64,000 bases of DNA from a virus. The notes below the pieces were generated by a model, which saw only the letters and a list, made by a program, of their open reading frames with translations, ran no database searches and had not been told where the DNA came from. The translations under genes and the position numbers were made by a program. The stretch covers positions 30,729 through 94,728 of IMG/VR virus record IMGVR_UViG_3300017917_000405; one strand, written 5' to 3'. Shown piece after piece: positions 1-64,000 of the stretch; the stretch's first letter is position 1, and the number at the start of each line of letters is the position of its first letter.

Positions 1-2391
1 AACTCTTGGGCCAGACTCTTTAACAAAGTTTATATATTCTGCCTCAGAGAAGATCCATCTCTTTTGAGTTGTTGTTGCTCCAGTAGAGTCTACCGCTACC
101 TTTTGGTACTCTATTCCATTATATTGAATAACCTCGTTATCTATTTTAAGAAATCCATTATATGGTCTAAGAGTTGCAGCAGCAATAAAACCAATACGAA
201 TAAACTTTACTTTTCCATCAATCGCGTTATTTGAAAGAACAACGCTTGAAAGATAGTTGTTTAGACTTGCGTAGCCAGAAGATCCGAATGCAGATCCAGT
301 TGTTGACGCAGAGTATGAAGTAAGCCTAGTTTCATAGATGTCTTGTAGATATACTCCACCAGCCAAAACCTTTTCATTAGAGTCTTGATTACCACTTCTG
401 TCAATGCTCCATACAGATTGAACAGCCAATGGGGATGAGAATCTTACTAGATCCTCTGGATTTATTACGCCACTTTGTTGTTTAAGAACAGCAATTGCTG
501 GTGAGTCTGGAGCAACATCCCTCTTCCTAATTGACTTTACTTTATATGAAACCTCGCCGTCATTTACTGGCTCAGTTACGTCTTTTGATACCGCCATAAT
601 ATTGGATAGATATGATGGTTCGGAGTACGAGTATGATGAGTCTTCTGGTGAAGATGATCTTGTAACCTCTGTTACTTCTCCAGTTGAGGTGTTAACATTA
701 ATATCTTCTGTGGTGAGCCACCATGAAACTGTTGGATCTGTTCTATTAATAATTTTGTCTTTAGTTGCAATAACTAAATATCCAAATGCGTCTATGTACA
801 TAGCGCTTTGAGTTGCCTCACAAATCTTATCAAGTACCTCTGCAGCGGTCTTTCCTTCTCCTGCATAAAAATACTGAATTGTTTCGTTATCTGTTCCTGC
901 GTCCTTAAATTTAATATTTGTGTATCCAAGTGCGTGCATTACTGTTTGAACAGCAAACGATACTGGAGAGTCTGTAAATGTCTGATGAACTAGGAATGGT
1001 GGAATTGTTTGTGATTGCAACACCTTCATAAAGTCATATAGGTCTGCGGTAACGGTATATTCTCTATCCTCATTCCAGTTTTCTGTATACATTTTCTTAA
1101 TTGGAATCTGATAATTTCTTTCAGATGGTAGCCCTTCATCAAGTAGGAATGTTTGATAGGCAGAGATTTCTATTCCCTTGCCAATTGCCCCATAAAGCAT
1201 TGATAGCGGATTGTCATTAAAGAATCCACCGTCTGTATTTGATAGAGTAATTGAACCAGTACCCATAACGGTGTTTGCAGTTGGCAAGCCAGTAGTTTGA
1301 TCTCCAATAGTAGTTGAAGCATTATAACTTTCTACATAATCAGTAAGGTCTACTGCAAGCCGTGGAGATAGTTCAATGAGTTCAAATGGTATCCCAGAGG
1401 CAGTCATTGTGTCTACTCTAAGACGAATTCCAATAATTTTATCTGCTTCCTGTTGGAATTCAGATAGTGAACTTTCACCAGTTGCCTTGTCAAACTTGGT
1501 TTGTCCTTCTACCAAGAAGTCTGCTAGTTGTGTTGGGTATTCATATCCCTCCAGCACACTCCATGAACCAACGCCGCTTGAGTTTGGAGATCCAGTCTGA
1601 CGGTAAATCCTTAGTTCTCCATCACTATTCTTTGCTGGAATATTTGTTTTTCCTGTGCTGTCAAAAATGTTTATCCAGTTATATGCTGTTCCATTCTTTT
1701 TTAGAACATCAATATAGAATCTTGATGGAACGCCAAGGTGTGTTTGATATTTAACTGTAATGACATTACACCAAAATTCTTGAGAGTATACGGCGAATGG
1801 GTACGGCCTTCCAATAGTTGCACCATTTATGTCTGTGGTGATAAAACTATTATCTGATGCCGTTGTACCTGGCACTACCCCATTTACTTCGCCGTATGTC
1901 GCAGAACACCAATATTTATAAACCATATCCTCGCCAGCAAGATATGGCTTAACCGTAGGTGATGCGGAGCCTCCAGGAATATTGTCAAGTTCGTTGACAC
2001 TAGGAAGATAATCTACAATATTTCCGTTGCCTCCAGAGAATAAATATGCAACACCTGCAGTTGGTCTAAATTGGCTAAAGCAATCGTATAAAGAGTAATA
2101 CTTATCTATAGTTAAGTTACTCTTTTCAAGAGTTTGAATGTCTGTTGGAGCAGCAAACTCATCGTCAATAACGGTGTCATAAAATACTTTATTTCTTCCA
2201 TCGACATAGTTGTTGTCTTTTATGTACGTCGGAGAACTTGATCTATAAACACCAAATTCTGATATATCTAAAATTGAATTATAATTCCACTCGCCAATAA
2301 TTCTGTGCGATGATTTTACTGAGTATGACTTTTTTAATAAATTATTAAGAGTTGTTGTATCTCCAGAAACAACTTCTGCAATTTCAATCAT
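1..2391 (-). CDS. Minor tail protein (3' end outside window)
   Basis: The minus frame is open from an ATG at 2391 to the window edge, giving at least 797 residues with no stop, so the C-terminus is missing. The ATG overlaps the stop of the upstream gene (ATGA), a translational-coupling signature seen through this operon. The protein is rich in Ser/Thr, aromatic and beta-type sequence, with no membrane segment or signal peptide. Its place just downstream of the tape measure and distal-tail-like gene is where siphoviruses encode baseplate hub or tail-tip proteins. The role is inferred from position; I recognise no enzymatic motif. Confidence 0.85.
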   Translation of the reverse strand, partial: MIEIAEVVSGDTTTLNNLLKKSYSVKSSHRIIGEWNYNSILDISEFGVYRSSSPTYIKDNNYVDGRNKVFYDTVIDDEFAAPTDIQTLEKSNLTIDKYYSLYDCFSQFRPTAGVAYLFSGGNGNIVDYLPSVNELDNIPGGSASPTVKPYLAGEDMVYKYWCSATYGEVNGVVPGTTASDNSFITTDINGATIGRPYPFAVYSQEFWCNVITVKYQTHLGVPSRFYIDVLKKNGTAYNWINIFDSTGKTNIPAKNSDGELRIYRQTGSPNSSGVGSWSVLEGYEYPTQLADFLVEGQTKFDKATGESSLSEFQQEADKIIGIRLRVDTMTASGIPFELIELSPRLAVDLTDYVESYNASTTIGDQTTGLPTANTVMGTGSITLSNTDGGFFNDNPLSMLYGAIGKGIEISAYQTFLLDEGLPSERNYQIPIKKMYTENWNEDREYTVTADLYDFMKVLQSQTIPPFLVHQTFTDSPVSFAVQTVMHALGYTNIKFKDAGTDNETIQYFYAGEGKTAAEVLDKICEATQSAMYIDAFGYLVIATKDKIINRTDPTVSWWLTTEDINVNTSTGEVTEVTRSSSPEDSSYSYSEPSYLSNIMAVSKDVTEPVNDGEVSYKVKSIRKRDVAPDSPAIAVLKQQSGVINPEDLVRFSSPLAVQSVWSIDRSGNQDSNEKVLAGGVYLQDIYETRLTSYSASTTGSAFGSSGYASLNNYLSSVVLSNNAIDGKVKFIRIGFIAAATLRPYNGFLKIDNEVIQYNGIEYQKVAVDSTGATTTQKRWIFSEAEYINFVKESGPRV

Positions 2392-2951
2392 GCTTCCACC
2401 AACGACATTGATACTGACCAGAGATCATTATACTGACCGCGCTTAATTACTGAATATGAAAAGTCCTGAAAGAATACTGGAACAACTTCCGATGCTCTTG
2501 TGAGTTTCTGATATCTATCATTACCAGTTCCCATTGCGTGAACGCGGTCGTAACAAAGAATAAGGTAGAACTCTCCAGTATGATCTTCATACCATTCAAG
2601 CATGTCATCTGCTGCTAAGTAGTTTGGATTAACCTCTGTTGATCCGTTATAGTATCTTTCTGAAATAAAGTCTAGTGATGTTGTGTTTGGATTAATGGCC
2701 CTTGATGGAATGCTTGACCAATCTAGTGAATATGTATTCTTATCTGCAATATGATAAGAACGCATTCTTCCATTAATCATTCTTTGACGATACTCAATTC
2801 TTTCTGGACTAATCTCAATAGGCGATCTGTTGTCGTCGGTGAGATATTTAAAATCTCCTGTTAAGTCTGTACCACTCAAAACTGGTGGCTCTGCACAAAA
2901 TGCGGCTATTGCTGGACGAATATACTTCTTCTCTGCACCATAATTAGCCAT
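2388..2951 (-). CDS. Minor (distal) tail protein
   Basis: A 187-residue protein directly after the tape measure gene, whose stop it touches (2951 shared), and overlapping the next gene by ATGA. In siphoviruses this slot holds the distal tail protein that starts baseplate assembly. The sequence is compact, lacks hydrophobic helices and contains many Tyr and Ser. I see no diagnostic motif, so the assignment rests on synteny. Confidence 0.75.
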   Translation of the reverse strand: MANYGAEKKYIRPAIAAFCAEPPVLSGTDLTGDFKYLTDDNRSPIEISPERIEYRQRMINGRMRSYHIADKNTYSLDWSSIPSRAINPNTTSLDFISERYYNGSTEVNPNYLAADDMLEWYEDHTGEFYLILCYDRVHAMGTGNDRYQKLTRASEVVPVFFQDFSYSVIKRGQYNDLWSVSMSLVEA

Positions 2952-5900
2952 TATCTCTTCAAACTCCTAGCGTTTTCGCGTTGGCGAGCCTTTGCAAAAA
3001 CCTTATTAGCAATTTCGTCTGCGCCTGCATTTGTACCATTGACAGTAACATTAATATTATACACCGCGCCAGAGCCTGATCCAGAAACATTTGCGCTTGG
3101 AGCAGATGGAGCAGTAAATGCTGGTCCGATCTGACCGCCCATTGCAAATCCTGGCATTTTTCCACGCTGATTCATGTAGTCAAGTGTATTTGTTCCTAAT
3201 GACGCGGCGCTTGAAGCCTTAATGACATACTCGCCATTTGAAAGCATTGCTGGAATCGAATCTGAGGTTCCGCTACCGCGACCAGAAACCCTTCCTCCAA
3301 CTGCAAATCCGATAGAGAATGGACTTCCTTGCCCTGGCGCATCTCCTCCTTCGCCACCACCAGTAATTGGAAGATATGCTGGAATGTCTTTTCCTGCCAT
3401 GGGCCAATTTGGACGGCGTGCTCCTAGGTAGTACTTCTTATACCAACCGTCTGTCCAAGGGGAAACTTGAACGCCTCCACCAGTTGAGTGAAGAATTCTA
3501 TTGTTTCCATAGTAGAATCCAACGTGGTTAGGTTGTCCAGGTGAACGTGCTAGTCTTCCACTAAGGGTTGGATCTCCCCAGAAAAGAAGGTCTCCAACCT
3601 GTAGTTGTTGTCCAGGCTTAATAGTTCCAAATTTAGAGTCTGCCATTTGTGATGGAGAGTATGCTGCAGTTTTAATTCCAGCCTTTGAAAGTACATATGA
3701 TGTAAATCCAGAGCAGTCAAATCCTTTTAGTGGGTCGCTACTGCCTGCAATATATGGAAGTGGATCAAGTTTATCAAACATTGACTTAAGGAATGATGAA
3801 ATTGATGAGGCTCCTTCTTTACCAAGTATTGGGAAGTTTGCCTCTATTCCCTTTGCATCAATATTAGACCTATTGATTCTTCTTGCAAAGTTGCCTGCAG
3901 CAGACCCAAAGAATGAATAGAATGGGTTGCTAGTTGCAAGGCCACCGTTTGCGAATCTTGGCATTCTACTATTTGGAGTAATCATTCCACTTTGGAATGG
4001 TTGGAAATATTCTGGACCTCTTTCTCCAACTATATATCCTTGACCTCTTGCAACATATCCACCAGATGCTCTTGCTCCATAACGATTTGCAAGCATTCTT
4101 TCTTCTTCTTTGCTATAGGCATTCATTGTTTGTGCTGAAGAAATTCTTCTAAATTCACTTCGTAATACACGCTCTGCCACGTCTTTATCAATTCCTAGCG
4201 TGTCTGCCATTTGTTGGAATATCGCATCAAGGAGTTTTCCATATTCTGTTGTGAGAGAGTTTCCTACTGTTTGCATAGCAGACGCAAGTTGAGTCTTAAG
4301 ACTATCAAATCCTGGTCCAAGGGCATCTCCTGCTTTAATCAAAGCGTCTTGAATTGACTTAGAGAATTGTTTTTGTTCTTCTTCTGTAATCATGCCGTCT
4401 TGCATAATCTGATCAAAGAGTTTTTGTGGTCCAGAAAGAATGTCGTTAATTTGAGCCTTTCTTCTTTCTAGATTAAAGATTTGCTTTTCAATTGCTTTCT
4501 GTGATGCCTTAACGCCATCTTGAATTGACTGTGAAAGTTTATCATTTGCATCGATCTGATCCTGAATAGCCTTGACCCGAGCGTCTGACTCTTCTTGAAT
4601 TGCTTTCTTTCTATCTTCTAGAGCCTGAATTGCAAGGTCTTTATTTCTCTGCTCAGACTCTGCAGCCATTTGTGATTGAGCAGTAATGAATCCTGCAATA
4701 TCGCCTTGAGCAAGAGCGCTTAGCGCTCCAATTCCTCTTTGACGTTGCTGCTCATCAAAACTTGCCTGTTCTTTTGCCTTTTGTAATGATTCAATTTGTT
4801 TATCAATAAGTTTAGTGCGAGCGTCTGTATTCTCCTGAATATCTTTTTGCTGTTCTTGAAGGGCATCATTTTCTTTAGCAATAGCATCTGCAGATTCTTG
4901 TGCATTCTCTTGGACAGCCTTTGATTGCTCATTTAGTTTAGTAATTCTACTATCTATACCTTGAGTTACCATGCCCTGAACTTGCTGTAATTCTTGAAGT
5001 TCTGTTTTTGCAAGTTGTCCATAAGCATTTGCTAGATTAGATATTTCTAATGCAGCCATGTTTGAAGCAGTAGCATTCTTAATAATGAAAAGTTCTGTTT
5101 CACTTAATCCGTCTGCTGCCATTTTTGCAATTCCAGGAACGCTCATTAGAGTTGCATTAAAGACAGTCATTGCTTGTTCTGCTGTTTCAGACTTTGAAGC
5201 AAGGTTTGTAAATACTTGAATAGTTGCTGGATCTGCACCAATTGAAACTAGTTGTGCTTGCATCTCTGTTGATGCTGCCTGAAGTTTTCTGAATCGCTCA
5301 TCATTATCTGTAACAGCAACAATTGAATCTACTAGAGAATTCATTCCCTGAATAGCAAGAGATGGATCTGTGGCAAATGCACCCATAATATTTTTAATTG
5401 CTGGAGCAATAAGTTCTTCTGAATATGTTGCAGACTTTCTTAAAGAATTCATTTCTTGTGTCAGTCTTTCTGACTGATTTGCAAGATCGCCATATACTTT
5501 TACATCTTGTGCAAACTGATCTGTTGGAAGACCTTCTTTAACTGCTTTTCTATATTCTTCTGCAGCAGTTGTAAATCCAAAGATATCAAAGCCCTCTTTG
5601 CCCTTGATAATTTCCTGCATCTTGCTGCTAACTTGACTTTCTTGTTTTTGAAGTTCTCCAATAATATTTGGAATGTTAGCCTGCGCTTTAATATATTCTT
5701 CCTGGGCCTTCATTGCTTGTTCTGGAGTATTTATTCCAGTAAGTTCTGCCTTGATTGATAGAACAACCTCAGTTTTTTGTGCTTGACGAGCAATCTCTTC
5801 AACAATTGCCTTTGCCTGATCTGGTCCAAAACCTCTCATAATCATTGATGAATATGCAGCAACTAATTCATTTCCAGCGGTTTCTGTTCCCAGAACTTTA

Positions 5901-8900
5901 AGTTTTTCAATAAGCGTTTGATAGTCTTCTGTTACCTGAGACTTCATTTGATCGGATAGCGTTACAGCATTCTGAACCGAGGTATCTCCTCTTAAGGCAT
6001 CAAGCGATGCCTTTATTCTATCTACACCTTCTGCTGCACTCTTTGCCTCTATGCCAAATGATTCTGCAAGTTTTTGTGATGTTTCTAGAGCAGCCCTAGT
6101 TGAAGCCTTGGCATTTTCAACGGACTCTTGATATTTACCCCACGCAATAACTGCTGCTGTAATTCCTAGGCCTACTGCAATACCGACTGGACCGCCAAGC
6201 ATACTGATGAATCTTCCTCCAGTAAGCAATGCTGAAGATCCTACCCTTGCCCCAAGACCAATCCTAGATGCATTTGCAGCAGTTTTAGATGCTGCTAATG
6301 CTTGTGTTGGATTCATTATTCCATATTGTGAAGATCTTGCTGCTAGTCCTGCAGCAGCAGCCTTAGACTGACCACTAAGAAAAACGTTTCTTCCGCCTCT
6401 TTGAAGTGCATTTCCTGCTGCTTTAAGGCCAAGGAAGCCTCTTCCAGCGCCCCCAAGTCTCGGCATTCCACTCATGAGTTGCATTGCCATGCCAGCCATA
6501 GAAGCAGCGGCAGCGAGCATTGTAAGTTTATCTGTTGCCTCTGCCATTCCATCATTCATCTGACCAAGCATTGGAAGTGCCATCATAGCCATGAATCCAG
6601 CATTCATCATTGTTCCGCTACGGCGCATCATTCCTTGCTTTAGAGATGAAACTCTTCCATTTTTATCAACATATGCTCCATTGTCTGCAAGATATGCCTG
6701 AGGAATCATTGTCTCTGCTGTTCCTCGTCCGACTGCTATTGGAGTAGTTCCCTCTGGAATTCCTGCTAGTTTTTTTCTAGTCTTTCGATCTAAAACATCC
6801 ATTCCAGTAATACTTCCAGTTGTTGCATGAAGAGGAACCGCTGGATTTCTTACTCCTGCACTTGAAGATGTTTCTTTTGAAACTCCATATTCAATAAGTG
6901 GCCTGTCACCGACTATTGTTGTCCTTGCTCTTTCATATAGAGCATCCCTTATTGCCCCTGGATCTTTTGCAGCATATATTCTTTGAAAAATATCTTCTGC
7001 AGCAGCGCGAGCATACTTTTCTTTATCATATACTGATCCAAATAGAGAATTTGGTAATAATGTAAGTTCTGTTAGTGCTGCTCTTTGTGCAAGCCTTCTT
7101 TGATATGTAGCATTTCTTCCTTCTTTATTTGGTGTTTGTTGTACAACAGCCTTAATTTCTCTTTTAAGATATTCTGCTGCTGGACCTGGCTTTACTTTCT
7201 TTTCTGCGGCATCATCTAGCATTTTTCTATATGCGCCTGTTAGTTCATCAAAGGTTACTGGTCCTTTTATTCCAAGTGTTTTATACATTTGGTTAAGATC
7301 TTGTGACTCTGCCTGTGAAATTCCAGCAAATGGTTTTCTTTCTCCTAATTTAAAGTCTGGTCCAGCAAAGTGGGAGCGTGCCCAATAATCTTCTTTTGCA
7401 CCAGGAATTGTGCGTGGATCAAAAAATAGATCTTTAGAAAATCCAAGTCTATTTGGATCAAATGGCGTAACAAAATCTCCATCTACATATCCACGAACAC
7501 TACCACTATTTATTGATCGTAGAAGAGGCGCATATTTCTTTGCTTGTTCTTTCCTAACAACAAACTCGCCTGGTTCAAGTAGTGCTGGAACAATATCTCC
7601 GCCACCGTATCCAGAAATTCCACCGCCGTTAGCCTTTTTAATTCTTGGAACTGGTGGAATTGTTGCGCCCTTTGTAATAAAGTTTGGATTTTGTGCAGCA
7701 ATTTGACCAAGCCTTCTTTGATATTGAGCAAGAAGGGTATTAAGTTCTGACAATGAAGTCTTTTGTCTATCAAAACTATTTGATAGAATATCTGTTGCTT
7801 GAGCAGCAGCAACCTGCTCTGCGTCAAGTAGTTCAAATTTTTCTGTTGGTAGGCCGAGTATTTTTCTTGAAAGGTTAACTATTCCCATGACACCCTTTTG
7901 AGTATATCCAAGGAAGTTACCCATAATACCAGCCATCATAATAAGTGGACCAGCGACTGCTACTAGCGTCCCTATAAGTTTAATTCCGCTTTTAAGTCCT
8001 TCTGGCATATTATTAAAAGCATCTGTAATTGTAGTTATTGCATCTGCGCCTTTTTGAAGAACTGGAATAAGCATATTAGTTAGAATTTCTCCAACTGGAA
8101 GCAAGGCAACCTTAATGCTTTCCATTGCTCTTTGCCATCTCATTGATGCAGACTCTGTAAGAGTCTTAATTTCGCTATTTGCAATGTCAGCAAGGTCTTT
8201 TGACGACTTGCCCATGAGTTCAAAAACTTTTTCTGTTTGAGATCCAGACTTTCCAATATTATCGAATAGGGCAGAGATTCTTGCAAACTGGTATTTGCCA
8301 AAAATTTCTTCAATAATTTGTGCTCTGCCAAATGAATCAATCTTTTCTAAAGCACCTTGTAGGCTTTGTAGCGTTGGCATAAGTTGTCCACGATTAGCAG
8401 CAACAATTCCTTCTAGGTCTACTCCAAACTTCTTGGCAACATCAGAGGCCTTCTGTGTTGGGTTAATCATTGATGCCAGACCAGACTTAATTGCGTTTGC
8501 TGCTTCTGCTGCAGGAATACCACCCTCGCGCATAGCGGTAAGCATTGCTGCAAGATCTTTAATATCTCCGCCAAGTGCGCGTACTACTGGTCCAGCCTTT
8601 GGAATTGCTGTTGTAAGGTCATCAAGGCTGGTTGTAGTTTGGTTTTCTACTGCGTTAAGGAAGTTAATTGAGTCAGCGAGTTCTTCTGTGTTTAGTTTAA
8701 ATGCTGATTGAATAGATAGTGTTGCTTGCATTGCCTGTTGGCGATCAACTTCACCAAGAACTGCAAGCCTTGTTGTCTGTGATACGGAATCAATTAATTT
8801 CTGACCCTCTAGGCCAGTTGCAGCCAAATCTGCTGCAAGTGCTGCCGTTTCTTTAGCAGCAATTCCGTAGTTCTGTGCAAAAGCAGTTGCAACTTCTTCT

Positions 8901-9613
8901 ACCTGCTGTCTAATCTTTGCAGTAGCCTGTGCATTTGATGTAACAAGATCTGATCCATAAACCTTTTGAAGCCTAGTAAGTTCTTTATCAACATCGCGGA
9001 AGGCCTTTGATGCAGTTGCAGCAAAAATTGTAAGTGGAACAGTAAGACCAACAGTTAACTGACGACCAGCCCATTGAGTATTTTTACCCCAGTCAATAAG
9101 TTTCTGTGCTCCACCCTGCACAAGAGCATTAAAAATTGACCATTGCTTTGAGGCCAATTGCATTTTTGTTGTAACGTTATCATCAATCCACTTTGGAGTG
9201 ATAACCATTCCCTGACCTCTGCCACCCTGACCACCAAGACCGATAGTAGTAGACTGCATAAGTTTAACTTGCTCATAAGCCAGTCTCTTAGCCAAAGATG
9301 CTTGTTTGGTATATGCTCTTCCTGCTTCTCTGTAATATTCTCTAAGAGTAAGTTTATTTCTAGCGAGTGCTTTACCAAATTGATCTGTTGCAGTAGCAAG
9401 TTCTACAAACGATGTTCTATATCCACCAATTGTTCCTAAAGATGCAACAAAATCTTTTGTTGCCGCCATTTTTGCACGTTGAGCAGCAACGCTCATGCTA
9501 TTAAATGCAGCAGCAGTTAGATTAACATTTTTTGATAATACTCTTAGTGATGAGTTAGCATTAGTAAAGTCTGCATCTAGCGAAAGCCTAGTCTTAATAT
9601 TTGCGTCTGCCAT
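2951..9613 (-). CDS. Tape measure protein with C-terminal NlpC/P60 peptidase domain
   Basis: 2220 residues. Tape measure length scales with tail length, so a long flexible tail (roughly 0.3 micrometre) is expected. The N-terminal part (about residues 190-560) resembles TP901-type phage tail tape measure domains, followed by hydrophobic segments near 540-570 and 1000-1150 and long Gln/Glu/Lys coiled-coil stretches around 1560-1750. Three Gly-rich beta motifs typical of tape measures (IVGERGPE, SDSIPAMLSNGEY and a VPALLEPGEF variant) are present. An NlpC/P60 cysteine peptidase lies near 1950-2070: Cys1967 in DCSGF, His2030 in NHVGF, a third polar residue in the following LHSTGGG. This probably opens peptidoglycan during DNA entry. 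A J-domain-like helix pair without HPD lies near residues 765-825. The start codon overlaps the frameshifted chaperone stop. Confidence 0.97.
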   Translation of the reverse strand: MADANIKTRLSLDADFTNANSSLRVLSKNVNLTAAAFNSMSVAAQRAKMAATKDFVASLGTIGGYRTSFVELATATDQFGKALARNKLTLREYYREAGRAYTKQASLAKRLAYEQVKLMQSTTIGLGGQGGRGQGMVITPKWIDDNVTTKMQLASKQWSIFNALVQGGAQKLIDWGKNTQWAGRQLTVGLTVPLTIFAATASKAFRDVDKELTRLQKVYGSDLVTSNAQATAKIRQQVEEVATAFAQNYGIAAKETAALAADLAATGLEGQKLIDSVSQTTRLAVLGEVDRQQAMQATLSIQSAFKLNTEELADSINFLNAVENQTTTSLDDLTTAIPKAGPVVRALGGDIKDLAAMLTAMREGGIPAAEAANAIKSGLASMINPTQKASDVAKKFGVDLEGIVAANRGQLMPTLQSLQGALEKIDSFGRAQIIEEIFGKYQFARISALFDNIGKSGSQTEKVFELMGKSSKDLADIANSEIKTLTESASMRWQRAMESIKVALLPVGEILTNMLIPVLQKGADAITTITDAFNNMPEGLKSGIKLIGTLVAVAGPLIMMAGIMGNFLGYTQKGVMGIVNLSRKILGLPTEKFELLDAEQVAAAQATDILSNSFDRQKTSLSELNTLLAQYQRRLGQIAAQNPNFITKGATIPPVPRIKKANGGGISGYGGGDIVPALLEPGEFVVRKEQAKKYAPLLRSINSGSVRGYVDGDFVTPFDPNRLGFSKDLFFDPRTIPGAKEDYWARSHFAGPDFKLGERKPFAGISQAESQDLNQMYKTLGIKGPVTFDELTGAYRKMLDDAAEKKVKPGPAAEYLKREIKAVVQQTPNKEGRNATYQRRLAQRAALTELTLLPNSLFGSVYDKEKYARAAAEDIFQRIYAAKDPGAIRDALYERARTTIVGDRPLIEYGVSKETSSSAGVRNPAVPLHATTGSITGMDVLDRKTRKKLAGIPEGTTPIAVGRGTAETMIPQAYLADNGAYVDKNGRVSSLKQGMMRRSGTMMNAGFMAMMALPMLGQMNDGMAEATDKLTMLAAAASMAGMAMQLMSGMPRLGGAGRGFLGLKAAGNALQRGGRNVFLSGQSKAAAAGLAARSSQYGIMNPTQALAASKTAANASRIGLGARVGSSALLTGGRFISMLGGPVGIAVGLGITAAVIAWGKYQESVENAKASTRAALETSQKLAESFGIEAKSAAEGVDRIKASLDALRGDTSVQNAVTLSDQMKSQVTEDYQTLIEKLKVLGTETAGNELVAAYSSMIMRGFGPDQAKAIVEEIARQAQKTEVVLSIKAELTGINTPEQAMKAQEEYIKAQANIPNIIGELQKQESQVSSKMQEIIKGKEGFDIFGFTTAAEEYRKAVKEGLPTDQFAQDVKVYGDLANQSERLTQEMNSLRKSATYSEELIAPAIKNIMGAFATDPSLAIQGMNSLVDSIVAVTDNDERFRKLQAASTEMQAQLVSIGADPATIQVFTNLASKSETAEQAMTVFNATLMSVPGIAKMAADGLSETELFIIKNATASNMAALEISNLANAYGQLAKTELQELQQVQGMVTQGIDSRITKLNEQSKAVQENAQESADAIAKENDALQEQQKDIQENTDARTKLIDKQIESLQKAKEQASFDEQQRQRGIGALSALAQGDIAGFITAQSQMAAESEQRNKDLAIQALEDRKKAIQEESDARVKAIQDQIDANDKLSQSIQDGVKASQKAIEKQIFNLERRKAQINDILSGPQKLFDQIMQDGMITEEEQKQFSKSIQDALIKAGDALGPGFDSLKTQLASAMQTVGNSLTTEYGKLLDAIFQQMADTLGIDKDVAERVLRSEFRRISSAQTMNAYSKEEERMLANRYGARASGGYVARGQGYIVGERGPEYFQPFQSGMITPNSRMPRFANGGLATSNPFYSFFGSAAGNFARRINRSNIDAKGIEANFPILGKEGASSISSFLKSMFDKLDPLPYIAGSSDPLKGFDCSGFTSYVLSKAGIKTAAYSPSQMADSKFGTIKPGQQLQVGDLLFWGDPTLSGRLARSPGQPNHVGFYYGNNRILHSTGGGVQVSPWTDGWYKKYYLGARRPNWPMAGKDIPAYLPITGGGEGGDAPGQGSPFSIGFAVGGRVSGRGSGTSDSIPAMLSNGEYVIKASSAASLGTNTLDYMNQRGKMPGFAMGGQIGPAFTAPSAPSANVSGSGSGAVYNINVTVNGTNAGADEIANKVFAKARQRENARSLKR

Positions 9614-10268
9614 TACTCACCACCCACAATTTCATAACCAAGTCCAAGTTGAGCCATTTCAATAGACTCTGAGGATACGTTTTTACCACTTGCGCGTGCG
9701 GCAACACGAGCATAAATATCATTTAGTGTGGCTGGCGCTTGGTCATTTTCTTCTGGTGCGTTATCAAGGTCTACGCCTTGCATGGCAGCAGAAAATCTAT
9801 TATGTCGCTCTTCGCGCTTATAAATTGCATTGAGGGTGGTCGTTAATTCTTGCATTGATAGACTTGATTCAAGTTCTTCGTAGTCTCTCCAATGACCCAG
9901 AAGAAAAACTTCTGCTTCGTATGCGGCTAGGTCTAGATCTGACCAACTAGTTCCGTCACCGCCGCTTGAAGATTTGGGTCATTCAACTTGATATCAGCAG
10001 CCACCTCCAGTACTTTATACATTGTTTGAAGATCAATAGCGTCTTCAAAAACATCTTTATTTTCTGCTAAGTCTGGGGCAAATTGACGGAATGCAATTCT
10101 CGCACACTCAGATACTACGTCAAGGAATGCGATTTCATTCTCTGCTTCCTGGGCCTTTTCCCAGACCTTCATCAGTTCACGCAAGTTCTTAATGCTGAGT
10201 GGCTTAATTGTAATGTTTCTGCCATCTAGTAATTCGATTTCGATTGTTTCATAAATTTTTGTTGCCAA
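9613..10268 (-). CDS. Tail assembly chaperone, frameshifted long form (gpGT-like)
   Basis: Two overlapping frames form the classical G/GT pair before a tape measure gene. Ribosomes starting at 10268 can shift -1 at CCCAAAT (9972-9978) and continue in the frame that ends at 9613. The joined product has about 217 residues. The -1 frame is open from the slip site onward and encodes a linker (Ser/Gly-rich, then SWSDLDLAAYEAE...HWRDYEELE), a motif seen in many actinophage GT extensions. The internal ATG at 9855 is therefore probably not a real start. By analogy with lambda gpG/gpGT, the long form binds the tape measure and the short form keeps it soluble. Confidence 0.88.
9933..10268 (-). CDS. Tail assembly chaperone, short form (gpG-like)
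   Basis: The 111-residue zero-frame product ends at 9933. It is an acidic, mostly helical protein (ITIKPLSIKNLRELMKVW..., ADIKLNDPN) with the usual size and position of siphovirus gpG proteins between the major tail protein and the tape measure. It shares its N-terminus with the frameshifted long form. Its start is preceded by an AGGAGGATAATCTT-type ribosome binding site. Confidence 0.9.
   Translation of the reverse strand: MATKIYETIEIELLDGRNITIKPLSIKNLRELMKVWEKAQEAENEIAFLDVVSECARIAFRQFAPDLAENKDVFEDAIDLQTMYKVLEVAADIKLNDPNLQAAVTELVGQI
9972..9978 (-). other. Programmed -1 frameshift slippery heptamer
   Basis: On the minus strand the sequence reads GA-C CCA AAT CTT. The heptamer C CCA AAT fits X XXY YYZ in the reading frame of the short chaperone: slipping back one base re-pairs CCC AAA and enters the open -1 frame. 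The zero-frame stop lies about 40 bases further on. Seen directly; function follows from the conserved G/GT arrangement. Confidence 0.85.
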
Positions 10269-10315
10269 GATTATCCTCCTAGTGTCTGTAATAATTATAT
10301 ACTAATAACATGCAT

Positions 10316-10342
10316 AATGGCAGGGCTAAAAGCCCTGCCATT
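10316..10342 (-). terminator. Hairpin downstream of major tail protein gene
   Basis: A perfect 12-bp inverted repeat (AATGGCAGGGCT / AGCCCTGCCATT) with a 3-base loop sits between the major tail gene and the chaperone gene. The T-tract is weak, so it may be an attenuator letting the abundant tail-tube gene be expressed more than downstream genes. Confidence 0.7.
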
Positions 10343-10363
10343 ACACAAAACAATATTTAATTA

Positions 10364-11050
10364 TTAAGCATAAACTCTGTCGATGATCTTTCCATATGTT
10401 GCTGAAACGCCATCGGCTGCTACCTTTGTGCTGTCTGGAAGTAGACGGAAGTTAACTGGGAATACAGTTGCCTCATTTCTACGAATACCAACTTCAACGG
10501 TTTCCATAGAAAGAGCACGGTATCCAATGTAAACTCTTTCTGCCTTTGTCTTACCAGATACAACTGTCTTAAGGCTATCTGGGGCTGGACCAACGATTGC
10601 AATGGAACGCTCAATTGGTGAGTAACCAAGTGAACCACCGTTAACAATCATTTCCTGGCTGTTTGTACCAGATGCTACTGCGCTACCCAAGTCCTCATCT
10701 ACACCACCAAGGGTAATGAGAAGGTTCTCTAGGGTTGCCTCTGTGAGAGTTGTTGCTACCATAACTTGCTGACCCTGCTTGAAGATCTTAGCAACGTCAA
10801 GCAACTGGTCTACCTGTACTTCACCATAGTCTGGGGTAAAGGTAATTGATGCACCATCGCTGGTGTATCCAACGTTTCTCCACTTTGTATCGTCAACGTT
10901 GTCTGGGTCTTGGAATGTACCAGAAGCATCGAATGTTGTTGGTGACTTTGGAAGATCTGTTTCATCATATACTGATGTCTGTGATGTACCAATGTAAAGT
11001 ACACCAGCACCTACAACGATGTTCTTAGCGTTATTCTGAACTGCTGCCAT
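10364..11050 (-). CDS. Major tail protein (tail tube)
   Basis: 228 residues, preceded by an AAAAGGAGGTG ribosome binding site. It lies between the connector genes and the tail assembly chaperones and is followed by a strong hairpin, the normal setting for the tail tube subunit. Sequence features match tube proteins: no Cys, beta-rich, N-terminal NIVVGAGVLYIG, central loop segment with Asp/Gly (GGVDEDLGS) and C-terminal YGKIIDRVYA. It polymerises into rings around the tape measure. Confidence 0.85.
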   Translation of the reverse strand: MAAVQNNAKNIVVGAGVLYIGTSQTSVYDETDLPKSPTTFDASGTFQDPDNVDDTKWRNVGYTSDGASITFTPDYGEVQVDQLLDVAKIFKQGQQVMVATTLTEATLENLLITLGGVDEDLGSAVASGTNSQEMIVNGGSLGYSPIERSIAIVGPAPDSLKTVVSGKTKAERVYIGYRALSMETVEVGIRRNEATVFPVNFRLLPDSTKVAADGVSATYGKIIDRVYA

Positions 11051-11095
11051 GTTTTATTTTGCACCTCCTTTTTCTTTTAAAATAGGGTGCTTCCT

Positions 11096-11113
11096 CATGA
11101 TAATTTTATCATG
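11096..11113. other. Small perfect hairpin between connector and tail tube genes
   Basis: CATGATAA / TTATCATG with a two-base centre lies just downstream of the stop of the 196-residue connector gene and before the strong ribosome binding site of the tail tube gene. It could be a processing or attenuation site; it lacks a T-tract, so it is not a convincing intrinsic terminator. Confidence 0.35.
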
Positions 11114-11120
11114 CAGATGC

Positions 11121-11711
11121 TTATGATTTAGCGTATTCATACATCAGAACGATAGATGATGAGTTTCTAGTGTAATCATAGCCTTCATTATCGCTGATAT
11201 ATGATCCTTGAACACATTTTATGCTTTTAAATGAGATACCTACAAGTTCATCTACGCCACCAGTATTTATACCGTTAGCAATCCACTCGTTTACACGCTC
11301 TGCGGTAGTATCAAATCTATTGAGCAAATCAAAAACAAAGTTCTTGATTTCATTAATTCGATATGTCTCTCCAATAATCTCAAGTTTGCCCTGCTCTTTT
11401 GTAATAGGCCAAAACGTTCCAGATGTTTGCGAGAATATATAATCATATACTACATATGCTGGACCTGTTGGATTAGTTGTTGGGCTATACCAACCAGTAG
11501 AATCTGTCTGCACCTTAGCAAAGAATGGACAGTCGTCAAAAGTTGGAGATGCTATTCCCCAAAGAGTTGCCTTGTCTTGTCTTAATGCCTCTGCCCACAC
11601 ATACTGAGAAATAATATAAATTGGAATATATTCTAAATCCCATATTCTAGAAGATGTTTCTCCACGAATAACACCGTCATATCTTGTGTCTATCCAATTG
11701 TTATAACTCAT
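11121..11711 (-). CDS. Tail terminator / head-tail connector protein
   Basis: 196 residues, overlapping the preceding connector gene by four bases and placed immediately before the tail tube gene, where siphoviruses encode the tail terminator. It has mixed alpha/beta composition with a helix-rich segment (EIKNFVFDLLNRFDTTAERVNEWI). No catalytic motif is visible. Assignment by synteny. Confidence 0.65.
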   Translation of the reverse strand: MSYNNWIDTRYDGVIRGETSSRIWDLEYIPIYIISQYVWAEALRQDKATLWGIASPTFDDCPFFAKVQTDSTGWYSPTTNPTGPAYVVYDYIFSQTSGTFWPITKEQGKLEIIGETYRINEIKNFVFDLLNRFDTTAERVNEWIANGINTGGVDELVGISFKSIKCVQGSYISDNEGYDYTRNSSSIVLMYEYAKS

Positions 11712-12445
11712 ACGTCAATCCTTTCTACTGACTTTACAATATCTTCTGCTGCTCTTGAAGCATCTCCTAGAACACCTGAAATATTTTTCTTTGTTACTCG
11801 TGGAACGATAACTCTTGATTTTCTTTCCATTCCTTTAGTAATCTTATCAAAGAATCCTAAAGTAGTTAGAGATTTTGTAAAGTGATACTGCATAAAGTTT
11901 GATGTCTCATTTTCAAATGATCCTGCAACGTAGTCGCCACCAGGGTTTGGAACGAAACTTGGCTTGCTAGTAAAGACAGTATTTCCTTTATATTGATATT
12001 TTAGTTTTTGTACATTTTTTGGATAAATAGTTACAGGCTCTCCAATTTCCATTACGAAAGCCTTATTGTAAAACATATATCCATCTCTATTTGGCTCTGT
12101 AGATTGTAAAAGATTAAAATTAATGGTTACTGGATCTGTGTCAGACAGGCTGTATTCAAAGAGTCTTGCATTTGGATCTCCAGTTTTATCCCATTCATAA
12201 ATATGATGAAAACTTTTGTGATCTGATCTCGCCTTAGCGTCTAGCATTTTAAAATAGTATTCTGTAGCGCCTCGCGCACCTGACCTTAAAATTCTTCTTC
12301 TTAAGTTTCCCTGTGTAAGTTGATTTACCATTTCGGCGTCAAATGCCACAACGTTTCTAATTTTATTTACTAGACCACCAGTATTAAAGGATAACAGTTG
12401 TGTTTTGCCGTTTATTCTAGTTATTGGGGAGGTATTTAGTCTCAT
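11708..12445 (-). CDS. Head-tail connector protein (neck)
   Basis: 245 residues, overlapping both neighbours by four bases. It contains a long basic N-terminal half (RRRILRSGARGATEYYFKMLDAKARSD) and a central region that mentions bulky tail-interface-like loops. By position it is probably equivalent to HK97 gp10-like neck proteins. No enzymatic features. Confidence 0.6.
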   Translation of the reverse strand: MRLNTSPITRINGKTQLLSFNTGGLVNKIRNVVAFDAEMVNQLTQGNLRRRILRSGARGATEYYFKMLDAKARSDHKSFHHIYEWDKTGDPNARLFEYSLSDTDPVTINFNLLQSTEPNRDGYMFYNKAFVMEIGEPVTIYPKNVQKLKYQYKGNTVFTSKPSFVPNPGGDYVAGSFENETSNFMQYHFTKSLTTLGFFDKITKGMERKSRVIVPRVTKKNISGVLGDASRAAEDIVKSVERIDV

Positions 12446-12894
12446 ACCTCTTCATCCAATACAAGAGATTGAATATCTTGTCTTTTAAGTATTGTTTCGT
12501 ATCCAAGAACAGTTCCATCAAAGTCTACTAGTGGTGTAGATCCATTGACCTCAAAAATGGTTGCTCCAGCAATCCCAGCAGAAGTATTTTCTTCTTTCCA
12601 TACAAGTATGCTGCTTGAGTTTCTAATATTTGATACGCGATATGTTGATGGAATTGGATCTGATGACCTTAGTTTAACTTCTTCTTTAGTAAGAATAATT
12701 GATTGATTTGATGATACTTCTGTTGAGTTTGTCCCACTAGACTTTGTTACATATCCTTTTGCAAGACAGTCGATAGTATCTACCACAGACCACTTCTTCT
12801 CTATCTCACCATTTTTCATATTATTTACAGTAGAAGTAACATCGTATAAATCTGCTTTCATTGAATACATCGAAGATGTTGTACATCTAAACAT
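12442..12894 (-). CDS. Head closure / head-tail stopper protein
   Basis: 150 residues. It is the second gene after the adaptor and has the size and beta-rich make-up expected of head-completion stoppers, which plug the portal after packaging. The start at 12894 shares its A with the upstream stop. Function is inferred from gene order only. Confidence 0.6.
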   Translation of the reverse strand: MFRCTTSSMYSMKADLYDVTSTVNNMKNGEIEKKWSVVDTIDCLAKGYVTKSSGTNSTEVSSNQSIILTKEEVKLRSSDPIPSTYRVSNIRNSSSILVWKEENTSAGIAGATIFEVNGSTPLVDFDGTVLGYETILKRQDIQSLVLDEEV

Positions 12895-13787
12895 TAGATT
12901 GCCCTAAAGTTAAACTTCTTATATTGAGCAAGCAATGAATCAACGAAGATGTTTCCACTACCAAGACTAATTGAGTCTGCAAACGATAGGCTGAATGCAT
13001 CATTTGAAATAGACTTAATACCCTTTGAGCGATACCCAAAGTCTTGACAAAGAAATTGTTCTACTAGAAGTACGGTTGCAAGATATACGTTATGCGGAAC
13101 AAATTTTTCTCCAAATTCTCCATAAAACATATATCTTGAACCCTTTTTAAATATTGGAGATGATCCAATTACCGTAGTCTCTGCCCATTCTAGAATATCT
13201 TCACCTTCATTAGCAAAGCGCAATTGATATCCACTTGGAGAGATTGCTAAAACCCTGTCCCAATAGTTTAGAGTTGGATCTGCGGTAGTGTCATATAGAA
13301 GTTCATCGTTCTGATAAATTTTTGATACTGATACTACTTTATCGTTTAGATTAATTGCATCAGATCCTTGACCAAATGACTCAGACTTTGTATTCTTAAA
13401 AGCAAATGATGCAATATTACTGTCTATCCATGATCTTGCCATTCTTTCTAAATCTATAATTTTTGCATCTGGGTATTCAGTTGAGTCTAGTGATAGTTCT
13501 GATCTGATCTGAGAAGCAGTTGCGTATGGCCTTACAATGGCAATCTCATAGTTTGTAGATGCTCCTCCATTATAAGAAACAGAAAGAATTGCATGTCTGT
13601 CATATGCCGCCTGAGCCTTTGTAAGAACAATATTAAACGTTGTTCCAGATACTAGCGTTCCGTTTCCACTAGCAAATTGAGATCCTGTGTCAATATCCGT
13701 GAGAGTATACGCAAGCGTTGTTGTTCCAGATGGAGCAATTATGGATATTGTTAGTGTAGAGTCATACTCTCTTAGATATTCTTTCAT
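12894..13787 (-). CDS. Head-tail adaptor with N-terminal Ig-like segment
   Basis: 297 residues. Residues about 1-88 look like an all-beta immunoglobulin-like domain (LTISIIAPSGTTTLAYTLTDID...). The C-terminal two thirds contain the helical pattern of gp6-like head-tail adaptors (ATASQIRSELSLDSTEYPDAKIIDLERMARSWID and a later HNVYLATVLLVEQF helix). It would bind the portal ring. The fused beta domain may be displayed at the neck. Confidence 0.65.
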   Translation of the reverse strand: MKEYLREYDSTLTISIIAPSGTTTLAYTLTDIDTGSQFASGNGTLVSGTTFNIVLTKAQAAYDRHAILSVSYNGGASTNYEIAIVRPYATASQIRSELSLDSTEYPDAKIIDLERMARSWIDSNIASFAFKNTKSESFGQGSDAINLNDKVVSVSKIYQNDELLYDTTADPTLNYWDRVLAISPSGYQLRFANEGEDILEWAETTVIGSSPIFKKGSRYMFYGEFGEKFVPHNVYLATVLLVEQFLCQDFGYRSKGIKSISNDAFSLSFADSISLGSGNIFVDSLLAQYKKFNFRAI

Positions 13788-14185
13788 TATTCACCGCTAT
13801 AAAAAGCGGAGACCTCCTTTGGCGTTGCTTCTCTAATACGATGACTAGATCTGCTAAGTATTTCTTCTGCAATTTGTCTATCTACTACTTTATATGGCTC
13901 ATCCTTTGTAAAAAGAATTCCTTTTACTAGGTACGCCGCCTGTGGATATATTGTTGTTAAGATTACCTCTGATTTAGTGTGATCTGTTACTTTTATTGAA
14001 TCTTCTTTCTTTTCAACATTTCCACCGTCAATTGAATTAATACTGTTTAAATAATCTTGTTCTGTAAAATTATTATCTTTAAATATTTTTAATATTTCTG
14101 CTTTCTTTTTAGCGTCACCAATATCAATTCCGCTAATTCTAGCAATCTTCTTTAGTTCTGCAACTGTTTTATCTGAAAAAGACAT
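13787..14185 (-). CDS. Small SAP/HeH-domain head protein
   Basis: 132 residues. The N-terminus (TVAELKKIARISGIDIGDAKKKAEILKIF) matches the SAP/HeH or Rho-N type helix-extended-helix motif, followed by an acidic linker and a beta-rich C-terminal domain (YPQAAYLVKGILFTKDEPYKVV). Similar small proteins sit between capsid and connector genes in many actinophages. Precise role unknown. Confidence 0.6.
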   Translation of the reverse strand: MSFSDKTVAELKKIARISGIDIGDAKKKAEILKIFKDNNFTEQDYLNSINSIDGGNVEKKEDSIKVTDHTKSEVILTTIYPQAAYLVKGILFTKDEPYKVVDRQIAEEILSRSSHRIREATPKEVSAFYSGE

Positions 14186-14225
14186 TATTCCTCCTTTTTA
14201 TATTTTACTATAAAAAAATGATGAA

Positions 14226-14247
14226 GCCCCGCCATTTCTGACGGGGC
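14226..14247 (-). terminator. Rho-independent terminator after major capsid gene
   Basis: GCCCCG and CGGGGC arms flank a 10-base loop. On the minus strand the hairpin is followed by TTCATCATTTTTTTATAG, a good T-tract. It lies 20 bases after the capsid stop and would partly isolate the abundant capsid message. Confidence 0.85.
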
Positions 14248-14267
14248 AACATCTATGTTTAGAACAA

Positions 14268-15299
14268 TTATGCCTGCTCTGCGTATGCAACTGCTGACTT
14301 CTCTTCAACCATAACGCCGAAACGAACGTATACGGTGTACTCAATCGTGTCCTTCTTTGGCTTAAACTCGCGGTGTACTGTAACATCGCGCTGGAAGCCC
14401 CAAACACGGTTGCTTGGAAGAGTGATATCTGCGTAGTTGTCTGGGTAGAGAGGAACCTCAAGAACTGGAATGCCGAAGACGCGGTATTGTGCGCCTGAAG
14501 CACCGCCGAGGCGGGGAACCTGTCCGTCAATTACACGGACTGCTACTTCCTCAGGTACAGAACCCAACTTGCGTAGGTCTGCAACTAGTTCTGTGATGTG
14601 CTTGCTATTGGTGTAGAACTTAAGACCATCACGACGCGCCTTGAACTTACGGGGAAGTGCGTTGTAAAGAGCCTCAAGTGCGTCTAGGCCAAACTTCTCT
14701 GTTGAAGCAGAAGCGTTGTCCCAGATACCAGCCATATCAGCAATCGCTGCTGCTGCCTCATGACCCTCATCTGAAGTGTCACGAATCTGCTTAACGAAGC
14801 CGTTTAGTGTGTTCTGGTAGTAACCTGATGTTGAACCAGATGCACCATTGATAGCAATATCTTCAAGGTCATTACCAAACTGAGCAGCCATCAAGCGTAC
14901 AACGTGATCCTCAAGAGCATCACCCTCAATGTTATCCTCAAGGGACTCTGTTGAGAGTTCGTAGTCTAGACGGAACTTGGTTGTTGTGATTTCCAACTTG
15001 GTGAACTGTGCAGTTGAGTTAGTGCCTGTGTTATCTGCCTGAGTTGCCTTTGCAACTAGACGAGTACCAACTCTTACCTTATCAATTTCTGCTGTGTTGC
15101 CGCGCATGGTAATTCTACGACCATCTTGTGCGAGTACCATCTCATCGAACATGTAGTCGATGAACTGACGGGACTGCTCTGGGCTAAGAACACCGCCAGT
15201 ATCGCCTGCAGGTGCATTGGCTGTTGTCATTGCGCCTGGTGATTCTAGTGGTGAAATAAAAGTACCTGAAGCGGCAGCCTTATTGATTACATCACTCAT
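14268..15299 (-). CDS. Major capsid protein (HK97 fold)
   Basis: 343 residues. I chose the ATG at 15299 (MSDVINKAAA) because it follows a GGTAGGTGAAAAG leader; an upstream in-frame start would overlap the protease gene. It lies after the protease-scaffold gene and before a strong terminator, as expected. The sequence has HK97-like parts: an acidic N-arm with QSRQFIDYMFDEM, a long spine helix region, an EFKPKKDTIEY-type P-domain strand and a C-terminal VYVRFGVMVEEKSAVAYA segment typical of phage capsid proteins. Confidence 0.88.
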   Translation of the reverse strand: MSDVINKAAASGTFISPLESPGAMTTANAPAGDTGGVLSPEQSRQFIDYMFDEMVLAQDGRRITMRGNTAEIDKVRVGTRLVAKATQADNTGTNSTAQFTKLEITTTKFRLDYELSTESLEDNIEGDALEDHVVRLMAAQFGNDLEDIAINGASGSTSGYYQNTLNGFVKQIRDTSDEGHEAAAAIADMAGIWDNASASTEKFGLDALEALYNALPRKFKARRDGLKFYTNSKHITELVADLRKLGSVPEEVAVRVIDGQVPRLGGASGAQYRVFGIPVLEVPLYPDNYADITLPSNRVWGFQRDVTVHREFKPKKDTIEYTVYVRFGVMVEEKSAVAYAEQA

Positions 15300-15327
15300 T
15301 ATTAACTTTTCACCTACCTTTCTTTTA

Positions 15328-16761
15328 TTAGTTAAATAGTTCGGTGGAACCGAGGAAGCGCCCACCCCACTTAGACTTTCGAATAGTGGTTTCTTCTGGA
15401 GCAGTTGTGAACTCTCCAGACTTCTTTACTGCTGAATCATCCTCAAGTGAGTTAACACGAGAGTTAACTTCACCGATAACAGAATTAATATCAGCAAGAG
15501 CCTTTGATAGTTCGTCGTACTTGCCTGTAAGAGCCTTTGTAACGTCTGCTACTGCGGAAGCAAGAGTATTAATTGCTTCTGCTGTGCGCTCGTTATGCTC
15601 TGTAACATTAACGACAAATTCATTGAAAGACTTATTGATTTCGTCAGCCGCCTCACCGTTTTCGGTGGAAGCGTCTGCGGCCTCACCAGCATCAGCCTTT
15701 TCGACTGATTCCTCTTCTGGTGTTGATGTATCGTCAGAAGTCTCAGTCTCGTCGGACTTTTCTACAACTTCTGCTGTCTCATCGACAATATCATCTGTCT
15801 TAGCAACTTCAACATCTTCTACAGTTTCTTCTACTGTTTCGTTTTCAGCCACTTCAACACCTCCTTTTGTAATTTGGTCGGCAACTGACTGACTTTCAAT
15901 TGCCTGTTCTGCTACATCGCTGTGTAGCAAGTCTGATTTTCTAGTGCGCTTTACGCCACTCTTAAACTTTCCCTGCTCAGGGTACTCATCAATAACGTCT
16001 TCACTAGTAATTGTATTTACATTTTCTACTTTTTCGAATGAATCTACTATGATAGAAATTGACTTTGTAAGATCATCTGAGTCAAGAACGTCTATCCAGC
16101 CAATATTTTCAAGTGACTTCTCGCAAAGAAGGCAGTCTTTTGTTTCTGCAATATCTGTAAATGCCATTTGGTCTGTCTCGCACCAAAAAACGTTTTGAAT
16201 GTCTGACTTATTAAAGATACCGTCTGCTATGGCAGTACCAGATTCAGTCTTTTGGATTGAGAAAATATTTGCTAGTTGATTTGCTGGGCTATCTACTAGA
16301 GAAAGTTCTACGAGATCATAATCTTTAATAATTCTAACGTTCTTGTCGATAGACTTATCAAAAACCATTTCTGAGTCCTTAATGTTTCCTCCAATAGAAA
16401 ATCCTGTGAGTGTTCCGTCAAGTACCATTTCCCAGACATTATCTGCGCCCTTTGAAATATATGTATCTACAAATACTCCAGAATATTGCTTGTTATCTTC
16501 TTTATTAAAAAATGATTCCTGTCTAAAGTTAACAACTTTGCCAGCAGGAATTGGCTGATGCATTAGTCTTACATTGCCACGGAAGTTTTCAAAAGCCTTT
16601 CTAGAAGCCTCTGATGTTACTGTATCGCCTTGACGATCAATATTGTCTAATGTAGCAAAGCCAGAAACAATTCTCTTTTCCTTGTCAACCTTTGAGATTG
16701 GCATGGTGAGAGTTACATTGTCGCCGTCGCTTGAGAAGTGTGCTTTTTGAAAATCTACCAT
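15328..16761 (-). CDS. Prohead protease (XkdF-like) fused to scaffold
   Basis: 477 residues. Residues about 1-165 match XkdF/prohead serine protease domains (RIVSGFATLDNIDRQGDTV, LMHQ, GFSIGG, LVELSLVDSPAN). The middle has two Cys pairs. The C-terminal half (about 275-475) is extremely Glu/Asp/Val/Thr-rich and ends in a heptad-like helix, the profile of a scaffolding core. Capsid maturation would follow cleavage of the scaffold. It sits between portal and capsid genes. Confidence 0.85.
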   Translation of the reverse strand: MVDFQKAHFSSDGDNVTLTMPISKVDKEKRIVSGFATLDNIDRQGDTVTSEASRKAFENFRGNVRLMHQPIPAGKVVNFRQESFFNKEDNKQYSGVFVDTYISKGADNVWEMVLDGTLTGFSIGGNIKDSEMVFDKSIDKNVRIIKDYDLVELSLVDSPANQLANIFSIQKTESGTAIADGIFNKSDIQNVFWCETDQMAFTDIAETKDCLLCEKSLENIGWIDVLDSDDLTKSISIIVDSFEKVENVNTITSEDVIDEYPEQGKFKSGVKRTRKSDLLHSDVAEQAIESQSVADQITKGGVEVAENETVEETVEDVEVAKTDDIVDETAEVVEKSDETETSDDTSTPEEESVEKADAGEAADASTENGEAADEINKSFNEFVVNVTEHNERTAEAINTLASAVADVTKALTGKYDELSKALADINSVIGEVNSRVNSLEDDSAVKKSGEFTTAPEETTIRKSKWGGRFLGSTELFN

Positions 16762-16791
16762 AGCAATATAATTATATAACTTTATTCTTTA

Positions 16792-18345
16792 TTACGCTTG
16801 CTGTCTACCGTCACCTTGTGTTGCGCGACCAGTTTCATTAACATCTGGAGCATTTGATTGACGCTGTTGGTCTCTTAAACGATTTCCATTTGCTTGCGTT
16901 CTTTGCTCTGCTGCTCCTTGTGCTGTAAGTTGAACTGGTTCATCGCCGCCTGGAATACTAGACATACCCATTCTTGTTCTTACTTCATTTGGAACAACAA
17001 CCTTCATTCTTAAGTAAATTTCATCAATCTTACTTTGAGTTGCTTCATCTGTAAGAGTTAATTCATTAAACTCAAGTCTGAATACGTTTGTTTTTTCTGC
17101 AACAATACGATTAATTTTCTTTTCTAATGTATCTTGTGCAGGTCTTGTAACCTGTTCCTTGAATGTTCTGTCTGCTTCACGAGCAGCGGCTAGACCAACA
17201 TTTTCTGTCATTCCAACCTTTGACCCTGGAACGCGGTGTGACATAAGAACTTCTCTATCATTTGCCTTTCTATAGTTTTCAAATGATGAGTCTTGAACCT
17301 TTGTTTCAATTGGCTCCATCTTAACTTCAACTTTATTATTTCCATCATCTGGTGGAAGTGGAACAATAACAGTTCTATGTGATTGACCACGGAGATTGTT
17401 TGAGAAGAATTCAAAAAGTTTTTCTTCTGATTGTGGAGAAATCTTTGCTCCCTTAATCCAAAGAATGTATCTTGGAACAGCCTTATTCTCAAAGTATTCA
17501 AGATTGAACCTTGACGCAAACTCTGTTCCAGCCATTGCATTCTTTGCTGCAACAATTGCTGGTACACCATAATATGTGCTTGTTGGGCTATAGGTCTTTA
17601 GATGAATAATCTCATTTGGCCTTGGGTCATTTCCTATTGGGTTTCCTGTAGATTCGTCCTGATAGTTTTTGAAGAATACTGCTTTGCCATTAACAATTTG
17701 TACAAAGCCGTCGCGCAAACGTCGCACGCGGATTGTTGCTGCAGGTATATGACCGATATAGCCAATTTCTCCAGTTGTTTTACGTCCAATTTCAATGTAC
17801 CCATTTCCAGTTGATTCCTGATCAATTAGTGCCTTTGTTAGAACAGCAACGAATGTCTCTTCATCGTTTCTTGATTCTAGCCACTCAATTGTCTGATTCT
17901 TCATTCTTGCAAGTTTTCTACGAGCGCGAGCAACTTGATCTGGATCTGTCATCTCTTCAAGTGTTTGAATAACATCTAGTGTTGGTTTAAGATCGTATCC
18001 AAGCCCAACAATATTTGCGACCTTTGCATTAATTGCAGAATAGTTTGGAGATGAAATTTCATAAATCTTTGCGAGGGCAGCAAGATTATATGGAGGTTCG
18101 ATAACATCAAAAATTCCATAGCCCATCTTCTCTGGCTGAATTTGTTTTGATGAACTTCCGTCGCCTGACTGCTCGTTATTATCAGCCTTTTCAAGTTTTC
18201 TTTTTGCGGATCGCTTAAAGTTGGTGCTTAGACCAGCAAACTTTAGCAGGTCTTCGCTTTCTAATTTAAAATCATCTTTATCTCCAAAGTTAACCCCAGT
18301 ATTTGAAGTTGCCTTTGATATTTTAACGCCCTCAATTTCTTGCAT
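16792..18345 (-). CDS. Portal protein
   Basis: About 517 residues from the ATG at 18345; an upstream in-frame start at 18381 would lengthen the overlap with the preceding gene. It matches PBSX-family phage portals: AALAKIYEISSPNYSAINAKVANIVGLGY core, IKTYSPT-type loop, GTEFASRFNLEYFENKAVPRYIL, and a late helical wing with HRVPGSKVG. The C-terminus is Gln/Asn-rich. It forms the dodecameric DNA gate. The terminase normally encoded just upstream is absent here. Confidence 0.92.
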   Translation of the reverse strand: MQEIEGVKISKATSNTGVNFGDKDDFKLESEDLLKFAGLSTNFKRSAKRKLEKADNNEQSGDGSSSKQIQPEKMGYGIFDVIEPPYNLAALAKIYEISSPNYSAINAKVANIVGLGYDLKPTLDVIQTLEEMTDPDQVARARRKLARMKNQTIEWLESRNDEETFVAVLTKALIDQESTGNGYIEIGRKTTGEIGYIGHIPAATIRVRRLRDGFVQIVNGKAVFFKNYQDESTGNPIGNDPRPNEIIHLKTYSPTSTYYGVPAIVAAKNAMAGTEFASRFNLEYFENKAVPRYILWIKGAKISPQSEEKLFEFFSNNLRGQSHRTVIVPLPPDDGNNKVEVKMEPIETKVQDSSFENYRKANDREVLMSHRVPGSKVGMTENVGLAAAREADRTFKEQVTRPAQDTLEKKINRIVAEKTNVFRLEFNELTLTDEATQSKIDEIYLRMKVVVPNEVRTRMGMSSIPGGDEPVQLTAQGAAEQRTQANGNRLRDQQRQSNAPDVNETGRATQGDGRQQA

Positions 18346-18664
18346 TTTTAAAAGTTTCCCTCCATGCGCCAGTATCACCATATGGCGTAAGACCGCTTAA
18401 CATTCTTTCTTTTTCAGACTCAAATTCTGATTCTGTTAGTCTTCCAACACCTGGAAGAAACTTTGCGGTTCCTTCTGGGCATCCCCAATATGCTGCTGCT
18501 TCTGCAATAATTTTCATTTTTTGAATATCATAGTTCCTTGATGGAATATTTAGGGTATTTCCATCATCATCCTGAAATGGATTTCCAGCCTTATCTAGCC
18601 AAATATATACACCAAAGTCTTCTGGATTTTCTACAGGAACAATTTTTTGTTGATGCTTTGACAT
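18332..18664 (-). CDS. Small protein upstream of portal
   Basis: 110 residues, overlapping the portal gene start. It is acidic, with a DKAGNPFQDDDGNTLNIPSR loop-like region and a C-terminal TPYGDTGAWRETFKNARN. I do not recognise the family. Its tight coupling to the portal gene suggests a virion or assembly function. Confidence 0.7.
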   Translation of the reverse strand: MSKHQQKIVPVENPEDFGVYIWLDKAGNPFQDDDGNTLNIPSRNYDIQKMKIIAEAAAYWGCPEGTAKFLPGVGRLTESEFESEKERMLSGLTPYGDTGAWRETFKNARN

Positions 18665-18703
18665 GACACAATAATACCATTTTAGACATTAAAATGTCAC
18701 TTG

Positions 18704-21208
18704 CTATGCAACAGTTATCCAGTTATCTGCATAAACCTGCACGTTACCTTCAATAATTTGAGGAATATCGTCTTCAGTTATGCTAATAATGTTTTCTCCA
18801 GAGTAAGAGTTTGATATTGCAAGTATTTGATTTGGAGATAATTCTTCTTCTACAATTCCTAAATATTGAATTGATACATTGCTTCCTCCTGTAGAATCTC
18901 CAAAATATATTCTTGGTGACTGTGCTGCTTTTACAATTAGCGGATTATCTAATACGATAGCAATGTGTGTCCAGGTGTCTAGAGGAATATCTATATCTAA
19001 CCAATCAATGCCAGACGAAACGCTGCTAGTTGAATCAAGCACTCCGTTGATATATATGTCAGCAGATGATGGAGGTGTTGTAGACGCTACTGGGGTCCAG
19101 CCAATAATCTTTTTTGATGTATCTGTAGAGTTTCTTTTAATTAACATTGACATGCTTTTAACTCCACGATCCTCATCATTATCAAGTGAGGATACTGAGT
19201 AGTCTATATACCCACCGTTTCCAAAAAACTTTACTCCACTATGGTCTCCAAGATATATAGCACTTATTGTTTCATCTTGTATTGTCATTTTATTATCTGA
19301 TGCAACAATCTGAACATTCTTTAAGTTATCTGATGCAATATATTGAACTGAAGACCCAGATGTAATCATTTTGCCAAATGACATAATTTTAAATTGACCA
19401 ATAATTGGTGGAGTGTATAGACAGTCTTGTGAATCAAAAACTGTAGAAACAATAAACATGTTGTCTGCAATATTTGTTGTGCTGTTTATACTTAAGACAT
19501 TTTCTTTTTCAAGGGACATGGTTTGTGATGCGATTAATGATGTTTCTCCGTAGTGGTTAATCGTTACTTCTGCCTCTGGATTTACAACTTTTGGGTATCC
19601 ATTTTCTACTGTTATTGCACCTATAAACTTTTTATTTAATGAAGATGAGTATGCGTCAAGTGCGAATTGCTCAATTGGCATTATTACATTTAATGTGCCC
19701 TTCTTGTGCATTCGAATATATTGATTATATGTAATAGTAAAGTCTTCATAGAACGTATTAAAAATAGTAGTGCTGTTTGCTGCACCCATTGTTGAGTTAT
19801 ATTTTATGTATGACTTGAATAGAGTAATTCTAGAAAAGTATCCATTGCTAATTGAAAATACATTATCTACTGTTCCAGCAACATCGTCTACTATCTCTCC
19901 GCCAAATGTAATTGTTGAGTCATTTGAAAATATTGTTTTATCTACATTTGTGATGTATGTTCTGTTTCCATTTAAATGAATAACATATCTTTTATTAAGT
20001 TGATCGTATGACATTCCAAATAAGTTTGATGAATCTTCAGTTACTGAGCCAATATTTGTTTCTACATAGTTTACTGTTAGATGAGATAGTGAGTCTTTAT
20101 ACATTCTTACTAAAATATTTGCATTGTCTAAGACAACAGTTATTTTATTTTTTAATGTTTTATATGTTGAAAATAGGACAAACTCGTTTGATGTGTCAAG
20201 TGTAGTAGGAGTAAACGAGAAACCAATTCCAAATGTTTCTGCAAAATACTTTGATGCTTTTCTAATCTTCAAAATATTTGATGAGTTAAATTCAAATCTG
20301 GTGGCTGATGGTGATGGATTAATATATTCGATTAGATCTGAGTTATCAAGTTGGTATCCATATCTTCCATATATAACGTTTTCATATATTGGCTTTGCCT
20401 GAACGTTTTCTGATGGAACTATAAGTTCTAATACCTTGTTGCTTGTATTTCCGCTGAACTTTGTATATGAACCAGACAGGTTATCAAATATTTCTCCAGC
20501 GTAATCATATCCAAGCCCATAAACAATATGTCTTTTTGAATTTACCTCTGTGAGAATATATGGGTATAGAGCAATTGCATCTATTGTAGTTGTACCTAAT
20601 TCATCATTTCCATAAAAATTAAAGTTTGTTGATGATGATGAGTGAGTATATGATGATGGTACGTTTCTGTTTGCCTTTTCATGCCTTATGCCATCTACTA
20701 TAAGGTTAAAGTTTGATTTATAGCATGTAATAACAACATGATGTTGCATATTCCAAGAAGATACTGGTGCGGCAATAAAATAGTCATTATCTATATTTAA
20801 ATAAATATAGTTTTTATAAATATATAACCCAAAAGACTCATCCGATCCAGCATCTAAAACTTTAAATTTTCCAGAAGAATCTGATTGATGTATTTTAATC
20901 CAAAACTCTAAAGACCAGGACTCTCCTATAGTATCTCCAGATAGTGTATTAAGCCTTGGAATAGTAAGTGATGGATTAGATCCATTATCTAAAATGATTG
21001 AAGAGTTTCCTCCACCTAAAACTAGTGGAATTCCAGTATTTATTACTTTCATTCCAGAGTTATATACATACTCTCCGCTATGTTCTCCCGATCCGCTTGT
21101 ATCTAAAAAAGATGAACATGCAACATTCTCTGTAGCACTAGTAAGGTCATCGTCAAGCGTCCATACAGCAACAGGGTAATCTTTTAGTATAAGATCGGAA
21201 TATTTCAT
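18704..21208 (-). CDS. Large LamG/concanavalin-like virion protein
   Basis: 834 residues. The N-terminal region (about 1-230) has a LamG-type signature (PVAVWTLDDD, WSLEFWIKIHQ, HHVVITCYKSNFNLIVDG), and similar laminin-G-like pieces recur near 300-460 (HLTVNYV..., RYVIHLNG) and 690-810 (SMSMLIKRN, DTWTHIAIVLDN). Such beta-sandwich domains bind sugars or stabilise fibres. No signal peptide. Its place upstream of the portal, away from the other fibre genes, is odd; it may be a head decoration or adhesin. Confidence 0.8.
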   Translation of the reverse strand: MKYSDLILKDYPVAVWTLDDDLTSATENVACSSFLDTSGSGEHSGEYVYNSGMKVINTGIPLVLGGGNSSIILDNGSNPSLTIPRLNTLSGDTIGESWSLEFWIKIHQSDSSGKFKVLDAGSDESFGLYIYKNYIYLNIDNDYFIAAPVSSWNMQHHVVITCYKSNFNLIVDGIRHEKANRNVPSSYTHSSSSTNFNFYGNDELGTTTIDAIALYPYILTEVNSKRHIVYGLGYDYAGEIFDNLSGSYTKFSGNTSNKVLELIVPSENVQAKPIYENVIYGRYGYQLDNSDLIEYINPSPSATRFEFNSSNILKIRKASKYFAETFGIGFSFTPTTLDTSNEFVLFSTYKTLKNKITVVLDNANILVRMYKDSLSHLTVNYVETNIGSVTEDSSNLFGMSYDQLNKRYVIHLNGNRTYITNVDKTIFSNDSTITFGGEIVDDVAGTVDNVFSISNGYFSRITLFKSYIKYNSTMGAANSTTIFNTFYEDFTITYNQYIRMHKKGTLNVIMPIEQFALDAYSSSLNKKFIGAITVENGYPKVVNPEAEVTINHYGETSLIASQTMSLEKENVLSINSTTNIADNMFIVSTVFDSQDCLYTPPIIGQFKIMSFGKMITSGSSVQYIASDNLKNVQIVASDNKMTIQDETISAIYLGDHSGVKFFGNGGYIDYSVSSLDNDEDRGVKSMSMLIKRNSTDTSKKIIGWTPVASTTPPSSADIYINGVLDSTSSVSSGIDWLDIDIPLDTWTHIAIVLDNPLIVKAAQSPRIYFGDSTGGSNVSIQYLGIVEEELSPNQILAISNSYSGENIISITEDDIPQIIEGNVQVYADNWITVA

Positions 21209-21235
21209 GAGGCCTCTTATAAATTATAACGCAAT

Positions 21236-23161
21236 TTAGACAGAGACTATATCACAAGATCCAGCAACACATGCAAGATCCTGAGTTCCAGTAGTTGTAT
21301 CTGATTGCTCATAGTATGAAAGCCATACCCAATCAATTGTTTCTGGAGTTCTTGTTATCAATTCGTTATATTCTGACTCTGTAATTTCTTGGTATGGTGC
21401 TTGCTGATATGTGTGATCTGAGTGTGGAAGAAATGAAATTCCAGAGATTTCGTCCATGTGCTTAAACACCCATGCACCAACATCCATCCATTCATCTTCA
21501 CGAACAGATACTGTAATTGAAGGCTTATGTTCTGCCCAATGTCTTTGATACATCAGCCAGAGTTCTAGATGCTTAATTGCGGTAAGGTCTGATCTTGTAA
21601 GCGCATTAGATGGAGCCTTGATTGGAAACGTAAATACTGTTGTGTCCATTGGCTTCATTACATCTGGTTCTGCAATTACTCCCATGTCTTTGAGCATTGT
21701 TGTAATTGGGTCTTTATTGTCTGCTCTAACTGTGCGAGCATAGAATTCGCTATGCCATGGGTGCATACCGCTTGCGCCATTAACAAGTTGTGAGACAGTA
21801 CCGGAAGGCTTTACACAGGTAATGGCAGTAGCCTGGTTAATACCAATTTTTGAAGCCCACGCCTTATTAATTTCAACTGATTTCTCGCGCATTGCTGTCA
21901 GCCATTCGATTAGTTTTTCTTCACCCTCAGATCCATTAAGAACTGGGTGGCTAAGTTGATTTGTTAGAGATACACCAAGCAATCTTTCTTCTTCTGAGTT
22001 CTTTTGCCAAATTTTTCTAAGGTACTTAAAACGAGTAAACGTTGACTGTACAGTTCCAAGAATTGTTGCTGTCTCTACCTTTTCTAGTAGTTCTTCTAAA
22101 GTATCTGTTTCACGAACTACAACCTCTGTAAGATTACAGAATTGGTATGGTCGCAAAATAATTTCACTACATGGGTTAGTTCCAAATTCATGCTCTGGAT
22201 CTCTTCTACCATTTTTCTTTGCAACATTCTTGGCAGCATCTCTAGAAAAAATACCGCGTTCGCCAGACTTTGAATCGTACAAAGCCTTCCACTCTGCCAT
22301 AAAAACTTCCATTGTTGGAGTTTGTTCGTATACTGCTGAGTTGTTTGCTAGAGCACGCTGACCGTTATATTCCCACCAAGAACCAGACTTTGCGGCTGCC
22401 ATATTTCGATCCTCTAGGTCGGACAGAGAAATCATTGCTGAGCGACGTACACCGCCCACAACAACAACTTCTGCAACCTTACACATAATGTCATGTGCTT
22501 CAAGTGGGGTGATCTTACGTCCTGCAGCGTTTCTAATAAGTTCTACTGAAAACTTAAACAGTCTATCCAATGGTTCTGGGCCAGACGCCCTTCCACCAAA
22601 TGTCTTAAGTCTTTCTCCTGCAGGTCGAACCTTGCTCATGTCCCATGTTGGAATTTGACCTTGCCATAGCAACGCCAAAAGTTCCTTAAATGCTCGTGCC
22701 CAGCCAGCCTTTGAGTCCTCTACAATAATTACGGTAGAAGTCTCCTCAAAGTGCTCGTCTACTCGTGGCAACTGATTTACATAACGTGATTCTACTGAAT
22801 ATCCAACACCTGTTCCACACATAAGAATATACATTGCTTCATCAAATGATCTTAGTGAATCAACTGGTAGGTATGAGCAATTAAAAATACAAGTGTTATC
22901 TCTTTCAAGTGCTGGCCCAGCGGTCATCAAAGCACGCATTGAAGGCATTACCTTTGTAGCAATAATATCTTCACGAATCTTTTCAATGACCTTCTTGTTC
23001 ATCTCAAAATTGCTGTGTTCTTTAAGAGCATTAAAGATGTAATCAACGTACCTATCCACAGTTTCATCCCAGTTTTCTCGGCGGTTTTCTTCTTCTATCC
23101 ACCTTGCGTAACGGGTCTTGTGAATTACCTGCTGATAAGCAGAAGGTAGTTGATATGTCAT
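21236..23161 (-). CDS. nrdJ: Class II (adenosylcobalamin-dependent) ribonucleoside-triphosphate reductase
   Basis: 641 residues from the ATG at 23161, chosen because GGAGAG lies six bases upstream; an in-frame start at 23200 has no such site. It converts ribonucleotides to deoxyribonucleotides. Visible landmarks: NCSYLPVDS with an early redox Cys, active-site Cys331 in NPCSE, ITCVKPSGTVS phosphate-binding loop, and the C-terminal CVAGSC (631-636) that re-reduces the active site. Size and lack of an ATP-cone fit the monomeric Lactobacillus-type enzyme. Together with dCMP deaminase and ThyX it supplies dNTPs for phage replication. Confidence 0.95.
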   Translation of the reverse strand: MTYQLPSAYQQVIHKTRYARWIEEENRRENWDETVDRYVDYIFNALKEHSNFEMNKKVIEKIREDIIATKVMPSMRALMTAGPALERDNTCIFNCSYLPVDSLRSFDEAMYILMCGTGVGYSVESRYVNQLPRVDEHFEETSTVIIVEDSKAGWARAFKELLALLWQGQIPTWDMSKVRPAGERLKTFGGRASGPEPLDRLFKFSVELIRNAAGRKITPLEAHDIMCKVAEVVVVGGVRRSAMISLSDLEDRNMAAAKSGSWWEYNGQRALANNSAVYEQTPTMEVFMAEWKALYDSKSGERGIFSRDAAKNVAKKNGRRDPEHEFGTNPCSEIILRPYQFCNLTEVVVRETDTLEELLEKVETATILGTVQSTFTRFKYLRKIWQKNSEEERLLGVSLTNQLSHPVLNGSEGEEKLIEWLTAMREKSVEINKAWASKIGINQATAITCVKPSGTVSQLVNGASGMHPWHSEFYARTVRADNKDPITTMLKDMGVIAEPDVMKPMDTTVFTFPIKAPSNALTRSDLTAIKHLELWLMYQRHWAEHKPSITVSVREDEWMDVGAWVFKHMDEISGISFLPHSDHTYQQAPYQEITESEYNELITRTPETIDWVWLSYYEQSDTTTGTQDLACVAGSCDIVSV

Positions 23162-23253
23162 ATAAATCTCTCCATAAATTTTATTTTTTATATCTGCCAT
23201 CAGCAGCGTATTTCTCTATTCTACGGCATGATCTATTTAGGAACAAGTTAGTC

Positions 23254-23570
23254 AGAGAGTGATAAACTTAACAACATGATAACGATACAAGAATTACATA
23301 AATATTATAAATTAGCAGATCAAGGATTAGTTAAAAAGTTTAATTGTCCATCAGATCATGATCATCCTGATCTTATTCCATCAGTAGATGAAAACGATAA
23401 TCCTATACTTTACTGTTTAGGATGTTCGTCAAGAATTACTTTAGGTGAAAACCTATCTTCTATTATTAAATATTTATTATATTAAATAAATATATTATAT
23501 ATATTTATAATATTTATATTTTTTATATATATAAAAGAAAGTGTAGCAGACGTTTTTATGATCACTCTCT
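23254..23570. repeat. Inverted repeat AGAGAGTGAT flanking the zinc-ribbon gene
   Basis: AGAGAGTGAT (23254-23263) immediately precedes the -10-like box of the zinc-ribbon gene and its exact reverse complement occurs at 23561-23570, beyond a very AT-rich stretch (about 23460-23535). A nearby palindrome AACAACTTGTTGTT lies at 23574-23587. Likely operator pair; function not established. Confidence 0.5.
23276..23485 (+). CDS. Small zinc-ribbon-like protein
   Basis: 69 residues. A Cys/His pattern (FNCPSDHDH ... LYCLGCSS) suggests one zinc site, like the zinc ribbons found in primases and gene regulators. It is the only plus-strand gene between minus-strand RNR and glycosyltransferase genes. A TAAACT -10-like box ends eight bases before the ATG, so the message may be leaderless. 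Exact function unknown. Confidence 0.65.
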   Translation: MITIQELHKYYKLADQGLVKKFNCPSDHDHPDLIPSVDENDNPILYCLGCSSRITLGENLSSIIKYLLY

Positions 23571-23588
23571 AAAAACAACTTGTTGTTA

Positions 23589-24557
23589 CTAATTTGTTAT
23601 CTGATCGTAACGTTCAAGAAATTCTTTTTTCACTAGACTGAAGTGATCTCCAACTTTCTTTTTCCAATTCCATTGATTATGAACTTCTGATGCTCTATCA
23701 TAATAAACATCACACACATCTTGAGGACTATTATCAACAAAATTTTTCATTTTATTAACAACATCTTCATAGTCTGGCCTATACATCTTTCCAGGATGAA
23801 TGTCTTGCCACAGAGAATAGTCTAAGTAACTATTGATTCTATGCTCTGGTAGTAAAAAGTTTGAATAATCCATCCACTTAGTGGTTGATATAACAGGCAT
23901 CCCAGTAGCAAGAGCCTGTAGTGGAAGCAGACCAAACCCCTCGCCCCATGTTGGATAAATAAAACAATGAGCATTAGACATTAGTTTAGACATTTCTGGA
24001 TACATTAAATTTTCTGTAACAACTTTTACGTTTGGCTCGTTGTATGGAATAGCAGATCCACCATATGCCTTAATAATAAGTTCTACGTTTTTATTTCCAG
24101 CAAAGTTTTCCATAAATGCATTAAACGTGTCGTATAGATTTTTGCGATATGCAGGTGCTCCAAAATGAATAAATGTTATTTTGTCATCTACAGTTCTCTT
24201 TGCTGGTTGCCATACATCGTCTATTCCATGACCAAATACCTTAATTGGACCACTAAAATATTCTGTAAATACATCTTTACAAAATTGATTTGGAACCCAT
24301 AGTTCATCTATTTGTTCTAAATACTCATCCCACTTTGGCTTTAGCGACGTTGACTCCCAAGCGGTATATCCAATCTTGTAAGAGCGTTCTCCATAAAATT
24401 TATAAAACTGTGGATGAGCAAACGTTATTTCAATATCTGCTTTTCTATCTCTTACAACGGTATAGTCAAGTTTTGGTAGGGTGCTTAGAATTTTAAATGT
24501 TGCGTGTCCGTACCCAGTCATAACTGCTGAATCACAGTTATTCATGCTTATTTTCAT
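23589..24557 (-). CDS. Glycosyltransferase, GT4-like
   Basis: About 322 residues. It has the GT-B C-terminal signature: ITFIHFGAPAYRKNLYDTFNAF, then VTENLMYPEMSKLMSNAHCFIYPTWGEGFGLLPLQALATG (EGFGLxxxQALATG nucleotide-sugar site). The N-terminal half is short. I prefer the ATG at 24557; a TTG three codons upstream is also possible. A soluble enzyme adding sugar to an unknown acceptor (virion protein, DNA base or cell-surface glycan). Two more glycosyltransferase genes occur near 50 kb. Confidence 0.88.
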   Translation of the reverse strand: MKISMNNCDSAVMTGYGHATFKILSTLPKLDYTVVRDRKADIEITFAHPQFYKFYGERSYKIGYTAWESTSLKPKWDEYLEQIDELWVPNQFCKDVFTEYFSGPIKVFGHGIDDVWQPAKRTVDDKITFIHFGAPAYRKNLYDTFNAFMENFAGNKNVELIIKAYGGSAIPYNEPNVKVVTENLMYPEMSKLMSNAHCFIYPTWGEGFGLLPLQALATGMPVISTTKWMDYSNFLLPEHRINSYLDYSLWQDIHPGKMYRPDYEDVVNKMKNFVDNSPQDVCDVYYDRASEVHNQWNWKKKVGDHFSLVKKEFLERYDQITN

Positions 24558-24588
24558 GTTGTCCAATCTTTCTCACTATTCTACCTTA

Positions 24589-24620
24589 GAAATGAAAAAA
24601 GCCCCACATTATAGTGGGGC
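24589..24620 (-). terminator. Rho-independent terminator after holin-like gene
   Basis: GCCCCAC / GTGGGGC stem with a six-base loop, followed on the minus strand by TTTTTTCATTTC. Placed 15 bases after the stop of the holin-like gene and before the glycosyltransferase gene, it ends the lysis transcript. Confidence 0.9.
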
Positions 24621-24635
24621 AATTTTCAATAAGCA

Positions 24636-24857
24636 CTATGACTGCTTCTTTGATCCCTTTCCCCAACGATTATCAGATGGGTCAAGCGCTGTGATGATTA
24701 GTGGTAGTACAGAAGCAAGACCAGCAGCAAGCCAAGTCCTAAGTTCTGTAATATCTACTGAAAATACATCAGCGCCGTCTGCAAGGAATAGTCCAAGTAC
24801 AACTGAAATGAACACCTTGACATAGGACTTTACGATTTCTAGAATCTTGTTATCCAA
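24636..24857 (-). CDS. Holin-like small membrane protein
   Basis: 73 residues from a TTG start at 24857, chosen because GAAGGAGG lies six bases upstream. Longer in-frame extensions read through non-coding divergent promoter DNA. It has a membrane segment VKVFISVVLGLFLADGA, a second hydrophobic stretch LAAGLASVLPLIITAL and a basic tail (WGKGSKKQS), a typical two-segment holin arrangement. It is divergent from a secreted hydrolase gene, forming a lysis locus. Confidence 0.75.
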   Translation of the reverse strand: MDNKILEIVKSYVKVFISVVLGLFLADGADVFSVDITELRTWLAAGLASVLPLIITALDPSDNRWGKGSKKQS

Positions 24858-24878
24858 GGTAAACCTCCTTCTGGAGAA

Positions 24879-24919
24879 ATTATACCCACATTGACTTCTG
24901 CGAATATCCATGATAAGGT
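24879..24919. promoter_or_regulatory. Divergent promoters of the lysis locus
   Basis: On the plus strand TTGACT (24891-24896), a 17-base spacer and TAAGGT (24914-24919) precede the hydrolase gene. On the minus strand a TATAAT hexamer (24884 to 24879) precedes the holin-like gene, with no good -35. The two nearly overlap, so they may compete. Confidence 0.7.
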
Positions 24920-24947
24920 AGATAAGTTGCCGCCGCAAGGAGGAAAC

Positions 24948-25544
24948 ATGACGAAAACGAAACTGGTAGGAGGAATTATGGCAATGGGATTTGTTGCAGG
25001 TGCTGTAATGGGAGTTGCTGCTCCCAATTCCTCTCAACAGGCTTATGCTAAGTCTGTACCAACTGCGACGGATGGGCTAACAGAGCCTACCGCCACAAAT
25101 GTAGGACTTGTTCCTGCACAACAGGAGGCTACTGTAAAACGCCTACCAACTCTGCTGAGAGTTAATTCAGCAGATGACGAAAGAGGATTTGAAAAGAGTG
25201 CATATAAGGGGAAGTATTTTCACCGCGCCGATGAAACTCTACGTCGTTGCATTATCACAAGAGAGAGCCATGCGACCTATATGTTAAATGGCGGAGGGGC
25301 TTATCAATTCATGAGTTATGATAGATGGCCTATCTCACTTTCTTGGATGTTAAAGAAAGAAATACGCAAGCACTATGGAAAACGGCTTGCAAATAAGATG
25401 CAGAAAATACTTTCTCATCATGAAGTAAACGAATGGTCCCGTTATTGGCAGGACGCAGCATTCTATACGGTTCTTAATTACAAGGGCCGTCATTCTGGAA
25501 TCAAGCATTGGACTGCGACTGTTCCAGGGACAGACTGCTTTTAA
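24948..25544 (+). CDS. Secreted lysozyme/transglycosylase-like cell wall hydrolase
   Basis: 198 residues, starting at an ATG after AAGGAGG. Residues 1-34 are a signal peptide (MTKTK, hydrophobic GGIMAMGFVAGAVMGVA, AYA-K cleavage-like site). The C-terminal domain (about 97-198) looks like Rpf/lysozyme-fold transglycosylases: RRCIITRES with candidate catalytic Glu106, GGGAYQFMSYDRW, and a late AAFYTVLNY; Cys101 and Cys197 could form a disulfide. It would cut peptidoglycan from outside the membrane, independent of holin. Actinobacterial Rpf proteins have the same layout. Confidence 0.8.
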   Translation: MTKTKLVGGIMAMGFVAGAVMGVAAPNSSQQAYAKSVPTATDGLTEPTATNVGLVPAQQEATVKRLPTLLRVNSADDERGFEKSAYKGKYFHRADETLRRCIITRESHATYMLNGGGAYQFMSYDRWPISLSWMLKKEIRKHYGKRLANKMQKILSHHEVNEWSRYWQDAAFYTVLNYKGRHSGIKHWTATVPGTDCF

Positions 25545-25553
25545 GTAGTACAA

Positions 25554-25604
25554 TGGTGGGGGTGGTATACCCAATTTATTAGGTGGCAACAACTACCCCC
25601 ACCA
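25554..25604 (+). terminator. Long GC-rich inverted repeat after hydrolase gene
   Basis: TGGTGGGGGT and ACCCCCACCA form a 10-bp stem around a 31-base loop that itself contains GGTATACC. It could terminate the hydrolase transcript and/or control ThyX, whose start lies 20 bases later. No clear T-tract follows. Confidence 0.5.
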
Positions 25605-25623
25605 CACTTATACTAGGAGAATT

Positions 25624-26307
25624 GTGAAAAAGGTTTTAGACCATGGATATGTTCGTCTTGTAAATAACATGGGCAGCGACTTGGACGTAGTAAATGCTGC
25701 TAGGGTTTCGTTTGATAAAGAAGTCGCAAAATTAGAAAACAAAGATGAAAGGCTCATTGAGTTTCTTGTACAACACAAGCATGATTCATGTCTACGACAT
25801 TGTGTAATGACTTTTGAAGTATATGCACCACTTATGGTCGCTAGACAATGGTATAAGCACGTTGTGGCTGCAAGCGCCCTTGACGACCAACTAGGATGGA
25901 ATGAATCTTCTCGTAGATATATTACTGAAAATGAAGAATTCTATGTGCCAGAAGCCTGGAGAAGCGTCCCCGAAAATAGAAAACAAGGCTCTGGAGATAA
26001 CCTAGACTTAAAGACCTCACAAGTACTTTCTGGAGCGTTAGCGCAGCATATAGATACCGCATACACACTTTACAAAAACGCGCTAGAAGTTGGTGTCGCA
26101 CCAGAACAAGCGCGATTGTTTTTGCCAGCATATGCGATGTATGTGCGCTGGCGTTGGACTGCATCCTTAAATGCTGTATTGCACTTTATTGCGTTACGCA
26201 ACGCGACGGAGGCACAGGCAGAGATCCAAGAATACTCCAAAGCCATAGAAACCATTACATACGACTATTATCCAATTACAAGCAAGTATTGGAATAAATA
26301 CCGATGA
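25624..26307 (+). CDS. thyX: FAD-dependent thymidylate synthase
   Basis: 227 residues with a GTG start preceded by AGGAG; a TATACT -10-like box lies at 25609-25614. It makes dTMP from dUMP using folate, FAD and NADPH. The signature is altered: RQWYKHVVAAS, about nine extra residues, then NESSRRY (93-99), instead of RHRx7S with NExSxRY; similar insertions occur in other phage ThyX proteins. The C-terminal YAMYVRWRWTASLNAVLHFIALR is conserved. It overlaps the next gene by four bases and completes the RNR/dCMP deaminase pathway. Confidence 0.95.
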   Translation: MKKVLDHGYVRLVNNMGSDLDVVNAARVSFDKEVAKLENKDERLIEFLVQHKHDSCLRHCVMTFEVYAPLMVARQWYKHVVAASALDDQLGWNESSRRYITENEEFYVPEAWRSVPENRKQGSGDNLDLKTSQVLSGALAQHIDTAYTLYKNALEVGVAPEQARLFLPAYAMYVRWRWTASLNAVLHFIALRNATEAQAEIQEYSKAIETITYDYYPITSKYWNKYR

Positions 26308-26915
26308 GATATGAACACATTGCTGATCCACCGCTACTCATCGTGCATGACACCTTCACAGATGAAGAACTACGTCGCGTGTGGAAAGAACTAGACTTTC
26401 TTACAGAAGAAGACTATATGCTTCCACCAGAAAGAACTGGAACTGCTACAAATGAGGACGGAAGCCCCAGGAAAAATAACGCAGCAAGGTTTATAGACCC
26501 ATTCTATGCAGAAGGACTATATTCTCCAGTATGTTTATATACTGAAAAACTTATTGGATCTGATGTTCTAGAGCAATTAGAAAAGGTAAGCCCAACAAAC
26601 AAGTTTTTCTCAAAAATTAATCATAGGTCAGTACTGATAAGTTACTATCAGAATTCTGGATACTACCATCCACATGAAGATTCATGTTTTTATACAATAA
26701 CTACTTATCTATTCAAAGAGCCTAAAAGGTTTACTGGAGGAGATATTTCCATAGAATTTCGGGGCGCGAAAATAGAGATCCACATACACAACAATATGTC
26801 TATAATATTCCCATCCTTCTATCTACACGAAGTGTCTGAAATTAGGATGGAAGACAGACCATTCTCAGGTAATGGTAGATATTGTATTTCTCAATTTTTA
26901 GGAAGTAAGTCATGA
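26304..26915 (+). CDS. 2-oxoglutarate/Fe(II)-dependent oxygenase
   Basis: 203 residues. The facial triad and 2OG-binding residue of the prolyl-4-hydroxylase-like family are visible: His124-x-Asp126 in HPHEDS, distal His175 in YLHEVSEI, and Arg192 in GRYCISQF. GGDISIEF and SIIFPSFYLHEV are core double-stranded beta-helix strands. The substrate is unknown; candidates are a phage protein residue, a nucleotide base or a sugar. It is translationally coupled to thyX, which hints at a nucleotide-related role, but this is inference. Confidence 0.88.
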   Translation: MRYEHIADPPLLIVHDTFTDEELRRVWKELDFLTEEDYMLPPERTGTATNEDGSPRKNNAARFIDPFYAEGLYSPVCLYTEKLIGSDVLEQLEKVSPTNKFFSKINHRSVLISYYQNSGYYHPHEDSCFYTITTYLFKEPKRFTGGDISIEFRGAKIEIHIHNNMSIIFPSFYLHEVSEIRMEDRPFSGNGRYCISQFLGSKS

Positions 26916-27097
26916 CCGAAGATACCGATCTTATTCTTTATATTATGCTAGGACGCATATATGATGTATTGATGATTATTGCTGATGAAATGGGAAGAGG
27001 TCAAGATGTACTTGAATTGCGTCAATTGCATGAGTCAGGAGAACTTATCTGTCCCCCGCCGTCTTTAAAACCTAGTCCTGATCCAAATGCCAATTAA
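26912..27097 (+). CDS. Small protein coupled to the oxygenase gene
   Basis: 61 residues, ATGA overlap with the oxygenase stop. Mostly helical and hydrophobic at first (LILYIMLGRIYDVLMIIADEM), ending in a Pro-rich tail. It overlaps the 3' end of the convergent membrane gene. No family recognised. Confidence 0.6.
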   Translation: MTEDTDLILYIMLGRIYDVLMIIADEMGRGQDVLELRQLHESGELICPPPSLKPSPDPNAN

Positions 27098-27374
27098 TAT
27101 GATCGTCTACTTTATTACGAATATCTTTAATATCTGATGATGCTTCTGCTATATCCTTAGCAAATTGTGATTGATTGTATTCAAGACGATTAATAGCATC
27201 TCTCATTGACCCACCGCCATTTGGATGTAGTTCTTTTTTGATATCGCAAAGTTCTTCTTTTACGTCTTTGAGTAACCATTTAGAAATAATAGTAACTACA
27301 GCAACAATTGCTATAACTGCACCCGCCATCTGGCCTAAAAATATAATTAAATCGTCAACTTGCGGAGTGTCCAT
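27072..27374 (-). CDS. Membrane-anchored coiled-coil protein (DUF2746/holin-like)
   Basis: 100 residues from the ATG at 27374 (AGGAA nine bases upstream). A single transmembrane segment (residues about 8-31, ending VVTIISKW) is followed by a cytoplasmic-type coiled coil (ELCDIKKELHPNGGG...SDIKDIRNKVDDHI). Proteins of this layout are found beside lysis genes in actinophages and are often called second holins. Convergent with the ThyX operon. Confidence 0.7.
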   Translation of the reverse strand: MDTPQVDDLIIFLGQMAGAVIAIVAVVTIISKWLLKDVKEELCDIKKELHPNGGGSMRDAINRLEYNQSQFAKDIAEASSDIKDIRNKVDDHINWHLDQD

Positions 27375-27447
27375 ACATTCATAGTTCCTATTTAGTTTTT
27401 TACAGGCCAGCCTGTAAATTAATTTTATCACGAAAAGATTACGATGA

Positions 27448-27453
27448 TATACT
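27448..27453 (+). promoter_or_regulatory. -10 box for leaderless gene
   Basis: TATACT whose last base is seven positions before the ATG at 27460. A -35 element is not obvious. The spacing matches the other leaderless candidates at 31761, 32856, 38383 and 45956. Confidence 0.5.
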
Positions 27454-27459
27454 TTGCAT

Positions 27460-27612
27460 ATGGAAACAACAGTAACTTGTAAACTATGTGGAACAGAACT
27501 TAACATTACACTAGGTACATCAGAATCAATGAATATAGATGGAACAATGATTACAACAATTATTAGTGCAATGGGTTCAGCAATTCACGATTGCCCCGCG
27601 CTTTCTGCGTAA
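27460..27612 (+). CDS. Small Cys-containing protein, likely leaderless
   Basis: 50 residues: METTVTCKLCGTELNI then a Thr/Ile-rich stretch and a C-terminal HDC. The CxxC plus HxC could bind zinc. TATACT at 27448-27453 ends six bases before the ATG, so transcription would start at or next to the A of the start codon. No ribosome binding site is visible. Confidence 0.6.
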   Translation: METTVTCKLCGTELNITLGTSESMNIDGTMITTIISAMGSAIHDCPALSA

Positions 27613-27618
27613 CATTTT

Positions 27619-27668
27619 GTTATAAAATTTCGTTATAAATTTGTTATATATTGTTATCATTTTGTTAT
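27619..27668 (+). repeat. Phased GTTAT array
   Basis: Five GTTAT copies start at 27619, 27632, 27643, 27653 and 27664, i.e. 13, 11, 10 and 11 bases apart, close to one DNA helical turn. The surroundings are very AT-rich. The rest of 27613-27891 has two TGTCCGTTTTG boxes (27734, 27780) and no credible gene. Possibly a protein-binding or bendable origin-flanking site. Confidence 0.6.
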
Positions 27669-27891
27669 AGTTCAAATTGAGAAAAATGTTAATAATATTT
27701 TATTTTGTATGATGTTGATATTTGTGTCCAAAATGTCCGTTTTGAGTAGTGCGCCCATAAATGTTCCTTACGACCCCTATGTCCGTTTTGTGAGTTTTGT
27801 CATGGCGAATGGAATGCAGGCCCGTAGAATGGCGAAAGGACGGGAGGGTAGTTTCCTACCCCGCCGCCCTCTCGTGCCGCCTAGCGTCCCG

Positions 27892-28317
27892 CTAGATATC
27901 CTCGCCGCAGGTGTGGCAGTAGATCGCTGCCACTTGCTGGTCCCCGTTGTGATCTTCCTCCATGATCGCGCTGGTGAAATGATCTAGGTGTAGTGCCTTC
28001 CGTAGCCCGCGTGCCCATTCTGCGAACTCCATACCCTTGCGCTGCGCGTCGTGGGTCCATGCACCGTGGCAGGTGGCGCATAGCACCTGGCACTTAGACA
28101 GTTCCGCAAGCAGAGTGCGCGTGGAGTATCGGCGCACCATGTTCGCAGGGTGAACTACCTCGCCAGAGGCGTTGCGGTATTTGTTCGATGGATCTAGGTG
28201 GTCGAGCACTAGGCCCGCCGCGCTCGTGCGATATCCGCAGACTGTGCAACCGTGGGACAGTTTGTGCGCGTCAACTATGGCGCGATTGCGCTCCTGTGCC
28301 TGTCGTGAGATAGCCAT
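27892..28317 (-). CDS. HNH endonuclease
   Basis: 141 residues, ATG at 28317 after GAGGAG. HNH core: CTVCGYRTSAAGLVLDHLDPSNK (first His), PANMVRRYS, and KCQVLCATCHGAWTHD with structural Cys pairs. Likely a homing-type or DNA-processing nuclease. It is last in a three-gene minus-strand unit that is clearly GC-richer than its AT-rich surroundings, suggesting recent acquisition. A C-terminal YCHTCGED adds another metal-binding pair. Confidence 0.88.
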   Translation of the reverse strand: MAISRQAQERNRAIVDAHKLSHGCTVCGYRTSAAGLVLDHLDPSNKYRNASGEVVHPANMVRRYSTRTLLAELSKCQVLCATCHGAWTHDAQRKGMEFAEWARGLRKALHLDHFTSAIMEEDHNGDQQVAAIYCHTCGEDI

Positions 28318-28469
28318 CACGCACACTCCTCGCACCCGTAGGCCTGCAGGCAGTATTGGCACGCGCTGGCCTCGCAAGCCTCGCATGAGGCAAGCGGCGT
28401 CACGTTGTCGCACATATCGCAGGCGAACAGGTCGAAGTCCGAAAGGGAAAGGTGTTCTAGTTCTTGCAT
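28317..28469 (-). CDS. Cys-rich mini-protein in HNH cassette
   Basis: 50 residues. After LSLSDFDLFACDMCDNV come repeated CxxC units (CEACEASACQYC, CEECA), nine Cys in all, consistent with one or two zinc ribbons. Its stop and the HNH start overlap (TGATG), and its start overlaps the preceding gene. Below usual annotation size limits, but the coupling and codon use support it. Confidence 0.65.
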   Translation of the reverse strand: MQELEHLSLSDFDLFACDMCDNVTPLASCEACEASACQYCLQAYGCEECA

Positions 28470-28621
28470 GACTGCCTCCAAGCGTTGTGAGGGGCAACGT
28501 CACAGACTGCACAACGCCGTCCCTCCTCCATAAAAATGATGTTGTGACTAGCGGCGTTAGCCTCTCGCACACTCGGCTCCATCGCGTTGACCGCGTGGCC
28601 TAGTTCGACCATCGTGTCCAT
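28457..28621 (-). CDS. Small protein, first gene of HNH cassette
   Basis: 54 residues, ATG at 28621 after AAGGACA. N-terminal helix (MVELGHAVNAMEPSVREANAASH) then a RRCAVCDVAPHNAW zinc-knuckle-like segment ending SCKN. It overlaps the next small gene by 13 bases. Function unknown. Confidence 0.55.
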   Translation of the reverse strand: MDTMVELGHAVNAMEPSVREANAASHNIIFMEEGRRCAVCDVAPHNAWRQSCKN

Positions 28622-28728
28622 TGTCCTTGCCTTTCGTGAGGTGTTTGTTCCCATGCCTTGATCCAAGCACCTTTCGATCATGTTGTCACGCCCAAACGGG
28701 AGCTTTTTTATCTTTTTTTTCAGAATGT

Positions 28729-28772
28729 TTATCCACAACCTTATCCACAGATTGTGCATAACCTGTGGAAAA
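28729..28772. promoter_or_regulatory. DnaA-box cluster
   Basis: TTATCCACA at 28729-28737 and 28741-28749 (plus), TTATGCACA at 28753-28761 and TTTTCCACA at 28764-28772 (minus). The first three match the bacterial DnaA box TTATNCACA exactly. Two direct plus two inverted sites in 44 bases is far denser than chance. Confidence 0.75.
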
Positions 28773-28788
28773 CCTGCAGTATCCCAAA

Positions 28789-28884
28789 TGTCCGATTTGT
28801 CCATTGTGTCCGATTTGTCTCAAATGTCCGTTTTGCCCTAGTTTGTCCTAGAATGTCCGAATTGCCCTAGATTGTCCGATTTTG
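28789..28884 (+). repeat. TGTCCG direct-repeat (iteron-like) array
   Basis: TGTCCGATTTG or close variants start at 28789, 28807, 28825, 28854 and 28873, with a degenerate TGTCC at 28844; spacings are about 18-19 bases. Two copies continue as TGTCCGNNTTGCCCTAG. Isolated copies also occur at 27734, 27780, 29765, 30992 and inverted at 30871-30881 and 30952-30962. Confidence 0.75.
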
Positions 28885-28901
28885 TTGTTTTTGTAACCTA
28901 T

Positions 28902-28977
28902 TTACGAAAAGCCCGAAATATCACGAAAGTTCCTGGTGCTTTTGATCTAATTACGATAGGGGAAAATATCACGGAAA
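28902..28977 (+). repeat. TTACGA/TCAC(R)GAAA element, two copies
   Basis: Copy 1: TTACGA 28902-28907 and TCACGAAAG from 28921, 13 bases apart. Copy 2: TTACGA 28951-28956 and TCACGGAAA 28969-28977, 12 bases apart. They are the leftmost of eleven same-orientation copies between 28.9 and 38.9 kb. Confidence 0.75.
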
Positions 28978-29003
28978 GTTTATCGTTTTGTTATCAAATA
29001 GGC

Positions 29004-29033
29004 TTGACTTTCATGGTTATGTATGGTTAGATA
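29004..29033 (+). promoter_or_regulatory. Sigma-70-like promoter of first early operon
   Basis: TTGACT (29004-29009), 18-base spacer, TAGATA (29028-29033), 26 bases before the first small gene. The spacer begins TTCATGG, resembling the TTCACAGG seen in the promoter at 32822. Confidence 0.7.
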
Positions 29034-29059
29034 TTAGTAATACAAAGAAAGGTAAGGAA

Positions 29060-29161
29060 ATGCCAAAGGAATTCAAGATCGCCATCGTTCCCGCCGTTGC
29101 ATTGTTCGCGCTTTGCACCTACATCTGTATGTCAGCCCTGCGTGCTATCTTTGCTTTCTAG
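29060..29161 (+). CDS. 33-residue membrane peptide
   Basis: ATG preceded by AAAGGTAAGGAA. After MPKEFK comes one hydrophobic segment (IAIVPAVALFALCTYICMSALRAIFAF) spanning the rest. First gene of a four-gene plus-strand operon just right of the probable origin. Function unknown. Confidence 0.6.
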   Translation: MPKEFKIAIVPAVALFALCTYICMSALRAIFAF

Positions 29162-29170
29162 GAGGAAATC

Positions 29171-29302
29171 ATGATGCACATCTACTACTTAGGCCGCTAC
29201 AAGAACAGCGAGCAAGACTACGACCGCGCTAGTGCGTGGGTAGCCAATGAGGTTGCGTCTAGTGGCGCGTCCTTTGCAGACTTTGAGATTGTGGAGGCAT
29301 AA
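29171..29302 (+). CDS. 43-residue early protein
   Basis: ATG follows TAGGAGGAAATC, a strong ribosome binding site. MMHIYYLGRYKNSEQDYDRASAWVANEVASSG...FEIVEA looks like a small soluble alpha/beta protein. Its stop (TAATG) overlaps the next start. No family recognised. Confidence 0.6.
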   Translation: MMHIYYLGRYKNSEQDYDRASAWVANEVASSGASFADFEIVEA

Positions 29303-29397
29303 TGAAACTCACTCATCGTGGCGAGGTTGCGATTGTCCTTGCTTTCATCGCTGGTTTTGCCTTTCTCTGTCATGTCTTTGGCGAGGGGGGATTCTAA
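29302..29397 (+). CDS. 31-residue membrane peptide
   Basis: MKLTHRGE, one transmembrane helix (VAIVLAFIAGFAFLCHVF), then GEGGF. Translationally coupled on both sides (TAATG upstream, TAAATG downstream). Function unknown. Confidence 0.55.
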   Translation: MKLTHRGEVAIVLAFIAGFAFLCHVFGEGGF

Positions 29398-29640
29398 ATG
29401 ATGTACCATATCGTTCACCCATTAGCACATGGCGTTAGTGTCATCACTAAGAAAGAAGTGCCCATTGCTATGGCTACCGCAGATACTTGCGAGATTGCAT
29501 TCTTTGACCAAGATGGTGAATGGGTTACTGATATCGTTTCAGAGTTTGTAGAGTATGCAGATAGCGTAGAAGGTGGCACGCTTGTCTATGGCTATGTGCC
29601 AAATGAAGATGTCGAAAACTTTTTAGAAAAATATTCGTAA
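29398..29640 (+). CDS. Hypothetical early protein
   Basis: 80 residues starting directly after the previous stop. Acidic C-terminal half (WVTDIVSEFVEYADSVEGGTLVYGYVPNEDVENFLEKYS). Ends the first early operon and is followed by a full copy of the composite intergenic cassette. No family recognised. Confidence 0.65.
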   Translation: MMYHIVHPLAHGVSVITKKEVPIAMATADTCEIAFFDQDGEWVTDIVSEFVEYADSVEGGTLVYGYVPNEDVENFLEKYS

Positions 29641-29644
29641 TAGA

Positions 29645-29716
29645 CTTGACAAACCCATTGATTTGGGTCCGGCCCCGAAATGTCCTATTTACGAAGTATG
29701 TACTTTTTCACAGAAA
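29645..29716 (+). repeat. Composite intergenic cassette, copy 1
   Basis: CTTGACAAA (29645-29653), a hairpin ACCCA/TTGGGT, the box GGGGCCGGAC in inverted orientation (29667-29676), TTACGA (29689-29694) and TCACAGAAA (29708-29716). It begins five bases after the last stop of the operon. The remainder up to 29842 contains TGTCCGTTTTG (29765) and the TGTCAGACC promoter. Confidence 0.75.
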
Positions 29717-29796
29717 ATATAACAGGTTTATAACAATATTGTTTATCATTTCGTTATAAATCAATGTCCGTTTTGTCATATCTACTCGTCAGTAAA

Positions 29797-29818
29797 TGTC
29801 AGACCCCTCTGATAGTTT
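29797..29818 (+). promoter_or_regulatory. TGTCAGACC-box promoter 1
   Basis: TGTCAGACCCCT starts at 29797 and a TAGTTT -10-like hexamer starts exactly 16 bases later (29813). The -35 position is poor (TCAGTA). It precedes the gene at 29843. Confidence 0.6.
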
Positions 29819-29842
29819 GTTTCTAGTAGAAAGGATTCACTT

Positions 29843-29986
29843 ATGTTCATGTACATCATCTCCCTTGATTGTTCCCCCTGGAATGTCCCCGTCGTCTGCG
29901 ATGAAATGTCAGACCCCTCGGATAGACTTCACCCATCAATGATGAATCACATTGTCGATATCGAAACGATTGGATTGGTAGCATGA
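29843..29986 (+). CDS. 47-residue early protein
   Basis: ATG after AGAAAGGATTCACTT. Sequence MFMYIISLDCSPWNVPVV...; residues near the middle (DEMSDPSDR) are encoded by a second TGTCAGACC box, so a promoter lies inside the gene. Its stop overlaps the next start. Function unknown. Confidence 0.5.
   Translation: MFMYIISLDCSPWNVPVVCDEMSDPSDRLHPSMMNHIVDIETIGLVA
29907..29928 (+). promoter_or_regulatory. TGTCAGACC-box promoter 2 (inside a gene)
   Basis: TGTCAGACCCCT from 29907 and TAGACT from 29923, the same 16-base register as the other copies. It would drive the gene at 29983. No convincing -35. Confidence 0.5.
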
Positions 29987-30153
29987 GTACCCCCACCCTT
30001 CACCTTGCTGTCTGCCCGCGCTGTGCAGAAAACTTCCTCTCAACCTTTGAGGCAATCGACGATTGGGAAGATGTTTGCGAGAAGTGCTACGAGGACTTCC
30101 TGCTTGACCTCTACCCCGACCTTGACTGGCAAGCCGAATACCACCACCTTTAG
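29983..30153 (+). CDS. Small zinc-ribbon protein
   Basis: 56 residues: VCPRCAENFLSTFEAIDDWEDVCEKCYEDF shows a CxxC...CxxC pattern for a single zinc ion, followed by an acidic aromatic tail. Overlaps the previous stop (ATGA) and is followed by GGAGAAAC and the next gene. Confidence 0.6.
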   Translation: MSTPTLHLAVCPRCAENFLSTFEAIDDWEDVCEKCYEDFLLDLYPDLDWQAEYHHL

Positions 30154-30160
30154 GAGAAAC

Positions 30161-30361
30161 ATGACTTACACATTCACTACCCCATTCCTCCGCATTGATT
30201 GGCAGGAGGGTTCTCATACTGCTAACGTCACCACCGTTCGTGGAGATATGGACGTTTTCACGTTCGCATGGCACAAAGACTATCCCGATGTTGTGGACTT
30301 CACCGAAGCCCTTGCATCATGGGTCAACTACTCGCTCACCGTGGAGGACGCTAATGTCTAA
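30161..30361 (+). CDS. Hypothetical early protein
   Basis: 66 residues; the ATG at 30161 follows TAGGAGAAAC, so a longer frame starting at 30005 is a read-through artefact. Beta-rich with many aromatics (DVFTFAWHKDYPDVVDFTEALASWVNYSL). Overlaps the next gene by eight bases. Confidence 0.6.
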   Translation: MTYTFTTPFLRIDWQEGSHTANVTTVRGDMDVFTFAWHKDYPDVVDFTEALASWVNYSLTVEDANV

Positions 30362-30485
30362 CTATCTTGACTACCTTCCCGAAGATGGCAACTTCACCGA
30401 AGATGAACTTTGGGACGCGATTGCAGAATCATTAGACGTTGATCCAGATGAGATCAGCGATGGAGATTTGGTGGACTACCTGTGA
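30354..30485 (+). CDS. 43-residue acidic protein
   Basis: MSNYLDYLPEDGNFTEDELWDAIAESLDVDPDEISDGDLVDYL: very acidic, with an EF-hand-like acidic rhythm but no clear motif. Coupled to both neighbours by overlaps. Such small acidic phage proteins sometimes mimic DNA; not testable here. Confidence 0.55.
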   Translation: MSNYLDYLPEDGNFTEDELWDAIAESLDVDPDEISDGDLVDYL

Positions 30486-30691
30486 GCGATTACTTTATCT
30501 ATCACCCAGGATCAGGAACAATGATCGCATTGTCAGATACTGTCTATGTCATTGACGCAACCTCTTTGACTGAACTAGAACTAGATGAATCAGAGGCAGG
30601 AGTGTTAGATATCTATCGCGTGATGGATATTGGTGTTCGCCTTGATAATGAATATTGGGACGAAGTACAAGATGCAATGGAGGCAATGTAA
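30482..30691 (+). CDS. Hypothetical acidic early protein
   Basis: 69 residues, GTG start overlapping the previous stop (GTGA). MSDYFIYHPGSGTMIALSDTVYVID... strongly acidic. Its stop overlaps the next ATG (TAATG). No family recognised. Confidence 0.6.
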   Translation: MSDYFIYHPGSGTMIALSDTVYVIDATSLTELELDESEAGVLDIYRVMDIGVRLDNEYWDEVQDAMEAM

Positions 30692-30837
30692 TGAAAACTA
30701 ATAGAGAACTCAATCCAACAGAGTTTGAGATTGCATTCCAACTAAAGAATGCGTTAAACGAGTTGAGAAACTATCAAGATATTCCCGCTGCTATTGAGCA
30801 TATCGAATCAGCACTTACAAATCTGTATGAGTGGTGA
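30691..30837 (+). CDS. 48-residue helical protein
   Basis: MKTNRELNPTEFEIAFQLKNALNELRNYQDIPAAIEHIESALTNLYEW, predicted two helices with TPR-like spacing. Last gene of this operon; a composite cassette follows immediately. Confidence 0.6.
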   Translation: MKTNRELNPTEFEIAFQLKNALNELRNYQDIPAAIEHIESALTNLYEW

Positions 30838-30910
30838 CTTGACAAACTGAGATCTCGGGGCCGGACGGAACAAATCGGACATTTACGACAACCTAAAAAA
30901 GTCACGGAAA
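30838..30910 (+). repeat. Composite intergenic cassette, copy 2
   Basis: CTTGACAAA (30838-30846) abuts the operon's stop; then palindrome GAGATCTC, GGGGCCGGAC (30857-30866), an inverted TGTCCGATTTG (30871-30881), TTACGA (30883-30888) and TCACGGAAA (30902-30910). The rest to 31072 holds an inverted TGTCCG box (30952-30962), TGTCCGTTTTG (30992-31002) and a promoter. Confidence 0.8.
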
Positions 30911-31016
30911 TGTAACAATTTTTATTTTTATCGGCGTGTCAACTTGACAGACATATCGGACATATCTCCGTTATCAAACCGTAATAAAACCTGTCCGTTT
31001 TGTATGTTTTTAGAAT

Positions 31017-31045
31017 TAGGTAATGTCAGACCCCTAGTGTAGAGT
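31017..31045 (+). promoter_or_regulatory. TGTCAGACC-box promoter 3
   Basis: TGTCAGACCCCT from 31024 and TAGAGT from 31040 (16-base register); poor -35 (TAGGTA, 31017). Precedes the gene at 31073, whose ribosome binding site is AGAAAGG. Confidence 0.65.
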
Positions 31046-31072
31046 GAGGGTACTAGTTAGAAAGGCTACAAA

Positions 31073-31342
31073 ATGATTCACGGTATTTACACTCCAATTT
31101 CAATGACTGCCGCCGATATTATTGGCGAGGAAACTATCATGGGAAGTGGCGGTGCGCCTGTCGTTATCCGTCGCGTGTCTAATGATTCTAAGACTGTCAC
31201 TTTCATGGACGTGTACCGTGGAAAATTGTTCCGATTCCGCAAAGATCAAGCGGTCACAGTCCTTATCCGAGAGGACGAAAATGACCCTATCGTGCAAGCG
31301 GAATTGGCTTGTGCATTAGCAGATAAGGGGGTACAATTCTAA
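31073..31342 (+). CDS. Hypothetical early protein
   Basis: 89 residues. Beta-rich centre (GGAPVVIRRVSNDSKTVTFMDVYRGKLFRFRKDQAVTVLI) like a small SH3/Tudor-type barrel, then a helical C-terminus. First gene of a long early operon. Family not recognised. Confidence 0.65.
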   Translation: MIHGIYTPISMTAADIIGEETIMGSGGAPVVIRRVSNDSKTVTFMDVYRGKLFRFRKDQAVTVLIREDENDPIVQAELACALADKGVQF

Positions 31343-31343
31343 T

Positions 31344-31481
31344 ATGATAAAGAATCGTAAGCGTACCCGTGAGGAAATTACCCGCGTGCAGGAATTGCGT
31401 CGTAGTAATGCTGCCATGCCTCACAAGAACAAGTCACGTTACACCCGCAAGGTGAAGCATAAGGGGCAAGCGTATGCTTGA
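31344..31481 (+). CDS. 45-residue highly basic protein
   Basis: MIKNRKRTREEITRVQELRRSN...HKNKSRYTRKVKHKGQAYA: about one third Lys/Arg, probably nucleic-acid binding. Overlaps the next micro-gene by eight bases. Confidence 0.55.
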   Translation: MIKNRKRTREEITRVQELRRSNAAMPHKNKSRYTRKVKHKGQAYA

Positions 31482-31542
31482 GTTTATTCTAATCCTCGCC
31501 TGCTCTATTATCGGTGCTATCATTCTCGCCCTAGAACTCTAA
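31474..31542 (+). CDS. 22-residue membrane micropeptide
   Basis: MLEFILILACSIIGAIILALEL is almost entirely one transmembrane helix. It overlaps the stop of the basic protein and is followed by AAGGAATAAA and the next gene. Plausible but very short. Confidence 0.4.
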   Translation: MLEFILILACSIIGAIILALEL

Positions 31543-31550
31543 GGAATAAA

Positions 31551-31655
31551 ATGAAAATTGATCTAGACTATGACGCGCAATGCTATTGCGTAGATTGCTG
31601 CCCCGAAGGGTGTTGCCCTTGTGAGGACTGTAATGAGCCTTGCGACTGTCCATAA
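31551..31655 (+). CDS. 34-residue metallothionein-like Cys-rich peptide
   Basis: Ten Cys in 34 residues, arranged CYC, CC, CC, C, C, C, C in an acidic background (after MKIDLDYDAQ). Such density is typical of metal-thiolate cluster proteins. ATG after AAGGAATAAA. Overlaps the following gene in another frame. Could buffer zinc or be part of a regulatory zinc module; no homology claimed. Confidence 0.5.
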   Translation: MKIDLDYDAQCYCVDCCPEGCCPCEDCNEPCDCP

Positions 31656-31764
31656 CCTAATTCCATTCTATTGCGAACCCTGCCAGGAAATAGAGTTTTT
31701 CTGTGATACCTGCGGGGAAAACCTAATCGACTTGTCAGACCCCCATGCTAAGGTGAACCCATGA
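31633..31764 (+). CDS. 43-residue zinc-ribbon-like protein
   Basis: MSLATVHNLIPFYCEPCQEIEFFCDTCGENLIDLSD...: CxxC...CxxC zinc ribbon. Its end overlaps the next start (ATGA). Its 3' part contains a TGTCAGACC promoter box, so coding and regulatory roles overlap. Confidence 0.5.
   Translation: MSLATVHNLIPFYCEPCQEIEFFCDTCGENLIDLSDPHAKVNP
31728..31754 (+). promoter_or_regulatory. TGTCAGACC-box promoter 4, leaderless
   Basis: TGTCAGACCCCC from 31733, TAAGGT from 31749 (16-base register); TCGACT is a weak -35. The -10 ends seven bases before the ATG at 31761, predicting a leaderless message. Confidence 0.6.
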
Positions 31765-32312
31765 TTAAAGAAATTATCGCTGCCAATACTGTCACCCTCT
31801 ACACGGAACGCTTTCGCTTCCTCGCCCTTCAAGCCACTATGTCACAGATTGAGTCTGCTGCAACGTGGTACTATGACGCGCAGGAGGTTGCGGAGGACGT
31901 TGCGGAAAACTTAGGCGTATCGCTTGAGATCGGTGCTTCCATCGTTGCCGCATTCTCACCTCGTGAGCGTTGGGCAAGCAATGTTGCTAAGGCTCTCGCA
32001 TTCTCATTAGGCAAGCCCGTTGCAGGATTGCAGAATAACTACCGTATGGCAGAACGTTCGATGGAATTGGGCTTTGACGCGCTCAACGGACTAAAGACTA
32101 ATGCGTTCGCTCGTGCTATTGCAGGCGATAATGACGCGGTAGTTATTGACGTATGGATGTGCCGCGCTGCTGCTATTGGCACAGATTCACCTAACAAAAC
32201 ACAGTACAACGATCTGTCGCAAGCGGTTCGCAATGTTGCGGAAGAAATGGGAGTAACACCGCGCACCATGCAAGCACTAATTTGGATTATCATTAGAGGG
32301 AGTGCAAACTAA
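31761..32312 (+). CDS. 183-residue early protein, possible helix-hairpin-helix fold
   Basis: Mostly helical. ERWASNVAKALAFSLG..., LNGLKTNAFARAIAGDNDAVVIDVWMCRAAAIG and the final GVTPRTMQALIWIIIRG recall the HhH-GPD glycosylase layout (helix, loop, then a xVDxWxxR-like strand), but the catalytic Lys/Asp set is not clear. Similar proteins are common in actinophages as hypotheticals. Probably leaderless. DNA-repair or DNA-binding role is a tentative inference. Confidence 0.75.
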   Translation: MIKEIIAANTVTLYTERFRFLALQATMSQIESAATWYYDAQEVAEDVAENLGVSLEIGASIVAAFSPRERWASNVAKALAFSLGKPVAGLQNNYRMAERSMELGFDALNGLKTNAFARAIAGDNDAVVIDVWMCRAAAIGTDSPNKTQYNDLSQAVRNVAEEMGVTPRTMQALIWIIIRGSAN

Positions 32313-32452
32313 TGCCTAAAGTAAAATTGCCCAGGGGAGAATGGGAAAGTATTCTCGTCACGTTAGAACTCGCACAACAACATAATATCGTTGCTTATTT
32401 AGATCCACTTATCAAAGAAATAGAAGATCAAGTCTACGCGCAGGAGTACTAA
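32312..32452 (+). CDS. 46-residue helical protein
   Basis: MPKVKLPRGEWESILVTLELAQQHNIVAYLDPLIKEIEDQVYAQEY, amphipathic helices. Starts at the stop of the previous gene (TAATG). Function unknown. Confidence 0.6.
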   Translation: MPKVKLPRGEWESILVTLELAQQHNIVAYLDPLIKEIEDQVYAQEY

Positions 32453-32454
32453 AA

Positions 32455-32538
32455 ATGCTAGATGATATCGCCGTCATGTTCATCACCGTGTTCGGTGTAA
32501 TTATTTTATTTTTTTGGATTGCATCGCTAATTTTTTAG
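32455..32538 (+). CDS. 27-residue membrane micropeptide
   Basis: MLDDIAVMFITVFGVIILFFWIASLIF: one transmembrane helix with an acidic N-terminus. Two bases after the previous stop; followed by a small AGTGC/GCACT hairpin and a composite cassette. Confidence 0.4.
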   Translation: MLDDIAVMFITVFGVIILFFWIASLIF

Positions 32539-32547
32539 TGCGTTGCA

Positions 32548-32622
32548 CTTGACAAATGCGATAAGCGGGGCCGGATCGGTTGTTACCTAACTGTTACGAA
32601 ACTAACTTGATTTTCACAGAAA
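32548..32622 (+). repeat. Composite intergenic cassette, copy 3
   Basis: CTTGACAAA (32548-32556), GGGGCCGGATC (32567-32577), TTACGA (32594-32599), TCACAGAAA (32614-32622). The TCAC part lies in the spacer of the promoter at 32607-32635. Confidence 0.8.
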
Positions 32623-32635
32623 TTTTTGCTAGGCT
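32607..32635 (+). promoter_or_regulatory. Promoter with TCACAGAAA in its spacer
   Basis: TTGATT (32607-32612), 17-base spacer containing TCACAGAAA, TAGGCT (32630-32635). Precedes the 39-residue gene at 32662. Confidence 0.6.
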
Positions 32636-32661
32636 TTAGCCATCAACCACTAGGAGGACTC

Positions 32662-32781
32662 ATGGACCCGATTTTCGAATTCTCAGACGGCTTTGACGCT
32701 GTTGGCTGGTACACGGAGCAGTTGTCCAAGCGCGACCACGACGACTATGGCTGGGACTACATAGAAGAATACCCCTACTAG
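32662..32781 (+). CDS. 39-residue acidic aromatic protein
   Basis: MDPIFEFSDGFDAVGWYTEQLSKRDHDDYGWDYIEEYPY after a TAGGAGGACTC ribosome binding site. Strongly acidic and Tyr/Trp-rich. Single-gene unit between two cassettes. Function unknown. Confidence 0.6.
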   Translation: MDPIFEFSDGFDAVGWYTEQLSKRDHDDYGWDYIEEYPY

Positions 32782-32784
32782 AAA

Positions 32785-32837
32785 GGGGCCGGACTTTTCT
32801 AAACCTCTTTTACGATAGTGCTTGACTTTCACAGGAA
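32785..32837 (+). repeat. Composite intergenic cassette, copy 4
   Basis: GGGGCCGGAC (32785-32794) in the loop side of an AGAAAG/CTTTTCT hairpin, TTACGA (32810-32815), TCACAGGAA (32829-32837). CTTGACAAA is missing; instead CTTGACTTT lies between TTACGA and TCAC as part of a promoter. Confidence 0.75.
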
Positions 32838-32849
32838 TTATGGTAAGTT
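32822..32849 (+). promoter_or_regulatory. Promoter of DUF7455-like gene, leaderless
   Basis: TTGACT (32822-32827), 16-base spacer containing TCACAGGAA, TAAGTT (32844-32849). The -10 ends seven bases before the ATG at 32856 and no ribosome binding site is present. Confidence 0.7.
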
Positions 32850-32855
32850 TGACTT

Positions 32856-33080
32856 ATGAGCGAATCTACTGAAACCATCGAAACCGCATATCAACTCAAT
32901 GCAAATGATAGGTGTGATAAGTGTCAAGCACAAGCATATTTCTGGGTGAATGGAGTAGCAGGGGATCTTCTTTTCTGCCGCCATCATTTCTTGGAAAATG
33001 AAGAAAAAATTCGTGCTTATGCCTTTGAAATTGTAGATGAATCTGATAAGATCAACGAAAGGTCTGAATCAAGTGCTTAG
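32856..33080 (+). CDS. DUF7455-like zinc protein
   Basis: 74 residues. NANDRCDKCQAQAYFWVNGVAGDLLFCRHHFLENEEKI follows the actinobacterial DUF7455 pattern (DRCDxCGAQAY...LLFCxHH), with CxxC and CxHH ligands for one zinc. Cellular homologues lie beside sigma factor genes in actinomycetes, so a transcription-related role is possible. Its presence supports an actinobacterial host. Confidence 0.8.
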   Translation: MSESTETIETAYQLNANDRCDKCQAQAYFWVNGVAGDLLFCRHHFLENEEKIRAYAFEIVDESDKINERSESSA

Positions 33081-33207
33081 GTCAAAGAAGAACGTTGGCA
33101 AGAACCACATGCGCTGCCCCTACGGTTGCTGCACAGGAATGAGCAAGAAGCAGGAAAAGCGTATCATCAAGCGCAAGGAAACGAGGGAGTGGAAGAATGA
33201 CAACTGA
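33073..33207 (+). CDS. 44-residue basic protein
   Basis: GTG start with AAAGG upstream, overlapping the previous gene. VLRSKKNVGKNHMRCPYGCCTGMSKKQEKRIIKRKETREWKNDN: strongly basic with a CPYGCC cluster, possibly nucleic-acid binding. An ATG 12 codons in is an alternative start. Confidence 0.5.
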   Translation: MLRSKKNVGKNHMRCPYGCCTGMSKKQEKRIIKRKETREWKNDN

Positions 33208-39784: not shown

Positions 39785-40038
39785 TCCTCTTCCCCTTCCA
39801 GTAGGGAACTCAGGGCGGTGACTACTTGAACTACAGGCACAGTCGCAGCAGGATGCACACCATCGTCACCCTCAATAAACTCCATTGTTACTGCGATGCA
39901 GTCTTTGATTGCTTGCTCACGCGCCTGCTTGATAAGTTCGCAACGGCATGTAACCCAACCCTGAACATATGTGGCTGTTCCGTGTGAATGCTTAATTGGT
40001 TGTGGATCATCACAAGGACATAACGGATCATGCTTCAT
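39781..40038 (-). CDS. Cys-rich helical protein (repeat family A)
   Basis: 85 residues, ATG at 40038 after GGAGGAAAAG. MKHDPLCPCDDPQPIKHSHG...CRCELIKQAREQAIKDCIAV. The start pattern (basic/His, then CxC) and a following helix recur in the next three upstream genes, suggesting tandem paralogues of a small zinc protein. Confidence 0.65.
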   Translation of the reverse strand: MKHDPLCPCDDPQPIKHSHGTATYVQGWVTCRCELIKQAREQAIKDCIAVTMEFIEGDDGVHPAATVPVVQVVTALSSLLEGEEE

Positions 40039-40345
40039 CTTTTCCTCCAATTTTTAGCAAGGGTCTAATAAGATCTCCTATATCTGGAACAATGGCACAC
40101 CAATCACATTGTGGATTATCTTCATCAAGACATTCATCATGTACTGATCTATTAATAATGTCAAGGGTATCTAGAATACCCATCTGATACCCCACATCAT
40201 ATGAACGTGCCCTCATTTTTTCTTCATAAGTAGGAGGAGGATCTTCTTCGCAGGTACATGAAACACATCTATCTGTTTCTGCACTAATTAAAAAGCATCC
40301 TCGTTCGTCTGCATTATTGCAAGGACATTCGGGTTTGTGTGTCAT
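40028..40345 (-). CDS. Cys-rich helical protein (repeat family B)
   Basis: 105 residues. MTHKPECPCNNADERGCFLISAETDRCVSCTCEED then a helix with RARSYDVGYQMGILDTLDIINR. Resembles its neighbours (MTHDELC..., MKHDPLC...), each pairing an N-terminal Cys motif with a YxxGYxxG-like helix. Function unknown. Confidence 0.65.
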   Translation of the reverse strand: MTHKPECPCNNADERGCFLISAETDRCVSCTCEEDPPPTYEEKMRARSYDVGYQMGILDTLDIINRSVHDECLDEDNPQCDWCAIVPDIGDLIRPLLKIGGKDEA

Positions 40346-40554
40346 TCCTTATCCCTAATATATACTCTGTCACCTTTTTCAGCAAAGGCTTCCATCCAAA
40401 ATCCTAGATCCTCAGGAGGGGTAAATCCAATAAAGCACATCATTCTATCATCGTTATATCTTACCCATATGTCATAGCCTTCTTGTCCCGTCGCTGTCAT
40501 ACCCTGCGAGGAATGAGTGCTACATTCTGTATAGGTAAAAATGATATCAGCCAT
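40342..40554 (-). CDS. Hypothetical protein
   Basis: 70 residues, overlapping both neighbours. MADIIFTYTECSTHSSQGMTATGQEGYDIWVRYNDDRMMCFIGFTPPEDLGFWMEAF, beta-rich. Family not recognised. Confidence 0.6.
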   Translation of the reverse strand: MADIIFTYTECSTHSSQGMTATGQEGYDIWVRYNDDRMMCFIGFTPPEDLGFWMEAFAEKGDRVYIRDKE

Positions 40555-40726
40555 CGCGTTTCTCCATTTTGGTTATTTCCTTTAAATGTGCTGCCATCTT
40601 TTCTCCAGCAACGATACCTTCTTTATAGCCCTGTCCCCAAGATTCTTTGCGTGCCAAAGCAATCTCATGGCAGCAACAGGCATACCTTGGATCTTCTTTA
40701 GTCATACAGAATCTATCGTGCTTCAT
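40547..40726 (-). CDS. Cys-rich helical protein (repeat family C)
   Basis: 59 residues, overlapping its neighbours. MKHDRFCMTKEDPRYACCCHEIALARKESWGQGYKEGIVAGEKMAAHLKEITK: a Cys cluster followed by a GYxEG helix like families A, B and D. Function unknown. Confidence 0.6.
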   Translation of the reverse strand: MKHDRFCMTKEDPRYACCCHEIALARKESWGQGYKEGIVAGEKMAAHLKEITKMEKRDG

Positions 40727-40895
40727 TCTTGATCTTTTTTAACCTTTTCTTGAATTTAGCCTTGTACTTTATCTTTGCATCATTATATCCGATAACATAC
40801 GACTTTTCATGCTGATTATTTCTAATCTTTTTAATCATTGCACAGTCACATACTCCAAATGCAATAGATCCCATACAAAGTTCATCGTGTGTCAT
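40713..40895 (-). CDS. Cys-containing basic protein (repeat family D)
   Basis: 60 residues. MTHDELCMGSIAFGVCDCAMIKKIRNNQHEKSYVIGYNDAKIKYKAKFKKRLKKIKNEAR: Cys motif, YVIGYNDA helix and a very basic tail. Overlaps the upstream gene by four bases. Confidence 0.6.
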   Translation of the reverse strand: MTHDELCMGSIAFGVCDCAMIKKIRNNQHEKSYVIGYNDAKIKYKAKFKKRLKKIKNEAR

Positions 40896-41065
40896 CGGTA
40901 CTTCTTCCGCAACTGCCGTCGCAGTCCAGCCTTAACAAGTTGCTGATAAGCCTGACCATAGAGTTTTTCAACTCCCTCGCCACCTTTACCAGAAACAATA
41001 CGCTTTAGGTTTCCAGAGGCAGCATCCATGTCTCGCTCTAGGCGATCCTTTTCTTCCTGTGTCAT
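40892..41065 (-). CDS. 57-residue basic helical protein
   Basis: ATG at 41065 after AAAAGGAGTGTT, a strong ribosome binding site, so this is the first gene of the overlapping run. MTQEEKDRLERDMDAASGNLKRIVSGKGGEGVEKLYGQAYQQLVKAGLRRQLRKKYR. Possibly nucleic-acid binding. Confidence 0.65.
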   Translation of the reverse strand: MTQEEKDRLERDMDAASGNLKRIVSGKGGEGVEKLYGQAYQQLVKAGLRRQLRKKYR

Positions 41066-41106
41066 AACACTCCTTTTTGTATCTCAGGGTTTTGTCGGTT
41101 TCCGCG

Positions 41107-41179
41107 CTGGAACGGCAGGATTCGAACCTGCGACTTAGGGATTAACAATCCCCCACTCTGCCAACTGAGTTACGTTCCA
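41107..41179 (-). tRNA. tRNA-Asn (GTT)
   Basis: Acceptor TGGAACG/CGTTCCA, D-arm ACTC..GAGT with GG, anticodon loop TTGTTAA, canonical T-arm GCAGG TTCGAAT CCTGC and discriminator G. CCA is not encoded. Its 5' end overlaps the upstream Cys-rich gene. Confidence 0.95.
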
Positions 41180-41295
41180 TTGTTACATTTGCAAAGGGTA
41201 TCTGGATGATAGTTTCTGAACAATCCATCAAGATGTTCTCCACAACCAGACCAAGTATATTTATTGCAAGTCTGACATACGACTACGCTACACAT
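41170..41295 (-). CDS. 41-residue zinc-ribbon protein overlapping tRNA-Asn
   Basis: MCSVVVCQTCNKYTWSGCGEHLDGLFRNYHPDTLCKCNNGT resembles small phage zinc ribbons (CxTCxKxTWxGCGxH...CxC). Its TAA stop is made of tRNA-Asn bases 8-10, so tRNA 5' processing would remove the stop codon from this message. Confidence 0.6.
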   Translation of the reverse strand: MCSVVVCQTCNKYTWSGCGEHLDGLFRNYHPDTLCKCNNGT

Positions 41296-41315
41296 AGCAT
41301 AATTGTATATCATAG

Positions 41316-41386
41316 AGCCACTAGAAGGTATCGCGCCCTCTTCACCGCTTTACAAGAACGGTGCATTACTTTTATGCTATAGTGGC
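41316..41386 (-). tRNA. Atypical tRNA-Thr (TGT)
   Basis: All four stems pair: acceptor GCCACTA/TAGTGGC, D GCAT/ATGC, anticodon CCGTT/AGCGG with loop CTTGTAA, T GAGGG/CCTTC. The D-loop AAAAGTA lacks the G18G19 pair and the T-loop CGCGATA lacks T54T55. Four-base variable loop. Same architecture as tRNA-Gly at 42334. Confidence 0.8.
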
Positions 41387-41814
41387 AAATCTAGTCTCCA
41401 ACTGCCAAACTCTTTTGCTGTTCTTCTTCTGTGGCAGTTAACACACACAGTATCACATTTATCTAATTCTTCAATTAATTCTTCTATTGGAACTTTTATT
41501 CTTCTCAAACTTGAAATAGTATATTTTTTTTCTTTACTATTTCTATGATCAAGTTCCATTACTACTGGATCTTTTTCACCGCAATCCATACACCCAGTAA
41601 CAATTTTTTGTGCAATATATGCGTCTACCTTTGCTGTCCATATATTATCGTTATTTTTTACATATACGTCTTTATGCTTATTATATTTTTCTGGATTATT
41701 TTTATAATATTGCCTCATATATGCCGCGTAGCATGGTTTACACCTTGACCTACTTCCAGAAACTAAATTTTCTTTCGTAAGTTTTTGATTACACGATATA
41801 CAGTAATTTCTCAT
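41377..41814 (-). CDS. HNH endonuclease between tRNA genes
   Basis: 145 residues from ATG 41814; a longer reading would run through tRNA-Ile. N-terminal zinc finger (CISCNQKL...CKPC), then HNH: GCMDCGEKDPVVMELDHRNS, KCDTVCVNCHRRRT. The TAG stop is bases 8-10 of the atypical tRNA-Thr. Very AT-rich, consistent with a mobile nuclease. Confidence 0.88.
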   Translation of the reverse strand: MRNYCISCNQKLTKENLVSGSRSRCKPCYAAYMRQYYKNNPEKYNKHKDVYVKNNDNIWTAKVDAYIAQKIVTGCMDCGEKDPVVMELDHRNSKEKKYTISSLRRIKVPIEELIEELDKCDTVCVNCHRRRTAKEFGSWRLDLPL

Positions 41815-41839
41815 GTTATAAGTATAACATAACTTATAG

Positions 41840-41913
41840 TACGCAGCCAGGGAATTGAACCCTGCTCTAAGTTGCTTATAAGACGACTTCTGACCACCAG
41901 CCAGCCGCTGCGC
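41840..41913 (-). tRNA. tRNA-Ile (TAT), slightly irregular
   Basis: Acceptor GCGCAGC/GCTGCGT (one G-T), D-loop with GG, anticodon loop CTTATAA, T-arm CAGGG TTCAATT CCCTG, discriminator A. The anticodon stem has one C-A mismatch and extends two extra pairs, so the anticodon call is provisional. Would read AUA, a codon common in this AT-rich genome. Confidence 0.7.
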
Positions 41914-41953
41914 CAAGCAGTTTTATATGCTTATTATATGTCCTACAACTAGG

Positions 41954-42208
41954 CTATGTCAAGCCCAACTTCTGATAGAAATCATTCTTAGGAAATGCAC
42001 CAACAATATTTGCTAGAACCTCTCCATTATTTTCAAGAATGAATGTTGGTACGCCAGAGACACCGCTGACCTTTGCCATATCTGGATTCTGGTCAATGTC
42101 GATCATTTCATATTCAATTTCTGGGTGCTCTTCAATTACCTGCTTGATGATAGGCTTCATCATCTTGCATGGCTGACACCATTCTGCTGTGAAATGCTTT
42201 AATTTCAT
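41954..42208 (-). CDS. Thioredoxin-like protein
   Basis: 84 residues after AAAGGAGAAAT. Redox motif WCQPC (Cys11, Cys14) and cis-Pro loop GVPTF complete a minimal thioredoxin fold. Likely electron donor to the class II ribonucleotide reductase. Confidence 0.92.
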   Translation of the reverse strand: MKLKHFTAEWCQPCKMMKPIIKQVIEEHPEIEYEMIDIDQNPDMAKVSGVSGVPTFILENNGEVLANIVGAFPKNDFYQKLGLT

Positions 42209-42232
42209 ATTTCTCCTTTATTAGTATTGCCG

Positions 42233-42305
42233 CGCCCCTGGTAGGAATCGAACCTACGACTAATGGATTAGAAGTCCACTACTCTATCCGCTGAGTTACA
42301 GAGGC
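42233..42305 (-). tRNA. tRNA-Arg (TCT)
   Basis: Acceptor GCCTCTG/CAGGGGC, D-arm ACTC AGCGGATA GAGT, anticodon loop CTTCTAA, T-arm GTAGG TTCGATT CCTAC, discriminator G. Reads AGA, a rare codon in many actinobacteria but frequent here. Confidence 0.95.
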
Positions 42306-42333
42306 AAGCGACAAAACATCAACTTCCCAAGCG

Positions 42334-42404
42334 AGCGACAGACGGGTAACGCTCCCGCGTATCCAGTTTGGAAGACTGGCGCATTGCTTTTATGCTACTG
42401 TCGC
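42334..42404 (-). tRNA. Atypical tRNA-Gly (TCC)
   Basis: Acceptor GCGACAG/CTGTCGC, D GCAT/ATGC with loop AAAAGCA, anticodon CCAGT/ACTGG with loop CTTCCAA, T GCGGG/CCCGT with loop AGCGTTA, discriminator T. The T54T55 and G18G19 contacts are missing, as in the atypical tRNA-Thr. Its 5' end overlaps the endonuclease VII-like gene. Confidence 0.8.
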
Positions 42405-42913
42405 GTATTTTTTAAATAGTTTGCAAGATTTATTGCACTATTATAATTATCATCTAAAAGACCAATAGCGCGATTGCATTTATCACACAAAAGACCTCTA
42501 ACACATTTACCACAAGATCCCTTTTCTTTATTACAACAAGAATGGTCATGATCTACAGATAAATTTTTCCCACTATTTTCTTTTTTTGTTCTTCCACAAA
42601 TATAACATCCACCACTATTTTTGTCAAGCATTTTTGTATATTCTTCAATACTAATGCCATAGTGTTGCTGTAAATATAACTCTCTTTTAACAATAGATTG
42701 ACAATCAAGACACCTTGATTTATGCGTCCATTTTTGTATATCTTCAATACTAAATATTTTTTTACAGCGAGAACACATTTTTTGTTTATCATTATTTATT
42801 TGCCAACCAAGATTTCTTCTTTTTGGAGGAAGTTTTCCTCTTTTAACACAATTGCTGCACATCCCATGAGACTTTGCACCTTCTCTAATGCATCCATTAA
42901 TACATTTGGTCAT
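42395..42913 (-). CDS. Endonuclease VII-like (HNH) nuclease
   Basis: 172 residues from ATG 42913, which lies just after a TACAAT box (leaderless possible). N-terminal Cys pairs (CINGC...CSNC, CSRC...CLDC), then the endonuclease VII core: GISIEEYTKMLDKNSGGCYICGR, LSVDHDHSC, CVRGLLCDKCNRAIGLLDDN. Family members resolve Holliday junctions or act as mobile nucleases. Its TAG stop is bases 8-10 of the atypical tRNA-Gly. Confidence 0.9.
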   Translation of the reverse strand: MTKCINGCIREGAKSHGMCSNCVKRGKLPPKRRNLGWQINNDKQKMCSRCKKIFSIEDIQKWTHKSRCLDCQSIVKRELYLQQHYGISIEEYTKMLDKNSGGCYICGRTKKENSGKNLSVDHDHSCCNKEKGSCGKCVRGLLCDKCNRAIGLLDDNYNSAINLANYLKNTRQ

Positions 42914-42934
42914 ATTTAATTGTACCACAAATAA

Positions 42935-43438
42935 TTAAATATATGCCCAGTCTGGGTCTGGAGTATAGTCCTTTGCGTGTCCAGCAACAGGCCAAAAGTA
43001 ATTACATTTTTCACAACATGATACTTTTTGTTTTGTTCCTTCATACCAGAAGTCAGCGTAGAACCACATATCTTTAAGATACAGGTTTTGACGATGTGAG
43101 TTATGTACCCTCATGTCGCCCAACCATGGCGGCATTACGATACCATTGCCACGAAACCAGTTAGCATCATGCATCTGCTCAATTGCAGTCCAGTTCTTTT
43201 CTACACTTATGCCACGAGCAATGCATTCATTTTTAATAGCAGTAAGGTATAGATACAAAGCATTATCATAGTTGCGCCACATCTTTACTGCTGGATGGTT
43301 TACCCAAGCACCAGATGTTCTATTCGACGAAATGATCTGATAAATTTGCCTACCTTCAAGTAGTTGTTTGTTTAACCTGCGGTTATCAAGTGATTGTGCA
43401 GATTTATTAAAGTTTTTGAACGGAACAAAGGTTTGCAT
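42935..43438 (-). CDS. MSMEG_6728 / pyrimidine-dimer glycosylase-like protein
   Basis: 167 residues. MQTFVPFKNFNKSAQSLDNRRLNKQLLEGRQIYQIIS...WVNHPAVKMWRNYDNALYLYLTAIKNECIARG follows the Pyr_excise/MSMEG_6728 family seen in actinobacteria and their phages. A late CCEKC may bind metal. T4 DenV is a distant relative, but the catalytic N-terminal Thr is not conserved, so a repair activity is only possible. Confidence 0.85.
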   Translation of the reverse strand: MQTFVPFKNFNKSAQSLDNRRLNKQLLEGRQIYQIISSNRTSGAWVNHPAVKMWRNYDNALYLYLTAIKNECIARGISVEKNWTAIEQMHDANWFRGNGIVMPPWLGDMRVHNSHRQNLYLKDMWFYADFWYEGTKQKVSCCEKCNYFWPVAGHAKDYTPDPDWAYI

Positions 43439-43526
43439 TATTGCCTTTCTGTTGTAGCAATTGTATCAGCGTTTGGTAGATATTGCAATAGAAATGAATA
43501 AAATTATAAATGAAATAATAATTAAA

Positions 43527-43802
43527 CTAAATACTAGATTTAGACTCACGTTCTTCATTCTTTTCAATAATTAAAAGCATATTTTCTTCATTATCAAGAA
43601 TTAAATTTCTGTCAACGTGTGAGGGAATATGATCTCCGATAGACCGATGATATTCAATATGTCGTAGCATCTCGCTTGTTGAATACGCCTTAAATGATCC
43701 TAAATCACTTCTAGCAGAACATCCACAACAACAAAGATAGCCATCAACATCCATATAAATATATGCATCGCTACCTTCCCAGCCGAACCTACAATAACTC
43801 AT
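43527..43802 (-). CDS. Small Cys-cluster protein
   Basis: 91 residues. MSYCRFGWEGSDAYIYMDVDGYLCCCGCSARSDLGSF then a helix with EMLRHIEYHRSIGDHIP and an acidic end. The CCCGC cluster suggests metal binding. The pattern MSYCRF...YIYxDVxG..CCxC is common in actinophages; role unknown. Confidence 0.75.
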   Translation of the reverse strand: MSYCRFGWEGSDAYIYMDVDGYLCCCGCSARSDLGSFKAYSTSEMLRHIEYHRSIGDHIPSHVDRNLILDNEENMLLIIEKNEERESKSSI

Positions 43803-44556
43803 TTTTATCTCCTATACTATTTGGCTTCTGGTGATTATTAAATTTATTTCCATATATATCTGTTCCAGAATAATATGTTCTATCAAAAATTTCACCAATG
43901 TTTATTAAATTTTGCCTTACGCTATTATGATCCTTAGTTGCTGATATATTATTTTTTATAAAATCATCAGACATTACTTCGTTAGCATTAATTATAGAAT
44001 ACTCTTGAAACGCCCCTCTTTCAAATGGTATTAGGCAGGCTATTGGGTGTCCAGGAGCAACAACTACTTTTAAGTTTTCAATATTTAAAATAATATTTAT
44101 CGTAAACGTATGTTTGAGGTTATCTGTTTCAACAACCCCGCACATAGTAGTCATGTTTGGATTAACATAATTTGGTGGGTTCATTGTCATTAAATTTATA
44201 TTTTTAGGTGTTTTTAATATAAATGGTAATTCAATTGTAATAATTCCATATCCAAAATGAGAAGTTACAGTAACATTTGACCGATCTACAATATCTTCAT
44301 AGTCATCGAAAAACGTTACTATGGTATCAGATGGCAGATCTCCTCCGTTCCACACGGCCTCAAATCCATACGGAACAGACACCGAAAATCCCTGCTGATT
44401 TCCAATTATAAGAGGAAGGCATCTATAAAAATCTGTTGTAAACCAATTTCTACGAATCACACCATTGAAAGGAGCAATTATGTCTGGCAGTTTGCTCATA
44501 TCAAATGTGGTCGCTGGAATCGCAACAATAGTTTTATCTGGAACTTCATCAAACAT
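43789..44556 (-). CDS. DUF6065-family protein
   Basis: 255 residues starting at the upstream stop (TAATG). RCLPLIIGNQQGFSVSVPYGFEAVWNGGD, FGYGIITIELPFILKTP and GVVETDN...GHPIACLIPFERG are the DUF6065 landmarks. Two further related proteins lie at 51190-52637. The end block resembles dUTPase motif 3. Function unknown. Confidence 0.75.
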   Translation of the reverse strand: MFDEVPDKTIVAIPATTFDMSKLPDIIAPFNGVIRRNWFTTDFYRCLPLIIGNQQGFSVSVPYGFEAVWNGGDLPSDTIVTFFDDYEDIVDRSNVTVTSHFGYGIITIELPFILKTPKNINLMTMNPPNYVNPNMTTMCGVVETDNLKHTFTINIILNIENLKVVVAPGHPIACLIPFERGAFQEYSIINANEVMSDDFIKNNISATKDHNSVRQNLINIGEIFDRTYYSGTDIYGNKFNNHQKPNSIGDKNELL

Positions 44557-44717
44557 TAGTTATTCTTTAACAATCTATTTAATTCTTCTTCAATATTTTC
44601 TAATTTTTCTTTTACTAAAGGAAGAACAGTTTCGCAAGACCTACATAAATCGTTTGTTTTAATAAACTTATATGCTGGTCCACCACAAAATGCACAGTTA
44701 TAGATTGACACGACCAT
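44556..44717 (-). CDS. 53-residue zinc-ribbon coiled-coil protein
   Basis: ATG 44717, overlapping the previous gene. MVVSIYNCAFCGGPAYKFIKTNDLCRSCETVL has two CxxC pairs; the C-terminal ENIEEELNRLLKNN is helical. Function unknown. Confidence 0.65.
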   Translation of the reverse strand: MVVSIYNCAFCGGPAYKFIKTNDLCRSCETVLPLVKEKLENIEEELNRLLKNN

Positions 44718-44955
44718 GCTTCCATTCTGAGTAACCCAACTCTTCAGGCTCGGCGTTCTTGCGAACAATCTTTTGCTGTAATTGGTCCATAGACATTGCA
44801 ATTGCCTGCCCTATTTGCTCCATAGCAATAAAGATATCTTCTGGGTGATACTTCTCGCCCTCTTTAAAATACTTTGATTCATAAAGGACTCCGATAACAA
44901 GGTCAGCGAACTCGTCTGGAGTCATGTAGGTAATCCTATTTAGTTCTTGTGACAT
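44698..44955 (-). CDS. Hypothetical helical protein
   Basis: 85 residues overlapping both neighbours. MSQELNRITYMTPDEFADLVIGVLYESKYF...AMEQIGQAIAMSMDQLQQKI, all-helical, acidic. No family recognised. Confidence 0.65.
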   Translation of the reverse strand: MSQELNRITYMTPDEFADLVIGVLYESKYFKEGEKYHPEDIFIAMEQIGQAIAMSMDQLQQKIVRKNAEPEELGYSEWKHGRVNL

Positions 44956-45098
44956 TTACAACCACACTTTCCAAAACTAAACTGATAAGGACAATCCTTA
45001 TCATGTCCCGTCAAGCACCAGCCCGACTTCGTTTCTAATTGTACATCAGGTGTCGGAGGCTTGTCAATAAAATTTTCTAACTTCTTTTTTCTAGCCAT
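44940..45098 (-). CDS. 52-residue Cys-rich protein
   Basis: ATG 45098 (MARKKKLENFIDK). The C-terminal CLTGHDKDCPYQFSFGKCGCKCHKN offers several zinc ligands; similar tails occur in other actinophage mini-proteins. Overlaps the HAD phosphatase gene. Confidence 0.6.
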   Translation of the reverse strand: MARKKKLENFIDKPPTPDVQLETKSGWCLTGHDKDCPYQFSFGKCGCKCHKN

Positions 45099-45531
45099 TC
45101 CAACCCTCCACGGTAGTAGTAGGTATTCCATTCTCTTCCCACAATCTAATTACATTTGGATTATCATCAACTGCATGAACTACAAAATAGTCTTCATTAA
45201 CTAGTTTTAGAATATCTTTTTTAACTTCATAGTCTGGTCGATAATCATTATTATCACGCATATAAAGGTAATCATATGGAACCATAAACTTTGTTAGCCA
45301 TAGTTCTGTCTGCATTCTCCATCTATTATGTCTTGCCGTGACAACAATAATTCTATGTCCTTTCAGCCTTGCCCTTACTGCCATATCTATAACATAGTCG
45401 TGCGCTGGAGCATTGAGAGCACCACTATGAAATGCATCAAAGTCTTTTGGTTTCTTTAAAACATGATGAACAATAGAACTTGTATCCACCAGCGTTCCAT
45501 CAACATCAAAGATGTATGCAGTTGGCTTCAT
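45091..45531 (-). CDS. HAD-family phosphatase (polynucleotide 3'-phosphatase-like)
   Basis: 146 residues. Motif I YIFDVDGTLVDTS (Asp9, Asp11), motif II IIVVTAR, and VHAVDDNPNVIRLWEENGI for motif IV. The short cap and RxxxEL-type middle resemble the 3'-phosphatase half of T4 PseT, without the kinase domain. Probably trims DNA or RNA ends, or acts on nucleotides. Confidence 0.88.
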   Translation of the reverse strand: MKPTAYIFDVDGTLVDTSSIVHHVLKKPKDFDAFHSGALNAPAHDYVIDMAVRARLKGHRIIVVTARHNRWRMQTELWLTKFMVPYDYLYMRDNNDYRPDYEVKKDILKLVNEDYFVVHAVDDNPNVIRLWEENGIPTTTVEGWNG

Positions 45532-45716
45532 GGCTTCCTATAAAAATATTCTTCTGGAACAATACTATTAATCTTTTTTATTGTTCTACGCATTGCTGTA
45601 TTCTTTTTAAGACCAATAGAACCAGCATGAACAATGTATGAGTTTGCTGGAGAAGAGATAAGGTACGCCTCGCTCTTCCAAAAGATTCCTTTTTTAAATA
45701 AAATAATCTTATACAT
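45528..45716 (-). CDS. 62-residue basic protein
   Basis: Overlaps both neighbours. MYKIILFKKGIFWKSEAYLISSPANSYIVHAGSIGLKKNTAMRRTIKKI, basic and beta-like. Function unknown. Confidence 0.6.
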   Translation of the reverse strand: MYKIILFKKGIFWKSEAYLISSPANSYIVHAGSIGLKKNTAMRRTIKKINSIVPEEYFYRKP

Positions 45717-45894
45717 CGTACTGGGCCAAGTCTAGCGGAGTTGGCGCAGTAATCTTTGTACCACAGTAGGCACATTCAGCGTCTAACAAATACATTCCAA
45801 TCTCGTAATCTTCGTCAAACTTCACCTGAACGGTAAATAGATCAGACGAGCAACTTGGGCATTCTCTAGTAGGAATACCGCGAGCGTCCATCAT
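45709..45894 (-). CDS. 61-residue zinc-ribbon protein
   Basis: CPSCSSDLFTVQVKFDEDYEIGMYLLDAECAYCGTKI: classical zinc ribbon with two CxxC knuckles. Starts at the stop of a 20-codon leader peptide and could be translationally coupled to it. Confidence 0.7.
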   Translation of the reverse strand: MMDARGIPTRECPSCSSDLFTVQVKFDEDYEIGMYLLDAECAYCGTKITAPTPLDLAQYDV

Positions 45895-45956
45895 TATGCT
45901 CCTTCATAATAAAACATTAAGACTTCTTCGTAGTCGTCATAAAATGACTCATCCAC
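45894..45956 (-). CDS. 20-residue leaderless leader peptide
   Basis: GTG at 45956, seven bases after the -10 box, VDESFYDDYEEVLMFYYEGA, TAA overlapping the next ATG. Very acidic and aromatic. May be a regulatory upstream reading frame rather than a functional protein. Confidence 0.45.
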   Translation of the reverse strand: MDESFYDDYEEVLMFYYEGA

Positions 45957-45962
45957 TCCCTA

Positions 45963-45992
45963 ATTGTACAACAGAGAGTGGATGTATGTCAA
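45963..45992 (-). promoter_or_regulatory. Strong sigma-70-like promoter
   Basis: On the minus strand TTGACA (45992-45987), 18-base spacer, TACAAT (45968-45963). Drives the zinc-ribbon/HAD operon running leftwards. Confidence 0.8.
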
Positions 45993-46145
45993 CTATGACT
46001 GACGGGCAAAAATGGCATCTATTTCTGCCTTATGCGATGGTGTCAGCGCGGCATTCCTTAGACGATCCCATTCCTTCTGGATATTTTCTACTTCGCTTGT
46101 GGCTCTGTCTTGAAAAAGTCCAGCAAAAATTGAATATGCTTTCAT
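45993..46145 (-). CDS. 50-residue helical protein
   Basis: ATG 46145 after AAGGAGGAATA. MKAYSIFAGLFQDRATSEVENIQKEWDRLRNAALTPSHKAEIDAIFARQS. Own promoter just upstream. Function unknown. Confidence 0.7.
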   Translation of the reverse strand: MKAYSIFAGLFQDRATSEVENIQKEWDRLRNAALTPSHKAEIDAIFARQS

Positions 46146-46172
46146 TATTCCTCCTTGTGGGTTGATATATCT

Positions 46173-46201
46173 ATCATAACAATGAAAGCGTTTCCAGTCA
46201 A
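46173..46201 (-). promoter_or_regulatory. Sigma-70-like promoter
   Basis: TTGACT (46201-46196), 17-base spacer, TATGAT (46178-46173) on the minus strand, 28 bases before the start of the 50-residue gene. The spacer includes GAAACGCTTTC, an imperfect palindrome. Confidence 0.8.
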
Positions 46202-46222
46202 CCGCTAAGACTGTGAGACTGA

Positions 46223-46603
46223 TCACGAACCATGTGATTTTGCTGCACTTTGTTGCTGTTGTTGCTGAGATGCCTGTTGTGCTGCCGCTGCTGCGTCTGC
46301 TGCTGCCTGGGCTGCTGCTTGCTTTGCTGCTTTCTTTGCAGCCTTTGCCTTTGCCTGTACTACATTCATATCTGCAGAATTTGCAGAAGCAACTTTAGGA
46401 GCATTTACTGGAGGCTGTGGCATAGCAACATCAGTTGTTGTGTCCTGTCCCTGATCCTGCTCAGTTCCTGCAATGCTTGCTCCTGCTAGTCCAGCAGTAA
46501 CGGCTCCTGTTGCAGCAACAGACCCAATAAGAATTGCTGCTGTAGTAGACTTAACAGTCTTTAATCCCTTATTTCTTCTTGCTATTTGTTTTTCTAATGA
46601 CAT
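46223..46603 (-). CDS. Secreted or membrane-anchored Ala/Gln-rich protein
   Basis: 126 residues, ATG 46603 after AAAAGGAGTGG. A basic N-terminus (RRNKGLKTVK) and a hydrophobic segment (STTAAILIGSVAATGAVTAGLAGASIAG) form a signal peptide or anchor. The rest is Ala/Lys/Gln-rich low-complexity helix with a Q-tract. Located between small regulatory genes and the endolysin, it may be a lysis accessory (spanin-like or wall-interacting) protein; inference. Confidence 0.7.
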   Translation of the reverse strand: MSLEKQIARRNKGLKTVKSTTAAILIGSVAATGAVTAGLAGASIAGTEQDQGQDTTTDVAMPQPPVNAPKVASANSADMNVVQAKAKAAKKAAKQAAAQAAADAAAAAQQASQQQQQQSAAKSHGS

Positions 46604-46702
46604 AAGTAAAACCACTCCTTTTAGGTTATATATTTATATTACCCAAAAAGAGTGGCCCTACCTACGTTTTATGCTTGAAAAGCGCTGTGAGAACTCTGTG
46701 AG

Positions 46703-47323
46703 TTATCGTGTGCGGGTTAGCCAAGCAGCACGACTCTTGCGTAGCCAGTATCTCCAACTATACAATGTGTCATTTTTTCTGGCTGGTGCGTAATCCTTGT
46801 GATTAAGAATGCGATACTTAAATCCATTCCATCCACATGCCTCACGCAAAGCAACATTTAGTTTTGCCATTGCCTTCTTTTGTGCCTTAGTTAGATCCTT
46901 CTTTGTTCCCTTAGAAACAATTTCTGTGCCAAAAAATGCGACATTTCCCATGTTTTGCTTTACTGGTAGTGAAGACCAATGTGATCCAGAAACTGTTCCG
47001 AGACCTGCGTGCCATTGTGCCTTGGCCCCAACAATATAAATGGTTCCATCTCTATCACAAACGGCATTGCACCATCCATGTGATTGTCCTGGTGCGATAC
47101 ACCAATTTACTACACCAGCATTATCTCCAGTCTGGTTTCCCTTTGCTGCTGGATCTGTGCTAGATGTTGCAGCACCAGCGGTATGGTGATGCATGGAAGC
47201 AACTGGACGACCATTTGGTGTCTGCCAGTTATCTCCACGAGTACGCCAACCCTTTGCAAACTTTACCTGCTCCTTTGGAAAATGCTTTCTTAGCGCGGCC
47301 TTAAGGTCATCATCAAATGCCAT
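46703..47323 (-). CDS. Endolysin, N-acetylmuramoyl-L-alanine amidase (amidase_2)
   Basis: 206 residues without signal peptide. Zinc ligands of the PGRP/amidase_2 fold: first His in MHHHTAG, conserved WHAGLG, and NHKDYAPARKNDT with the last His. It cleaves the stem peptide from muramic acid and would need a holin to cross the membrane. No separate wall-binding domain; the C-terminal WRYWLRKSRAAWLTRTR is very basic. It follows a coupled 32-residue gene. Confidence 0.92.
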   Translation of the reverse strand: MAFDDDLKAALRKHFPKEQVKFAKGWRTRGDNWQTPNGRPVASMHHHTAGAATSSTDPAAKGNQTGDNAGVVNWCIAPGQSHGWCNAVCDRDGTIYIVGAKAQWHAGLGTVSGSHWSSLPVKQNMGNVAFFGTEIVSKGTKKDLTKAQKKAMAKLNVALREACGWNGFKYRILNHKDYAPARKNDTLYSWRYWLRKSRAAWLTRTR

Positions 47324-47421
47324 TAATCCTCATCCTCCAAGTCTACAACGCCAAATTCAGCCTCTCCCTTAAAACCAGGATTCTCCTCTGGCATTGCGTT
47401 TTCTCCATATGGTGATTTCAT
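47323..47421 (-). CDS. 32-residue acidic protein coupled to endolysin
   Basis: ATG 47421 after an excellent AAAGGAGGAAAT. MKSPYGENAMPEENPGFKGEAEFGVVDLEDED; its stop overlaps the endolysin ATG (TAATG). May mainly serve to couple endolysin translation. Confidence 0.6.
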   Translation of the reverse strand: MKSPYGENAMPEENPGFKGEAEFGVVDLEDED

Positions 47422-47448
47422 ATTTCCTCCTTTGCTAATTATATCTAA

Positions 47449-47709
47449 TCAGCCTGTTAAATGCTTGCCGAAGACGCTATCTACATATCGGCCCTTCTGC
47501 AACTTAATCAAATCTCCTACTGTTCGCATCTCAGCCATCTTCAATGAGATAAGACTATTAAGTTGGTTTATGATCAACAGTAGTGCGGCTACTGAAAACC
47601 ACTCAAACCATGACTCGTTTCCTGTAATTAGCAAGAATGCTGCATAAATAAAAATAAACATAATTAACAATGCAATAATGATTGCAAAGATTGCTTTAAA
47701 TACCTTCAT
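47449..47709 (-). CDS. Two-helix membrane protein (holin candidate)
   Basis: 86 residues, ATG 47709 after AGAGGAATAGT. Two hydrophobic helices (VFKAIFAIIIALLIMFIFIYAAFLLI and WFSVAALLLIINQLNSLI) joined by a short acidic loop; basic C-terminus. Placed directly upstream of the endolysin, so a holin role is plausible. Confidence 0.7.
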   Translation of the reverse strand: MKVFKAIFAIIIALLIMFIFIYAAFLLITGNESWFEWFSVAALLLIINQLNSLISLKMAEMRTVGDLIKLQKGRYVDSVFGKHLTG

Positions 47710-47710
47710 A

Positions 47711-47899
47711 CTATTCCTCTGATTCGTAAGTAATACCAAGTTCATCAATTGTAATGAACCCATCGTTTTCTATAATTTCTTCATGAATAATTCCATCAAC
47801 CTCATATTTGACTGTTGAGTAGAATGCACCGTACTTGATAATTTCTCCAAGACAGTTCTCTTCAATGAGCCATACTGGGTGATGACGATACAAGGTCAT
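47711..47899 (-). CDS. Hypothetical protein
   Basis: 62 residues overlapping its upstream neighbour by four bases. MTLYRHHPVWLIEENCLGEIIKYGAFYSTVKYEVDGIIHEEIIENDGF, beta-rich and acidic. Function unknown. Confidence 0.6.
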   Translation of the reverse strand: MTLYRHHPVWLIEENCLGEIIKYGAFYSTVKYEVDGIIHEEIIENDGFITIDELGITYESEE

Positions 47900-48153
47900 C
47901 TCGTACCTCTAGGTGGATCGCCAACAGCACCATCAAAATAACAACGCTCTCCAAATGCCTCAATTATGTTTCTTAGTTTTTGTAGATACTCCATGATGAC
48001 AACACGCCTTTCATCTGAGAAAGACATAATTTGATTTTCATACACACGAATACCAATATACCCATTCATCTCTACGAAATCAACTACCAGACCGTGGTAC
48101 GGTGGAGGCATCTTATGAACTGCCTCTGACATTTGCTTAGTAAACTTAGCCAT
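47896..48153 (-). CDS. Hypothetical protein
   Basis: 85 residues, ATGA-type coupling. MAKFTKQMSEAVHKMPPPYHGLVVDFVEMNGYIGIRVYENQIMSFSDERRVVIMEYLQKLRNII, mixed alpha/beta. Family not recognised. Confidence 0.65.
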   Translation of the reverse strand: MAKFTKQMSEAVHKMPPPYHGLVVDFVEMNGYIGIRVYENQIMSFSDERRVVIMEYLQKLRNIIEAFGERCYFDGAVGDPPRGTR

Positions 48154-48436
48154 TGATATTTTCTAGCACCTGCTTCCATATCTCTTGTGACTTATGAGAG
48201 TTTCTAGAGTTATCTGGTTTACCATCTACCAAGAATACTCCACCCCATACGCCCCAAGAATCTGTTTCTGCTCCGTAGTCAAAGCATTCCTTTGCTACTG
48301 GGCAGTCCAAACAAATATTATCTATTGCGGTTGCCATGCCAGCATCATATTCGTACTTTTCAAAGAAGGTATCCGTATCCATGCCAAGACATTCTGCATC
48401 TTTATACCAGTCGTTCAGCATATTTGTTTGGCACAC
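48146..48436 (-). CDS. WhiB-like transcriptional regulator
   Basis: 96 residues (GTG 48436; ATG 48421 is an alternative). Four iron-sulfur ligands Cys16, Cys42, Cys45 and Cys51 in AECLGMDTDTFF and CLDCPVAKEC, followed by the turn GVWGG, the WhiB signature restricted to actinobacteria and their phages. It likely binds the host principal sigma factor and redirects transcription. Strongest single indicator of host phylum. Confidence 0.93.
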   Translation of the reverse strand: MCQTNMLNDWYKDAECLGMDTDTFFEKYEYDAGMATAIDNICLDCPVAKECFDYGAETDSWGVWGGVFLVDGKPDNSRNSHKSQEIWKQVLENING

Positions 48437-48623
48437 TCCATCCGATACCGTTTGGCTCGTACCTCTTTGCTATACCCCACCTACCATTACGAAACATTCC
48501 ATTCTTCTTATAGAATGCTTCATCATTTGGGGTCCAGTCAATAATGGTCCAGCCTTCCCAAAATAGATTCTTGCGTGACGTTACGAGTCGATGTGCTGAA
48601 TCGTAATCAATAGTTATACTCAT
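48402..48623 (-). CDS. Hypothetical protein
   Basis: 73 residues, overlapping WhiB start and dCMP deaminase end. MSITIDYDSAHRLVTSRKNLFWEGWTIIDWTPNDEAFYKKNGMFRNGRWGIAKRYEP, Trp-rich. Family not recognised though of a kind seen in actinophages. Confidence 0.65.
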   Translation of the reverse strand: MSITIDYDSAHRLVTSRKNLFWEGWTIIDWTPNDEAFYKKNGMFRNGRWGIAKRYEPNGIGWSVPNKYAERLV

Positions 48624-49000
48624 CCTGTATAAACCACTTTCTTTATTCCCGATCTTTTTATTTGTTTGTAACAGCGATCACAAGGCCTACTCATTATAGG
48701 GTCACCGCTGCGGTTTGAACGTGCAACATAAATAGTAGCACCTTTAACTTTCTTTGCACGACGCAAAGCATTTACTTCTGCATGAACAGAGCAATGTGTC
48801 TTAATATGTTCTTCAGACACCTGTTCTGGCCTGTTACGTTCAGTATTTACTGCGGTAGCAATTACTCTGCCACCCTTAACAATAACAGCACCGTGTTTCA
48901 TTCGACAGTCTGACTGAGAAGCAACGTAGGTAGCAAAAGATAAGTATGCTCTGTCAGTCTTGGACCACGAATCAATTGTTTCCGTGGAAATTACTCTCAT
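48620..49000 (-). CDS. dCMP/CMP deaminase family protein
   Basis: 126 residues. Zinc site HAEVNAL (His73, Glu75) and PCDRC (Cys107, Cys110). Likely makes dUMP from dCMP for ThyX. No clear dUTPase is present in the window. It overlaps the downstream gene by four bases. Confidence 0.92.
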   Translation of the reverse strand: MRVISTETIDSWSKTDRAYLSFATYVASQSDCRMKHGAVIVKGGRVIATAVNTERNRPEQVSEEHIKTHCSVHAEVNALRRAKKVKGATIYVARSNRSGDPIMSRPCDRCYKQIKRSGIKKVVYTG

Positions 49001-49001
49001 A

Positions 49002-49361
49002 TTACAACCTATAAATGCTTACTGGAATCTTCTGCTCTTCTGCAGAAGAAAGGACGGTATCAAACGGCTTGTTAGCCTCATTCTTTGTAGAGAAATATAG
49101 TACAGCATCAATATTGTAGTTGTCAAAGTCTTGTGCTACATCAGCGTATCGGATGCGACGGAAGGAAGGCCTTACGCCCTTCTGCCTAAGAAATCCTTCT
49201 GATCTATTGACAAACTCTGCCGAATATGCGTTAATCTTATGTGGGCCAGCAGAAAGAATTTCTAATCTATCCATACCTGGCTGATCCATAGCAACAACTA
49301 CACCACGCATAAATGTGGCATAGTCAGCAAACTTTTCTGATCCATATACTAAAATTTTCAT
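49002..49361 (-). CDS. DUF2493/SLOG-like nucleotide-binding protein
   Basis: 119 residues. MKILVYGSEKFADYATFMRGVVVAMDQ...LEILSAGPHKINAYSAEFVNRS and a late NIDAVLYFSTKNEANKPFDTVLSSAEEQKIPVSIYRL give a Rossmann-like SLOG/YspA layout. Family members bind nucleotides and may sense or process nucleotide signals. Adjacent to dCMP deaminase. Confidence 0.8.
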   Translation of the reverse strand: MKILVYGSEKFADYATFMRGVVVAMDQPGMDRLEILSAGPHKINAYSAEFVNRSEGFLRQKGVRPSFRRIRYADVAQDFDNYNIDAVLYFSTKNEANKPFDTVLSSAEEQKIPVSIYRL

Positions 49362-49373
49362 AGATAGATTGTA

Positions 49374-50258
49374 TCAAATCAATTCTTGCCTGTCAAGGCG
49401 TATGGAGTTTGCAAAACTTTTCCAGTCATTCATACGGGTTTCCCAAGAATATAGACTGCTATATGAATTTGCAATAAGTAGTTTATTATATCTATTAAAC
49501 TTTATGTCTAATATGGCTTTATTGATTAGTTCAGATAGTTTCTTAGCGTGTGTTTTATTATCATTTATAGGCCCATAAACTACTGCATGTCCATTAGATG
49601 TTTCTCTCAAAGCGCCTGTATCACTAACAATTGAGTAAAGGCCACAAGAAAGAGCCTCTATTAGACATAGTGACGATGTTTCTGGAATCATTGCTGGGTA
49701 GGCAAATATATCGTATTGTTTAATTTCTTGTAGGATCTTTTCATGAGATACCCTACCATGATTTATAATATTATCTTTAATCATTGAATGAATATTAGTC
49801 ATTCTGCTGTCATATAAATCTGAATAAATATGTAATTCTGCGTCTTTCACATAATTCATAGCATCCAACAAGACAGTTGACGTTCTATAGATATCTGAAT
49901 GATTAACAATTTTAATTTTTGAATTAAAAATATCTACCCCATGAACATCTGTTGCATTTTTAATAACAAAACATTTGTTTGGATCTAATTTAAATCTTTT
50001 AATAAAATTATTTTTTTGATACTCAGAAACAAATATTAAATAATTAATGTTCGGGTGAGTTATCCACTCTAAATTATTTTCGTGATCGCCTATATGTATC
50101 CAAGCAATATTATTTTCTTTTATATTAATTTTTCCTGGAACAACAATCCAATTAAAGTAAGAAAAAATTGGAAAGTTTGGATATATTTTTTCAAGCCATT
50201 GCTTCGATATTATTTCTGTGCCACCATCGGCGTCATTAAGATCTAGTACTGATGACAT
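49374..50258 (-). CDS. Glycosyltransferase, GT4-like
   Basis: About 294 residues from ATG 50258 (GGAGA 11 bases upstream; an earlier GTG is possible). GGTEIISKQWLEKIYP donor/acceptor start, EYQKNNFIKRF, and C-terminal FAYPAMIPETSSLCLIEALSCGLYSIVSDTGALRE match the GT-B E-x7-E region. Overlaps the GT2-like gene. Probably acts with it on one glycan. Confidence 0.88.
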   Translation of the reverse strand: MSSVLDLNDADGGTEIISKQWLEKIYPNFPIFSYFNWIVVPGKINIKENNIAWIHIGDHENNLEWITHPNINYLIFVSEYQKNNFIKRFKLDPNKCFVIKNATDVHGVDIFNSKIKIVNHSDIYRTSTVLLDAMNYVKDAELHIYSDLYDSRMTNIHSMIKDNIINHGRVSHEKILQEIKQYDIFAYPAMIPETSSLCLIEALSCGLYSIVSDTGALRETSNGHAVVYGPINDNKTHAKKLSELINKAILDIKFNRYNKLLIANSYSSLYSWETRMNDWKSFANSIRLDRQELI

Positions 50259-50883
50259 ATGATTTGAAGTCTCCACGATACTTCTCTTTTCCTATATGAT
50301 TACATGTCATTTCTGGATTAATCATAATCTTGTATCCAAGATTTCTTAGCCTTTCACAAACAACATAATCTTCTGAGTATAAATGAAAATCTTTAACTTC
50401 AGTATAGAAAGCATTCTTAATGCCTTCATTGTTATGCTCATACTGTTCAGATGCAGTCCACAAGTCTATACAGGCATTTCTGCTCATCTTTAAGAACCCC
50501 ATGCCACAACCAGCAACCTCAATAAACCCATCCTTCTGTATATCTGTATTTAATAGTTTTACTGGATATTCATTTTCATGATTTTTTATTGGATATATTC
50601 CACCAGCAACGTCATGTCTACTTAAAACAAGTTCAATTGCCCACGCTGGATTCCATTGAATATCTGAATCTATCCATATAATTGAGTCCTGTGCATACTT
50701 ATGATGCGATGCAAATAAAATGTTCCTGGCGTGAGAAATTATGCTTTCGTTTGTTAGAAAGTTATAAGAAAAATCTATATTGTATTTCTTTCCATGTTCT
50801 ATAGTTTTTACTAAAGAATTTACATACTCAGCATATAGTTTCCCATCATATGTTGGGGTAAGAATCATGCTTTTGTGCGGCAT
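50236..50883 (-). CDS. Glycosyltransferase, GT2-like
   Basis: 215 residues. GT-A features: SMILTPTYDGKLYAEYVNSL start, DSIIWIDSDIQW with the DxD metal site, GGIYPIKN, and the late FYTEVKDFHLYSEDYVVCERLRNLGYKIMINPEM ED motif. Soluble, no membrane helices. Likely adds sugar to virion proteins or DNA. Confidence 0.88.
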   Translation of the reverse strand: MPHKSMILTPTYDGKLYAEYVNSLVKTIEHGKKYNIDFSYNFLTNESIISHARNILFASHHKYAQDSIIWIDSDIQWNPAWAIELVLSRHDVAGGIYPIKNHENEYPVKLLNTDIQKDGFIEVAGCGMGFLKMSRNACIDLWTASEQYEHNNEGIKNAFYTEVKDFHLYSEDYVVCERLRNLGYKIMINPEMTCNHIGKEKYRGDFKSYVISTRS

Positions 50884-50884
50884 T

Positions 50885-51193
50885 TTATTCTGCTGACATT
50901 TCTCTTGCGTGCCATTCTTTTACTGCATTTAGTAACTGGGTTGTATTGTTAAAGTGAGTAGTATTTAGACCTTCTGTGTTTAGTAGGCTATGGTGAAATG
51001 CGACCCCATGAATAAAAGGATCTCCATTGTTATGTTGGATTGCTTCTGGAATAGAACTAATTGTTATAACCATTAACCCATCGTCAAGTTGTAGTGATTC
51101 GTAGTCAAGACCCAGCCTTGCATTGCGATGATCATGTATTTCTTTTAGAAGATTATGAATTTCAATAATATTATCGTTGTTTACGATGCTCAC
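50885..51193 (-). CDS. Hypothetical protein in glycosylation module
   Basis: 102 residues from GTG 51193, with AAGAAGGAG upstream and GTGA overlap. Acidic helical N-terminus (NIIEIHNLLKEIHDHRNARLG) then beta-rich (DDGLMVITISSIPEAIQHN, GVAFHHSLLNTE). Family not recognised. Confidence 0.65.
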   Translation of the reverse strand: MSIVNNDNIIEIHNLLKEIHDHRNARLGLDYESLQLDDGLMVITISSIPEAIQHNNGDPFIHGVAFHHSLLNTEGLNTTHFNNTTQLLNAVKEWHAREMSAE

Positions 51194-51915
51194 AAAAACT
51201 CCTTCTTCTTCCAAATATTTTCTCTGTACCATCCAAATAACTTATCTCTAGCAGCGTATTGATACTTATTTGGAAACGGTGTTTCTATTATTGTACTATA
51301 CCAACTATCTCTCTTAAATGGAATCATTTGAACCATTGGGGTTCCTTTTGGAATAACTCCAGAAAATCCATCCTTCAGAGCAAACGGAATTCCACCAGGC
51401 CCAAGATAATCATCGGCATCAATGATCCCAGCGGTTGAATATGTAGGAAGATCAAATCTGTTAAATGGTTGAGTGATTAAAACACTATATCCCTTTGGAA
51501 GATGGAAGCCATATCTAAGTTCCCATGCCTGTAAAAACCTGCTATATCCAGAAAGAGGAGGGATTTGATCTGCTACATGCGCTGGACGAGAACTAAGCGG
51601 TGGAATAGTTGAGGTCCATTGCATACCAAAAGCCTCTTTGTTATGATCATCCCTAGTCACTAAAATATCACAATGAGTTACAAAGATATAGCCAGTAAGA
51701 AATATATCAAGAAATGACGTACAGGCTTTTACACCAAGGTTAGTTGCTCCATTCTCAGATATCACTAACTTATTACCGCCATCTGCATACCTTGGTATTT
51801 TCTTATACCATTCAGCAACTAACTTGTTGGCAGGAATTGGTGGTGAAACAAGCCCTTCTGCGTCATCATTTAGGGGCCAAAACTCTATGCTCTTTTTATT
51901 AATCTTTTTAAACAT
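51190..51915 (-). CDS. DUF6065-like protein, paralogue 1
   Basis: 241 residues, start within TAATG. N-terminal SPPIPANKLVAEWYKKIP and VKACTSFLDIFLTGYIF; C-terminal LPKGYSVLITQPFNRFD, AGIIDADDY and PKGTPMVQMIPFKRDSW. The last three blocks mimic dUTPase motifs (gly-rich loop, GIID-D-Y, KGxxxxQ). About the same length and order as its downstream twin. Confidence 0.8.
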   Translation of the reverse strand: MFKKINKKSIEFWPLNDDAEGLVSPPIPANKLVAEWYKKIPRYADGGNKLVISENGATNLGVKACTSFLDIFLTGYIFVTHCDILVTRDDHNKEAFGMQWTSTIPPLSSRPAHVADQIPPLSGYSRFLQAWELRYGFHLPKGYSVLITQPFNRFDLPTYSTAGIIDADDYLGPGGIPFALKDGFSGVIPKGTPMVQMIPFKRDSWYSTIIETPFPNKYQYAARDKLFGWYRENIWKKKEFL

Positions 51916-52637
51916 TATTTCCAAACCTTAGTAGATCTAAAGAAGGTCTTATACCTATTCATTGTTTTCTTTTTAGCAAACTGCCACATTTTTTCAGATG
52001 TGCCGTCTTCATCAAACGATACTGTGTGCGTCCAATCGTCACGTTTAAATGGAATTACCTGTGCAATTGGAGTGTCGTATTCAATAATTCCTTCAAAATC
52101 TTTTCTAATAAAAAATGGAAAATTAATTGCTACTGGATGTTTATCGGTATCAACAATTCCTGGGAGAATTTGAAATGGTAGATCGTCCCTGAAGAGTGGT
52201 TGTGTAATCAATGTTGAATACCCTGGAGGAGTTTTGATAATCCATGGGTTAATAAATTTAAACGCGCCACGATAATATTCATCAGATACATTAAAACTAT
52301 CATATTGTTCTACAGCATGGCTTTCAATTGGCGAACGCACATCTGTTGACCAACTAGTTTTTTTAAATCCATTTTGTTCATTTGAAAAAACCACATCTGC
52401 TGGCATAAGAATATAATATCCAGCAGTCATTGCATCAAACGCTGGCATACACGCCTTAACCGTTCTTGGCATGTTCCCGTGCTGATCAAGCGTCCTTGAT
52501 CCGATATACATGGCTTGATTCTTATACCAATCTGGTATAAGGCTATTAGCCGCTACGGGCGGGGAATATGCTACATGATCTTCTTTTGTTAGTGCTATAA
52601 ATTCAATTAGTTTATTCTTGGAATTCTTTTTCTTCAA
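51915..52637 (-). CDS. DUF6065-like protein, paralogue 2
   Basis: 240 residues with a TTG start. Shares SPPVAANSLIPDWYKNQ, VKACMPAFDAMTAGYYI, TPPGYSTLITQPLFRDD, GIVDTD and DTPIAQVIPFKRDDW with paralogue 1. The Asp is kept but the Tyr of the dUTPase motif 3 is not. Tandem duplication with coupled translation. Confidence 0.8.
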   Translation of the reverse strand: MKKKNSKNKLIEFIALTKEDHVAYSPPVAANSLIPDWYKNQAMYIGSRTLDQHGNMPRTVKACMPAFDAMTAGYYILMPADVVFSNEQNGFKKTSWSTDVRSPIESHAVEQYDSFNVSDEYYRGAFKFINPWIIKTPPGYSTLITQPLFRDDLPFQILPGIVDTDKHPVAINFPFFIRKDFEGIIEYDTPIAQVIPFKRDDWTHTVSFDEDGTSEKMWQFAKKKTMNRYKTFFRSTKVWK

Positions 52638-52968
52638 TTTGTCTAATTCTCTCTAGTTCTTCCGCTTCTTGCTTCTTAATGTCGTGATCTACCTTTTTAA
52701 AAGAACATACTGCTTGAAGAAGTCTAGCATAAAGTGTTGATCGACTTCTAGTAATAATGTTTACATTTTCAGGATCGTTTAGTACAGCGAGTTCTTCATT
52801 AACAGACTCTATAAGTTTTTCATTAATTAAATCTACAAGCATCTGATAGTTCTCCGATGAATGCTCTACTAGTTGTTTAATTTTAAAATAATCTGTTAGT
52901 TCAAAATAAACATCGTCTGAGATGAAGAAGATCATTGTCTCTCCGTGCTCCATTGCCTTAAAACCCAT
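52612..52968 (-). CDS. Hypothetical coiled-coil protein
   Basis: 118 residues, ATG after AAGGAGGATTAA. Helical throughout, ending in a charged coiled coil (KVDHDIKKQEAEELERIRQIEEKEFQE). First gene of the DUF6065/glycosyltransferase run and directly downstream of the tail-collar genes. Confidence 0.65.
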   Translation of the reverse strand: MGFKAMEHGETMIFFISDDVYFELTDYFKIKQLVEHSSENYQMLVDLINEKLIESVNEELAVLNDPENVNIITRSRSTLYARLLQAVCSFKKVDHDIKKQEAEELERIRQIEEKEFQE

Positions 52969-52978
52969 TTAATCCTCC

Positions 52979-53743
52979 TTAAAGTTTAATAAAAAATAAT
53001 CCTACGGTATATGGTATCAGATTGTTTGCTGAAGATAGATTTGCAGATGCTGTAATTTGGTGAGTATGCCCTGTGTTTCCTGCGCCTGCTGCGTTTCCAC
53101 TACCATAATGACCATGACTACTAGGATCATTTGCCACATATGCTCCAGGGAAAGGAAGTGCGTGACCATGACCATTACCAGCAGTTGATTGACCACCATC
53201 ATTTTTTTGAGCACTATTTCCTGGAGCATTAGTATTGACATATACGCCATTAATATTATGACCATGACTTCCCATATTACTATTGTTTATACTTACTCCA
53301 ATACCATGGTTATGGTCTAACGTTGCACTATCTGTTGTTATATATCCAGTTCCAGCATGTGTATGTGATCTAGAAGACGTATCTTTTGACCCTACCGTAC
53401 TTGCTGAATTTGCAGCACCAATCATAAAGAATGGATCTCCGTTAGTACCTGTTGATAAATCTGGAACATTAAAAGTAGTAGAGACTCCATAAATATTTGT
53501 TACCCCATCTGAGTATGCAGTACCACCATATATATTGCTAATTATTGCATGTAGGTTTCTATAGGTATATGTATTTAATGATCTTCCGTCACATGGACAA
53601 AATCCAAGACTATCAATAGATTGAGATGTATATGTAGAATAGTCATTACCACCAATTGATATTATTGCTCCAGTAGGAATACCAATATTAATAGAAGTAT
53701 TAAGGTCTACCCCATTTGAAATATTTAAGTTTTTTGTAGTCAT
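52979..53743 (-). CDS. Tail-collar fibre protein 1
   Basis: 254 residues. Collar domain near residues 20-110 (IPTGAIISIGG...GFCPCDGRSLNTYTYRNLHAIISNIYGG, FNVPDLS) and a distal region rich in HxH motifs (RSHTHAGTG, LDHNHGIG, GSHGHNI) that bind metal in T4 gp12-type needles. C-terminus LIPYTVGLFFIKL. Receptor-binding candidate. Confidence 0.88.
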   Translation of the reverse strand: MTTKNLNISNGVDLNTSINIGIPTGAIISIGGNDYSTYTSQSIDSLGFCPCDGRSLNTYTYRNLHAIISNIYGGTAYSDGVTNIYGVSTTFNVPDLSTGTNGDPFFMIGAANSASTVGSKDTSSRSHTHAGTGYITTDSATLDHNHGIGVSINNSNMGSHGHNINGVYVNTNAPGNSAQKNDGGQSTAGNGHGHALPFPGAYVANDPSSHGHYGSGNAAGAGNTGHTHQITASANLSSANNLIPYTVGLFFIKL

Positions 53744-53745
53744 AA

Positions 53746-54474
53746 TTATACCTTTATTATATATTTTACCCTATAAACTAACGGTGTAAGATTAATGTCT
53801 GCTGGAGCAACATAAGAATAGGCGTTTGCTGATGCTGGATGGGTGTGCCCAAGATAAGTACCATTAAGCAAATCTCCCGCAGCATGTCCATGATTATGCT
53901 GAGAGTTTTGTGCGTTTGAATATCCATATGAGTTATTTGAATAATGTGAATGACCTGGACCAGCAACCTGATCGTTTACGTTGCCAGTTCTATTTGCTAA
54001 TGTATATGGCCCAGTACCTCCTCCTCCACCAGATCCGCCTCCGCCATGATCATGTGATGTGTAGGCCTGATCATATGAATAACTCCAGTTTGTAGCAGCG
54101 TGGTTTGGTCCCTGTTGATTTGGCGTATTTGCAGAGCCAGAACCAGCAGTATGAGAGTGATAGGAGTTGCTATTTGTAGCAGCAGGTACTGTTCCTACTG
54201 GAGCAGGAACTAATTGTGAATATCTGCTGTGTAAGTTTGGTACTCTAAAATGGGATGTTCCAGCCCCTCCAGACCCATTTGTTTCTCCATAAACAGTTCC
54301 AATTGCAGTATATAAATTCTCATAAGACGTTTTTGAGTACTCACTTCCGTCACACAATGCCCATCCGTCTGGAACAAGGCCTGTAATTGGTATCATTATA
54401 ATAGATCCGCTACGAAATATTGATCCAGAAAAATTATTTACTTCGATATCATTTTTTATTTCTAGATTTGTCAT
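53746..54474 (-). CDS. Tail-collar fibre protein 2
   Basis: 242 residues, same layout: MIPITGLVPDGWALCDGSEYSKTSYENLYTAIGTVYG collar, FRVPNLHSRY, then many HxH repeats and a Gly-rich loop. Tandem paralogue of its neighbours; sequences differ mostly in the distal half, suggesting separate rece­ptor specificities. Confidence 0.88.
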   Translation of the reverse strand: MTNLEIKNDIEVNNFSGSIFRSGSIIMIPITGLVPDGWALCDGSEYSKTSYENLYTAIGTVYGETNGSGGAGTSHFRVPNLHSRYSQLVPAPVGTVPAATNSNSYHSHTAGSGSANTPNQQGPNHAATNWSYSYDQAYTSHDHGGGGSGGGGGTGPYTLANRTGNVNDQVAGPGHSHYSNNSYGYSNAQNSQHNHGHAAGDLLNGTYLGHTHPASANAYSYVAPADINLTPLVYRVKYIIKV

Positions 54475-55193
54475 TATAACGCCCTTATTATAAAATTAAA
54501 ACTAATATTTTTTACGCTGTTCGTTTTTTGATCTGTTAAAAGAGTAGACTGACCAGTAACAGTATGACTATGTGCAGATGGGTTTGTTTGCCCAGTCCAA
54601 GCAGCAGTAACATTATGTCCATGTGTAGCATTTCCAGCATTAGTATACGATGCTCCACCACCATAATGAACGTGCTGAATCCAAACTACGTTTGCTCCAG
54701 CAGTACCATTTCCTCTGTTTACTGAACCAGCGCCATTATTTGACGCACCATTTACATATGCTCCATGATCGTGATACCATCCAGATTGTTGCGGCTGATT
54801 ATTCATTGTCAAGTTATGCCCGTGTGTTAAATCTGTGGCATTTGAACTTGTTGTAAAATTTCCAGCAAGAATGTTGTGAACATGAACATTTGTTCCAGCA
54901 TATGGAGTAATGTCTCCAGATGTAAACCCGACAGGATATCTTCCAGTAATTAATGGCAAACTCGTAGTGTTTAGAACAGCATAAAGTAATGGATAGTTAG
55001 CATAAAGAAAACTATTTCCGTTGCAAAGTAACCAACCAGATGGCGCGGTAGTTGTAATTGCTCCGCCAGCAGAACTCTGTGTAATTTGACCAGCGAAAGG
55101 AAGAATTGTGCCAACTGCTGGAAGATACTGTCCATAGTTTTCAATTAGTTCAGAAGATAGGGACTCTGCTACGGCAAAGTTTTTTACTGGCAT
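54474..55193 (-). CDS. Tail-collar fibre protein 3
   Basis: 239 residues. LPAVGTILPFAG...APSGWLLCNGNSFLYANYPLLYAVLNT collar, LPLITGRYPVG, then HxH motifs (HVHNIL, LTHGHNLT, WYHDHGAYV). C-terminus NISFNFIIRAL. Overlaps both neighbours by one base. Confidence 0.88.
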   Translation of the reverse strand: MPVKNFAVAESLSSELIENYGQYLPAVGTILPFAGQITQSSAGGAITTTAPSGWLLCNGNSFLYANYPLLYAVLNTTSLPLITGRYPVGFTSGDITPYAGTNVHVHNILAGNFTTSSNATDLTHGHNLTMNNQPQQSGWYHDHGAYVNGASNNGAGSVNRGNGTAGANVVWIQHVHYGGGASYTNAGNATHGHNVTAAWTGQTNPSAHSHTVTGQSTLLTDQKTNSVKNISFNFIIRAL

Positions 55194-55978
55194 TATGCAG
55201 TCACCGTCATCCTTACAATTTTTGCAGTAACATTTGTAGTTGCTGCATTTGTAATCGTAGCATTGAGTTGTGCAGTACCACTACTTATTGATGTTGTAAA
55301 AGTAACTGGAATAGTTGTTCCAAATGATAAAATACCGTATTCTGTATGGCTTACTGAAGTTCCATCTGATAGCATAATAACTTTACATGTTCTATATGAA
55401 GTTCCTTGTTTTAACTGTATTAAAAATTCTGCAGAACTATATGTTGCTGTGCTATAAGAACTAATAACATTTGCGGTATTTGTAGTAATAGAGACAGTAG
55501 AACTTGCTAGATTAGACATATAGTTAGTGCTAAATTCTGTACTTGATCCTACCCATTGGCTTCCGTCCCAGTATGCAATAGTGTCTGTTGAATCGTCAAT
55601 CCAAATGTCTCCAGTAGTTGCCGCAGACGGTTCTGTAGAAGTAAGATATACATACTGTCTGCCATTTTCTTCATATACCCCATTAACAGAAAAACATATG
55701 TTTGCGCTTGACGATCTTACATATATAACGTCATCTTTTTCTACAGCAAACCTAAAAGTTTCCATTGAGTTATTTGCTGGAATTACTACATCATACGATT
55801 GATATACATATTCCGACGGTCCAGTTGATCCAAGTGGCTGTACCCAGATTCTTACTGTTGCTGCTGTTGTAGCCTTATTAGTAGCAATTACTGACACAAG
55901 AGCCTCGCGGGTTACGGTATGAATGCTTGTGTCTGTATTGGCTGCTGGGGTATTCAAAGCGAAACGAGTAATAGCCAT
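55193..55978 (-). CDS. Tail fibre/adhesin with shared N-terminal beta domain
   Basis: 261 residues. Residues 1-105 (ANTDTSIHTVTREALVSVIATNKATTAATVRIWVQP...SMETFRFAVEKDDVIYVRS) are clearly homologous to the N-terminus of the protein at 59858-61138. A short linker with GDIWIDDSTDTIAYWDGSQW follows, the generic virion attachment motif, then a beta-rich end. Confidence 0.82.
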   Translation of the reverse strand: MAITRFALNTPAANTDTSIHTVTREALVSVIATNKATTAATVRIWVQPLGSTGPSEYVYQSYDVVIPANNSMETFRFAVEKDDVIYVRSSSANICFSVNGVYEENGRQYVYLTSTEPSAATTGDIWIDDSTDTIAYWDGSQWVGSSTEFSTNYMSNLASSTVSITTNTANVISSYSTATYSSAEFLIQLKQGTSYRTCKVIMLSDGTSVSHTEYGILSFGTTIPVTFTTSISSGTAQLNATITNAATTNVTAKIVRMTVTA

Positions 55979-55994
55979 ATGTTGATTATACCAT

Positions 55995-56345
55995 TCAGGA
56001 AATGCGGTTTACATAGCCAGAAATATTAATTACGCTACCCGTTCCAGCAAATGCACGAACCACGTTTCCGTTATTTAGAAGTAGGCCAGGAATGACAAGA
56101 GTAAGACCAGACTCACCAGTTAATGTTAATTCTATATGGTCATTTGGAGCAGTTACCCCACCATATTCAATAGTTAACTTTACAGAAGATGTTGAAGAGT
56201 TAACTGCATAGATCCAAACTTCATCTAGTCCAGAAGTTCCAGAAATGGCGGTATGAATCGTAGTTCCTGGAGTTCCTGTTGCTGTAACAAGAATTTGTTT
56301 ACCATTTGTAGATCCACTTAAAAGTTGCTTTGAATAGGTCGCCAT
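55995..56345 (-). CDS. Small beta-sandwich virion protein
   Basis: 116 residues. GTTIHTAISGTSGLDEVWIYAVNSSTSSVKLTIEYGG...LVIPGLLLNNGNVVRAFAG follows the same scheme as the N-terminal domains at 55193 and 59858, here as a stand-alone domain. Likely a fibre adaptor or decoration protein. Confidence 0.75.
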   Translation of the reverse strand: MATYSKQLLSGSTNGKQILVTATGTPGTTIHTAISGTSGLDEVWIYAVNSSTSSVKLTIEYGGVTAPNDHIELTLTGESGLTLVIPGLLLNNGNVVRAFAGTGSVINISGYVNRIS

Positions 56346-56360
56346 TTTTTAATTATACCA

Positions 56361-58067
56361 TCACAGACCGTAAGTTTTTCTAAAAGCATCATAAACTTGA
56401 GAAATTTCTGTTGCGCTAAGTTTTCTATTGTAAACCATAAATAATCCAATAGATCCCCAGAATTGATCTGTGGAAGTCAGCGGGTCTGTGCTACCTCCAT
56501 GGTATGCCCCAATTGATCCAAAGCCTCTTGTAAAAGCGGCGTTTGCGTTCGTAATAGATCCAGCCGCCGAATTATTATTAACAAAAAATTCATATTGTGG
56601 GGCCAAAGAGGACATTCTCCAAGTTAGCATATTCCAACTCGTGGTTAAATTTCTTGAACTAGCATTTGTAACGTTTACTCCTGAAGAAATAAACCCTGCT
56701 CCGTCATTGTCATACATTCCAAGCGCGTTATCTGACTGAATAATAATTTGATGATCGTTAGAGTATCCTCTGGTTCCAGTTCTCCAGTTTGCAGTAGATG
56801 TAGATATTTGAGAAAACATTATTATTGTTGCGTTATTACTTGAAGCAAAGTTTACATCTGCACCGTTTTTTGCACAACCATACCCACCTCCAAAATTCAT
56901 ATATTTAAAAGTAGAGCCTTGATATGCAGAAGCAGCAATATTAAAATTGTTTCCGTTTCCAGAAAGATCATACCAAACAGTTCCAGAACCAGGATAACTT
57001 GATGGATTATTTGCATCAAGTAGTAATGTTAGTCCATTTGTTGGATATATTGGTAGCGGCTGTTCTAATGGATATCTTACAACAACAATTCCAGATCCTC
57101 CGTCACCGCCTCTGTTTCCAATATTATAGTGGTGTCCACCGCCACCACCGCCACCAGTATTTGCACCAGCATCTCCACCACGAGTATTTGCTTGTACGTT
57201 ATTTGCTCCTCCTAAACCTGGCATACCAGGATTATATCCAGCACCTCCAGTACTTGTTCCACAAGCACCTCCACCGCCTCCGCCAATGCCGCCGTTGCCG
57301 CCGTTGCCAGCAGAGTATGCAGAGCCACCTCCGCCACCACCCCAATATAGTTCGTATCCTAGGATGTCACAAAGGATTCCTGGACCTCCATTTGGTTGTG
57401 CAGTAGAACTAGTTCCTGGTCCACCTGCTCCACCACCGCCACCAGAATAATATTGTCCTCCGCCATTACCTCCAGCGTATCCCTGACCAGCAGTTCCAGT
57501 TCCTCCAGCCCTTGTGCCTCCATCGCTATATCCACTTGGTCCTCCTCCAGACCCGCCACTTCCTGGATATCCATAATTTGGAGTGTATCCATAATAAGAA
57601 CTTGCACCATACCCGCCACCGATTGCCGTTAATGATCCAAAAACAGAGTTTCCTCCATTTGTTGCGCTTACAGTAAATTGATGTGCGCTAGGTTGTGGAC
57701 CAGTTCCGTCTGTTCGGTATCCACCACTTCCAGATGGCCCACCATATCCACCAGCACCTACAGTAATAGAAATATTATCTAATGAGTTTACAGAATATCT
57801 TCCCATAAGAACACCACCGCCGCCACCGCCGCCGCCCATGTCCATTCCGCCACCTCCGCCGCCTGCTACAACAAGATACTCAACGGCTTTATCAGATCCA
57901 GCATCGTAGATATATAGAGAATCGTTTCCTACAGTAGTAAAAACGTGAAGTTTATATGTAATCCCTTTATATGTTATTATCGACTCAGTTCCACCTTTAG
58001 CAACTACTGGTCTAAATCCAGCATAAGAGGAAACTTTTTTCGAAGGTTGTATTCTAGATATTTCCAT
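56361..58067 (-). CDS. Gly-rich fibre protein with LamG domain
   Basis: 568 residues, ATG 58067 overlapping the upstream stop (TAATG). An N-terminal beta domain is followed by a large Gly-rich sandwich (about 75-340; many GGGGG and GYxG repeats, like polyglycine-helix phage adhesins) and a C-terminal LamG-like domain (YPTNGLTLLLDANNPSSYPGSG, WYDLSGNGNNF, FMVYNRKLSATEISQVYDAFR). Likely host-binding tip. Confidence 0.85.
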   Translation of the reverse strand: MEISRIQPSKKVSSYAGFRPVVAKGGTESIITYKGITYKLHVFTTVGNDSLYIYDAGSDKAVEYLVVAGGGGGGMDMGGGGGGGGVLMGRYSVNSLDNISITVGAGGYGGPSGSGGYRTDGTGPQPSAHQFTVSATNGGNSVFGSLTAIGGGYGASSYYGYTPNYGYPGSGGSGGGPSGYSDGGTRAGGTGTAGQGYAGGNGGGQYYSGGGGGAGGPGTSSTAQPNGGPGILCDILGYELYWGGGGGGSAYSAGNGGNGGIGGGGGGACGTSTGGAGYNPGMPGLGGANNVQANTRGGDAGANTGGGGGGGHHYNIGNRGGDGGSGIVVVRYPLEQPLPIYPTNGLTLLLDANNPSSYPGSGTVWYDLSGNGNNFNIAASAYQGSTFKYMNFGGGYGCAKNGADVNFASSNNATIIMFSQISTSTANWRTGTRGYSNDHQIIIQSDNALGMYDNDGAGFISSGVNVTNASSRNLTTSWNMLTWRMSSLAPQYEFFVNNNSAAGSITNANAAFTRGFGSIGAYHGGSTDPLTSTDQFWGSIGLFMVYNRKLSATEISQVYDAFRKTYGL

Positions 58068-58672
58068 TAGTAAGATATTCCATTCCATGCCTTTTTAATT
58101 ACTCTAATGTTAGTAAATCCTCCAAAAACTGCAGAAACACGGTTGAATGATGAATCAACATAAACTGTTTGCCCTGCTCCATAGTTTACGCTATACATTA
58201 AAGTAGAGCCATTATAATGATAAAGCATTCCATTAATATCGTAAACTAAATAAAATTTATTAAGTCTTGACCAGTTTCTAACTGGAGGAGTTATATATGA
58301 TCCATTATGGTATACCTCATAAAGTGTTTCTGCATATGGATATGCTGCATAGTCAAGAGTATTATAACTAGCATTTGCTGTTGGATCTGTGTTCCACCCG
58401 ATCATTGCATAAGATAAATCATTGTCTCTGTTTCCACTAATTTTATTAAACTCAAGTGTTACTGGTGCGGTGAATCCAACGGAAGTATATGCTTGGGCAT
58501 CCCAGTCCCATGCGCCAGAAGATTTAAATATAGATACGCAGTCTGTTCCATTTCCACGAACACTTAATGTTCCAGTTGCAGTAAAGGTTAAAGGTTCATA
58601 GTATTCTTTAAAAGAATTATTTGGAACCCATGATGAAACCGACTTTGATACTAAAGATCTTGATATGTCCAT
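58067..58672 (-). CDS. Fibre protein, jelly-roll-like
   Basis: 201 residues, beta-rich, aromatic (YEPLTFTATGTLSVRGNGTD..., FNRVSAVFGGFTNIRVIKKAW). Short N-terminal helix. Sits between fibre genes and is coupled to the Gly-rich protein. Probably a lectin-like tail component; no motif identified. Confidence 0.7.
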   Translation of the reverse strand: MDISRSLVSKSVSSWVPNNSFKEYYEPLTFTATGTLSVRGNGTDCVSIFKSSGAWDWDAQAYTSVGFTAPVTLEFNKISGNRDNDLSYAMIGWNTDPTANASYNTLDYAAYPYAETLYEVYHNGSYITPPVRNWSRLNKFYLVYDINGMLYHYNGSTLMYSVNYGAGQTVYVDSSFNRVSAVFGGFTNIRVIKKAWNGISY

Positions 58673-58676
58673 TTAA

Positions 58677-58841
58677 TTACCTAAATACCTGATTAAATAT
58701 TACAAGATCTGCATCTTCTTTAAATATTTTTTCAGACTCTAGTTCTGTAATAGCATCCTGTACTGTGGTAGAAGAAAGGTTTCCACTAGGAGTAAAAACT
58801 ATTGAACCTGAAATTTCTGGTGGGTTTGCATATCCTGGCAT
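58677..58841 (-). CDS. 54-residue mini-fibre protein
   Basis: MPGYANPPEISGSIVFTPSGNLSSTTVQDAITELESEKIFKED matches the N-terminal anchor of the next protein (MPGY...ITPSGNITSVTVPDAINELDSEK) and ends soon after. Either a free adaptor peptide or the remnant of a lost fibre gene. Confidence 0.7.
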   Translation of the reverse strand: MPGYANPPEISGSIVFTPSGNLSSTTVQDAITELESEKIFKEDADLVIFNQVFR

Positions 58842-58857
58842 ACTTTAATTATAACAT

Positions 58858-59568
58858 TTACGCAGCATATTCTGTAACGGTAAATATACTTCTTCCTTGT
58901 GTAGAATAGTTTTGAGAAGCATTATTTGCTTCCGATCTATTAATATAAAATGTTCCAGTTCTATTCTTTAGTCTTAGGCTATAAATTCTTGAAGTTAATG
59001 TTGTGTTTGTGTCTACCCAATGACCAGAAAAAGTGTTAATCATATTGGAGTCCGTCTGTCCTCCAGTTCCATAACTCATTTTCCATGCATCTCCAACATT
59101 ATATCCAGAAACCATTCCAGTAGACTCGCCAGTATATAAACTATTTGAGTCTTTATATGGAGCACACCAAGCAACAATGTCTCCGCCATTTTCTATTCCC
59201 TGCAACTGCCATTCTAGTTTAAAATATGAATTATTTGATTTTGGAGTAACTGTAATTGACATTGCAGTAGTTCCATCTGTAATTACAGTAAATCCAGATG
59301 TTGTACTCATTGTTCCAGTACTTGTTAACTTTACTGTTTGAATCTGCAAAACTGCGCCAGCATCTACGGCATCTGAAACGCTATATCCATTAATAGTTGT
59401 ATTAGTTGGAAGTATAACTGGTCCAGTAAAGGTCGCACCTGAAAGTGCGGCTTTTTCTGAGTCAAGTTCATTGATTGCATCTGGTACTGTTACAGATGTT
59501 ATATTACCAGAAGGTGTTATACCAACTGAAGATATTGGAGATATTCCACTTACTAAATATCCTGGCAT
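58858..59568 (-). CDS. Tail fibre with PSGN...DAI-EL anchor
   Basis: 236 residues. The anchor motif (ITPSGNITSVTVPDAINELDSEKAALSGATFTGPVILP) is typical of tail-fibre trimerisation segments; the distal part is a beta domain (VKLTSTGTMSTTSGFTVIT..., WQLQGIENGGDIVAW). Confidence 0.82.
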   Translation of the reverse strand: MPGYLVSGISPISSVGITPSGNITSVTVPDAINELDSEKAALSGATFTGPVILPTNTTINGYSVSDAVDAGAVLQIQTVKLTSTGTMSTTSGFTVITDGTTAMSITVTPKSNNSYFKLEWQLQGIENGGDIVAWCAPYKDSNSLYTGESTGMVSGYNVGDAWKMSYGTGGQTDSNMINTFSGHWVDTNTTLTSRIYSLRLKNRTGTFYINRSEANNASQNYSTQGRSIFTVTEYAA

Positions 59569-59585
59569 ATCTTGATTATATCATT

Positions 59586-59843
59586 TTATAGACTAGATTC
59601 AAGTTCTGCTTGTTGCTCTGCTATAGACTTAATGTTTGCTGCTAAAACTACTGCCTCGCGGTCAGCGGGTATTTCAGTAATTTCTGGGTCAGCGATCATT
59701 CGTTGAACTTCTGACTGAAAAATTTCTTCCATTGCAATACGGGCGCGAACGGTTGCCGCATTTTGAATCCATTCTTGTGGATCTAATGCAATATATGCAA
59801 ATGCTTTTTCTTCTGCCTCTGTAAGAATTATTGTATATTCCAT
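59586..59843 (-). CDS. Small helical protein of the fibre region
   Basis: 85 residues. MEYTIILTEAEEKAFAYIALDPQEWIQNAATVRARIAMEEIF; the xDPQEWIxNA motif is recurrent in small phage proteins beside fibre genes and may be a fibre-assembly chaperone. Inference from position. Confidence 0.75.
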   Translation of the reverse strand: MEYTIILTEAEEKAFAYIALDPQEWIQNAATVRARIAMEEIFQSEVQRMIADPEITEIPADREAVVLAANIKSIAEQQAELESSL

Positions 59844-59857
59844 TTTTTTATTATACC

Positions 59858-61138
59858 CTAACCTATTAAATGACCGCTATAAACATTGTGAGATGCATCT
59901 CCGTGAAGTGAATTGCTTGCTCCAAAAGCGACTATTTCTACATAGTCATTTGCTGCCAGATTAATAATTCCAACAACTCCACCATTTTTATATGAAGCAT
60001 TTGCAGCGCCAGAATATGATCCTCCAAAGTTTGTACTTCCATTTTTTCTAAGACGAACATCAAATGTTGCTGCAGAATCTGGAGTAAGATATGTTAAAGA
60101 AAAAAAATAGTTTCCTGATACTGGTGCTGTAAATCTTCCATTTGCAGTTGAATAGCATGATCCAACATTTATATGTGTCGTTGTACTAAAAACTACAATT
60201 TGATTACTTGTCCACGTTCCACCATTTTGATTAATACAAAATGCTGGTTGATTTGGAATTGTTATTCTTCCAGAACCATCAATAGTCATTCTTGTTGCCG
60301 CTGCAGTATTATCAACAAATCTTAGTGATGGAGTGCTAGTGCTACCATAAACATCCATTGACCAAGAAGAAGCATTATCTGTTGACCTAGCAAGTTTAAC
60401 CTCTCCTCCTTCTTGTGTAGCATCTGTTCTACCGATGAATAATGATCCATCATTTGCTACAGCAGTTCTTAAATTATTTGATGAATCTTTTACTTCAAAA
60501 TAATTATCTGATTGACCACTTGCGCCTTTGATAATAAGCGGAGTAGTTGTAGCATTTGCAGCAGTAATTGTCTGATCTACTGATGGATTTTTAATAATTG
60601 GTTCTGTTGACCACGATGTTACTGTTCCATCAGTAGTTAAAAATTCTCCATTATTTCCAGTTTGTGTAGGAATGCCAGTAGCGGTAGTTAGTGCAGAAAG
60701 ATTCCAGTCAGCACCGTCGTAAACATACATTTGATCATTGTCTGAATCTACCCAAATCATTCCCTGAACAGGATTTGATGGAGCAGTAGATTGATATGAA
60801 CTTATTCCAACTCCAAGATTAATATCATATTGTACTAGACCATATGCCGCGACAGAAATATCCGCAGTTGACACACGAACCTTAACAACATCATTCTGAT
60901 TTACTGCAAATCTAAAAGTTTCATATGAGTTATTACCATCTAGTGGTACATCATAAATAATATAAGCATACTGCGAAGAACTTGAGGAACCAGAAGGCTC
61001 TACCCAAACTCTCATAGTTGCTGAAGAAGAAGATTTATTAGTCAGAATTACTGACATGAGATACTGATCTGTAGCGGTATAAACAGTTGTATCTGTATTT
61101 GCTGAAGGAGCAGCAACTGCTAGTCTTTGAAGTCCCAT
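59858..61138 (-). CDS. Tail fibre with C1q-like C-terminal domain
   Basis: 426 residues. N-terminal beta domain shared with the protein at 55193; attachment motif NPVQGMIWVDSDNDQMYVYDGADW; central fibre repeats (IIKGASGQSDNYFEVKDSSN, LFIGRTD); C-terminal jelly-roll resembling C1q/TNF domains (GRFTAPVSGNYFFSLTYL, FDVRLRKNG, NDYVEIVAFG). Likely trimeric receptor binder. Confidence 0.85.
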   Translation of the reverse strand: MGLQRLAVAAPSANTDTTVYTATDQYLMSVILTNKSSSSATMRVWVEPSGSSSSSQYAYIIYDVPLDGNNSYETFRFAVNQNDVVKVRVSTADISVAAYGLVQYDINLGVGISSYQSTAPSNPVQGMIWVDSDNDQMYVYDGADWNLSALTTATGIPTQTGNNGEFLTTDGTVTSWSTEPIIKNPSVDQTITAANATTTPLIIKGASGQSDNYFEVKDSSNNLRTAVANDGSLFIGRTDATQEGGEVKLARSTDNASSWSMDVYGSTSTPSLRFVDNTAAATRMTIDGSGRITIPNQPAFCINQNGGTWTSNQIVVFSTTTHINVGSCYSTANGRFTAPVSGNYFFSLTYLTPDSAATFDVRLRKNGSTNFGGSYSGAANASYKNGGVVGIINLAANDYVEIVAFGASNSLHGDASHNVYSGHLIG

Positions 61139-61145
61139 CGCTTTA

Positions 61146-63722
61146 TTATACCCCTAGCCACCATGAATTTGAAAGAACGGTTTGTGTTTGAACAGATCCT
61201 CCACCACCACCGCCTGAGCCAATCTCATTATATGTGGTCCCATCATTTGTATATTCCCATGCATCTGTTGCTTCATTCCATCTAATTGCAACATTGTCAT
61301 CTGTGCCACGTTCTACTTCTAAAACAGCATTTGATGATGCTGCTCCAGATGTAAGCGAATTAAAAGTAATAGTTGTTCCAGTAGATTCAATTTTTCCAAC
61401 AACAAATGTGTCATAGATTGCCTGAGCAAAATTAATAACTGTAGTTGGTTCATCCTCAACACTTGAGAAGAGTTTCCACTTTCCGTCTGTTGCATCACGA
61501 ACAAGGCCAGAATGTTGATATGCTCCATTATTAAAACTTGCAACAAATCCAAGGTCGACGGAGTTTGCGCTATTGCCTTCTCCAATATAAATAAGTGGGT
61601 CACTAATTACAAGTTCGTTTGCATAAGTAATGTTTCCAAGCACATCTAGATCATTGGTTACTGTAAGATTATTAGCAATTGTTACATCATTTGTTAGGCC
61701 AAATGAAAATGTATTTAGTGAATCGTCATGGCTAAATGTAATATTAGACTGTGTTCCTGCGGCAATTGCGGCTGCAATAGCATCTCTAGCATCCTCGTCT
61801 GAATATCCTGGGCTTGCTGTAAATGCAAGCAGGCCAGTACTATCATTATAGTCAACGCTGATGTTGGTATGAGTTGCACCAGTAATCATGCCTGCCGCAA
61901 CATCTTGAATCTCTTCTGTTAAACTTGTGATATCGGATACCGCATGGTTGTGAGAAGATGCCGCTTTTCCATCTAATTGAGACTGAATTCCAGATGTTAC
62001 TCCATTTACATATCCTATTTCTGTAGACGAGACATCACCAATTGACGTATTACTTGGAAGATTTACAGTAGTATCAAACTGTACTGTTACTGCACCAGTA
62101 GATGATGGAGTAACAACAATCTCATTAGATGTTCCAGAGAGCGATCTTACACCATCGTTTGTTACATTAATCTTATTTGTTGCGTCATTATATTCTATAG
62201 TTACGCCATTATGAGTACCATTTTGAAATAATTGATATGCTGCATCTTGTGCTCTTTCATCTGTAAAGTATAGGTTTGTAGACCCCTCTGTAACAGCATC
62301 TGTATCAAGGGTTACTTCTACTGGCCTACCGCTATCGCCTTTCCATACCTTCCCAGTTGATAGGTTTGGAAGGGTGTCAATTGATGACCAAAAGGTATTT
62401 CCAAAAACAAAAATAGATCCATTGTCTACAGACAATACTTTTGCAAAAGGTTGAATGATATTTGTTCCAGTAGGCCTTACTGTAGTAAACCCTCCACCAG
62501 ATGCAACATATAGTAAATCTCCAGCAGTATATCCAGTTAAGGTTAGTCCTCGTATTGGACCAAATGTAATAACCCTTACTGTTGCGTCACTAGCGACTGA
62601 CGCTGTAGTAATTCCATATGCTGGCATAAGAGCAGCAGACGATGCATCTGCTTTAGTAAAGTTTAGTTGCTCATACCCCAATGTTTCTGTGTTAATGACA
62701 ATTGGGGTAAAGGCATTAATAGTTGATCCGCTTGCATTTCTTGCAGTTACTGAATATGCACTAGCATTTTTCCATAAACTTGTTGCCTCATCATATAAAA
62801 TAGTTTGATCTGTTTTTGCAGATGAGATTAGTATGTTGTGTAGTTCATTAAGTTCGTATCCGTTTTGAATCTTAACAAAGATTTCTCCAGATGAAGCATG
62901 ACTACGAATACAATATCCAATAAATACTCCGTGGTTTGGAGGTGTTGGCATAGTTGTTGTAAACTGTCCAGCGGTGGCAGATAGCCAAAGAGCAGCGCCC
63001 TCAGTATATGCAAGAGTGTCTATTCCTCTTAAAACACCAAATGTAAGAACAAATCCTTCTGCCCCATCTGCAATTGATTCTAGAACAACTCCAAATGTTT
63101 TTGAAGATGTAGATTCAGAAGATGCTGATGCTTTGGCTAGTGCTGGTCTTTGTCCCTGTGCTCCAGTTACATAAACAACCGTACCTTTCGATAGTGCTGC
63201 TCCAGTACCGTTATAACAAAGAGCAACCTCTTGCTGACCAATTTTAAGGTTGATATTGCCACCCTTTAATCCAAGGTCAAGGGTTCCATCTCCGTCGTTC
63301 CAGACAAGTTCTCCAACTCCTCCAGCATTGTCTGGAGTAAGATCAAATCCAAGATTATCAATGTTTGTGATATCGTAACTAGCCGCATCAAGGTTGCCTC
63401 CCAAAGTTGGGCTAGTATCTTCTTCAACATTGAATATTCCTCCAGAAATAACTCCTGTTACTTCTACCCAGAATGATCCGTCGTAAATATAAAATGCACC
63501 AGTTGTATTGTCAAACCATGCATTTCCAACTACTGGATTTGCTGGCGCGGTATCTCCAACTGTGATGGTTCCAGAACCTACTTCTACCCACGCAGAACCG
63601 TCATAAAACTTTAAAACGTCGCGGGTGGTATTGTAATAAAAATCACCCTGCGCTCCAGAGGCAGGGTCATCTGATAAATTAAGCAGGTTTATAGGTTGTA
63701 AAAATTTTCTGGAGGCCACCAT
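61146..63722 (-). CDS. Large tail fibre protein
   Basis: 858 residues. Repeated YDGSxWVEVG attachment motifs near the N-terminus (DFYYNTTRDVLKFYDGSAW, GNAWFDNTTGAFYIYDGSFW), mid-protein beta-helix-like repeats (GVVLESIADGAEGFVLTFG, RVITFGPIRGLTLTGYTAGDLLYV), helical stalk with LTEEIQDVAAGM, C-terminal IRWNEATDAWEYTNDG...GGGGG. Main side or tip fibre. Confidence 0.88.
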   Translation of the reverse strand: MVASRKFLQPINLLNLSDDPASGAQGDFYYNTTRDVLKFYDGSAWVEVGSGTITVGDTAPANPVVGNAWFDNTTGAFYIYDGSFWVEVTGVISGGIFNVEEDTSPTLGGNLDAASYDITNIDNLGFDLTPDNAGGVGELVWNDGDGTLDLGLKGGNINLKIGQQEVALCYNGTGAALSKGTVVYVTGAQGQRPALAKASASSESTSSKTFGVVLESIADGAEGFVLTFGVLRGIDTLAYTEGAALWLSATAGQFTTTMPTPPNHGVFIGYCIRSHASSGEIFVKIQNGYELNELHNILISSAKTDQTILYDEATSLWKNASAYSVTARNASGSTINAFTPIVINTETLGYEQLNFTKADASSAALMPAYGITTASVASDATVRVITFGPIRGLTLTGYTAGDLLYVASGGGFTTVRPTGTNIIQPFAKVLSVDNGSIFVFGNTFWSSIDTLPNLSTGKVWKGDSGRPVEVTLDTDAVTEGSTNLYFTDERAQDAAYQLFQNGTHNGVTIEYNDATNKINVTNDGVRSLSGTSNEIVVTPSSTGAVTVQFDTTVNLPSNTSIGDVSSTEIGYVNGVTSGIQSQLDGKAASSHNHAVSDITSLTEEIQDVAAGMITGATHTNISVDYNDSTGLLAFTASPGYSDEDARDAIAAAIAAGTQSNITFSHDDSLNTFSFGLTNDVTIANNLTVTNDLDVLGNITYANELVISDPLIYIGEGNSANSVDLGFVASFNNGAYQHSGLVRDATDGKWKLFSSVEDEPTTVINFAQAIYDTFVVGKIESTGTTITFNSLTSGAASSNAVLEVERGTDDNVAIRWNEATDAWEYTNDGTTYNEIGSGGGGGGSVQTQTVLSNSWWLGV

Positions 63723-63787
63723 ATTTAAATTATATCACCGATTTTGGAGTGTTTTGATAGTGAATAATATAATAGATTGATAAATTA

Positions 63788-64000
63788 TTATGCTATGTCT
63801 CCACCTAATAATAAAACTTTAGGAGAGTTGCTAGTTCCACTCCAGTTTGGGAACGATCCACAAGTTAATATTTTCCCATCTGGTCTCACAATTACACCGT
63901 TTACTTGACCAGAGTGAGAGTTTCCAGTATTTGTAGTAAAGTTAACATCCCTCGTACCATCTGAATTTAATCGAATGATATTTTTTACAGTTGGGCTTGA
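63788..64000 (-). CDS. Delta-60/beta-propeller repeat protein (5' part outside window)
   Basis: The last 70 codons of a minus-strand gene whose start lies beyond the window. VKNIIRLNSDGTRDVNFTTNTG...VNGVIVRPDGKILTCGSF is a delta-60 propeller repeat (xxRLNxDGxxDxxF...vxPDGKIlxxGxF). Such repeats form beta-propellers in phage tail adhesins. Confidence 0.8.
   Translation of the reverse strand, partial: SSPTVKNIIRLNSDGTRDVNFTTNTGNSHSGQVNGVIVRPDGKILTCGSFPNWSGTSNSPKVLLLGGDIA

What the first reader, a model, noticed from the sequence alone, without database searches (positions are those of the whole stretch)
41316..42404. Two tRNAs share non-canonical D- and T-loops
tRNA-Thr(TGT) and tRNA-Gly(TCC) have identical 70-base architecture, a D-loop AAAAG(T/C)A with no GG, and a T-loop of NGCGNTA form with no TT. 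All stems pair perfectly, so they are not decaying. The usual G18-U55 and G19-C56 elbow contacts are jointly lost or replaced, whereas the neighbouring Asn and Arg tRNAs are canonical. Known elbow-altered tRNA-Gly species in staphylococci serve cell-wall synthesis instead of translation; other options are evasion of host tRNA-cutting defences or a processing signal for the endonuclease mRNA.
Basis: partly seen in the sequence, partly recalled or inferred. Interest (0 to 1): 0.7.

Follow-up and report, generated by a model that had tools for sequence, protein, structure and literature searches.

The report
Phage tRNAs with a re-paired elbow
Two transfer RNAs in this phage lack the near-universal bases that hold a tRNA's corner together, but the two loops have changed as matched pairs; they belong to a large, apparently undescribed set of virus tRNAs that still look built for protein synthesis.

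Summary
Confirmed and extended. tRNA-Thr(TGT) and tRNA-Gly(TCC) are full cloverleafs with D-loop AAAAGYA and T-loop NGCGNTA. The elbow is not lost. G19-C56 is kept; only G18-U55 is replaced, by A18/G55, and the 54/58 pair varies in concert. Scans of IMG/VR found over 100 further tRNAs with this D/T-loop signature. In 771 distinct cloverleafs with 7-nt D-loops, 18x55 is A-G 290 / G-U 459, and 19x56 takes all four Watson-Crick forms (GC 677, AU 55, CG 12, UA 11). Predictions held: D-loop AATAGYA with 55 free gave G55 in 92/94; AATGAYA with 56 free gave U56 in 40/42. Among tRNAs that match none of the fetch patterns, A18 and G55 still co-occur 51:0:2:378. Re-paired tRNAs span 19 isotypes, keep isotype-typical discriminator bases, and encode CCA as often as canonical ones, so decoding is the likely role. 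In 299 bacterial genomes the A18G19 pattern gave no tRNA, while the G18G19 version matched in 171. Cell-wall function, decay and an endonuclease mRNA signal are not supported. Why phages re-pair the elbow (drift versus escape from elbow-reading host enzymes) is open. The same elbow occurs in fungal mitochondrial tRNAs.

The parts
41316..41386 (-). tRNA-Thr(TGT), re-paired elbow
   Evidence: ARAGORN, RF00005 51.0 bits; no encoded CCA
41367..41373 (-). D-loop AAAAGTA of tRNA-Thr (A14 A15 A16 A18 G19 T20 A21)
   Evidence: sequence; RF00005 alignment
41329..41335 (-). T-loop CGCGATA of tRNA-Thr (C54 G55 C56 G57 A58 T59 A60)
   Evidence: sequence; RF00005 alignment
42334..42404 (-). tRNA-Gly(TCC), re-paired elbow
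   Evidence: ARAGORN, RF00005 53.7 bits; no encoded CCA
42385..42391 (-). D-loop AAAAGCA of tRNA-Gly
   Evidence: sequence; RF00005 alignment
42347..42353 (-). T-loop AGCGTTA of tRNA-Gly (A54 G55 C56 G57 T58 T59 A60)
   Evidence: sequence; RF00005 alignment
41107..41179 (-). tRNA-Asn(GTT), canonical elbow, internal comparison
   Evidence: RF00005 69.5 bits
42233..42305 (-). tRNA-Arg(TCT), canonical elbow, internal comparison
   Evidence: RF00005 69.3 bits
41377..41916 (-). HNH endonuclease ORF (true start may be internal); its TAG stop is T8-A9-G10 of tRNA-Thr
   Evidence: phrog_2255 3e-26; coordinates
42395..42928 (-). endonuclease VII-family ORF; its TAG stop is T8-A9-G10 of tRNA-Gly
   Evidence: PF02945 1.1e-18; coordinates

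Best explanation
Both genes encode tRNAs meant for decoding: GGA and ACA are this phage's commonest Gly and Thr codons. Their D-loop/T-loop elbow has been rebuilt by compensatory changes. The G19-C56 pair on the outer face is kept. The G18-U55 contact next to it is replaced by A18/G55. The intraloop 54/58 pair is replaced by covarying alternatives (G/G, A/U, U/A, C/A), and the 15/48 pair becomes A15/A48 (A15/C48 in the window's Gly). Shown by comparison: conservation, covariation of 18/55, 19/56 and 54/58, preserved identity bases, and presence across many viral contigs. Inferred: that these bases touch, the A18/G55 geometry, and that the tRNAs are made and charged. As to why, the most economical reading is that selection keeps the elbow's shape while phage tRNAs need not remain substrates for host elbow-modifying enzymes (TruB at U55, TrmA at U54, TrmH at G18, the A58 methylase), so matched sequence changes are tolerated. 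That reason is much less certain than the structure.
For: Class: over 100 distinct cloverleafs with encoded CCA in 99 of 131. 54/58 covariation after average-product correction ranks with stem pairs; MI 1.29 against a permutation maximum of 0.13. Two-state 18x55 and Watson-Crick 19x56 tables. Prediction scans 92/94 and 40/42. Bystander tRNAs A18/G55 51:0:2:378. Among 149 other non-canonical tRNAs, 132 obey the pairing rule against a shuffle maximum of 79. Near-identical tRNAs differ by A18/G55 versus G18/U55: L287 vs L260, L248 vs L070, L055 vs L389. Discriminator bases, U33 and R37 match canonical tRNAs isotype by isotype. Codon usage. A phage tRNA with A19-U56, T5 tRNA-Ile1, is annotated as convertible to an amber suppressor.
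Against: No RNA, charging or structural data for any class member. T5 tRNA-Ile1 has the A19-U56 swap, not the A18/G55 form. The window tRNAs score 16-19 bits below canonical neighbours. Off-rule combinations at 18/55 do occur occasionally (about 11 of 771 besides 11 G-C), so coupling is strong but not absolute.
Confidence: 0.82

Rival explanations
1. The re-paired elbow is adaptive: it hides phage tRNAs from host factors that read the usual elbow bases, such as tRNA-cutting defence or toxin nucleases, modification enzymes, or tRNA quality control.
For: In the AAAAGYA class the sites of Gm18, T54, Psi55 and m1A58 are changed together (18 and 55 in 131/131, 54 in 113/131, 58 in 110/131). The pattern was not found in tRNAs of 299 sampled bacterial genomes, while the G18G19 version matched in 171. 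Phage tRNAs are proposed to evade tRNA-targeting defences by anticodon-loop changes (PMC10264068).
Against: Most loci mix re-paired and canonical tRNAs (132 of 181), so the set as a whole would stay exposed. The isotypes are broad rather than those of one known nuclease. No nuclease that requires G18 or U55 was identified here.
Confidence: 0.3
2. Decaying tRNA genes or pseudogenes that lost elbow bases at random.
For: Lower RF00005 scores; ARAGORN reports no tRNA gene at several of the class loci.
Against: All stems intact; the D-loop and T-loop change in matched pairs; half-changed forms are rare (5); identity bases kept.
Confidence: 0.02
3. Non-decoding tRNAs like the staphylococcal tRNA-Gly used for cell-wall synthesis.
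For: One of the two is tRNA-Gly(TCC), and Gly is among the isotypes most often re-paired (44% of the canonical plus A18/G55 Gly tRNAs).
Against: The same elbow is found in 19 isotypes, including His, Ile, Gln, Lys, Tyr, Pro and Trp; the partner in the window is Thr.
Confidence: 0.03
4. tRNA-like processing signals for the upstream HNH/endonuclease VII mRNAs.
For: In the window both ORFs end with TAG at T8-A9-G10 of the class tRNAs (HNH).
Against: ORF ends near 13% of class and 13% of canonical tRNAs, and inside the tRNA in 2.9% of each; such overlap with HNH genes is also annotated for T5 tRNAs.
Confidence: 0.03

Closest known systems
Canonical class I elongator tRNA (Rfam RF00005)
   Same: 7/4/5/5 stems, U8-A14, G19-C56, G53-C61, U33, R37, isotype-typical discriminators, often encoded CCA
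   Different: A18/G55 instead of G18/U55; 54/58 mostly not U/A; A15/A48 in most; T59 A60 fixed in the AAAAGYA class
Fungal mitochondrial tRNA-Thr(UGU) and a CAT tRNA (Neurospora mt initiator tRNA, UGCAA T-loop, from memory)
   Same: same A18G19:G55C56 elbow, seen directly in mtDNA-like contigs L215, L209, L180
   Different: organellar, one or two tRNAs per genome, no encoded CCA; origin presumably independent
Eukaryotic tRNA-Ala with R15/A48 and A54/A58 (Westhof et al. 2020, PMC7566577)
   Same: non-standard 15/48 and 54/58 pairs that occur together; A15/A48 and 54/58 changes here too
   Different: those pairs were reported absent from bacterial and archaeal tRNAs; the abstract does not describe 18/55 or 19/56 changes
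Suppressor tRNAs selected from randomised D/T-loop libraries (Steinberg group; cited in PMC7912444, original not readable here)
   Same: functional tRNAs with altered D/T-loop contacts (from memory)
   Different: artificial selections; here natural, in viruses, 19 isotypes
Staphylococcal cell-wall tRNA-Gly
   Same: T-loop with G55 C56 and no GG in the D-loop (from memory)
   Different: used outside translation; here nearly all isotypes and decoding-type features
Phage T5 tRNA-Ile1(GAU), AY543070
   Same: compensated elbow swap (A19-U56), in a phage tRNA annotated as convertible to an amber suppressor
   Different: keeps G18-U55

Membership tests
tRNA (RF00005) | score above the gathering threshold with complete cloverleaf | tested here: met
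   51.0 and 53.7 bits vs 29
tRNA (RF00005) | G18 G19 in the D-loop and U54 U55 C56 in the T-loop (typical, not required by the model) | tested here: not met
   A18 G19 and N54 G55 C56; G19 and C56 kept
Decoding (elongator) tRNA | isotype-typical discriminator, U33, R37 | tested here: met
   matches canonical phage tRNAs by isotype for the class; Gly U73 and Thr U73 in the window
Decoding (elongator) tRNA | expressed, CCA-tailed and aminoacylated | not testable with these tools
   no RNA data; CCA not encoded in the window
Staphylococcal cell-wall tRNA-Gly | Gly isotype only | tested here: not met
   19 isotypes
Staphylococcal cell-wall tRNA-Gly | poor EF-Tu binding, use by Fem transferases | not testable with these tools
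   needs biochemistry
Type II mitochondrial tRNA (no D/T-loop contact) | D/T contact absent, loops free to vary independently | tested here: not met
   loops covary strongly
tRNA-Pyl type | short 5-nt D-loop, one base between acceptor and D-stem, lengthened anticodon stem | tested here: not met
   7-nt D-loop, two bases, 5-bp stem; definition from PMC7609411
Degenerate pseudo-tRNA | mismatched stems, uncompensated loop changes | tested here: not met
   all stems pair; 5 half-changed forms with 7-nt D-loops

The most novel reading that the evidence does not exclude
Phages repeatedly evolve a host-independent tRNA elbow: a matched D/T-loop recoding that removes all four host modification sites (18, 54, 55, 58) yet keeps the G19-C56 face needed by RNase P and the ribosome, and thereby protects phage tRNAs from host enzymes that read or police the elbow.
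Probability: 0.28. Interest if true: 0.9.

Novelty: new variant of a known kind. Interest (0 to 1): 0.72.

Why it matters
The tRNA elbow is treated as near-invariant in bacteria, and its contacts have been studied mainly by mutation. Here viruses supply natural double mutants: 19/56 in all four Watson-Crick forms, 18/55 as G/U or A/G, and 54/58 in six combinations, in hundreds of tRNAs. That makes the elbow contacts testable by comparison and gives tractable phages to ask whether elbow modification is needed for translation. It also means tRNA gene finders miss or misname members: the one in Pelagibacter phage Mosig is annotated as a protein, and ARAGORN reports no tRNA at several class loci.

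Tried and rejected
Loss of G19-C56: rejected, both bases invariant. A mobile tRNA-Thr element across bacterial phyla (L177, L180, L184, L199, L202, L209, L215): rejected, these look like fungal mitochondrial contigs (tRNA set, TCA anticodon, Rps3-like ORF) and were left out of the later phage statistics. Association with HNH genes: no enrichment. A third elbow pair 16/59: suggestive (A16 almost always with T59) but T16 goes with A59 or T59, and canonical tRNAs show looser preferences, so not claimed. T5 as a source of the A18/G55 class: none found, only A19-U56 in tRNA-Ile1. BLAST in cultured phages gave few relatives. Literature search found no description of the class in phages in the held open-access library. 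Three genome-search runs failed for lack of a genome handle.

Full report
What is there. On the minus strand the window carries tRNA-Asn(GTT), tRNA-Thr(TGT), an ARAGORN-only tRNA-Ile(TAT), tRNA-Arg(TCT) and tRNA-Gly(TCC). The window is part of a 94.7-kb IMG/VR record of a tailed phage: portal protein PF04860 and ribonucleotide reductase. The Thr and Gly tRNAs have fully paired stems, D-loops AAAAGTA and AAAAGCA, T-loops CGCGATA and AGCGTTA, and 4-nt variable loops TGAA and ATAC. RF00005 scores them 51.0 and 53.7 bits against 69 for the Asn and Arg neighbours. The alignment to RF00005 numbers the D-loop A14 A15 A16 A18 G19 Y20 A21 and the T-loop N54 G55 C56 R57 N58 T59 A60. So G19 and C56 are present; the change is G18 to A18 with U55 to G55, and a different 54/58 pair.

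A class, not a pair. A scan of IMG/VR with the shared D-arm, leaving the T-loop free, returned 50 loci. Most are full cloverleafs with T-loops of the form NGCRNTA. Together with a scan of one genome per bacterial and archaeal species this gave 131 distinct cloverleafs: 107 from virus loci and the window and 24 from genome contigs. In these 18=A, 19=G, 55=G (130/131), 56=C and 48=A (119/131). CCA is encoded in 99 of 131. Several of these positions were fixed by the pattern (18, 19, 48, 55, 56, 59, 60), so they are not independent evidence there; the T-loop and variable loop were free.

Covariation. Position 54/58 takes the combinations G/G 57, A/U 45, U/A 12, C/A 9, U/U 6, C/U 2. Its mutual information is 1.29 against a permutation maximum of 0.13, and after average-product correction it ranks tenth, among the Watson-Crick stem pairs. 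A scanner that asks only for A14, A21, U8, G53-C61, C or U at 33 and paired stems found 664 cloverleafs in the first 230 loci: D-loop GG with T-loop TTC 401, GG with NGC 6, non-GG with TTC 2, and non-GG with NGC about 190. Setting aside canonical and AAAAGYA tRNAs, 132 of 149 obey the rule '18/55 = G/U or A/G and 19/56 Watson-Crick', against a shuffle mean of 57.9 and maximum of 79.

Prediction tests. With D-loop AATAGYA fixed and position 55 free, 92 of 94 cloverleafs have G55. With AATGAYA fixed and 56 free, 40 of 42 have U56. After two further scans for C19 and U19, 771 distinct 7-nt D-loop cloverleafs give 18x55: A-G 290, G-U 459, G-C 11, about 11 others; and 19x56: G-C 677, A-U 55, C-G 12, U-A 11, about 16 others. 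These totals are enriched by the search patterns and include a few mitochondrial and genome-contig tRNAs. Among 431 virus-locus tRNAs that match none of the patterns the A18/G55 2x2 table is 51, 0, 2, 378. Close relatives show the switch directly: tRNA-Thr(GGT) of L287 and L260 are 96% identical outside the loops and carry AAAAGTA/GGCGGTA versus AAAGGTA/ATCGATA; tRNA-Ile and tRNA-Lys show the same. At 80% identity 23 clusters over 16 anticodons mix elbow forms, which argues for repeated switches. I did not count them on a tree.

Function. In virus loci the A18/G55 tRNAs cover 19 isotypes, with none for Ser. Their discriminators match those of canonical tRNAs of the same isotype (Gly U, His C, Asn G, Cys U, Ile A and so on). 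CCA is encoded in 80% against 67% of canonical, U33 in 96%, R37 in 98%. In the window GGA is 51% of Gly codons and ACA 49% of Thr codons. The GenBank record of T5 states that replacing the anticodon of tRNA-Ile1 converts it to an amber suppressor; that tRNA has A19-U56. This is evidence that one kind of compensated elbow works in E. coli, not the A18/G55 kind.

Distribution. A18G19 with C56 in the AATAGYA frame matched once in 299 genomes of one bacterial phylum, and that match does not read as a tRNA. The G18G19 version matched in 171 of the same 299. None matched in 288 genomes of the phylum of Chthoniobacter, although tRNA arrays rich in re-paired tRNAs occur in some of its members (L174-L176, L179). 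Seven genome loci and one IMG/VR contig look like fungal mitochondrial DNA and show the same elbow in tRNA-Thr(UGU) and, in L024 and L215, a CAT tRNA. Cultured phages with re-paired tRNAs are Streptomyces phage Warpy and relatives (tRNA-His), Pelagibacter phages HTVC008M (AGAAGTA/AGCGTTA, not annotated) and Mosig EXVC030M (annotated as a protein).

Reading. The elbow is conserved as a set of contacts, not as a sequence. The ribosomal L1 stalk, RNase P and T-boxes stack on the flat face of a tertiary D/T-loop pair at the elbow (PMC4810234), known to be G19-C56, and the class keeps it. Westhof et al. (PMC7566577) reported R15/A48 with A54/A58 in eukaryotic tRNA-Ala and none in bacteria; the phage class has A15/A48 and altered 54/58. 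The reason for the change is not settled. Drift with compensation under freedom from host elbow modification fits the mixture of forms within one phage. Escape from elbow-reading enzymes fits the simultaneous removal of four modification sites and the near absence from cells. The cell-wall, decay and mRNA-processing readings fail on the evidence above.

Limits. IMG/VR contains some non-viral contigs. Contacts are inferred from covariation, with no structural model. Relatedness was not modelled, so cell counts are not independent events. The literature search covers open-access papers only; older tRNA sequence papers and the suppressor-library papers could not be read.

Noticed in passing
window 41839-41913 (-): ARAGORN calls a tRNA-Ile(TAT) with a canonical TTCAATT T-loop that Rfam does not report at its gathering score; it lies at the 5' end of the HNH ORF.
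   Followed up: no
L177, L180, L184, L199, L202, L209, L215 (GTDB) and L024 (IMG/VR): Contigs that look like fungal mitochondrial DNA inside bacterial assemblies or the virus collection; L209 has an Rps3-like ORF at 2228-3295 (by eye, not searched).
   Followed up: partly
MT647606 7774-7869 (L624 1984-2079): A class tRNA-Gly(ACC) gene of Pelagibacter phage Mosig is annotated as a short hypothetical protein, QOI68975.1.
   Followed up: yes
L003, L006, L007, L010, L014, L029, L044, L046: tRNA-Gly-like members with the class D-arm, TCC in what looks like an 8-nt anticodon loop, and a T-stem mismatch; ARAGORN finds none. Possible frameshifting or non-decoding tRNAs.
   Followed up: no
L174, L175, L176, L179, L212 (Verrucomicrobia): tRNA arrays in bacterial contigs in which most tRNAs have re-paired elbows; prophage or integrated element not checked.
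   Followed up: partly
L100 4352-9007 and L465: Virus tRNA arrays in which many tRNAs carry 19/56 swaps (C19-G56, U19-A56, A19-U56) rather than the A18/G55 form.
   Followed up: partly
window 42935-43438 and 41954-42208: Pyrimidine dimer DNA glycosylase (PF03013) and a thioredoxin (PF00085) sit among the tRNAs and endonuclease genes.
   Followed up: no
L018, L021, L026, L038, L050: Five contigs share one identical stretch that matches the D-arm pattern by chance and is not a tRNA.
   Followed up: no
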